NCBI GenBank assembly: GCA_003230015.1
Contig: QIGO01000071.1
Span: forward strand, 1 to 35,043
Source of the DNA: Alphaproteobacteria bacterium
GTDB taxonomy: Bacteria > Pseudomonadota > Alphaproteobacteria > UBA6615
Direction of reading: 5' to 3'
DNA length: 35,043 nt
Every line of letters starts with the position of its first letter. Position 1 is the first letter of the stretch. The notes under the pieces are model-generated. The model saw only the letters and a list, made by a program, of their open reading frames with translations, made no database searches and had not been told where the DNA came from. Position numbers and translations under genes: made by a program. This document shows positions 1 to 35,043 of the stretch, in pieces.

Positions 1-231
1 GCCTTCGCCGGACCGACAATTTACGACCGCATCCTGGCGGTCAATATGTTCGGTACCAAAATCGTGCTGCTGATCGCCGTCCTGGGTTTCCTGACGGCGC
101 GACCAGACTTTCTCGATATCGCCCTGGTCTATGCGCTGATCAATTTCGTCGGCACCATCGCGGTGATGAAATTCTTCAAATACAACCATCTTGGGCTGCC
201 CCTTGAAGGCGAGGATTTGGGTGACCTGTAA
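1..231 (+). CDS. mnhF: Mrp/Mnh cation:proton antiporter subunit F (5' end outside window)
   Basis: Small membrane subunit of the multisubunit Na+(K+)/H+ antiporter. The frame is open from base 1, and the residues before the first Met (GPTIYDRILAVNMFGTK) are typical of MnhF/MrpF, so the gene starts upstream of the window. Two hydrophobic helices are visible (IVLLIAVLGFL and ALVYALINFVGTIAV). The stop codon (229-231) abuts the ATG of mnhG. In this family F lies downstream of E, so mnhE is probably just outside the window. The family assignment is firm; the transported ion cannot be told from sequence. Confidence 0.9.
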   Translation, partial: AFAGPTIYDRILAVNMFGTKIVLLIAVLGFLTARPDFLDIALVYALINFVGTIAVMKFFKYNHLGLPLEGEDLGDL

Positions 232-564
232 ATGATGCTGGTGGGCGATATCGTAAGCTGGGCCCTGATCCTGGGGGGCGGCTTTTTCCTGGTGGTGGGG
301 GCAGTGGGGGTGCTGCGGCTGCCGGATTTCTTCAGCAGGCAGCATGCGGCCGGGGTGACCGATACCATGGGGGCCTATCTGCTGCTGGCGGGGCTAATGG
401 TGCAAGGCGGGTTGACGCTGGTGAGCGCGAAACTGGTGCTGATCGTGGTGTTCCTGTTCGTTACCGGCCCAACTTCCACCCATGCGCTGGCGCAGGCGGC
501 CGTGAGCACCGGCCTGAAGCCATTCTTGGGCGAGCGCCAGGAGGACGGGTCATCGAAGACATAA
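232..564 (+). CDS. mnhG: Mrp/Mnh antiporter subunit G
   Basis: 110-residue membrane protein matching MnhG/MrpG: an N-terminal helix, then the family signature GVLRLPDFFSRQHAAGVTDT, then two more helices (GAYLLLAGLMVQGG and LVLIVVFLFVTGP). The ATG directly follows the mnhF stop; a second in-frame ATG lies at 235. It is a structural subunit of the Mrp complex in the inner membrane. The tail after about residue 85 is hydrophilic and variable, as usual for the family. Confidence 0.92.
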   Translation: MMLVGDIVSWALILGGGFFLVVGAVGVLRLPDFFSRQHAAGVTDTMGAYLLLAGLMVQGGLTLVSAKLVLIVVFLFVTGPTSTHALAQAAVSTGLKPFLGERQEDGSSKT

Positions 565-569
565 TCAAC

Positions 570-1118
570 GTGACGCTGCTCGGGTTCCTGGTAGCTACCG
601 CGCTGTTCGTCGTGCAGGCGCGGAACTTGTTCGTTTCGGTGATCTTGATGGGACTGTTCAGCCTGCTGGTGGCCGGGCTGTTCATGGTCTTGGATGCCGT
701 CGACGTGGCCTTCACCGAAGCCGCCGTGGGGGCGGGCATCTCAACCGTCCTGTTCCTGGGGACCATCGCCCTGGTGGCGCCCAAGGAACGCCCGGTCGCA
801 CCGCGCAGCCGGCGCCAATTGCTGCCCTTCCTGGTGGTTGGGGCGACCTTCGCGCTGCTGATCTTCGGGACCCTGGACATGCCGCTCTACGGCGACCCCA
901 ACGCGCCCATCCATGTCTATGTCGCGCCGCGTTATCTGGAGCAGTCGGCAACCGAGATCGGCATTCCCAACGTGGTGACATCGGTGCTGGCGAGCTATCG
1001 CGGCTATGACACGCTGGGGGAGATAACGGTGATCTTCACCGCCGCGCTGGGGGTGATGATGCTGATTGGCCGGGGCCGGAAATTCCCGCGGCGGCGCCGC
1101 GAAACCGACGAGGCCTAG
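570..1118 (+). CDS. MbhD/MbhE-like fusion subunit of Mrp-type antiporter (DUF4040)
   Basis: 182-residue membrane protein with a GTG start five bases after mnhG. Residues 1-70 form a DUF4040/MbhD-like module (three helices, with the conserved acidic segment DAVDVAFTEAAVGAGIS). Residues about 80-175 resemble MbhE, including the signature VVTSVLASYRGYDTLGE near residues 132-148. In classic Mrp systems both modules are the C-terminal part of the large MrpA protein; here they are a separate gene, as in archaeal and hydrogenase-linked Mrp modules. The position between G and B supports this. The tail is basic (FPRRRRE). Confidence 0.88.
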   Translation: MTLLGFLVATALFVVQARNLFVSVILMGLFSLLVAGLFMVLDAVDVAFTEAAVGAGISTVLFLGTIALVAPKERPVAPRSRRQLLPFLVVGATFALLIFGTLDMPLYGDPNAPIHVYVAPRYLEQSATEIGIPNVVTSVLASYRGYDTLGEITVIFTAALGVMMLIGRGRKFPRRRRETDEA

Positions 1119-1119
1119 C

Positions 1120-1548
1120 ATGGCGATGAACCAGCATGCGGTCTTGCGGGTGGTCACCAAGCTGTTGATGCCCTGCATCCTGCTGTTCGCGCTCTATGTG
1201 CAGTTCCATGGCGAATTCGGGCCCGGCGGCGGTTTCCAGGCGGGGGTGATCTTCGGCGTCGGTTTCGTGCTCTATGCGCTGATATTCGGGGTGGGCGCGG
1301 CGCGGCGGGTGGCACCGCCCGGGGTGTTGCGCGGCGTGCTTGCCGGCGGGGTGCTGCTGTTTACCGGCGTCGGTATCGCCGGGGTGTTGCGCGGCGGCAG
1401 TTTTCTCAACTATTCCGTACTTAGCAAGGATCCCTTGCTTGGTCAGGAAATGGGCATCCTGTTGATCGAGTTCGGTGTCGGGACAACGGTGGCGGCGGCG
1501 GTGATCACTCTGTTTCTTATCTTCGCGGGGCAGGAGCAGAAGGAATGA
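1120..1548 (+). CDS. mnhB: Mrp/Mnh antiporter subunit B
   Basis: 142-residue MnhB with four hydrophobic segments. Family hallmarks are visible: LVTKLLMPCILLFALYVQFHGEFGPGGGFQAGVI-like text near residues 11-45 and the C-terminal GQEMGILLIEFGVG segment. The ATG at 1120 is one base after the previous stop. An open frame extends further upstream to 1066 but overlaps the preceding gene and is not homologous, so 1120 is chosen. It is cotranscribed with the antiporter operon. Confidence 0.92.
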   Translation: MAMNQHAVLRVVTKLLMPCILLFALYVQFHGEFGPGGGFQAGVIFGVGFVLYALIFGVGAARRVAPPGVLRGVLAGGVLLFTGVGIAGVLRGGSFLNYSVLSKDPLLGQEMGILLIEFGVGTTVAAAVITLFLIFAGQEQKE

Positions 1549-1901
1549 GCTTTCCCGGCCTGATCAATTATTGGGCCGTGGCGGCGCTGATGATGATCGG
1601 CTTCTATGCGGTGATCGCGCACGGCAATCTGGTGAAAAAGGTTATCGGCCTGAATATCTTTCAGGCAGCGATGTTCATCTTCTATATCTCCATGGCCAAG
1701 GTGCGGGGCGGGACGGCACCGATCCTGGACGACGATCTGAGCGTGTTCAGCAATCCCCTGCCCCATGTGCTGATCCTCACCGCGATCGTCGTGGGGGTGG
1801 CGACGACGGCGTTGGGTCTGTCACTGATCGTGCGCATCCGCGATGCCTATGGCAGCGTAGAGGATGAGGAAATCCGCGCCATCGAGGCGGCGAGTGATTA
1901 A
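1545..1901 (+). CDS. mnhC: Mrp/Mnh antiporter subunit C (NuoK-like)
   Basis: 118-residue, three-helix protein of the MnhC/NuoK family. The buried stretch LVKKVIGLNIFQAAMFIFYI and the following DPLPHVLILTAIVVG-like segment (NPLPHVLILTAIVVGVATTA) are diagnostic. The start overlaps the mnhB stop by four bases (ATGA), with AGAAGGA just upstream as a ribosome binding site. The C-terminus is acidic (VEDEEIRAIEAAS). Role: membrane subunit of the antiporter, homologous to subunit 4L of complex I. Confidence 0.93.
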   Translation: MSFPGLINYWAVAALMMIGFYAVIAHGNLVKKVIGLNIFQAAMFIFYISMAKVRGGTAPILDDDLSVFSNPLPHVLILTAIVVGVATTALGLSLIVRIRDAYGSVEDEEIRAIEAASD

Positions 1902-3372
1902 CAGCCAGCTGCCGATCCTGCAAGTGATGGTGCCGCTGCTGGCCGCATCGCTCTGTGCGATCCTACCGTTCCGCCGGCTGACCTGGTTGATTGCGCTGGC
2001 AGCGAGCCTGGCGGCGTTGGCCATTTCCCTTAATCTGCTGGTGCTGGTGTTGAACGATGGCCCGATCAGCTATGCGCTGGGGGATTGGGCGGCACCTTGG
2101 GGGATCGAATACCGGGTCGATGCCTTGAGCGCCTTCGTGCTGGTCCTGGTCAGTGCCCTTGGCAGCATCATCATGGTCTTCGCCCCGACCAGCCTGGCGC
2201 GGGAGATCGACGCGGACCGGGTGTTCCTGTTTCACGCCATGTATTTGCTGAACTTGGCCGGGCTGCTGGGGATGGCGGTCACCGGCGACGTCTTCAATCT
2301 GTTCGTGTTCCTGGAGATCTCGTCGCTTTCGTCCTATGTGATGATCGGCCTGGGGCGAGACCGGCGGGCGCTGACGGCGGCGTTCCAATATTTGATCATG
2401 GGGACCGTGGGGGCGACCTTCTACGTCATCGGCGTCGGCATGATGTATATGATGACCGGCACCCTGAATATGGCGGATCTGGGTACCCGGTTGCCGGAAG
2501 TGGCGGCAACGCGCACGGTGATCGCGGCCATGGCCTTTATCGTGGTGGGCCTGGGGCTGAAGCTGGCGATCGTGCCGCTGCATTTCTGGCTGCCCAACGC
2601 CTATGCCTACGCACCGACGGTGGTGTCGGCCTTTCTGGCGGCGACGGCAACCAAAGTGGCGCTTTATGCGCTGCTGCGGATCGTGTTCACGGTGTTCGGC
2701 GGGCCGGCGATGATCGGGCTGCCGGTGGACCAGATACTGCTGGTGCTGGCCATCGTGGCGATGTTCGGTGCTTCGGCGGTGGCGATATATCAGACCGACG
2801 CAAAGCGGCTGCTGGCCTATTCCAGCCTCGCCCAGATCGGCTATATGGTGCTGGGGATCAGCTTTCTGAGCGCCACGGGGCTGACCGCGACAATCATCCA
2901 TCTGTTCAATCACGCGCTGATGAAGGGCGCCTTGTTCCTGGCACTGGGCTGCATCTATCTGCGCCTGGGTTCGGTACAGATCGAAAAAATGGCGGGGCTG
3001 GGGCGGCGGATGCCGTGGACCATGGGCGCGTTCGTGGTCGGCGGCCTGAGCCTGATCGGCATACCGCTGACCGTCGGCTTTATCAGTAAATGGTATCTGA
3101 TCCAGGCGGCGCTGGAACGGGGATGGTGGCTGGTGGCGGCGCTGATACTGCTGAGCTCGTTGTTGGCGGTGATCTATGTGTGGCGCGTCGTCGAGGTGGC
3201 CTATTTCCAGGCGCCAAGCGATGACATGCTGCAGTTACGCGAAGCGCCGGCGGTGATGGTGGTGCCGGTGTGGGTGCTGGCCGGCGCCAATGTGTATTTC
3301 GGTGTCAACCCGCAGCAAACCATCAGGGCGGCGCAGAGTGCGGCAGCGGCGCTGCTGGGAGGCGGCGGGTGA
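1894..3372 (+). CDS. mnhD: Mrp/Mnh antiporter subunit D (proton-translocating type)
   Basis: 492-residue polytopic subunit of the NuoL/M/N superfamily. The GTG at 1894 overlaps the mnhC stop and places the N-terminus at the first hydrophobic helix; an upstream in-frame ATG at 1864 lies within mnhC and would add a basic, non-conserved stretch. The conserved Glu of the first half-channel is seen in FNLFVFLEISSLSSY (about Glu141), and conserved Lys residues occur in LGLKLAIVPLHFWLP and ATKVALYALL. It is the first of three antiporter-type subunits in this operon. Confidence 0.93.
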   Translation: MINSQLPILQVMVPLLAASLCAILPFRRLTWLIALAASLAALAISLNLLVLVLNDGPISYALGDWAAPWGIEYRVDALSAFVLVLVSALGSIIMVFAPTSLAREIDADRVFLFHAMYLLNLAGLLGMAVTGDVFNLFVFLEISSLSSYVMIGLGRDRRALTAAFQYLIMGTVGATFYVIGVGMMYMMTGTLNMADLGTRLPEVAATRTVIAAMAFIVVGLGLKLAIVPLHFWLPNAYAYAPTVVSAFLAATATKVALYALLRIVFTVFGGPAMIGLPVDQILLVLAIVAMFGASAVAIYQTDAKRLLAYSSLAQIGYMVLGISFLSATGLTATIIHLFNHALMKGALFLALGCIYLRLGSVQIEKMAGLGRRMPWTMGAFVVGGLSLIGIPLTVGFISKWYLIQAALERGWWLVAALILLSSLLAVIYVWRVVEVAYFQAPSDDMLQLREAPAVMVVPVWVLAGANVYFGVNPQQTIRAAQSAAAALLGGGG

Positions 3373-4832
3373 GTCCGGAGACCGCCATCATCGCGGCGCT
3401 GGCCGTGCCGGCACTGGGGGCGCTGCTGATCGGACTGGCCGGCCGGGTGCCGAACCTGCGCGAGGCGATTACCTTGACGACGGCGGCGGCGCTGTTGGCC
3501 ATCGTGATCTCGCTGGTGCTGGCCTGGTTCGACGGGGCGCGGCCCGATGTGACGCTGCTGGAGATGATACCGGGGCTGTCGCTGCGGTTCACGGCGGAGC
3601 CGCTGGGCTTGCTGTTCGCGCTGGTGGCGTCATCGCTGTGGATCGTCAATTCGATCTATTCCATCGGCTATATGCGGGGCAATGCCGAACATAACCAGAC
3701 CCGCTATTACATCTTCTTCGCGTTGGCCCTGACAAGCACCATGGGGGTGGCGCTGGCCGGCAATATGCTGACCCTGTTCGTGTTTTACGAGCTGTTGACG
3801 CTGAGTACCTATCCGCTGGTCGCCCATCATGGCACGCCCAAGGCCGTCCGCTCCGCGCGGACCTATATGGGGGTGCTGATGGCGACGTCCATCGGCTTGC
3901 TGCTGTTCGGCATGATCTGGACCTGGCAGGCGGCGGGCACGCTGACCTTCACGCCGGGCGGGGTGTTCGAGGGCAAAATCTATCAGCCGCTGACCGGTAT
4001 TCTGCTGGCGCTGTTCGTGTTCGGGATCGGCAAGGCGGCTCTGATGCCCGTGCACCGATGGCTGCCGGCGGCGATGGTGGCGCCAACGCCGGTGAGCGCC
4101 CTGCTGCATGCGGTGGCGGTGGTCAAGGCCGGGGTGTTCGCCGTGGTCAAGGTGATCGTCTATATTTTCGGCGTCGAGCATTTGCGCACAGTCATCAACT
4201 TCGATTGGCTGAGTATCGTTGCCGGCTTTACCATTGTCGCGGCCTCGGTGGTGGCGCTGCGGCAGGATAATTTGAAGCGGCGATTGGCCTATTCGACGGT
4301 GAGCCAGCTTTCCTATGTGGTGCTGGCGGCGGCGATTCTGGTGCCGATTTCAGTGGCCGGGGCGGCGCTGCATATCGCGGCCCATGCGGTGAGCAAAATC
4401 ACGTTGTTTTTCGCCGCGGGCTCAATCTATACCGCCGCCCATAAGACCGAGATCAGCCAACTGGATGGCATCGGCAAACGCATGCCCTGGACGATGGTGG
4501 CCTTCGGGATCGGGGCGCTGTCGATCATCGGGCTGCCGCCGACGATCGGCTTTACCAGCAAATGGCTGATCCTGCAGGGGGCGTTCGAGGCGCAAAATTC
4601 GGTGGCCATCGGGGTGATTATTCTCAGTACCCTGCTCAACGCGGCCTATTTCCTGCCGATTATCTATGTGGCGTTCTTTCGTTCGGAAAGCGGCGAGGCC
4701 GCACCCCATGGCGAGGCGCCCTGGCCGATGGTGCTGGCGCTGACGGCGACCGCGGGATTGACGGTGGTGCTGTTTTTTGCACCGGGATGGCCGCTGGCGT
4801 TGGCGCAAGAGCTGGCGGGAATAGTGCGATGA
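3369..4832 (+). CDS. Antiporter-type subunit, NuoL/MrpA-like (second proton-translocating subunit)
   Basis: 487-residue polytopic subunit. The GTG start at 3369 overlaps the previous stop. The stretch MPVHRWLPAAMVAPTPVSA followed by LLHAVAVVKAGVF is more like NuoL or the N-terminal half of MrpA than MrpD. The conserved Glu lies in TLFVFYELLTLSTYP. LKRRLAYSTVSQLSY is the usual cytoplasmic lysine/serine segment. It lacks the MbhD/MbhE-like C-terminal part of full MrpA, which sits separately at 570-1118. I infer that it takes the place of MrpA in this split complex. It is often annotated simply as subunit D. Confidence 0.88.
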   Translation: MSPETAIIAALAVPALGALLIGLAGRVPNLREAITLTTAAALLAIVISLVLAWFDGARPDVTLLEMIPGLSLRFTAEPLGLLFALVASSLWIVNSIYSIGYMRGNAEHNQTRYYIFFALALTSTMGVALAGNMLTLFVFYELLTLSTYPLVAHHGTPKAVRSARTYMGVLMATSIGLLLFGMIWTWQAAGTLTFTPGGVFEGKIYQPLTGILLALFVFGIGKAALMPVHRWLPAAMVAPTPVSALLHAVAVVKAGVFAVVKVIVYIFGVEHLRTVINFDWLSIVAGFTIVAASVVALRQDNLKRRLAYSTVSQLSYVVLAAAILVPISVAGAALHIAAHAVSKITLFFAAGSIYTAAHKTEISQLDGIGKRMPWTMVAFGIGALSIIGLPPTIGFTSKWLILQGAFEAQNSVAIGVIILSTLLNAAYFLPIIYVAFFRSESGEAAPHGEAPWPMVLALTATAGLTVVLFFAPGWPLALAQELAGIVR

Positions 4833-5080
4833 GCGAAGAGCGGGACAAACATTGGCTGGTGCGGCAGAGCACGATCCGGCTGCTGTGGCGGCTTGGCATC
4901 CTGGTGCTGATAATTCTGACCCTGGGCGATCTGGTGGTGCCGCGCAAAGCCGCATTCGGCATCGACGGCAGTTTCGCGTTCTATTCCTGGTTCGGCCTGC
5001 TGTCCTGCGTCGCCTTGGTGCTGTTCTCCAAGGGCCTGGGGGCGTGGCTGAAACGGCGCGATGATTATTATGACGGTTAG
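4829..5080 (+). CDS. Small two-helix membrane protein of Mrp-type operon, function unknown
   Basis: 83-residue protein whose ATG overlaps the previous stop by four bases. A hydrophilic N-terminus (MSEERDKHWLVRQSTIR) precedes two predicted helices (about residues 18-36 and 50-68) and a charged tail, WLKRRDDYYDG. I do not recognise a named family. Its position between two antiporter subunits, overlapping both, implies translation coupling and probable membership in the complex. The next gene starts inside its last 20 bases. Confidence 0.8.
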   Translation: MSEERDKHWLVRQSTIRLLWRLGILVLIILTLGDLVVPRKAAFGIDGSFAFYSWFGLLSCVALVLFSKGLGAWLKRRDDYYDG

Positions 5081-6755
5081 CACCATACCGCCGGCATTGA
5101 TCCTGATCCTGGGAGCGTTCCTGCTGCCGCTGACCGTGGGGAATGTGCGCCGCGCGGTGCTGCTGGCGCTGCCGGTGATGGCGCTGGCGGTGCTGTGGCA
5201 AGTGCCGGATGGGCCGGTCTTGACCTTCGATTTCCTGGGCCAGGAATTGGTGCCCCTGCAAGGGTCGACATTGGGGCGGCTGTTCGGAACGGTGTTTCTG
5301 ATCATGGCCTTCGCCGGCGGCCTGTTCGCCATGGCGCAGAAGCGCAGTACCGAGCTGGTTGCCGGCTATATCTATGCCGGCAGTGCCGTGGGCGTGACCC
5401 AAGCCGGGGATTTGCTGACGATATTGGTGTTCTGGGAAGGCATGGCGGTGGCGTCCGGCCTGGTGATCTGGGCGGCGGGTACGGCCGCGGCCTACCGCGC
5501 GGCGATGCGCTACATGATGGTGCATCTGCTGGGCGGCGTGGTGCTGATGGTGGGTATTGCCGGTTATGCGGTGGAAACCGGATCCTTGGCATTCGTGGCG
5601 ATGCAGCCGGAGAGCGTGGCGACGTGGCTGATCCTGATCGGGTTCCTGGTCAATGCCGGGGCGCCGCCGCTGTCGGCCTGGCTGCCGGACGCCTACCCGG
5701 AAACCTCCTATAGCGGCATGGCTTTCCTGTCCGCCTTCACCACCAAGACGGCCGTCTATGTGCTGCTGGTGGGTTTTGCCGGCACCCAGGTGCTGATCTA
5801 TATGGGCCTTTACATGATCTTCTATGGGCTCATCTATGCGCTGCAGGAAAACGACATGCGGCGGATCCTGGCCTATAGCATCATCAATCAAGTGGGTTTC
5901 ATGGTGGTGGGCATCGGCATCGGCACACCGATGGCCCTGAACGGCGCGGCCGCCCTCGCCTTCGCGCATATCATCTATAAGGCGTTGCTGCTGATGTCGG
6001 CGGGGTCGGTGCTGCATATGACCGGGCGGCGCAAATGTACCGACCTTGGCGGGCTGTTTCAGAGCATGCCGATAACGGCGACCCTGGGCATCATCGGGGC
6101 GCTGTCGATCTCGGCCTTTCCGCTGACCTCGGGCTTTGTCAGCAAGTCGATGGTCTCGCAAGCCGCCTTCGACGCGCAGATGGGGGCGGTCTGGCTGCTG
6201 CTGACGGCGGCCTCGGCCGGGACGGTCCTGTATGCCGGGATTAAATTCCCCTGGTTCGTGTTCTTCCAGAAGGATTCCGGACTGCGCCCCGCCGAACCGC
6301 CCTGGAATATGCGGTTGGCGATGATGCTGCTCGCCGGGCTGTCCATCGGGCTGGGGATTTTCCCGGAGCCGCTTTATCGGTTGCTGCCGTTTGCGGTGGA
6401 ATTCGTGCCCTATACGGTGCCCCATGTGCTGAACATTTTGCAGCTGCTGCTGTTCTCCGGCCTGGCCTTCTTCCTGTTGCTGCCATTGATGAAACGGACG
6501 CTGACCATCAGTCTCGATACGGATTGGCTGTATAGGCGTTTGGGTAATCGGCTGGGGGTGCTGTTGCTGACCCGAGGCGGGGCGCTCTATGCCGGGTTGC
6601 GCCAATTCGCGCTGGCACTATTGGGGCGGGGAATGGCGCTGGTATTCCGCTATAGCGGGCCGAAGGGGGCGTTTGCCCGCACCTGGTATACCGGCGATGC
6701 GATCATGACCGTCACGGTGGTTTTGGCGGTGATGCTGGCGCTGTTCTTCTTTTGA
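5061..6755 (+). CDS. Third antiporter-type subunit (MrpD/NuoM-like)
   Basis: 564-residue polytopic member of the NuoL/M/N superfamily. The possible starts are ATG at 5061 or 5070, both inside the preceding gene; neither has a clear ribosome binding site, consistent with coupled translation. The conserved Glu is in LTILVFWEGMAVASG. The sequence GAPPLSAWLPDAYPETSYSG and TTKTAVYVLLV match the core half-channel. The C-terminus carries additional helices after about residue 440 (LLFSGLAFFLLLPLM and AIMTVTVVLAVMLALFFF), making it longer than MrpD. The operon ends here, four bases before the stop of the convergent methyltransferase gene. Confidence 0.88.
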   Translation: MIIMTVSTIPPALILILGAFLLPLTVGNVRRAVLLALPVMALAVLWQVPDGPVLTFDFLGQELVPLQGSTLGRLFGTVFLIMAFAGGLFAMAQKRSTELVAGYIYAGSAVGVTQAGDLLTILVFWEGMAVASGLVIWAAGTAAAYRAAMRYMMVHLLGGVVLMVGIAGYAVETGSLAFVAMQPESVATWLILIGFLVNAGAPPLSAWLPDAYPETSYSGMAFLSAFTTKTAVYVLLVGFAGTQVLIYMGLYMIFYGLIYALQENDMRRILAYSIINQVGFMVVGIGIGTPMALNGAAALAFAHIIYKALLLMSAGSVLHMTGRRKCTDLGGLFQSMPITATLGIIGALSISAFPLTSGFVSKSMVSQAAFDAQMGAVWLLLTAASAGTVLYAGIKFPWFVFFQKDSGLRPAEPPWNMRLAMMLLAGLSIGLGIFPEPLYRLLPFAVEFVPYTVPHVLNILQLLLFSGLAFFLLLPLMKRTLTISLDTDWLYRRLGNRLGVLLLTRGGALYAGLRQFALALLGRGMALVFRYSGPKGAFARTWYTGDAIMTVTVVLAVMLALFFF

Positions 6756-6759
6756 CCCG

Positions 6760-7635
6760 TCAAAGGCTAGCGGCGGCCTTTTCGAATACGAAAATGCCAC
6801 ATTTTAACCAGCCCTCACGCAAGCAGACTTCGCCGGCGGTGGCGCCGGCCAGCGCACCCCAGGTGGGGCCGGGCACGGGCAGGTGGACCATGGGTTTGGT
6901 CAGCAAAATGGCCCAATCGGCGCGTCGGCGGGCGACGCGGCTAAGGTCCGTTTCGTCGACGAGTGTGAGCCCGGCCGCTGCGGCGAGCTGTTCGATCCCG
7001 GCTGCCGTCAACAACGGCCCGAGCTGCCAACCAAGGCGAAATCTTTCGATCCAGGCGGATATCTGCGCGTCGCCGATCTCTTTGGTCGGCGCGGCGAGGA
7101 AAAAGTCGAACAAGACAAAACGGCCGCCGATGCGAAGAAAATCGCCGACGACCTGGAAGAACCGGGCGGGATCGTGACAATGGCCAAATGATTCGAGGGC
7201 GTATGCACAATCAACGCCAGCCGGCACAGGCGGTCGCAGATAGTCGGCGACAATAAAATGGCAGTGGGCGCCAACCGCGGCGCGCGCCGCCCTGTCGTTT
7301 GCCGCGCGCGCCTGATAGGAACTCAAGGTGACCCCGAGGACGCGCATAGGTGCCTGTTGGGCAAGGTAGACGGCGGTACCGCCAATGCCACAGCCGAGAT
7401 CGACGACCAACCCAGGGGTGTCGCCGGGTGCAAGAACCGGTGTCAGGGCCTGCCTGACCAAGCCCGATATATGGAGCAGCGCCTCGACCCGGTTCCGGGT
7501 GTGCTCGGCCCAGACCACCTGATGCATAATTCCGGTCTGACGCCGGGCCGGCGATAGCAAAAGCGGGGTGATCCGCTCATAGTAGCCGGTTAGCGCCCGG
7601 TAGAGCCGTGTGCGTTTGGGATTTGCCGACGTCAT
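6760..7635 (-). CDS. Class I SAM-dependent methyltransferase
   Basis: 291-residue soluble enzyme. The SAM-binding motif I is GLVVDLGCGIGGTAVYLA near residues 75-92; the following V-L-G-V-T (motif with the acidic position replaced) and the motif YALESFGHCHDPARFF are like the Methyltransf_11/25 group that includes small-molecule and lipid methyltransferases such as tocopherol and sarcosine types. The substrate cannot be assigned. The gene is divergent from the sulfatase-like gene, with only 22 bases between the two start codons, so the promoters must overlap coding sequence. Confidence 0.85.
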   Translation of the reverse strand: MTSANPKRTRLYRALTGYYERITPLLLSPARRQTGIMHQVVWAEHTRNRVEALLHISGLVRQALTPVLAPGDTPGLVVDLGCGIGGTAVYLAQQAPMRVLGVTLSSYQARAANDRAARAAVGAHCHFIVADYLRPPVPAGVDCAYALESFGHCHDPARFFQVVGDFLRIGGRFVLFDFFLAAPTKEIGDAQISAWIERFRLGWQLGPLLTAAGIEQLAAAAGLTLVDETDLSRVARRRADWAILLTKPMVHLPVPGPTWGALAGATAGEVCLREGWLKCGIFVFEKAAASL

Positions 7636-7657
7636 AAAGGAACCTAGCGTTGTTCAC

Positions 7658-9247
7658 ATGACGATATCACGTAACTCCAAATACGGCGCCTGGGGCGCGG
7701 CGCTGCGAAGGTTTGTCATTGCCGCCGTCGCCGTCCTGTTCCTGAATTCAGCCCTTACTTTCGACAATCTTTGGCCGACGCCGTGGGTTGCGCCGACGCG
7801 GCTGATTTCGATTGAAGTCGTCCTTGTTGTGCTCGCCTTGGCGCTGCTTGGGCGGGAGCTGTCGAGACGGCGCGCGCTGCGCGCGGGGCTGGCGTTCGGG
7901 ATCATGGTTCTGGCCCTGGCCCGCTATGGCGAGGTCACGGCAGCCGGGCTGTTCGGACGGGAACTGGATCTCTATTGGGACCTTCGTCATGGGCCGGCGG
8001 TGCTGCTGCTGATCGCCGGCGCGGCACCGGTTTGGGTGGTCGCCGGCTTTGCCGTTGTGGCGGGTCTCGCCGGCTTCGGCCTCGTGTTGTGGCTGTTCTG
8101 GCTGGCGCTGGGGGCGGTCTCGGCGGCGCTTGCCGGGTCGCGCCATGGCCGAATTGCAGGCGGACTTTCGATGGTTCTGTTGCTGCTGCTCGGTCTCGTG
8201 GATAAGGATTTGTTCGCGCGCCCGGCTGCCGCCGCGGCGGCGCGCCAGTTGGCGCTGGTTGGCAAGAATATGACCGCCGGCACGGAGGCGCTGCCTTCCG
8301 CCCTGATACCGGGTGACTTTGGAGCGCTCGCCGGCGCCGATGTTTTTGTCCTGTTCTTTGAATCCTATGGCGCGGAAGTGTTCGAATATGGCCCCTATGA
8401 GGAGGCAACCCGGCCGGCCTACGCGCAATTGGCGGATGTGCTTGAGGGCGCCGGGTGGCAAGTCGCCTCCGGGCTTGTGGACTCACCAACATTCGGCGGT
8501 GCGTCTTGGCTCTCCCATGCCACACTGCTTGCCGGACAGTGGATCGACGGGCCGCTGCGTTACCGCGACTATCTCAGCGCGCCGCCGGAGACGCTGACCG
8601 ACCGCTTCAATGACGCCGGATATCGCACGATCGCCCTGATGCCGAATTTGCAGTCGCCTTGGCCGGAGGGCGAAAAGTTGAGGTTCGACCGCCTCTATGG
8701 GGCGGCATCGATCGGCTACAGCGGTCCATCCTTCGGACGCTGGAGAATTCCCGATCAGGCGAGCCTGGCCTGGCTGGGCAAGGCGGAGATCGACGTCGCC
8801 GACCGCGCGCCCTTGTTCGTTTTCTACCCGATGATCACCAATCATTTTCCCTATACGCCAGTGCCCCCGTATTTGCGGGATTGGTCAAAGTTCCAGCGAG
8901 CCGAGCCCTACGGTGCCGAGGACAAGCCGGCGGAGCCGGAGACCTATGTCGAGGGTTATCTGGGCGCCGTGCGTTACACTTTGGCCGTCCTGGGCGGGTT
9001 TCTATCGGGGGTGGCGCCGCGTGACGCCGTCGTCGTGGTGCTCGGCGATCATCAGCCGCCAACCGTCGTTTCGCGCCAAGGCGCGTCCAACATGGTGCCG
9101 GTGCATATCTTCTCGACCAACCCTGCCCGGTTGAGAGTGTTCGAGGCCGAAGGTTTCGCGATGGGGCTGGTGCCATCGCGCCTAGCGCTGACCATGGCCG
9201 AGCTTTCCGCCGTGCTGGTCAGAGCCTTTAGCCAGCCGGGCCGCTGA
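7658..9247 (+). CDS. Membrane-anchored sulfatase / phosphoglycerol-transferase-like enzyme
   Basis: 529-residue alkaline-phosphatase-superfamily protein. The first ~190 residues contain five or six hydrophobic segments; the extracytoplasmic catalytic domain follows. Metal-site elements visible are DVFVLFFESYG (Glu235) and GDHQPP (Asp464, His465). The segment SPTFGGASWLSH (276-287) corresponds to the nucleophile region of LtaS-like enzymes; Ser283 or Thr278 would be the nucleophile, and no Cys for formylglycine conversion is present, arguing against a true sulfatase. The ATG at 7658 is preferred to the upstream in-frame ATG at 7610, which lies within the divergent gene. It likely modifies a lipid or glycan on the periplasmic side. 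The 3' end overlaps the convergent neighbour by 20 bases. Confidence 0.82.
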   Translation: MTISRNSKYGAWGAALRRFVIAAVAVLFLNSALTFDNLWPTPWVAPTRLISIEVVLVVLALALLGRELSRRRALRAGLAFGIMVLALARYGEVTAAGLFGRELDLYWDLRHGPAVLLLIAGAAPVWVVAGFAVVAGLAGFGLVLWLFWLALGAVSAALAGSRHGRIAGGLSMVLLLLLGLVDKDLFARPAAAAAARQLALVGKNMTAGTEALPSALIPGDFGALAGADVFVLFFESYGAEVFEYGPYEEATRPAYAQLADVLEGAGWQVASGLVDSPTFGGASWLSHATLLAGQWIDGPLRYRDYLSAPPETLTDRFNDAGYRTIALMPNLQSPWPEGEKLRFDRLYGAASIGYSGPSFGRWRIPDQASLAWLGKAEIDVADRAPLFVFYPMITNHFPYTPVPPYLRDWSKFQRAEPYGAEDKPAEPETYVEGYLGAVRYTLAVLGGFLSGVAPRDAVVVVLGDHQPPTVVSRQGASNMVPVHIFSTNPARLRVFEAEGFAMGLVPSRLALTMAELSAVLVRAFSQPGR

Positions 9248-10067
9248 CAGCGCTATCCTGGCGCAGGAGCCAGGCCACGTCCTGGGCAAATGATGCGAAC
9301 AGAGCGGCCAAGCCAAAAGCCGCGGCGGCGGTGGCAACCGCGGCAGAGGTGACCGGCGCCAAGGCGGCAATGAGCACGAGGATCTGGAGGACGCATACCG
9401 CACGCGCCCGGAAACTAGGCGGCGGCGCGCGGCGTAACTTCGACCAAATCAAGCCGGCCGCCAACAGGATGTAGCGAAACAGACCCGATGCGACGACCCA
9501 AATGCCAACCTTGCCGGTATCGAAGACCAGTATGCCGAGGATCAATATGAAGAGGGCGTCGAGTTCTTGGTCGAAAAGCCCGCCTAAAGGCGAAACGGTG
9601 TTGAGCTTGCGCGCGACCCACCCGTCCAACCCGTCGAGCAACAAAACAAAAGCCGCAACAGCCGTCATCAACCAGAGATATTGCGGCAAAAGCGGGCCAT
9701 AACCCACAAACCCGGCGAGAAGACAGGTCAGCAGAGCGCGAAATAAGGTGACGCGGTTCGCCGCCCCGAACTGATGGTGGGGGGCGTGCAGCTTGAATGC
9801 CGCCGTGACCAGCAGGGCGATCAGCGCGTATAATGTCATCGTCCTGGCGAAATGGCCGGGCTCCAGGGCGAGGATTTGCGACAGCGCATGAAGCGATACC
9901 GCCAGTATAATGCCCCCGGCCAAGGCATTGGCGGCAAAACCAATGAACAAGCCGCGGGTGGAGCGCGCGGATGGCGAGCGATCACTCAAGAGCGTCTGTA
10001 GTTCAGTCAAAGCGTTTCGATTTCCCAAGCCAAATGCGGCAGTCCCGGCTGGAACGAGCACCGCCAC
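9228..10067 (-). CDS. CDP-alcohol phosphatidyltransferase family protein
   Basis: 279-residue integral membrane enzyme. The full CDP-OH-P signature is present: Asp145, Asp148-Gly149, Ala152-Arg153, Gly162, Asp166, Asp170, with the spacing of the family. GAANRVTLFRALL before it marks the usual start of the catalytic domain. About 95 residues with two extra hydrophobic segments precede this domain and are an unusual extension. The GTG start has AGG about nine bases upstream. It transfers a phosphoalcohol from a CDP-activated donor or uses CDP-diacylglycerol; which one is not evident. Its neighbours (sulfatase-like, GT4 and methyltransferases) suggest synthesis of an unusual polar lipid. Confidence 0.87.
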   Translation of the reverse strand: MAVLVPAGTAAFGLGNRNALTELQTLLSDRSPSARSTRGLFIGFAANALAGGIILAVSLHALSQILALEPGHFARTMTLYALIALLVTAAFKLHAPHHQFGAANRVTLFRALLTCLLAGFVGYGPLLPQYLWLMTAVAAFVLLLDGLDGWVARKLNTVSPLGGLFDQELDALFILILGILVFDTGKVGIWVVASGLFRYILLAAGLIWSKLRRAPPPSFRARAVCVLQILVLIAALAPVTSAAVATAAAAFGLAALFASFAQDVAWLLRQDSAVSGPAG

Positions 10068-10101
10068 ATCTTTAACCTGTAATTATGCCGTCACTGTGGC
10101 C

Positions 10102-10130
10102 GTTAGCAAGGGGTGCGCGGATGCTGTCAA
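10102..10130 (-). promoter_or_regulatory. Possible promoter for the CDP-alcohol phosphatidyltransferase gene
   Basis: On the minus strand a perfect TTGACA (10125-10130) is followed after 17 bases by GCTAAC (10102-10107), about 35 bases before the GTG start. The -10 match is poor (3 of 6), so this is a weak call made from spacing and the consensus -35. The 118-base divergent region to the glycosyltransferase gene otherwise shows nothing clear. Confidence 0.3.
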
Positions 10131-10185
10131 GTGGCACCAATTATGCCCAATCGATATTGGCAGACCGACGGGGCAAGGGCGGCTG

Positions 10186-11244
10186 ATGCCGAATGCGAAA
10201 GTCTGGTTTGTTGTTGCCGGCGATCTGGATAGACCAACCGGCGGCAACATCTACGACCGGCGCATTGTCGAGGCGTTGCGCGGCCAAGGCTGGGATGTCG
10301 AGGTCATGTCACTCACGGGGCGATTCCCCAACGCCGGTGCCGCGGCCGTAAGCCATGGGGAACGGATGTTCGAAAGCCTGCCCGACGGCAGCATCCTGGT
10401 GATCGACGGGCTGGTATTGGCCGATATGTGGGAAATCGTGCTGCGCCAGCGCGACCGCATGCGAATGCTGGCGATTATCCATTACGCATTGGCTCAGGTG
10501 CGGGGGTTGCCACGCCGCCTAAAACATCGGCTGTGCGCCCAAGAGCAGGCCGGGCGGGAGGCCATGGATCGTATTGTCGTCACCAGCCACCATATGGCGC
10601 GGGTTCTCGAAGATGACGGCGTGCCTGCCGGGTGTATCGGTATTGTCGAACCTGGCGTCGATGGGGCGCCGATGAGCCGGGGATCCGGCGCGGCGGCCGC
10701 GACTTTGCTGTGTGTCGCAAATGTTACCGAGCACAAAGGCGCGCTCATTCTGATCCGCGCCCTGGCACTGCTAGAAAGCATGGCGTGGCGGCTGATATGG
10801 GTTGGCAGCCTGACACACGAGCCGGCGACCGTGCTGGCGTTGAGGCGCGAGATCGCCGATCTGGGGTTGGCGGCACGCGTCGAACTGGTGGACGAAATCC
10901 CCCATGAGAGGCTCGGTGCGATCTACGAAAGCGCGGATGTGTTCGTTTTGGCCTCTTTTCACGAAGCCTATGGCATGGCCGTGAGCGAGGCGCTGGTGCG
11001 CGGCCTGCCAATCGTCAGCACCAGGGCAGGGGCGATCCCAGAATTGGTCCCGGCGACGGCCGGGCTGCTGGTGCCGGCCGGCGACGTCGCGGCGTTCGCG
11101 GACGCCATGGGGCGCGTCATCGCCGACCGGGCGCTGCGCTCGCGGCTGGCGGCCGGGGCATGCCGGGCGGGGCAGGGTCTGCGGGATTGGGGCGCGGCCG
11201 GCATGCAGTTCGCGGCCGAAATCCGGCGGGTTGACGTGCCGTGA
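10186..11244 (+). CDS. GT4-family glycosyltransferase
   Basis: 352-residue GT-B fold glycosyltransferase. The N-terminal donor/acceptor half begins VWFVVAGDLDRPTGGNIYDRR, with the glycine-rich TGG loop. The C-terminal half contains ASFHEAYGMAVSEALVRG, whose EX7E pair (Glu260, Glu268) is the GT4 nucleotide-sugar motif, followed by PIVSTRAGAIPELV. The ATG at 10186 is chosen because homology starts there; the frame stays open upstream into the divergent gene. It overlaps the following methyltransferase by four bases, which couples the two. Acceptor and sugar are unknown. Confidence 0.87.
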   Translation: MPNAKVWFVVAGDLDRPTGGNIYDRRIVEALRGQGWDVEVMSLTGRFPNAGAAAVSHGERMFESLPDGSILVIDGLVLADMWEIVLRQRDRMRMLAIIHYALAQVRGLPRRLKHRLCAQEQAGREAMDRIVVTSHHMARVLEDDGVPAGCIGIVEPGVDGAPMSRGSGAAAATLLCVANVTEHKGALILIRALALLESMAWRLIWVGSLTHEPATVLALRREIADLGLAARVELVDEIPHERLGAIYESADVFVLASFHEAYGMAVSEALVRGLPIVSTRAGAIPELVPATAGLLVPAGDVAAFADAMGRVIADRALRSRLAAGACRAGQGLRDWGAAGMQFAAEIRRVDVP

Positions 11245-12080
11245 CGGACGCTCTGTTGCCATGGCTGGCCCTGCGGTACCGGTTCGACGAGGCGGCCCGC
11301 AGCGATCTTGTCACCCAACGGGTCGCCGAGCTGTGCCGAAAGAGAGCGCCCTTGCGGGTGCTGGATCTGGGTGCCGGAACAGGTGCCAATTTTCGCTATC
11401 TGGCGCCGCGACTGGGGTGCGATCAGACGTGGCTGCTGGTGGACCAGTCCGGCGATCTGCTGGCTCAGGCAAAAAAAGAAATAGGCGATATGGCGGTGGG
11501 CACCGCCCATGATTGGACGGTGCGGACAAAAATCCTCGACATGGCCGAGGGCATCGCGCGCCTCGATTTCGGCGCTTTCGATCTGGTCACGGCCAGTGCC
11601 CTGACCGATCTTGTCTCGCTGCGTTGGTTCCAGCGGCTGATTGACGCTTGTTGGGAAGCGCGGGTGCTTGTCGCCGTGGCCTTGACCTATAACGGCCGGA
11701 AGATTTGGGACCCGCCGGAACCGGACGATGCGCTCGTGCTTGACTGGTTCAATCAGCACCAGCGTACCGACAAAGGTTTCGGCCCGGCGATGGGGCCAGA
11801 GGCCACCGATCTGATGATCGAGGCCGCCCATAACGCCGGCTACGCGACGTTGCGGGAGCGCAGCGACTGGCAAATTGGGCCAAACGAGACAGCGATGCAT
11901 GAGGCCATGATGCGATGGGTCACCTTGGCGACGGAGGAATTCATGCCGAAGGAAACCGAGCGCATAAAGACCTGGGCAGCAAAGCGGCGACGAATCGCAG
12001 GCGCCGGGGCTTGTTCGCTGACGGTGGGGCATTGCGATATTCTGGCGTATCCGCCGAACGGCGACAGCGAGAGAGCTTAA
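11241..12080 (+). CDS. Class I SAM-dependent methyltransferase
   Basis: 279-residue enzyme with a GTG start overlapping the glycosyltransferase stop (GTGA). Motif I is PLRVLDLGAGTGANFRYLA (residues 38-56); the acidic ribose-binding position is seen in WLLVDQSGDLL, and DLVTASALTDLVS is the post-motif region. The translational coupling with the GT4 gene suggests that it methylates the glycosylated product or its precursor. The C-terminal 40 residues are basic (TWAAKRRRIAG). The gene ends four bases into the convergent methyltransferase gene. Confidence 0.84.
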   Translation: MTDALLPWLALRYRFDEAARSDLVTQRVAELCRKRAPLRVLDLGAGTGANFRYLAPRLGCDQTWLLVDQSGDLLAQAKKEIGDMAVGTAHDWTVRTKILDMAEGIARLDFGAFDLVTASALTDLVSLRWFQRLIDACWEARVLVAVALTYNGRKIWDPPEPDDALVLDWFNQHQRTDKGFGPAMGPEATDLMIEAAHNAGYATLRERSDWQIGPNETAMHEAMMRWVTLATEEFMPKETERIKTWAAKRRRIAGAGACSLTVGHCDILAYPPNGDSERA

Positions 12081-12826
12081 GCGCGTTTGAACGTTATCGC
12101 GAAGGCGCCTCTGGTAACCGGCAGCGGGATCAAGCTGACGACCGCCGCCAAGGCCCGCAACAGGCGGGGCGGGCCGGCAACCTCAACCCGCTTGACCGCA
12201 AAGGGCAGCGGGTCGACACGGGTCGCGGTGAGACCGACCCGGCGGGCCAAGGATTTGAGATCGCGCACGGCATATGATCTGTCCGAGTCGAAAATCACCG
12301 GCTGACGCCCGGTGACCAAGCGCTTCCACAGAAATGCGAGGTTGGCCTTGTGGGGCATGATGACGAGGATGCGTCCGCCGCTCGCCAACAGCGAGCTGGC
12401 GCGGCGCAGGGCCAGGTCCGGCTCGAGTATGTGTTCGAGCGTGCCAATGAGCAGAATTACATCGAAATGGCCGAGCCGGTCCGGCTCGAGGTCCGTCGCC
12501 TGGCCATGCACAAAAGCCAAATTATCGGTACCGGCGCGCTGCGCGTTGGTTCGGGCGCGGGCCACCATTGCCGACGAGATGTCGGCGCCAACGCCGCGCC
12601 GAATGGCCGGCGCGAGGCACAGCAGATGCTGGCCGGTGCCGCAGCCGATATCGAGCACGCGCGGCCGGCCATAAGTCTCGCAAAGCTTGAGCAGCAAATC
12701 GATCTGGGCCTGAAAATCCGGCGCAAGAGGCGTTCCAGGCGCGATGAAGGAATCATACTCCAGCGCTAGGCGATCGAATGTTTCTATGATCTGCGCCGCG
12801 CTGCCGCGCGGAATATCTTTGGCCAT
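12077..12826 (-). CDS. Class I SAM-dependent methyltransferase (Methyltransf_11/UbiG-like)
   Basis: 249-residue enzyme. Motif I is RVLDIGCGTGQHLL (residues 56-69), the acidic residue of motif II is in GVGADISSAMV, and FDVILLIGTLEHI is the typical post-motif. The C-terminal part (residues about 150-249) is hydrophobic with SLARRVGLTATRV, as in many lipid or quinone methyltransferases. The ATG at 12826 is chosen; a TTG at 12883 would add 19 residues that look non-conserved. It is the third methyltransferase in 6 kb, none closely alike, so they probably act on different positions or substrates. Confidence 0.83.
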   Translation of the reverse strand: MAKDIPRGSAAQIIETFDRLALEYDSFIAPGTPLAPDFQAQIDLLLKLCETYGRPRVLDIGCGTGQHLLCLAPAIRRGVGADISSAMVARARTNAQRAGTDNLAFVHGQATDLEPDRLGHFDVILLIGTLEHILEPDLALRRASSLLASGGRILVIMPHKANLAFLWKRLVTGRQPVIFDSDRSYAVRDLKSLARRVGLTATRVDPLPFAVKRVEVAGPPRLLRALAAVVSLIPLPVTRGAFAITFKRA

Positions 12827-12958
12827 GTTCGCCCAATTCGCGGCTCGAACGCCGGTGCCACAGCGAACGGCGTTGTTACACAAACCAGACTGACTGGAAA
12901 GCGCGTTGGCGGAACCGACGCCGGGCGGCCTGACCCAAATCGGCGAAGCTGCCGGCCG

Positions 12959-14725
12959 CTAGAAGCCCCAAACCAGGGCAATCAGCGGTACCGCGGTGAC
13001 GACAATCAGCGCATCCAACGGCAAACCCATGCGCCAATAGTCGCCGAAGCGGTAGCCGCCGGGGCCCATGACCACGACATTATTCTGGTGGCCGATGGGG
13101 GTGAGAAAAGCGCAAGAGGCGCCAATGGCCACGGCCATGAGAAAGGGATCGACGCTGGTGCCTAATCTGGTGGCGATGCTGGCGCCGATGGGTGCCATGA
13201 CGATGGCCGTGGCGGCGTTGTTGATGATGTCGGTAAGGGCCATGGTGACGACAAGCAACAAAGCCAACACCATGATCGGCGGCACCTGGGATGCCACATC
13301 GACGATGCCATTGGCGATCAACTCGGTGGCGCCGGTCTCCTGCAATGCCTGGCCGAGGGGAATCATCGCCCCCAACAGGACAATCACCGGCATGTCGACG
13401 CTTTCATAAACCTGGCTGGCGCCAATGCGGTTGAGCAGGACAAGAGCGACGACCGCAGCGACAAAGGCGACATGGGCGGGCAGCCAACCAAGGGACGTGA
13501 CAACCACGCTGAGGCCAAAAACCGCCAGCGGTACCAGCACACGGCCGGGCCGGCGGGCGCCGAGGCCACGGCTGGCCAGGGGCAGGCAGCCAAGCCGGTT
13601 GACGATTTCGGGCAGATCCTCGATGGCGCCCTGCAGCAGCAGGACATCGCCAGCGCGAAGATGAGTGGAGCCGATGCGCTGAACAATAGCACCGCCCTGG
13701 CGCGCCAGAGCTACCAGGGAAACACCGAAACGCCGGCGCAAACGCAGATAATCAGGTGTCAGACCCTCGACGCGGGCCCCCGGCGGCACAACCGCCTCGA
13801 TCAAACCGACCTTGTCGGAACGCAGCATGGCCTCGGAAAGGTCAGAATCCGACAATGTCTCCAGGCCGGCCTCGGTATGCAATGTTTCAAGCACCGTGGC
13901 ATCGGCGCGCACCAATATTATGTCGCCCTCACGCAATGTCATGCGACGGAGGTCGGCGACGTGGCGTTGGTTGTCGCGGATCAAACCAACGACGAGGAGT
14001 TCACCCCCGGCCATTTGTTCGAGGTCGGACATGGGGTAACCGACGAGCTTGGAACCGGCGGTAACTTTGGCCTCGGCGATGTAGTCGCGGATCTCGAACA
14101 AATCCTCGGCCGATTTGCGGCCATCGCGATCTTGGGGGACCAGGCGCCAGCCTATCAGGGTGACAAACAGAACCCCGACGACGGCCACGGGTAGTCCAAC
14201 CATGGCAAAATCAAACATGCGAAAAGGCTCGTCGCTGACAGTGCTGCGGAAGCTGGCAATGATGATGTTGGGCGGCGTGCCGATGAGGGTGGTGAGGCCG
14301 CCAAGAATGGACGCAAAGGAGATCGGCATGAGTAAGCGCGACGGGCGTTTGGCGACGCGCATGGCGATAGGCATGACCAGGGCCAGGGCGCCGATGTTGT
14401 TCATGAACGCCGACAGGACGGCGGCGAGACCGCTGAGAGCGCCGATCTGTGCAAACTCCGTGCGTGCGCGCGCGGCGATCACGGCCGCCAGCCGATCGAT
14501 CAGCCCGGACATCTGCAAAGCGCGGCTGATAACCAACACGGCGGCAACGGTGATCACCGCGGGATTGCCAAAGCCCATAAAAGCCGACTGGGTGGAGACC
14601 ACGCCGACGATCACGCCAACAACCAATGCCAGCAGCGCCACCATGTCGTAGCGCAGTTTGCCCCACAGGAACATGGCCATAGTGGCGGCCAAAATGAGAA
14701 ATATCAGGAGCTGGTCCTGGGTCAT
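12959..14725 (-). CDS. SLC13/DASS-type permease with two RCK_C (TrkA-C) domains
   Basis: 588-residue transporter. The membrane domain comes in two halves. The first (residues 1-195) has AFMNNIGALALVMP and LIGTPPNIII; the second (about 395-588) has INNAATAIVMAP and LTPIGHQNNVVV. These paired NN and TPPN/GHQNN motifs are the sodium/substrate clamshell of the SLC13 group. Between them, about residues 210-385, lie two TrkA-C/RCK_C regulatory domains (KLVGYPMSDLEQM and LRLRRRFGVSLVALAR). Members import dicarboxylates, sulfate or similar anions; the substrate here is not determined. It is divergent from the first ABC importer operon. Confidence 0.9.
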   Translation of the reverse strand: MTQDQLLIFLILAATMAMFLWGKLRYDMVALLALVVGVIVGVVSTQSAFMGFGNPAVITVAAVLVISRALQMSGLIDRLAAVIAARARTEFAQIGALSGLAAVLSAFMNNIGALALVMPIAMRVAKRPSRLLMPISFASILGGLTTLIGTPPNIIIASFRSTVSDEPFRMFDFAMVGLPVAVVGVLFVTLIGWRLVPQDRDGRKSAEDLFEIRDYIAEAKVTAGSKLVGYPMSDLEQMAGGELLVVGLIRDNQRHVADLRRMTLREGDIILVRADATVLETLHTEAGLETLSDSDLSEAMLRSDKVGLIEAVVPPGARVEGLTPDYLRLRRRFGVSLVALARQGGAIVQRIGSTHLRAGDVLLLQGAIEDLPEIVNRLGCLPLASRGLGARRPGRVLVPLAVFGLSVVVTSLGWLPAHVAFVAAVVALVLLNRIGASQVYESVDMPVIVLLGAMIPLGQALQETGATELIANGIVDVASQVPPIMVLALLLVVTMALTDIINNAATAIVMAPIGASIATRLGTSVDPFLMAVAIGASCAFLTPIGHQNNVVVMGPGGYRFGDYWRMGLPLDALIVVTAVPLIALVWGF

Positions 14726-14792
14726 GGGCCGCTTGGCTCCCTTGCTGCCTGGCTCGTCACCAATTCACCCTGTGCGACTTCGCATAATTCGT

Positions 14793-14811
14793 GGAATGCA
14801 TATTTCATTCC
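14793..14811. promoter_or_regulatory. 19-bp palindrome upstream of ABC operon 1
   Basis: GGAATG (14793-14798) and CATTCC (14806-14811) form a perfect inverted repeat with a 7-base AT-rich spacer in the divergent region between the SLC13 gene and ABC operon 1. Three bases downstream is TTGTCA (14814-14819), a 5/6 match to a -35 hexamer, with TACTCT 18 bases later. The placement suggests a regulator site upstream of a promoter for the importer; no regulator gene is next to it. Confidence 0.4.
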
Positions 14812-14916
14812 GCTTGTCACTTGAAACAAAATAGTCGTACTCTCCTAACATGGCGTCGCAAAATTCTTCGCCGGGGATGCGGGTGATGCCACCCGATTGT
14901 CAAGTGGCCGCGCCAG

Positions 14917-14931
14917 GGTCGCGTCGCGACC
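14917..14931. promoter_or_regulatory. 15-bp perfect palindrome in the leader of ABC operon 1
   Basis: GGTCGCG and CGCGACC flank a single T (14924). It lies 69 bases before the ATG of the binding protein, within the probable leader or core promoter. Perfect palindromes with a one-base centre are typical of repressor operators, but GC-rich sequence makes chance matches more likely, and the same bases could form an RNA hairpin only with loss of the central pairs. Confidence 0.35.
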
Positions 14932-14999
14932 GCGAGTGAGGTGTACCTGCCCGGACCCCGCCCAACAATCAAATGCGACCTTAAGTAGGAGGAACGACA

Positions 15000-16397
15000 A
15001 TGCAACGATTTACCGCAACAGCTAAATCCGCGTTGATCGCCGCAACCGGTTTGGCAGCCCTCACCAGCATTGGTGCCCTCTCGGCGCCGGCGTTCGCCGA
15101 GGTCGTGGAAAACGTAGAGTTGGTGACCTATACGCTATGGGCGCGGCAAGACATTTCCGGGCCCCTGCGGGCCGGCAACGTCGTCAAAGCGGCAGGGCTA
15201 CTCAATGAAGCCCTCGCAGAGGAAGGTTCTAATCGACGCGTGCAAGTCGTGGTGCAGGAGAGCCCGGCGGCGGGGTTTGACGACGACGCGCTGCAACTCT
15301 TGCGGGTGTTCGGTATCGGCGAAGGGCCGGACCTCTTCATCCAATCCCATACGTGGATCTGTGCGTTCGAAAAAGAAGGCTTCGTGGCCAATCTCGAGGA
15401 CCTCATACAAGCGAATGATTGGGCGTTCGGGACAATTTTCCCGACCCTTTGGGAATCGACCAAGTGCGGGGGCGACCGCTACGCCATACCCCAGGACGCC
15501 GAGGCCCGGATGTTCTTCTATAACAAGAAATTGATGCGCGAGGCCGGTATTTCCGAGGAAGATATCGAGAGCCTGCCGGCACGCGTGCTCGCCGGCGAGG
15601 TGACACTGGACGGCTTGTCCGACATCGCCAAGCAGGTCGTCGACAATACCAGTGCTGAATATGGAATCCTGCACCGGCCGTCGGTGGGTCCGGATTACAT
15701 CATGGTCTTCAATTCCTACGGCAACAGCTTCAGCGATCCGGAAACCGGCAGCCTCTTGCTTGAACCGGAAAAGCTGGAAGCCGCCTTCGGCTGGTTCGAA
15801 CGCAACGTGCAAATCGGCGTGACGCCGGCGAATAATACGGCGATGGAGTGGGGCGATATTCGAGAGGCCTTCTACACCCGGGACAACGCGGCGTTCTGGA
15901 TGTACGGCATTTGGGACCTGGCCAGTCAAGCTTTCCCGATTTACGGCTTGCCGAAGGAGGAGGAAGCGTTCTTCAAGGATTGGGGCTGGACGGCGGTACC
16001 ACCGGTGGTCGCGGGCGGCACGGCGAGCAGCCTGACACACCCGATCGTCTACGCGATGAGCTCGGAAGTGCAGGATAAGGACCTGGCGATCCGGCTGCTT
16101 GGGTTCGCGTCCGACGCCGATCTCAACACCGATCACGCGGTTACGACGGCCCACCTCGCCATCAGGTCGGAGCAGCTTGACGATCCTCGTTATCAGGCCG
16201 CATGGCCGGTGGCCCGGGCGACGGAACTTCTCGATATCACACAGTATCTTCCCAACAACGCTGGCTTCGCGGATCTCAACCGGGTCATTTACACCGCTTT
16301 GCAGGGCGTGGAAACTGGCAGCCTCAGTGCCGCGGAGGCCGCACAGTTTGTCGTTGACGAGGCCGAAGTTCAACTCGACGATGTGATCGTGCGTTAG
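15000..16397 (+). CDS. ABC transporter extracellular solute-binding protein (CUT1 family), operon 1
   Basis: 465-residue binding protein. A signal peptide with cleavage after APAFA (residue 33) sends it to the periplasm. The strong ribosome site AGGAGG lies eight bases upstream of the ATG. The region GIGEGPDLFIQSHTW and KEGFVANLEDLIQ is characteristic of family 1 solute-binding proteins for sugars and glycerol phosphates. It feeds the two permeases and ATPase downstream. The presence of a glycerophosphodiester phosphodiesterase at the end of the operon points to a glycerol-phosphate or glycerophosphodiester ligand, but this is inference. Confidence 0.9.
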   Translation: MQRFTATAKSALIAATGLAALTSIGALSAPAFAEVVENVELVTYTLWARQDISGPLRAGNVVKAAGLLNEALAEEGSNRRVQVVVQESPAAGFDDDALQLLRVFGIGEGPDLFIQSHTWICAFEKEGFVANLEDLIQANDWAFGTIFPTLWESTKCGGDRYAIPQDAEARMFFYNKKLMREAGISEEDIESLPARVLAGEVTLDGLSDIAKQVVDNTSAEYGILHRPSVGPDYIMVFNSYGNSFSDPETGSLLLEPEKLEAAFGWFERNVQIGVTPANNTAMEWGDIREAFYTRDNAAFWMYGIWDLASQAFPIYGLPKEEEAFFKDWGWTAVPPVVAGGTASSLTHPIVYAMSSEVQDKDLAIRLLGFASDADLNTDHAVTTAHLAIRSEQLDDPRYQAAWPVARATELLDITQYLPNNAGFADLNRVIYTALQGVETGSLSAAEAAQFVVDEAEVQLDDVIVR

Positions 16398-16406
16398 ACG
16401 GTCTCG

Positions 16407-16439
16407 AACAGGGCGCCTAAAGTTCGCGGGCGCCCTGTT
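16407..16439 (+). terminator. Intra-operon hairpin after the binding-protein gene
   Basis: AACAGGGCGCC (16407-16417) pairs perfectly with GGCGCCCTGTT (16429-16439), leaving an 11-base loop, and is followed by only one further T. It starts nine bases after the stop. Hairpins here commonly stop part of the transcripts or protect the upstream RNA, giving more binding protein than permease. The lack of a T-run makes full termination unlikely. Confidence 0.6.
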
Positions 16440-16487
16440 TGCCGACCGCGCGGCAACGATCACCCAATAGGCTGACCAACTCGCGGG

Positions 16488-17453
16488 GTGAGAGGTATCG
16501 TGGGGGCGATTTCGGAAAGATTCGAGGCTATGCCGCACCGCCTGGCGTCGTCGAAGGCGCGGCAGCGGGTCAACATGATCGTCTTCCTGGGGCCGGCCAT
16601 CCTCCTGACGCTCGCCTTCTTCGTCCTGCCGGTGATCGTCGACGTGGTCATATCCTTCACCGATATGGGTCGATCGCTGAGGATCAACGAATTTACCTTC
16701 AAGCAATATGAAAAAGTCTTCGTCGGCGACCGGCGGCTGGCGTCAGTCATTACGCTGACATTCGTGTATGCGTTCCTGACGCTGGCCATCTTCAATGTGA
16801 CATTCGGGTTGATATTGGCCCTGCTAACAACGGCCATTCCAAAGGTCTCGGGCGGCTTCTTCCGCGGCGTCTGGCTGTTGCCGCGGATGAGCCCCTCGGT
16901 GCTCTACATCCTGCTTTGGGTCTGGGTCATCAGACCGTCCGACTCCGGCCTGCTCAATCAAGTCCTAAAGCAGATTTTTGGGGTCAAGGAGGTGGTCGAT
17001 TTGCTGACCACCGCGCCGCTGGCGCTGATCGTCGTCTCGAACGGTTTCATCGGCGCCTCGATGGGCATGATCATCTTCACTTCGGCGATCCGCGGGATCC
17101 CGGAACATCTGTTTCATGCCGCGCGCGTCGATGGCGCGGGATCGCTGTCGATCGTCCGTCATATCACATTACCGGCACTGCGGTGGCCGATCAGCTTCAT
17201 CACGATCTATCAGACATTGTCGCTGCTGGTCAGTTTCGAATATATCCTGCTGCTGACCAAGGGCGGGCCGTTCTTCGATACGACCGTGCTGGCGTTGTAC
17301 ATATACCGGCGCGCCTTCCAGAGCGGTCAGTATGCCTACGGCGCTGCCCTGGCCTTGTTCCTGATCATTCTCGGTGTCGTTGTGGCGATGCTCGGCTGGA
17401 AGTTCCTCGACATGAAGACGCTGCTGCAAAAGCCGCGCATCGAGGTGAACTGA
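16488..17453 (+). CDS. ABC transporter permease (MalF/UgpA type), operon 1
   Basis: 321-residue inner-membrane permease with six predicted helices. The EAA-like cytoplasmic loop contacting the ATPase reads HAARVDGAGSLSIVRHITLPAL (about residues 205-226). The start is uncertain: GTG 16488, GTG 16500 and ATG 16530 are all in frame and none has a strong ribosome site; the longest is given. It is a partner of the next permease; together they form the channel of a CUT1 importer. Confidence 0.88.
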   Translation: MRGIVGAISERFEAMPHRLASSKARQRVNMIVFLGPAILLTLAFFVLPVIVDVVISFTDMGRSLRINEFTFKQYEKVFVGDRRLASVITLTFVYAFLTLAIFNVTFGLILALLTTAIPKVSGGFFRGVWLLPRMSPSVLYILLWVWVIRPSDSGLLNQVLKQIFGVKEVVDLLTTAPLALIVVSNGFIGASMGMIIFTSAIRGIPEHLFHAARVDGAGSLSIVRHITLPALRWPISFITIYQTLSLLVSFEYILLLTKGGPFFDTTVLALYIYRRAFQSGQYAYGAALALFLIILGVVVAMLGWKFLDMKTLLQKPRIEVN

Positions 17454-17455
17454 CC

Positions 17456-18541
17456 ATGGCGATACCAGCCGTGCCGGCGGCGGTCACCCAGACCCATTGG
17501 GATCGATTGGCGATCCGCGCCAGATGGAAGCGGCGGGCCAAATCAACCGGCCTTTACAGCTTCCTCATCGCGGTCTCCATCCCGATCATGCTGCCGTATT
17601 TCTGGCTGGTGACGATCGCCTTCTCGGCCAAGCGCGGCGTCGCCGAAACCGAGGTGCTGTGGCTATCGATCTCGATCCTGGTGCCGACGTTGCTGGCGTA
17701 TTGGATCTGGTCCATTTTCGCCCGCAACATCGGGCAGTTGCTGATGGGATTCCTGGCGGTTACCGCGGTCGGCGGCGCGGCCTTCGCGGTGTATGTCTTG
17801 CCGGAACTGCATCTGCGCAACTTTATTTTCATGGTGGAGACAAACTTTCCCGACGTGGTGCGCTCACGGGCGGGAGAAGTGTCGGGCGGCATTTCCTTCC
17901 CTAACGTTTGGCAGGCGTTCGCCAACTCACTTTACCTGGCCGGGGCGCAAACCGTCATTGTCGCCACCGTGGCGTCACTGGCCGCGTATTATTTGTCGCG
18001 GTTCCAATTCCCCGGGAGGGCGGCGATGCTGCGGTCGCTCCTGGTCCTGCACGCTTTCCCGGTGCTGACCCTGATCGTGCCGCTGTTCCTGCTGCTGAAC
18101 TTCGTCGGTTTGCTCGATCAGATGCTGGGGGTGATCCTGGTCTTGGTGGGGTTCGAGCTGCCCTTCGCCATTTTCATCATGAAGGGGTTCTTCGACGCCG
18201 TGCCCTGGGACATCGAGATGAGCGCCCTGACCGATGGCGCCTCGCGGCGGCAAGCCTTCGTCAAAGTCGTGTTGCCGCAGGTGACGAACGGGATCATCGC
18301 AATCTCCGTGTTCTCCTTCATTCGTGGATGGGAGGAGTATATTTTTGTCTTTACCTTCCTGATCAAGAACACCAACTGGACGATGAGCCTGTATATGTTC
18401 TTCGTTCGGGACGATTTGATGGGTGTCGATTTCGGCGTTGTTTCGGCGGTCGGGGTTTTCTACCTGATACCGAGTCTGGTGCTGTATGTGGCGGCGCAGA
18501 AGTTCCTCATGCAGATGTCCGTCGGCGGCGTGAAGGGGTAG
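17456..18541 (+). CDS. ABC transporter permease (MalG/UgpE type) with extra membrane segments, operon 1
   Basis: 361-residue permease, clearly longer than the usual 270-290 of this type. The first helix (about 31-55) is followed by about 60-80 extra residues holding two further hydrophobic segments (ISILVPTLLAYWIWSIFA and LLMGFLAVTAVGGAAFAVYV). The normal core then resumes with FANSLYLAGAQTVIVATVASLAAYYLSR. The ATPase-contact loop is MSALTDGASRRQAFVKVVLPQ. The ATG is two bases after the previous stop. The two added helices would keep the overall topology. Confidence 0.88.
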   Translation: MAIPAVPAAVTQTHWDRLAIRARWKRRAKSTGLYSFLIAVSIPIMLPYFWLVTIAFSAKRGVAETEVLWLSISILVPTLLAYWIWSIFARNIGQLLMGFLAVTAVGGAAFAVYVLPELHLRNFIFMVETNFPDVVRSRAGEVSGGISFPNVWQAFANSLYLAGAQTVIVATVASLAAYYLSRFQFPGRAAMLRSLLVLHAFPVLTLIVPLFLLLNFVGLLDQMLGVILVLVGFELPFAIFIMKGFFDAVPWDIEMSALTDGASRRQAFVKVVLPQVTNGIIAISVFSFIRGWEEYIFVFTFLIKNTNWTMSLYMFFVRDDLMGVDFGVVSAVGVFYLIPSLVLYVAAQKFLMQMSVGGVKG

Positions 18542-18545
18542 GAAA

Positions 18546-19631
18546 ATGGCCCGTGTAGAATTTCGTCGGATCGAGAAGAGATTCGGCGATGTCGTCGTTA
18601 TTCAGGATATGGACCTGGTCATCAACGATGGTGAATTCGTCGCCCTGCTGGGCCCGTCGGGCTGCGGCAAATCGACGAGCCTGTTCATGCTGGCCGGCAT
18701 CTACATGCCGTCGGCCGGCGAGTTGCGTTTCGACGATTCCGTGGTCAATGAGGTCGAGGCGCGCGACCGCAATGTCGGCATCGTCTTCCAGTCCTATGCG
18801 CTGTATCCGCATATGACGGTCCAGAACAACATCATGTTTCCCCTGCGCTTCAAAGGTGTGCCGCGGGAGCAAGCCTTGCCAAAGGTGCGTGAGGCGGCCG
18901 AACTCGTGCATGTGGGCGAACTGCTGGACCGACGGCCGGCGCAACTGTCGGGCGGACAGCAGCAGCGCGTGGCGCTGGCGCGGGCGCTGATCAAGGAACC
19001 CCAGTTGCTGCTGCTCGATGAGCCGTTGTCGAACCTGGACGCAACGCTGCGGCTGACGATGCGCACGGAGATCAAGGCGCTGCAGGAAAGGCTCGGCGTC
19101 ACCACCATTCTGGTCACCCATGATCAGCTCGAAGCGACGACCATGGCCGACCGCGTCATCTGCATGCGGGCGGGCCGCATAGAGCAAGTGGGCAGTCCGG
19201 ACGATCTGTATTCGCGACCCGCCAGCCTGTTCGTCGCCAGCTTCATCGGCTCGCCGCCGATCAACCTGCTGACAGGACAGGCGCAGAATGGCGCCATCCG
19301 CGTCAAGGAGCTCAGTCTGCCATGTTCGGGTGGCGTGAGCGGCGAGGTGACCGTGGGCCTGCGGCCGGAGCATATGCATTTCGGGGACACCGGTATTCCC
19401 GGCCGGATTGCCCAACTTGAACCCATGGGCCGAGAGATCCTCTATGTCATCGACACGCCGGTCGGCCATGTCCGCATCCTGGAGGGCGGTTCGGTGGCGG
19501 CGCATCGGATCGGCGAAGCGGTCCATTTGGCCTTCGAGCCGGATGCGACGCTGGTGTTCGAGGCCGACACCGAGGCGCTGCTGCCAAACGCCCGCGTGCT
19601 GTTGCCCAACGGCGGCGCAGCCGCCGCGTAG
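18546..19631 (+). CDS. ABC transporter ATP-binding protein (MalK/UgpC type), operon 1
   Basis: 361-residue ATPase. Walker A GPSGCGKST (36-44), Q-loop in FQSYALYPHM, signature LSGGQQQRV (134-142), Walker B LLLLDEP (154-160) and the switch His in VTHDQ are all intact. The C-terminal ~120 residues form a TOBE/MOP-like domain with GLRPEHM, as in MalK and UgpC. It energises the importer from the cytoplasmic side. The start is four bases after the permease stop. Confidence 0.92.
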   Translation: MARVEFRRIEKRFGDVVVIQDMDLVINDGEFVALLGPSGCGKSTSLFMLAGIYMPSAGELRFDDSVVNEVEARDRNVGIVFQSYALYPHMTVQNNIMFPLRFKGVPREQALPKVREAAELVHVGELLDRRPAQLSGGQQQRVALARALIKEPQLLLLDEPLSNLDATLRLTMRTEIKALQERLGVTTILVTHDQLEATTMADRVICMRAGRIEQVGSPDDLYSRPASLFVASFIGSPPINLLTGQAQNGAIRVKELSLPCSGGVSGEVTVGLRPEHMHFGDTGIPGRIAQLEPMGREILYVIDTPVGHVRILEGGSVAAHRIGEAVHLAFEPDATLVFEADTEALLPNARVLLPNGGAAAA

Positions 19632-19750
19632 CTCCCCCATACACGGTCAAAAATGAATCTCTTAACACTTTGGCAATCGGCGCGGCGTATATGGCGCCTG
19701 ATTTGGCCGGTGATCGGCCGGCAGGAAACCTGAAGGGACCTCTAATCATC

Positions 19751-20563
19751 ATGTTCGAACTTCTCGCGTCGCGGTCGGGCCGCGTTCATGTTTGCGGACA
19801 CCGCGGCCACTCGATCGGCGCGCCGGAAAACACCCTCGCCGCCTTCAAGCGCACCAAAGAGCTCGGCGGCTCGTCGTGCGAGATCGATGTGGTGCTCAGT
19901 CAAGACAATGAGATCGTCGTTCTGCACGACATCACCTTGGACCGGACGACGAACGGCAAGGGTTTCGCGGCCGATATGCCGGCATCCCAGATCACCAAAC
20001 TCGACGCCGGCAGCTCGTTCTCAGCCGAACATGCCGGGGAAAGCGTGCCGCTGCTGCGCGACACCCTGGTCTTCGCGAAGGAGGAGGAGATGGGGCTGCA
20101 TATCGAGATCAAGGACAGCCGCAATGAAGATGCCCTGATCGACCGTCTCGGTGTCCTGGTGGAAGAAACCCAAACCCGTGACTGGATTGTCGTCATTTCG
20201 TTCGATCACCAGCAATTGCTGAAGGCTAAGGAGCGCATCCCCGCTATCCGCACCGAGGGCATTACCCATGCCCGGCACCACGACCCGGCAGGCCTGGTGC
20301 GCGGCGCCAAGCTTGATTCCGTCTCCGTGGAACTGGGGTGCTTCAATGGGGAAGACGCCGCCGCCATTCATGGCGCGGGAGTCGCCATCCGGTGTCATGT
20401 ACCCGTGCCGAGCGAGTTGGAGAAGCTGGAGCACTACGGCTGGAATGTCCGACAGGAGGTCGGTGAAATGCTGAGTGCGGGCTGCATGGACAGCGTCTCG
20501 GGCGATGACGTCGCCTATTTGCGTGCCCTGGTTGACGATTTTCCGCTCGCCAAAGCGGCCTAG
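19751..20563 (+). CDS. Glycerophosphodiester phosphodiesterase (UgpQ-like)
   Basis: 270-residue cytoplasmic GDPD. Catalytic elements are all visible: GHRGHSIGAPENT (His17, Arg18, Glu26), the metal-binding pair in CEIDVV (Glu44, Asp46), and VVLHDITLDRTTNGKG (His59, Asp60). The family hydrolyses glycerophosphodiesters to glycerol-3-phosphate and an alcohol. The ATG at 19751 lies just before the conserved region; an in-frame ATG (19691) and TTG (19670) upstream are less likely. The 119-base gap from the ATPase gene includes a short GC-rich inverted repeat (GGCCG/CGGCC). The context mirrors ugpBAECQ, supporting a role in catabolism of the imported compound. Confidence 0.9.
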   Translation: MFELLASRSGRVHVCGHRGHSIGAPENTLAAFKRTKELGGSSCEIDVVLSQDNEIVVLHDITLDRTTNGKGFAADMPASQITKLDAGSSFSAEHAGESVPLLRDTLVFAKEEEMGLHIEIKDSRNEDALIDRLGVLVEETQTRDWIVVISFDHQQLLKAKERIPAIRTEGITHARHHDPAGLVRGAKLDSVSVELGCFNGEDAAAIHGAGVAIRCHVPVPSELEKLEHYGWNVRQEVGEMLSAGCMDSVSGDDVAYLRALVDDFPLAKAA

Positions 20564-21435
20564 GGCGACCCAGCGGTTCCGGCCAGTTTAGAAGCGATCC
20601 CTTCTAAAGCTATCGGCGTGTTGGTGGTTATCTGGTCGACGCCGAGTTGCAAGCATTGGCGCAGCGCCGGCGTGGCATCCGGCCTGCCGTCATCGATCGT
20701 CCAACAGTCAATACTGAAGCCAAGTCCGTGCAGGGCGGCAATAATGTCGAAACCCGCGTCAAGAAGACTGCCGACAAGGCGATAATATAAATAGATCATC
20801 TGCGCGTCAGGGGCTTGGCGCGCAATAGACCGGCAAAAAGCCTGGTTCGCTCCAGGTTCGTCGAAATCCCAACGCCGTGACTGCTCGGACGGGTCATGGC
20901 CGAAACCGAGGCCGGCGATGCCGCCGCCTAATTGCTGGACCGCCGCCCAATCAAAGGCGCTGAGCAACAGACGCGAGGCGACCGGGTTCACGGTCGCCGC
21001 GAAACGATCGCAGACGGCGGCGCTGAGGACAGTATGCTGCTCCTGGAGATCGAGTTGGAGACGGGCCGCGCCATCGACATCGGGGCTTGCCGCGATCAGT
21101 GCCACGACCTCAGAAAGCAGCAGGGGCGGCGATTGAGTGGGCGTGCCATCGGGTGTGCGCATGGCCAAGCGGCTTATAGCGTCGGCATCGAGAGCGCGAA
21201 CCGGCCCGCTGCCGGTGGTCTCCTGGTCCAAATGCTCATCGTGCAGGCAGACGAAATTGCCGCAAGCCAGCAAGCGCAAATCGACTTCCATGCTGGCGCC
21301 GAGGGCGAGGCCGCGCACCAGGTTTTCACGCAAGAACGGCGCCTGGGCGCCGTGACGGCGCAATTTGTGCCATTTCAGCCGGGTGCTCGCCGAGCCGGGC
21401 AGATACACGCCCTCGCCGCGATACCGATGCGACAT
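20560..21435 (-). CDS. Divergent GDPD-family protein
   Basis: 291-residue GDPD-like protein, convergent with and overlapping the first GDPD gene by four bases. Metal-site residues are kept: MEVDLR (Glu50, Asp52) and CLHDEHLD (His65, Asp66). The first catalytic dyad, normally His-Arg, reads His28-Gly29 if aligned on the downstream Glu-Asn (37-38), so the Arg that contacts phosphate seems lost. The C-terminal IDCWTIDD and GVDQITTNTP match the family barrel ends. GGAGG lies five bases before the ATG. It may act on a different substrate from its neighbour or be non-phosphatase. It is downstream of the aldolase gene with 27 bases between, so probably cotranscribed. Confidence 0.8.
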   Translation of the reverse strand: MSHRYRGEGVYLPGSASTRLKWHKLRRHGAQAPFLRENLVRGLALGASMEVDLRLLACGNFVCLHDEHLDQETTGSGPVRALDADAISRLAMRTPDGTPTQSPPLLLSEVVALIAASPDVDGAARLQLDLQEQHTVLSAAVCDRFAATVNPVASRLLLSAFDWAAVQQLGGGIAGLGFGHDPSEQSRRWDFDEPGANQAFCRSIARQAPDAQMIYLYYRLVGSLLDAGFDIIAALHGLGFSIDCWTIDDGRPDATPALRQCLQLGVDQITTNTPIALEGIASKLAGTAGSP

Positions 21436-21462
21436 TGAGACCTCCGATAGCGCGGCGGCGAA

Positions 21463-22116
21463 TTAACCGGCGTGATCGGCGTAGCCGAAACCGAAAGCCT
21501 CAAGCACCGGTTGCATCTGCTTGGCGCTCAGAATGTGTGGCTTACCGGCCTGACAAGCGTGCCAATATTGACGGGCCAGGGCTTCGACTTCGACCGCAAG
21601 CCACATGGCGCGCTCGAGATTGGCGCCAAAGCAGATCATGCCATGGGTGCCGAGCAAGCAGGCCGTGCGATCGCGCAAAGCGGTCAGCATGTGGTCGGAG
21701 AGTTCCTGGGTGCCGAAAGTAGCGTAGTCCGCGCAACGGATGTCGGTGCCGCCGGCCGCGGCAATCATGTAGTGAAAGGCTGGAATATCCTTGCGCAAGC
21801 AAGAAAGGGCGGTGCAAAAAGTGGGGTGAGCGTGGACAACCGCCTGGGCTTCCGGGCGGGCTGCATAAATATCAAGATGCATGCGCCACTCGCTCGACGG
21901 CTTAACGTCACCCTGGTAGCTGCCATCGAGGCGCACGGGGACGATCTGCGATGGGCTCGTCCGGTCATAAGGAATTGCCGAAGGGGAGATGAGAAACCCA
22001 CCGGCAATGCGGGCGCTGATGTTGCCGGAGGTCCCTTGGTTGATGCCCAGGCCGTTCATTTGAAGGCAGGCGTCGATGATTTCCCGACGCAGTTTCTGGT
22101 GTTTGGGCTGTGCCAT
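21463..22116 (-). CDS. Class II aldolase/adducin family protein (FucA/AraD-like)
   Basis: 217-residue zinc-dependent aldolase or epimerase. GTSGNIS (28-34) forms the phosphate loop, SSEW contains the catalytic Glu76, and the zinc ligands are His95 and His97 (HAHPTF) and His158 (GTHGM), the same pattern as L-fuculose-1-phosphate aldolase. The ATG at 22116 has GAGGAA six bases upstream and is preferred to a longer frame starting at 22170. The likely reaction is reversible cleavage of a phosphorylated sugar to dihydroxyacetone phosphate and an aldehyde, or a related decarboxylation. Lying beside GDPD genes, it could process the sugar or polyol phosphate released by them. Confidence 0.86.
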   Translation of the reverse strand: MAQPKHQKLRREIIDACLQMNGLGINQGTSGNISARIAGGFLISPSAIPYDRTSPSQIVPVRLDGSYQGDVKPSSEWRMHLDIYAARPEAQAVVHAHPTFCTALSCLRKDIPAFHYMIAAAGGTDIRCADYATFGTQELSDHMLTALRDRTACLLGTHGMICFGANLERAMWLAVEVEALARQYWHACQAGKPHILSAKQMQPVLEAFGFGYADHAG

Positions 22117-22262
22117 TTTCGTTCCTCGCTCCGGGTCGGTCCTCTTTGGGACCATTCGCGACCCCCGCAATAGGGTGCCGCCCCGGTCTTCGCAAGACCC
22201 AAATCTGTTGTTTTGGCGTGTTTGCCGGCGGCAAAGCGGTGTCCAGACTTCCTGGAAACAAC

Positions 22263-22589
22263 TTAGGATAGCGTGGCGCGCCGCTCTCCCCTGACGAACA
22301 TGAGCGCGCCAGTGTCGCTAACGGCGGCGATATGGGGCATCCCCGGGGCCATGAGTTGATAGTCGCCGGCGGACAACTCGATGGATCCAAGACGCACGGA
22401 CCCCTCAAGAATGACGCATTCCTCAACCATTTCGTGCTCGTGGGCGGGAAAAACAGCGCCCTTGGCAGACCGTATCAGAGACGATTGCATCTTTGTCTCG
22501 CGATCGAAAAGCAGGATTTTTCTCTCGATGCCAGGCGAGATGGTCCGCCATACGCCGCCGTCTGAATGAATAGTGACGGACCCGGGCAT
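22263..22589 (-). CDS. Small cupin-domain protein
   Basis: 108-residue single-domain cupin. Motif 1 is an exact match to G(X)5HXH(X)3E(X)6G: Gly44, His50, His52, Glu56, Gly63. Motif 2 is seen in GDYQLMAPGMPH with His86 as the fourth metal ligand. The fold resembles ChrR-type cupins. The ATG at 22589 is chosen, with GGGGA just upstream; the frame is open for 68 more codons, but that part overlaps the cytochrome c remnant and is unlike any cupin. The metal and ligand are unknown. The 146 bases to the aldolase gene hold two short hairpins (TTTGCC/GGCAAA at 22221-22235; GGTCTT/AAGACC at 22185-22199) without T-runs. Confidence 0.78.
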   Translation of the reverse strand: MPGSVTIHSDGGVWRTISPGIERKILLFDRETKMQSSLIRSAKGAVFPAHEHEMVEECVILEGSVRLGSIELSAGDYQLMAPGMPHIAAVSDTGALMFVRGERRATLS

Positions 22590-22620
22590 TTTTCCCCGGC
22601 GCTGAGACGGAAGCCCATGA

Positions 22621-23173
22621 TCAATGCGATCCCAGAGGTCCGCCGGCGGGATTCTCAAGCCAGCGGTCCAGAGACTGCGCGTTCCAAATGACCTCCGAAT
22701 CCTTAAGCGCCGCGGAATAGCTGAAATCGGGGAGACTGCCGGCCCGGCGTCCGAAAACACCGCGATGACGCGGCCCGATGCGGTTCTTTTCAATGGCGTG
22801 GCAGGCGGCGCATTTTGCCTTGTATAGAGCCTCTCCTTGGCTGGGGTCGTCAGCCTGGGCGGCCGGCGCGCTGATGATGGCGCGGATGGCCCCGGTCAAG
22901 ACATCGCGATGCTCCTTAGTGTTGGCTTTGAAACAGCACCGCGGTTTGTAGAACCGCCGGCTGCAGCAAACCGCTTTCGGCACCGAGTTGGTAGGTGCCG
23001 ATGGCCTCATGCTCGAGGGCGAGGGCGACATTGAGGATGGCGACGTCCTGGGCCATGTCACCCTCTTTCATGGCCGCGCTGGCCAGGGAACCGCAACCGG
23101 CCAGAAGGACGACCGCCGCCGATGACAGGGTTGCCTTGCCAGCACCGGACAGGAAAAGCCGACGGGAGGGCAG
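22621..23173 (-). pseudogene. Remnant: frameshifted ferritin-like Tat lipoprotein joined to truncated cytochrome c
   Basis: The upstream part (about 23173 to 22919) encodes a Tat lipoprotein signal (SRRLFLSGAGKATLS, then LLAGCG) and a ferritin-like helix, NVALALEHEAIGTYQLG, ending at FQSQH followed by a TAA stop (22918-22916). Skipping one T (22918) restores KEHRDVLTGAIRAI, the expected second ligand helix, so a single-base frameshift is likely. No ATG precedes the Tat motif in frame. The same downstream frame then passes into the N-terminus of a cytochrome c: APAAQADDPSQGEALYKAK, CAACH heme-binding site, and RWLENPAGG, ending at a TGA (22621-22623) before the usual Met ligand region. Frameshift, missing start and missing C-terminus together argue for a decayed locus. 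Confidence 0.7.
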
Positions 23174-23329
23174 ATAGGGCCGCGATAGGCGGGCGCTCAG
23201 CCTGGCGCGCGGCGGCGCTGACCAAGATTGGGTGATGGGGCGCGTTCGTGGCGCCCCCTAAGGGGCATGGCAGGGGTGATGCCGGGATCCTATGCTATTT
23301 CGGGACTTTGGCCGGGGAAGGGCATCGAT

Positions 23330-23929
23330 ATGAAAATCTGGGCGATAACCGTTGTCATGCTTGCGTTCTTGGGCCAGCCGGCGATGGCGGCGGAATGGCC
23401 GAAACCGGAAGCGTCCTACAGCGCGCAGCGGGTAATGGAAAGCGACGGCGCAGAGTTGATGACGGGCCAAATCTACCACGACCGCGGCAAGGAGCGGTGG
23501 GAGTCCAATATGGGCGGTATGGCGCAAGTGAGGATCATGCGCCCGGACCTGGGCAAGCTGCTCATGTACATGCCGCAATTGAACATGGCCATCGAGATGC
23601 CGCTGGGCGAGGATATGCAATTCGGGCCACCGCCGGCCGATTATGACGGGCCGGAACCGCAAGTGGTGGGGCGCGAGCAAGTGAGCGGAGAAGACACAAC
23701 GGTGTACCGGACCGAAGTCGACGACCCGCAAGACGGTCTCTTCGTCGTGACCTCCTGGGTTACCGATGACGGTGTTGTCATGCGCATGGAAGGCAAAGGC
23801 ACGCAAGGCAATTTCGCGATGTATCTGGAAGGCCTGTCACGCGGGCCGCAAGACGCCGCCTTGTTCGAACTGCCGCCGGACGCGCAGATGATGCCGATGA
23901 ACCCGGCCTTGCTCGAGCAGTTCAAATAA
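23330..23929 (+). CDS. Secreted DUF4412-like protein
   Basis: 199-residue exported protein. The signal peptide MKIWAITVVMLAFLGQPAMA is followed by AEWPKP. The beta-rich mature part (GQIYHDRGKERWE, VRIMRPDLGKLLMYMPQLN, AIEMPLGED) resembles DUF4412 and LolA-like outer-membrane-associated folds. The ATG at 23330 has GGGGAAGGG seven bases upstream; a longer frame from 23228 would bury the signal peptide. It contains many Met residues, especially near the C-terminus (PDAQMMPMNP). The function is unknown; it stands alone between the pseudogene and the PIG-L gene. Confidence 0.75.
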   Translation: MKIWAITVVMLAFLGQPAMAAEWPKPEASYSAQRVMESDGAELMTGQIYHDRGKERWESNMGGMAQVRIMRPDLGKLLMYMPQLNMAIEMPLGEDMQFGPPPADYDGPEPQVVGREQVSGEDTTVYRTEVDDPQDGLFVVTSWVTDDGVVMRMEGKGTQGNFAMYLEGLSRGPQDAALFELPPDAQMMPMNPALLEQFK

Positions 23930-24015
23930 GGGCGATGGGTGGCCGGCGCGCCCGCCATCAATTCGTGGCCGTCCGGTAGATCCTGGGCGGATCTACTCGG
24001 GAGGTCTTTGGTCGG

Positions 24016-26541
24016 TCAAGTTGGTTTGGCGATCATGTTGGCGAAAAGGCGGAAGGCGCCGGGGACGAGGAAGTCCATCTGGTAGTGCAGGATCAATCCC
24101 GTGTGGGTATGGCGCCCCTTGCCAATGCGGGCCGAAAGCAAGGCGCCCTGGTGGGGCTCTTCGCCGGGATCGGCCATGGCGACGAGGGGCGTATAGGCAT
24201 CGTCCCAGGCCGAAGCGAAATAAAGCCCGCGCTCCTTTACCCAGTCGGCCCAGTCCGCTGGGCCAATGGTGTTGGGGGTGGTCAGCAGCGGATGGTCCGG
24301 CGCCAGAACCGAGACCTGGGCGGCGGGATCGGTGACGCGCCAGCGCAGCGAAGGCTGGCCGATCTTTAAGTAGCGTGGTGGTGTCCGTTGCGGGTCCCAA
24401 TTGTCCCAGGGGCGGTGATAGAGGGTGATCAGATTGCCGCCGGCCTCGACAAAATCATGCAGACGGGCGATCGCCGCCAAGGCGTCAGGGCGGCTGCGGA
24501 AGCCGAAAATGCCGATGACGATGGTGTCATAGTGCTGCAAATCTCCGGTGGCGAGGAAATCTCCGGGGAGCAAGTCAACACGGACACCCAGTTGGCGCAG
24601 CCAATAATGCGCCCGGTCGGAGCCGGAATCGACATAACCGACTTTGACGTCAGGGACCAATGCCGACAAGGACTGCACCGTCACTCGCGCCGGCATAACC
24701 CTGTAACTGTTGCGAATATGCGGATAGGCCACGGGGCGGACGGTGCGGTCGGAACGCGCCGCCGCGGCATTCTCCCGGGTGGCGACCACGTCGATGGTGG
24801 TGCGATGGGTGCCTGGCGTGGCCGCCGGTGGAGTCAGGGTAAAGCTGGCGCTGGCAACCGCACCAGGTGCGGCCAGCGATACTGGCACGGCGGCGGGCGC
24901 GACGGCCCAGCCATGGGGAACGCGGAGCCGGACGGTGGTGTCAATTTCGCTGGCTATATTGCTGAGCGCCTTGACGTCGATGACGAGGGGACTCGCCGGG
25001 CCCTGGATATTGTGAATCACGCCGGTGGGTTCAATTTCCAGCGACACTGGCGGCAACACCGCCAATGTCTGCTCAAGGGCCACCGGGACGGTGATGCGCT
25101 GGCCACCGGCGGTGTAGGTGAGGCTACCGGCAACGGGATCATCGGCCCGATCCGGCCGCGTGTGGAAACGATAGGGGAAGAAAAACGCGGCATCGCCGGG
25201 GGCTGATACCCGGAGGGCGGCGGTCAGGCGATTACCTGCCGCGAGGGAAGCGGCGGTCACGCCGGCACTCTCGGCGTGCCAGCCGTCGGTGACGTCGAGG
25301 CAGAGGGAGAGGCCAGAAATGGCGATGTCGGCGCCGGCAAAAACCGACAAATTTACCGTCGTCGTCTCGCCCGGGCTGAGTTCGTAGCGGTCGGCCTCGG
25401 CGTGGCAGATCAACAGGCAAGCGTTGAAACTGGCGCGGCAGAGCTGCTCCTGCTTGATGGTCAGACGATGGGCGATGTCACGGGCGATCTCGGTATCGTC
25501 GGCCTGTAGTTTTTCGCTGGCGGCACGGATGCGGCCGAGGGCGCGATGAAGGGCCTCGGCGACGCCGGTATTGGCGGGAAAGGCGGCGAAGGCGGCGTCA
25601 ATGGCGGCTTGAGCGGCAACCAAGTGGCCGGCCAGGGCGGCATCGGCGGTCAGACCGGCGAGGTCGGTAAGGGTCCGGGGCAAACCATCGAAAATGCCGG
25701 TCTCGGTCTCGGGGATGTTGTCGAGAGCGCAATATTTGCGGTGCAGAGGCACGCTATCGGGTTTGGCCTCGGCCCAATGGCCCATGCCCTGGGTGCGGTG
25801 AAAGACCCGCGACCATTGGGCGATCTGGGCATAGGTGGCACCGTGGACAGGGTCGAATTTGCCGACATCAACCGACAAGGTGGCATTGGGCGGCGGCACT
25901 TCGTCATCATAAGCGCCGCCGGCACCGGACCAGGCCGGCAAGTAGAATTTTTTGACTTGCCATGGCCGCAGTCCGGCGGCCAGCTGTTGGGGAAAGGCGT
26001 TGGGGTCGGCGGCCAGGGCGATCGCTTCCTCGGTGGCGACAGTGATCGCCCGGTGGTGGCCGTGCTGACCGGGAATATCGAGAAATGTCGGCGCCATGAC
26101 GTCAGGCCGCTCGGTGCGAATGGCCCGCACCAAGCCGGCGACCGTGCGCTCACGGCCCCAATGTTCGAAGGTCTCGGTGGCGGATTTGGAAAGGCCGAAA
26201 TCGAATATCGGCCCGTCAAATTCCTCGTTGAGCCAATAAAGCTGCATATCCAGGACCTTGGCCGCCTGCTCCATCTCGCGGGTGCGCAAGACACCCAAGG
26301 TGGCGCGCAACTCGGTACCGATATCGTTCTGGCCGCCCTCGCCGCGGACGGCGCAAACATAACTCACCCGGACACCGTCGCCCCGCGACAAGCGGGCTAG
26401 CAGGCGGCTGGTTTCGTCGTCGGGATGGGCCCCGGTCTGCATGAAGCTGCCGACCGAGCGCAGGGGCACGAGGCTGTCCCACAAGCTAGCGATGGCGCTT
26501 TGCGAGGCTTGGCGCATGATCCGTAGCTGGCTGGGCGTCAC
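24016..26541 (-). CDS. Large PIG-L family deacetylase with C-terminal GATase-like domain
   Basis: 841-residue three-part protein. Residues about 30-280 are a PIG-L (LmbE) zinc deacetylase: AHPDDE (38-43) supplies zinc ligands and the catalytic Asp, and GQHGHHRAI (159-166) the third zinc His. Residues about 385-600 look like one or two beta-sandwich domains (LSPGETTTVNLSVFAG; PPAATPGTHRTTIDVVA), similar to NEW3-type modules. Residues about 625-841 resemble a class I glutamine-amidotransferase/ThuA-like fold (VKVGYVDSGSD, YDTIVIGIFGFRSRPD, AGGNLITLYHRPWDN). The GTG start has GGGAG eight bases upstream. No signal peptide is apparent. It follows the ROK gene after 17 bases, so both are one transcript, divergent from ABC operon 2. 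The family removes acyl groups from N-acyl sugars and similar amides. Confidence 0.85.
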   Translation of the reverse strand: MTPSQLRIMRQASQSAIASLWDSLVPLRSVGSFMQTGAHPDDETSRLLARLSRGDGVRVSYVCAVRGEGGQNDIGTELRATLGVLRTREMEQAAKVLDMQLYWLNEEFDGPIFDFGLSKSATETFEHWGRERTVAGLVRAIRTERPDVMAPTFLDIPGQHGHHRAITVATEEAIALAADPNAFPQQLAAGLRPWQVKKFYLPAWSGAGGAYDDEVPPPNATLSVDVGKFDPVHGATYAQIAQWSRVFHRTQGMGHWAEAKPDSVPLHRKYCALDNIPETETGIFDGLPRTLTDLAGLTADAALAGHLVAAQAAIDAAFAAFPANTGVAEALHRALGRIRAASEKLQADDTEIARDIAHRLTIKQEQLCRASFNACLLICHAEADRYELSPGETTTVNLSVFAGADIAISGLSLCLDVTDGWHAESAGVTAASLAAGNRLTAALRVSAPGDAAFFFPYRFHTRPDRADDPVAGSLTYTAGGQRITVPVALEQTLAVLPPVSLEIEPTGVIHNIQGPASPLVIDVKALSNIASEIDTTVRLRVPHGWAVAPAAVPVSLAAPGAVASASFTLTPPAATPGTHRTTIDVVATRENAAAARSDRTVRPVAYPHIRNSYRVMPARVTVQSLSALVPDVKVGYVDSGSDRAHYWLRQLGVRVDLLPGDFLATGDLQHYDTIVIGIFGFRSRPDALAAIARLHDFVEAGGNLITLYHRPWDNWDPQRTPPRYLKIGQPSLRWRVTDPAAQVSVLAPDHPLLTTPNTIGPADWADWVKERGLYFASAWDDAYTPLVAMADPGEEPHQGALLSARIGKGRHTHTGLILHYQMDFLVPGAFRLFANMIAKPT

Positions 26542-26558
26542 GCGGATCGCTCCCGTCG

Positions 26559-27773
26559 CTATGAGGCTGAATCAGCGGTGGTCCGGTCGCTCTTCAACAG
26601 CATTTGCAGACGCGGACTCATCATCGCGAACAAAGGCAGAACGGCGGCACCCAAAGCGGTGGCCGCGGTGCCGGCGGTGGCCCGTATCAGCCTTGGGTGC
26701 CGGCGATCGCGGCGACTGCTGACCGATGGGTTGAGGGGCTCCAGGCGCTGCAACAGAGCCGTCATGACATTGTCGGGCAAATAACCGCCGAGCAGAATTG
26801 ATTCGGGGTCGAACAGGTTCTCGATATTGGTGATGGCAGTGCGCAGCTGAATCGCGGCGAGATCGATCCAGCGCGTCAGATCGGGGTCGCTGTCGTCAAA
26901 CAGCTGACCGACATCCGCCGCCGAGCGCGCCGGCTTGCCAGCCTCGTGCAGGGCGGCGAAGGCGGCATGAAGGGAAACATATTGTTCCAGGCAGCCGTGG
27001 TTGCCGCAGGGACAGGGACTGCCGCCGGGCACCACAATCATATGCCCGATCTCGCCGGCATTGCCCCAGGCGCCCTTATAGGGCTGACCGTCCAAGATCA
27101 TACCCGAGCCCAGACCGGTGCCGATGAAGAGATAGAAAAAATGTTGCAAGTCGCGCGCGGCGCCGTAAAAACGTTCGCCAACGGCGGCGGCCATGGCATC
27201 ATTCTCGACCAGGACCGGCAGGCCGACATGGGCGGTCAGGGCGGCACTGACATCGATCCCGGACCAGCCAGGCAGCGTCGTCGGCCCGACGGATGTGAGC
27301 CCATCGACCTCAAACGGGCCGGGCATGACGACACCGACGCCAAATATACGCTCGCGGGCCAGGTGGGCCTGCGCAACAATGTCCTCGACGACCGCCGCCA
27401 TGAGCGGCAAGGCTTCCGCCGGGACCGGGTTCTCGACGACGATATCGCGGCGCTGCAGGATGTCACCGGTCAAATTCACCAACACGGCGATCAGATGCTG
27501 GCGATCGATCTGCAGGCCGACCGTGTAACCGCCATCGGGGTTGATGGAGAGGTCCTTGGGCGGCTGACCGCGCTTGACCCGCCGCCGGCCGTCGTTGCGT
27601 AACAGGCCCAAGGTTTCCAGTTCACGGGCGATGTTGGACACGGTTTGCGGCGACAGGGAGGTGGCGCGGGCAATCTCAGCGCGGGATATGGGCCCGGTCA
27701 GGCGCACGGCCTCCAAGACCACACGCCGGTTGTAGGACCGGGTCTGTTCTATGTTGGAACCATTGAGCAACAT
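26559..27773 (-). CDS. ROK-family transcriptional repressor
   Basis: 404-residue NagC/XylR-type regulator. An N-terminal winged helix-turn-helix (SRAEIARATSLSPQTVSNIARELETLGLL, about residues 30-58) precedes a ROK sugar-binding domain with LVENDAMAA (188-196), GTGLGSG (218-224), GEIGHM (His244) and the zinc motif CPCGNHGC (254-261). The ATP-binding loop expected as DIGGT in kinases reads IDRQH (89-93), so it should sense a sugar and not phosphorylate it. It probably controls its own gene, the PIG-L gene and the divergent ABC operon. Confidence 0.9.
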   Translation of the reverse strand: MLLNGSNIEQTRSYNRRVVLEAVRLTGPISRAEIARATSLSPQTVSNIARELETLGLLRNDGRRRVKRGQPPKDLSINPDGGYTVGLQIDRQHLIAVLVNLTGDILQRRDIVVENPVPAEALPLMAAVVEDIVAQAHLARERIFGVGVVMPGPFEVDGLTSVGPTTLPGWSGIDVSAALTAHVGLPVLVENDAMAAAVGERFYGAARDLQHFFYLFIGTGLGSGMILDGQPYKGAWGNAGEIGHMIVVPGGSPCPCGNHGCLEQYVSLHAAFAALHEAGKPARSAADVGQLFDDSDPDLTRWIDLAAIQLRTAITNIENLFDPESILLGGYLPDNVMTALLQRLEPLNPSVSSRRDRRHPRLIRATAGTAATALGAAVLPLFAMMSPRLQMLLKSDRTTADSAS

Positions 27774-27825
27774 GGCCAGGACACGCCTTTTTCGCCGCCA
27801 AATCGGCGGAACTTGGCTTCAAATT

Positions 27826-27855
27826 ATTAAATCAATATGATCGATTTATTGACAG
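27826..27855 (-). promoter_or_regulatory. Candidate promoter for the ROK/PIG-L transcript
   Basis: On the minus strand CTGTCA (27850-27855; 4/6 to the -35 consensus) is followed after 18 bases by TTTAAT (27826-27831; 5/6 to the -10), 53 bases before the ROK start codon. Its -35 overlaps the -35 of the opposite promoter by five bases. Confidence 0.5.
27828..27848. promoter_or_regulatory. AT-rich 21-bp palindrome, candidate ROK operator
   Basis: TAAATC (27828-27833) and GATTTA (27843-27848) are inverted with a 9-base spacer. The site lies within the minus-strand promoter spacer and directly next to the plus-strand -35. AT-rich palindromes of this size are typical of NagC/XylR-type ROK operators, and the site stands out in a GC-rich genome. 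The assignment to this particular regulator is inference. Confidence 0.5.
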
Positions 27856-27878
27856 AAGTCACGAATTGACGTGACAAT
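27849..27878 (+). promoter_or_regulatory. Candidate promoter for ABC operon 2
   Basis: A perfect TTGACA (27849-27854) is followed after 18 bases by GACAAT (27873-27878; 4/6 to the -10). The leader to the binding-protein ATG would be about 155 bases, and in it GGTTGGG (27890-27896) can pair with CCCAACC (27937-27943). Confidence 0.5.
27858..27875. promoter_or_regulatory. 18-bp palindrome in the promoter spacer of ABC operon 2
   Basis: GTCACG (27858-27863) and CGTGAC (27870-27875) form a perfect inverted repeat with a 6-base spacer. It occupies the region between -35 and -10 of the plus-strand promoter, a position expected for a repressor. Its sequence is unlike the neighbouring AT-rich palindrome, so two different proteins may bind here. 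Confidence 0.5.
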
Positions 27879-28038
27879 AGCGGCCAAGAGGTTGGGTGCC
27901 GGGCCTTTTCATAAGAGGTGAGAAAGCTTGCCGTCGCCCAACCACGGTGTAGAAGCAGTTGATGGTGCCAACGGCCGCATGGCGCCCGGGTCAAGCGGTC
28001 CCAGAAGGTGCCAGACAACGATTAAGCGGAGGATCGGA

Positions 28039-29292
28039 ATGAATAAATTTACCAAAACCCTGCTGGCAGGCGCCGTCGCGGCAGGGCTTGGCGCCGGCGC
28101 GGCCGTGCCGGCCAGCGCGCAAACCGAGATCACTTATTGGCAGTACAGCTTTGGCTCCCGTGTGGACGCGATCGATGCGTTGATCGAGCAGTTCGAGGCG
28201 GCAAACCCGGACATCAAGGTCAATCAGGTGAATTTCCCTTACGCGGATTACCGGGTCAAGGTATCCGCGGCGATCCCGGCCGGCGAGGGCCCGGATGTCG
28301 TGCAACTATTCTACGGCTGGCTTGATGCCTACCGGAACGCCGGGTTGCTGTCACCGCTGCCGGCGTCACTGACCAGAGACGTGGCCACGGACTTCTTCCC
28401 GATGGTCTCTTCGATGAATGTCGACGGCGAATTCTGGGGACTGCCAACAGCGGTGCGGTCGCTGGCGTTGTTCTACAACACCGATTTGTTCGAAGAAGCG
28501 GGGCTCAGCGGGCCGCCGGAGACACTCGACGAATTGGTGTCCATGGCCAAGAAACTGACCAAGCGCGACGATAAAGGCAATCTTCAGCAAGTCGGCATCA
28601 CCGTCGCCCCGGCCGGCCAAGATCATCATTGGTGGCGTGAGGTTCTGGTGCGCCAGTTCGGTGGCGTGCCCTATTCCGACGACGGCCGCACGGTGACATA
28701 TAACAGCGAGGCCGGTATCGCGGCCCTGCAATTCTATGTGGACCTGGTGGGCGAAGACGGGGTCAGCGAAATCGGCTTCCTGACCGACGGGCAGACGGCG
28801 TTCAAAGCCGGCAAAGCGGGGATGACCATCGACGGATCGTTCCGGCTCGCCTCGTTCAACAAGCAGCGCGGCCTCAACTACGCCATCACCGAATTGCCGT
28901 CCTACAAGGGCAACCGCTTCAACTACTCTTCCTATTGGGTCAACGGCCTGGCGGCCAAGTCCGAAGGCGAGCAGCGGGTGGCGGCGGAGAAGTTCCTGGC
29001 CTTCATCACCACCAACGACGCCATGCAGCTGTGGCTGGATACGGTGGGCGAACTGCCGGCGCGACCGGAGATCGCCCTGGTGGATGCGAACAAGAATGAC
29101 GAACGATTCGGTCCGTTCGTGCGCGGGCTGGCCTATGCCAACGCCACCCAATTCGTCGACGAGGCGGCACAGCGCCAGATCATGGTCGATATGGTGGATA
29201 ATGTGACCATCAAGGGCTTGAGCGCGGCGGACGCCATCGCCATTGCCGCCGAAGAAGAGCAAAAGCTGCTCGACAAGTTCTACGGCAGCTGA
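28039..29292 (+). CDS. ABC transporter extracellular solute-binding protein (CUT1 family), operon 2
   Basis: 417-residue periplasmic binding protein. The signal peptide ends AVPASA (residue 27). The mature part begins QTEITYWQYSFGSR, then AIDALIEQFEAANPDI, the usual N-terminal signature of sugar-binding family 1 proteins; GEFWGLPTAVRSLALFYN is the hinge region. GGAGG lies seven bases upstream of the ATG; an upstream extension of the open frame to 27928 would mask the signal peptide and is rejected. The ligand is unknown. Confidence 0.92.
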   Translation: MNKFTKTLLAGAVAAGLGAGAAVPASAQTEITYWQYSFGSRVDAIDALIEQFEAANPDIKVNQVNFPYADYRVKVSAAIPAGEGPDVVQLFYGWLDAYRNAGLLSPLPASLTRDVATDFFPMVSSMNVDGEFWGLPTAVRSLALFYNTDLFEEAGLSGPPETLDELVSMAKKLTKRDDKGNLQQVGITVAPAGQDHHWWREVLVRQFGGVPYSDDGRTVTYNSEAGIAALQFYVDLVGEDGVSEIGFLTDGQTAFKAGKAGMTIDGSFRLASFNKQRGLNYAITELPSYKGNRFNYSSYWVNGLAAKSEGEQRVAAEKFLAFITTNDAMQLWLDTVGELPARPEIALVDANKNDERFGPFVRGLAYANATQFVDEAAQRQIMVDMVDNVTIKGLSAADAIAIAAEEEQKLLDKFYGS

Positions 29293-29314
29293 TTCAGCCT
29301 ACAATGTCTTGATC

Positions 29315-29344
29315 CCGAGGTCCGGGACTATTCCCGGGCCTCGG
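29315..29344 (+). terminator. Intra-operon hairpin after the binding-protein gene
   Basis: CCGAGGTCCGGG (29315-29326) pairs with CCCGGGCCTCGG (29333-29344) over 12 positions with one G-U pair and a 6-base loop. There is no T-run, so it more likely stabilises the upstream RNA or gives partial termination than ends the operon. The same arrangement is seen in ABC operon 1. Confidence 0.5.
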
Positions 29345-29381
29345 ACCAGGCCCCATTCGCCGAACATGCAGGGGATGGCGC

Positions 29382-30329
29382 ATGAGCTTGCAATCGAGCC
29401 GCGAACCGTTTGACAGCGGTACACCGGGCGTCGTGGCCGGGGGTGTGAAAGGCTTTACGGTGGCCGAGAAAAAGGCCGTTTGGGCCTGGATCTTTCTGGC
29501 GCTGCCGATTGTGTTCTATGTGGGGATCCGTTTCTACCCGACGTTCAGTGCTTTTATAATCTCATTCACGGACTGGAATATCGTCGGCGACAAGAATTTC
29601 ATCGGCCTCGAAAATTACATCCGCCTGACGCAGGATGCGGTGTTCTGGAAAGTCCTGGTCAATACCCTGCTCTACGGCATTATAGGCTTGCCGGTCAGTC
29701 TGATCCTGGCATTCGTGGTGGCCTATTATCTGGACCAAGTGCGGTTCATGCATGGCTTTATCCGGGCGCTGTATTTCCTGCCCTTTCTGACGACCGCAGC
29801 GGCCATGGGCTGGGTTTGGCGGTGGTTCTATCAACCGGTCCCGGTTGGTGTGTTCAATCTCATCCTGGTGGATTTCGGGTTCGACCAGCAGCCCTTCCTG
29901 CGTTCGACCACGCAGGCGCTGCCGGCGGTTCTGGCACCGGCGATCTGGGCCGGGTTGGGGTTCCAGATCGTCATTTTTCTCGCCGGTCTGCGGGCTATTC
30001 CCAGCACCTATTACGAAGCGGCGAAAATCGATGGTGCCGGTGCCTGGCTCATTTTGCGGGAAATAACGGTGCCGCTGCTGAAACCGACGACGGTGTTTCT
30101 GATCGTCATCAGTACGATCGGATTCCTGCGCATCTTCGATCAAGTTTTCAACATCACCAATCAGGGCGATGGCGGGCCCCTGAACGCGACCAAGCCGATG
30201 GTGCTCTATATTTTCGAGACGGCGTTCGACAGTTTCGATATGGGGTATGCGACGGCGCAGACCGTTATTTTGTTCTTGATGCTGCTGGTGATCACGCTGC
30301 TGCAGCTCTGGTATTTGAGGAAAAAATGA
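29382..30329 (+). CDS. ABC transporter permease (MalF/UgpA type), operon 2
   Basis: 315-residue permease with six predicted helices; the first (WIFLALPIVFYVGIRFYPTF) follows a 35-residue cytoplasmic N-terminus. The ATPase-contact loop is EAAKIDGAGAWLILREITVP. The gene overlaps the next one by four bases (ATGA). The N-terminal 25 residues are polar and variable. Confidence 0.92.
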   Translation: MSLQSSREPFDSGTPGVVAGGVKGFTVAEKKAVWAWIFLALPIVFYVGIRFYPTFSAFIISFTDWNIVGDKNFIGLENYIRLTQDAVFWKVLVNTLLYGIIGLPVSLILAFVVAYYLDQVRFMHGFIRALYFLPFLTTAAAMGWVWRWFYQPVPVGVFNLILVDFGFDQQPFLRSTTQALPAVLAPAIWAGLGFQIVIFLAGLRAIPSTYYEAAKIDGAGAWLILREITVPLLKPTTVFLIVISTIGFLRIFDQVFNITNQGDGGPLNATKPMVLYIFETAFDSFDMGYATAQTVILFLMLLVITLLQLWYLRKK

Positions 30330-31198
30330 GCGCCGAGGCGATCGCCACCCCGCTGACCGACGCTTCCGACCGGCTGAGCCGGCCGTTGCTGCGGCCGAGC
30401 AAGGTGCTGATGTGGTCGGTGCTGATGGTCGGCGGCCTGCTGATGGTGCTGCCGTTCATCTTCATGGTGTCCACCTCGTTGAAATTCAACAACGAAATCT
30501 ATGAATTGTCGCTGCTGCCAAAAGAGCCGACCTGGTCGAATTATCAATTCCTGTTCGAAGAAACGCGGTTCTTCCGTTGGTTCGTGAACTCGCTGATTAT
30601 CGCCACGATCACCACGGTGTCGGTGCTGTTTTTCGATAGCCTGGTTGGCTACACCTTGGCGAAGTTCAAGTTTCGCGGCCGGATATTCGTTTTTGTCGCC
30701 ATTCTGTCAACGCTGATGATCCCCACCGAGATGCTGATTATTCCGTGGTTTCTGCTGTCGCGGGATCTCGGCTGGCTGGATAGTTATTGGGGCATCATGT
30801 TTCCCGGCATGATGACGGGTTTTGGTACGTTCCTGATGAAACAGTTTTTCGAATCCGTGCCGGACGATTTTCTCGATGCCGCGCGCATCGACGGGCTGAA
30901 CGAATTTCAGATCTGGTGGGAAGTGGCCATGCCGTTGGTCAAACCGGCGCTGGCGGCGCTGGCGATCTTCATCTTTCTAGGCAATTGGACGGCATTCCTG
31001 TGGCCGCTGATCGTGACCACCTCGGAAGACCTCTACACCATCCCCGTGGGCTTCGCGGCGTTCTCGGGCGAATTCACCACGGACTGGGAGCTGATCATGA
31101 CCGGGGCGACGGTGGCGACGTTGCCGACGCTGCTGATTTTTATCATGTTCCAAAAATTCATTATCCGTGGCGTCATGCTCACCGGCCTCAAGGGCTAA
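30326..31198 (+). CDS. ABC transporter permease (MalG/UgpE type), operon 2
   Basis: 290-residue permease of standard length, with six helices starting at about residue 28 and the contact loop DAARIDGLNEFQIWWEVAMP. The ATG overlaps the stop of the first permease. Unlike the corresponding permease of operon 1, it has no additional membrane segments. It ends with the common GVMLTGLKG motif. Confidence 0.92.
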   Translation: MSAEAIATPLTDASDRLSRPLLRPSKVLMWSVLMVGGLLMVLPFIFMVSTSLKFNNEIYELSLLPKEPTWSNYQFLFEETRFFRWFVNSLIIATITTVSVLFFDSLVGYTLAKFKFRGRIFVFVAILSTLMIPTEMLIIPWFLLSRDLGWLDSYWGIMFPGMMTGFGTFLMKQFFESVPDDFLDAARIDGLNEFQIWWEVAMPLVKPALAALAIFIFLGNWTAFLWPLIVTTSEDLYTIPVGFAAFSGEFTTDWELIMTGATVATLPTLLIFIMFQKFIIRGVMLTGLKG

Positions 31199-31215
31199 AC
31201 CCAAGGTGCGGACCC

Positions 31216-32715
31216 ATGGTGGCGGATAACAGCCAGTTTCCCGCCGATGTCTACAAGGACACGGTGCTGGCACCCTTGTTCGACGGGTCGAAGGTGCATT
31301 TCATCGGCGATCTCATGCGGATCAATTTCGCCCATGGGGTGATGCTGGCGGAGCAGGATATTTGCGCGGCCGAGGCGATGACCAAAATCCTCGCGGCCCT
31401 GCGGCGGATCGAGGGGGAACTGGACCCGGAAGCCATGGCCTATAGCGGCGATTTCGAAGATTTGTTTTTCTATGTGGAAGGCGAATTGACGAAGCAGCTG
31501 GGCGCCGATCTGGCGGGCATGCTGCATACCGGGCGCAGCCGCAACGACATGGACCACACGGTCTTCAAGATGCAACTGAAACGGCGGCTGGCCAGCCTAT
31601 TGGGCCGGCTTGGCGAGCTTATCGACATTCTCGAAGGGGTGGCGAGCCGCAACCGGGATACGCTCGTCGTCGCCTACACCCATGGTCAGCCGGCACAGCC
31701 GACGACTTACGGCCATTATCTGGCGGCGTTCATCGAAGTGCTGCTGCGTGATTTCGGGCGCCTGCTGCACGCCGCCGGGGCGCTCGATCTGTGCAGCATG
31801 GGGGCGGCGGCGATCACCACGACAGGGTTTGCCATCAACCGCGAGCGCATGGCCGACTTGCTGGGCTTCGCACAAGCGCAGGAAAATTCCTATGGCTGCA
31901 TCGCCGCCTGTGACTACATCACCGGCGTCTACAGCGCCATGCAGGTGATGTTTATCAATATCGGCCGCTTCGTGCAGGATCTCAATCAGTGGACGGGGTT
32001 CGAGAACGGCCAGCTCACCGTGCCCAATGCCTATGTGCAGGTCAGTTCGATCATGCCACAGAAACGCAATCCGGTGCCGGTGGAGCATTTGCGTTTGATC
32101 AGCTCACTGGGAGCGGGGCATTGCGCGACCATCATCAACGTCATGCACAACACGCCCTTCACCGATATGAACGATAGCGAAGGGGAAGTTCAGATCGCCG
32201 GCTATGGCGCGTTCGATACCGCCGAGCGGGCGCTGGCGTTGCTGGCGGGCCTGGTGGGCGCGGTTAAAATAGACGAGGAACGGGTGCGGCAGCAGATGGA
32301 AAAAAGCTGCATCACTATTACCGAACTTGCCGACTCCCTGGTGCGGGTCGAGGGCATCTCGTTCCGCCAGGCCCATGGCGTGTCGGGGGTGCTGGCGCGC
32401 CATGTGGTCGACACCGGGTCGCGTTTGAGCCAGGTCAAGTTCGAGGCTTTCGTCAAGGCCTTTGGCGACCAGATCGGCCGGCCGCCAAAACTGAGCGAGA
32501 GTGAGTTCCGGCGCCTGCTGACGCCGGAACATTTCATCGCCGTGCGGGAGAGGCCGGGCGGCCCGGGCGCCGCGGCGCTGAAGGCCAGCCTGGCCGGGTA
32601 CCGGGCAACACTGGCGGGGCTGCGCGGCGAGGCCAACAAACTGAACCAGAGCATGGCGGCGGCGGATGCGCGGCTGCGGGCGGCGGTTGACCGCTATGTC
32701 ACGGCTCATACCTAG
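31216..32715 (+). CDS. Argininosuccinate-lyase-family enzyme in a sugar-importer operon
   Basis: 499-residue member of the fumarase/aspartase/argininosuccinate lyase superfamily. The three conserved regions are present: HTGRSRND (104-111), THGQPAQP with the catalytic His156, and the flexible signature loop SSIMPQKRNP (277-286) with the catalytic Ser. The usual N-terminal WGGRF motif is absent, and the segment corresponding to the NKDLQE region of true argininosuccinate lyase reads PFTDMNDSEGE. No arginine genes are nearby. Superfamily members remove fumarate from C-N-linked succinyl compounds, and the relative EDDS lyase acts on aminopolycarboxylates. I infer a catabolic C-N lyase for the compound imported by this operon. 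The ATG at 31216 has a weak ribosome site (CCAAGGTG). Confidence 0.82.
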   Translation: MVADNSQFPADVYKDTVLAPLFDGSKVHFIGDLMRINFAHGVMLAEQDICAAEAMTKILAALRRIEGELDPEAMAYSGDFEDLFFYVEGELTKQLGADLAGMLHTGRSRNDMDHTVFKMQLKRRLASLLGRLGELIDILEGVASRNRDTLVVAYTHGQPAQPTTYGHYLAAFIEVLLRDFGRLLHAAGALDLCSMGAAAITTTGFAINRERMADLLGFAQAQENSYGCIAACDYITGVYSAMQVMFINIGRFVQDLNQWTGFENGQLTVPNAYVQVSSIMPQKRNPVPVEHLRLISSLGAGHCATIINVMHNTPFTDMNDSEGEVQIAGYGAFDTAERALALLAGLVGAVKIDEERVRQQMEKSCITITELADSLVRVEGISFRQAHGVSGVLARHVVDTGSRLSQVKFEAFVKAFGDQIGRPPKLSESEFRRLLTPEHFIAVRERPGGPGAAALKASLAGYRATLAGLRGEANKLNQSMAAADARLRAAVDRYVTAHT

Positions 32716-32724
32716 GAGCGCTAG

Positions 32725-33819
32725 ATGGCGAGCGTATCGATCCGCAAAGTCTATAAATCCTATGGCAAGGTGCAAGTAATCCACGGCCTGGATCTGGAGA
32801 TCGCCCATAACGAGTTCGTGGTGCTTATCGGTCCGTCGGGGTGCGGCAAGTCGACGATGCTGCGCATGATCGCCGGGCTGGAGGATATTACCGGCGGGGA
32901 AATTCACATTGGCGAGCGCGTGGTCAACAATGTGGAGCCGAAGAACCGGAATATCGCCATGGTGTTCCAGAATTACGCGCTCTATCCCCATATGACCGTG
33001 TTCAAGAATATTTCCTTCGGGCTGCGGGCGGCAAAATTGCCGAAACACGAGGTCGAGAAGAAGGTGGCCGAGGCGGCGCGCATTCTCGGCCTGGAGGATT
33101 TGCTGCTGCGGCGGCCATCGGAGCTTTCCGGCGGCCAGCGACAGCGGGTCTCCATGGGCCGGGCCATTGTGCGGGACCCGCAAGTGTTCCTGTTCGATGA
33201 ACCGCTGTCCAATTTGGACGCCACGCTGCGCCATCAAATGCGCACGGAAATCAAACTGCTGCACCAGAAGGTGGCGACGACGATCGTCTATGTCACCCAT
33301 GATCAGATCGAAGCGATGACCCTGGCGGACCGTATCGTCATCATGCGCGACGGCCATATTCAGCAAGTGGGCAAACCTGGTGAACTCTATCACAACCCCA
33401 AAAATACTTTCGTCGCCGGCTTCATCGGCAGCCCGAAGATGAATATGCTGCCCGGCGAAGCGCGTTCACATAACGGCGCCCCGCATCTCGCCTTGGGCGA
33501 GGATTTGCTGATCCCCTTGCCCGATCGCGGCGCTCACTTGCGCGAGGGGCAACGCGTGATCATGGGAATCCGCCCCGAGGATGTGGTCATGGTGAACGGC
33601 CAGGCGCCGGGGGCCAACTCGTGGCTGCATGACGCGCGCATCAATGTGGTGGAGCCGTTAGGCTCGGAATCCCTGCTTATCCTGGAATTGGGCGGGCAAA
33701 GTTTCACCGGCAAATGCGCCGGCCGGATCGAGCCGGCCGCCGGGACGACCGCCCAATTCGCGCTCAATCTAGAGAATATGCATCTGTTCGATCACGAGAG
33801 CGAACAGGCGATCAACTAG
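32725..33819 (+). CDS. ABC transporter ATP-binding protein (MalK/UgpC type), operon 2
   Basis: 364-residue ATPase, with Walker A GPSGCGKST (36-44), signature LSGGQRQRV (134-142), Walker B VFLFDEP (154-160) and switch His in VTHDQ, then a TOBE-like regulatory domain with GIRPEDV. AGGAG lies about nine bases before the ATG. It is the last gene of the operon. The lyase gene inserted before it is an unusual order. No clear terminator follows. Confidence 0.93.
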   Translation: MASVSIRKVYKSYGKVQVIHGLDLEIAHNEFVVLIGPSGCGKSTMLRMIAGLEDITGGEIHIGERVVNNVEPKNRNIAMVFQNYALYPHMTVFKNISFGLRAAKLPKHEVEKKVAEAARILGLEDLLLRRPSELSGGQRQRVSMGRAIVRDPQVFLFDEPLSNLDATLRHQMRTEIKLLHQKVATTIVYVTHDQIEAMTLADRIVIMRDGHIQQVGKPGELYHNPKNTFVAGFIGSPKMNMLPGEARSHNGAPHLALGEDLLIPLPDRGAHLREGQRVIMGIRPEDVVMVNGQAPGANSWLHDARINVVEPLGSESLLILELGGQSFTGKCAGRIEPAAGTTAQFALNLENMHLFDHESEQAIN

Positions 33820-33871
33820 ACCGCCCGCGGGTGGTAGGATCGGGTAGTGGGTTTACGACGGATGTCGGCTC

Positions 33872-33894
33872 AAATTATTAGATTTAATAAGTTT
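33872..33894. repeat. AT-rich palindrome downstream of ABC operon 2
   Basis: TTATTA (33875-33880) and TAATAA (33885-33890) are inverted around GATT, with two more pairs further out. The sequence TCAAATTATTA at its left (33870-33880) is identical to 27820-27830 minus the first base shift (both contain CAAATTATTA) beside the palindrome in front of the operon. It might be a second regulator site, a terminator-like hairpin, or part of the island edge. A 7-base direct repeat CTAAATT follows at 33908 and 33926. Confidence 0.35.
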
Positions 33895-33938
33895 AATGAT
33901 GGTCTTGCTAAATTTACTAAACCCTCTAAATTGGATGT

Positions 33939-35043
33939 ATGGATCGCCGACTGAACCCCTATGCACCTGGCGCCGGCTTGCAGCCCCCTGAGCTCGCTGG
34001 CCGAGACGCTCTTCTCGAAGACGCTACCATCGATATGGAGCGGGTCCTGAACCGGCGCCCGACCAGGGGCATGATGCTGCTTGGCTTGAGAGGCGTCGGC
34101 AAGACAGTATTATTGAACCGACTTTACGCAGAGGCAGATAAAATGGGCTTCGAAACTGCAAAGATCGAAGCACCAGAGGGTGGCGCATTGCCGGCGCTCC
34201 TAGCGCCTGAGCTTCGGCGGATCATATATAGCCTAGACATGAGGAAGGCGGCGGGGCGGAATTTGCGACAAGCCGTGTCCCTGCTCAGAAATTTCGCGAC
34301 GGCGTTCAAGGTGACGATCGGCGACGTCGACTTCGGAATAGCGCCAACGCGGGGCCAGGCTGACAGTGGAAACCTAGAGCAAGATCTACCACATCTTCTG
34401 ATCGCGGTGGCTGAGGCGGCCACCGAGCGCGATACGGCTATCGGAATATTCCTGGATGAAGTGCAATATCTCTCCAATATAGAACTTGCAGCGGTCGTGG
34501 TAGCATGTCACGAGCTTGCCCAGCGAAATCTGCCCCTCCTTTTCATTGGCGCAGGGTTGCCGCAGATTCCAGCGCTAGCCGGGAATGCCAAGTCATACGC
34601 CGAGCGCCTTTTCAACTATCCACAAGTCGATCAGCTGGATCCTGAGGCAGCGCGGTCAGCGCTTATCAAACCTGCAACCGGCGCCGGCGTACAGTTTTCC
34701 AACGACGCTGTCGCGGAAATCCTGCGAATTACCGAATGCTACCCCTATTTTATCCAAGAGTGGGGCTTTCACGTTTGGAATGCCGCCCCGTCTAGTCCGA
34801 TATCTGCCGAGTATGTCACGGAGGCGACACCGGCCATTATTGCCCATCTGGACGCCAACTTCTTCCGAGTGCGGTTCGATCGCCTTACTGTATTGCAGCA
34901 GAAGTATCTACGCGCGATGGCCGAACTCGGCCCCGGTCCCCACAAGACAGGAGATATTGCGGTAACCCTCGGAGTCGAGGCGACAGCAGTCGCCACTGTG
35001 CGACAACAATTGATCAGCAAGGGTATGGTGTGGAGCCAACGGC
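33939..35043 (+). CDS. AAA-type ATPase with C-terminal winged helix (3' end outside window)
   Basis: 368 codons are visible and open to the window end. Walker A is GLRGVGKT (49-56), Walker B is AIGIFLDEVQYL (167-178), and PLLFIGAGLPQIP (after about residue 198) carries the sensor region. The C-terminal visible part (HKTGDIAVTLGVEATAV, VRQQLISKGMVW) looks like a winged helix. The layout resembles STAND/AAA_16-type ATPases such as DNA-associated or signalling proteins; no partner gene is visible. Codons such as ATA, CTA and TTA are used more than in neighbouring genes, suggesting acquisition. The function is not assigned. Confidence 0.78.
   Translation, partial: MDRRLNPYAPGAGLQPPELAGRDALLEDATIDMERVLNRRPTRGMMLLGLRGVGKTVLLNRLYAEADKMGFETAKIEAPEGGALPALLAPELRRIIYSLDMRKAAGRNLRQAVSLLRNFATAFKVTIGDVDFGIAPTRGQADSGNLEQDLPHLLIAVAEAATERDTAIGIFLDEVQYLSNIELAAVVVACHELAQRNLPLLFIGAGLPQIPALAGNAKSYAERLFNYPQVDQLDPEAARSALIKPATGAGVQFSNDAVAEILRITECYPYFIQEWGFHVWNAAPSSPISAEYVTEATPAIIAHLDANFFRVRFDRLTVLQQKYLRAMAELGPGPHKTGDIAVTLGVEATAVATVRQQLISKGMVWSQR

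Follow-up and report, generated by a model that had tools for sequence, protein, structure and literature searches.

Palindromic operators are a common trait of ROK-family regulators according to a study on NagR of Bifidobacterium longum subsp. infantis, which describes a negative regulator for which 10 of 11 predicted operators overlap the -10 or -35 element (PMC9599254). The sites of NagC and Mlc are described in a second source as having an organisation common to other ROK sites (PMC4856308). The locus analysed here resembles the NagR system (PMC9599254) in combining a palindromic ROK operator with sugar ABC transporter targets, but NagR acts globally through 11 operators, whereas one site per genome was found for the ROK regulator studied here. 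The organism and the regulated genes are also different.

NagC and Mlc of Escherichia coli are ROK repressors that share with our regulator a helix-turn-helix and a ROK domain, and the NCBIfam models of both return 125.6 bits each for it; however, this value is far under the equivalog cut-offs of 650 and 530, which rules out an assignment as NagC or Mlc. Two relatives of solved structure, 1z6r and 9srt, carry the name Mlc. Listeria Lmo0178 (PDB 5f7p, 5f7q and 5f7r; 8e-36) is one of the nearest full-length ROK regulators with a solved structure, although it is distant from our protein, and the solute-binding protein encoded at the locus also matches Listeria Lmo0181. These three structure entries presumably concern a sugar gene cluster. 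None of the open-licence papers in our literature search was recognised as dealing with the present gene cluster or operator. Plasmids of Paroceanicella, Pantoea vagans and Klebsiella likewise have a similar operator and a ROK gene divergent from a solute-binding protein–permease–permease–ATPase operon; in Klebsiella and Pantoea vagans, however, a sugar kinase replaces the lyase present in our operon and no TTGAC is fused to the site.

The window, by which we mean the whole 35,043-nucleotide stretch analysed, contains an intergenic region at 27774–28038 that separates a ROK-family transcriptional regulator gene on the minus strand (26559–27773, 404 aa) from a sugar ABC transporter operon on the plus strand. 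The regulator matches Pfam MarR_2 at residues 19–64 and ROK at residues 85–379 (4.1e-51), giving it the N-terminal winged helix-turn-helix and ROK domain that make up the regulator architecture and define a ROK-family repressor. A GQP motif, which we take to be the DNA-touching wing, follows the helix-turn-helix and is retained in 80% or more of the 33 ROK rows compared. The operon begins with a solute-binding protein gene (28039–29292, ATG at 28039; Pfam SBP_bac_8 and SBP_bac_1), the homologs of which are mixed sugar binders, followed by a permease gene (29382–30329; BPD_transp_1) and a second permease gene of approximate start (30320–31198, within the ORF 29480–31198), which was assigned from its translation and from the corresponding Paroceanicella position, annotated as carbohydrate ABC transporter permease. 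Next come an argininosuccinate-lyase-like gene, also of approximate start (31234–32715; Pfam Lyase_1 and ASL_C2), and a MalK/UgpC-type ABC transporter ATPase gene (32725–33819; NCBIfam UgpC subfamily, 492.3 bits against a cut-off of 432). Paroceanicella profunda has the five genes in this same order (solute-binding protein, permease, permease, argH-like lyase, ATPase), and there too a lyase-like gene sits within the sugar transporter operon (L062). Downstream of the ROK gene, and possibly co-transcribed with it, is a gene for a PIG-L deacetylase-like protein (24016–26541, minus strand; Pfam PIG-L, 1.7e-16) of 841 residues with an NPCBM-associated domain; a like gene was seen by eye 3' of the ROK gene in three further loci (L013, L019 and L025).

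The initial annotation, whose letters and coordinates proved exact, placed two different palindromes in this intergenic region and named the ROK protein as a candidate for one of them. For the first palindrome this proposal is supported by a matrix, a consensus scan, the closest ortholog and a count over upstream regions, all of which are comparisons of sequence. TAAATC-N9-GATTTA at 27828–27848 is the core of a longer, imperfect 10-5-10 palindrome, ATTAAATCAA-TATGA-TCGATTTATT, and very probably serves the ROK protein encoded next to it as its operator. The predicted operator (ATTAAATCAA-N5-TCGATTTATT) is 25 bp long and occupies 27826–27850 with its centre at 27838; it lies in the ROK gene's own promoter region, and gene and site are conserved together. 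When scored with a symmetric matrix made from 15 orthologous sites, none of them from the window's own family, position 27826 reached 33.5 bits, the top value in the 35-kb window; the next separate place reached 21.6 and the maximum over 30 whole-window shuffles was 15.2. The place scoring 21.6 is an AT-rich stretch at 33873–33897, in the gap separating the ABC ATPase gene from the gene that follows, and was rejected as an operator as it has no adjacent ROK gene.

Other framings of the site were considered. A symmetry centre at 27836 (TCA-ATA-TGA) gave fewer paired positions by eye than 27838, and for L015, L017 and L018 a shorter site of 21 bp was considered but abandoned because the 10-5-10 frame suits nearly all sites. 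A third perfect inverted repeat, TCAATA-N9-TATTGA (27832–27852), overlaps the operator out of register with it and extends into the beginning of the -35 box.

The upstream regions of ROK orthologs were drawn from a scan of named genomes, from searches of further genomes and from annotated plasmids (6 loci taken from 361 matching records), and a like site was seen by eye in most of those that face a transporter gene. Searching eight genomes with the consensus ATTAAWTCAA-N5-TTGAWTTAAT at up to three mismatches returned exactly one site in six of them, namely the genome of the window (G000) and all five further genomes that carry an ortholog, and in each case immediately upstream of the ROK ortholog. 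The two genomes of the window's family that lack an ortholog at E <= 1e-70 gave no site, and a reversed-pattern control gave none in any of the eight. As there is one consensus site per genome, the regulator looks local, and no second consensus site that would extend the regulon beyond the locus was found in G000, the sequence of which is ~75% complete, so that others may be missing.

Of the 20 consensus positions, 16 or more are matched in 21 of 38 regions upstream of ROK genes, compared with 3 of 3800 shuffled regions; this count is not independent, the consensus having been read from some of these regions, whereas the matrix test on the window is independent, as are the plasmid loci. The set includes the window and the paralog L002 and leaves out L025, which shares a contig with L007; L012 and L023, being partial matches, stand outside the comparison. 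Fewer than 14 positions match in 13 of the 38 (L009, L010, L024, L029, L030, L031–L034, L036, L061, L062 and L065), although TTGAC still adjoins the weaker site in L029, L030, L062 and L065. On the plasmids, which were not used for the matrix, a perfect ATTAAATCAATCAAATTGATTTAAT precedes the transporter genes in Klebsiella and Pantoea vagans (two of the six loci) and three further loci have operator scores of 24–28; the Pantoea sp. BRR-3P plasmid locus, where the ROK gene does not face a transporter gene, has no operator site.

Four loci (L008, L011, L062 and L065) have QAVAN in the recognition-helix stretch in place of the common QTVSN and also an altered right half-site, TTATnTTATT or TTATTTTATT, which hints at a joint change of recognition helix and half-site in these four. 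The ROK paralog L002 (G000:C16:10238-11392), 33% identical and with one TAG within the match, has a similar site ~170 bases upstream, AATAAATAATGCAGACTGATTTAGT followed by TATTGACG, which scores 22.9 with the matrix and was missed by the strict pattern but found by a relaxed one at one mismatch. The paralog loci L003–L006 score at most 10.4.

The closest ortholog, L007, comes from the window's family and encodes a ROK protein 64% identical to ours. Over 27825–27855, which covers the operator and the -35 box, 30 of 31 bases are identical in L007, while the remaining intergenic sequence has diverged and the flanks hardly align. The right end of the operator runs directly into a consensus -35 box, TTGACA (27849–27854, plus strand), the first two bases of which are the final two of the operator; a -10-like GACAAT follows at 27873–27878 after an 18-base spacer (AACAAT after 17 bases in L007). 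This inferred transporter promoter, TTGACA-N18-GACAAT, scores 10/12 against consensus, and a promoter scan of 27600–28100 found two promoter-like sites against a mean of 0.3 in shuffles. The operator overlaps the core promoter of its target, ending inside TTGACA, with the promoter itself recognised as a consensus match.

The operator runs into TTGAC in the register of the window in 13 of the 38 ROK upstream regions, and elsewhere the site is kept without an adjoining TTGAC. Among 10 such fused loci scored for a -10 element (L030, L062 and L065 were left out), only the window and L007 match at four of six positions; the other eight match at two or three. On a ROK tree the fused TTGAC takes at least three changes among 32 labelled rows and is clustered, though not in one clade; this was a quick tree with long branches, computed without L027, L030, L009, L010, L012, L023 and L024, in which L031–L034 and L036, with weak best sites, were labelled as having an operator without fusion. 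The first palindrome together with its adjoining -35 box is beyond chance. The operator, its conservation, the fixed -35 register in a subset of orthologs and the sole consensus site in the genome sequence are all computed features.

The two promoters had been described as back-to-back with overlapping -35 boxes. The plus -35 box is conserved, but the minus one is not beyond chance, because its CTGTCA arises automatically from TTGACA followed by G (TTGACAG): TTGACA plus any base gives at least four of six matches to TTGACA on the opposite strand. The best minus-strand pair, CTGTCA (27855–27850), N18 and TTTAAT (27831–27826), occupies 27826–27855 and scores 9/12, a value reached or exceeded in 95 of 1000 base shuffles of the region; the same pair is present in L007, and the promoter scan over 27600–28100 reported no minus-strand promoter. 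Nevertheless, a minus-strand ROK promoter here is plausible, as the left end of the operator, read on the opposite strand, gives TTTAAT, which lies ~50 bases from the start codon of the ROK gene. This putative promoter is almost wholly within the operator, and conservation cannot confirm it because its own letters belong to the operator and to the plus -35 box.

It is likely that a single operator controls this locus, with a ROK dimer on 27826–27850 repressing the transporter operon, and probably the ROK gene itself, until released by a sugar. Here we infer binding by the window's own ROK protein, repression as opposed to activation, the ROK promoter and the sugar. A ROK dimer would occupy the 25-bp palindrome, the right end of which supplies the first two bases of the transporter -35 box, while the left half and the central bases would lie over the -10 element and spacer of the putative ROK promoter. 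Given this overlap with both, one dimer on one site would serve both transcripts, blocking RNA polymerase at the transporter operon and probably also at the ROK gene. Binding of the transported sugar or one of its products to the ROK domain might then cause the protein to leave the DNA, so that both transcripts would rise.

Alternatively, the ROK protein might activate the transporter promoter from the same operator and repress its own gene only. The operator is centred ~47 bases upstream of the inferred start of transcription, a usual position for an activator. ROK regulators can either activate or repress, as stated in the NagR study (PMC9599254). Against this, two bases are common to the operator and the -35 box, and in L020–L022 the sole TTGACA is upstream of the site, placing the site on the -10 element or start, an arrangement that suits a repressor; this reading was made by eye on three loci of one genus with a weak -10. 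We regard activation as unlikely.

The region had also been read as a switch in which two proteins, or two sites of different sequence, control the divergent transcripts. A second regulator would in this case act through the second palindrome, GTCACG-N6-CGTGAC (27858–27875), while ROK holds the first. The repeat is perfect, sits between the plus -35 and -10 elements, touching the latter, and has a single perfect copy in the genome of the window. However, inverted repeats with perfect 6-base arms and a spacer of 3–20 are common, being present in 126 of the 574 61-base tiles of the window, and sites with at most one mismatch number 10 in G000, the window's own included, against 8 for the control. 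Such near-copies were sought in four genomes and exceed the control in G392 (19 against 5) and G231 (24 against 10), where they are located elsewhere.

The palindrome is also missing in L007, which has four mismatches, and in the other regions examined: it is absent from 29 other upstream regions scanned (L025, a copy of L007, L030 and the six plasmid loci being outside this count), in which the best matches carry two to five mismatches of 12, the closest being one of two mismatches at a different place in L028. It was rejected as a conserved element. The initial annotation had proposed conservation in orthologous intergenic regions as a test for its palindromes, and the two part ways on it, the first being conserved and the second not; a divergent switch with two regulators calls for both. 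GTCACG-N6-CGTGAC is probably a chance repeat and would have no part in the proposed switch, and control by two proteins is very improbable. We give as little credence to a lineage-specific gain of the repeat in the promoter spacer as the site of a second regulator; if true, an ancestral one-protein ROK switch would have become a two-input switch.

That the first palindrome merely reflects AT-rich promoter sequence to which no specific regulator binds is hardly credible, since the 10-5-10 symmetry and the fixed C and G of the core (TCAA, TTGA) are kept across families and the site occurs once per genome, at the ROK gene, even though it is AT-rich within a window of 62% GC and the other AT-rich place, at 33873, reaches 21.6 with the matrix.

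Repression from a single ROK operator is the reading that we retain, and with it a guess from raw sequence becomes a specific and testable 25-bp ROK operator. Its consensus holds in several alphaproteobacterial families and on two gammaproteobacterial plasmids, and among the genomes searched the predicted target of this ROK subfamily is a single locus per genome. Biologically, this would be an ordinary local switch for sugar uptake.
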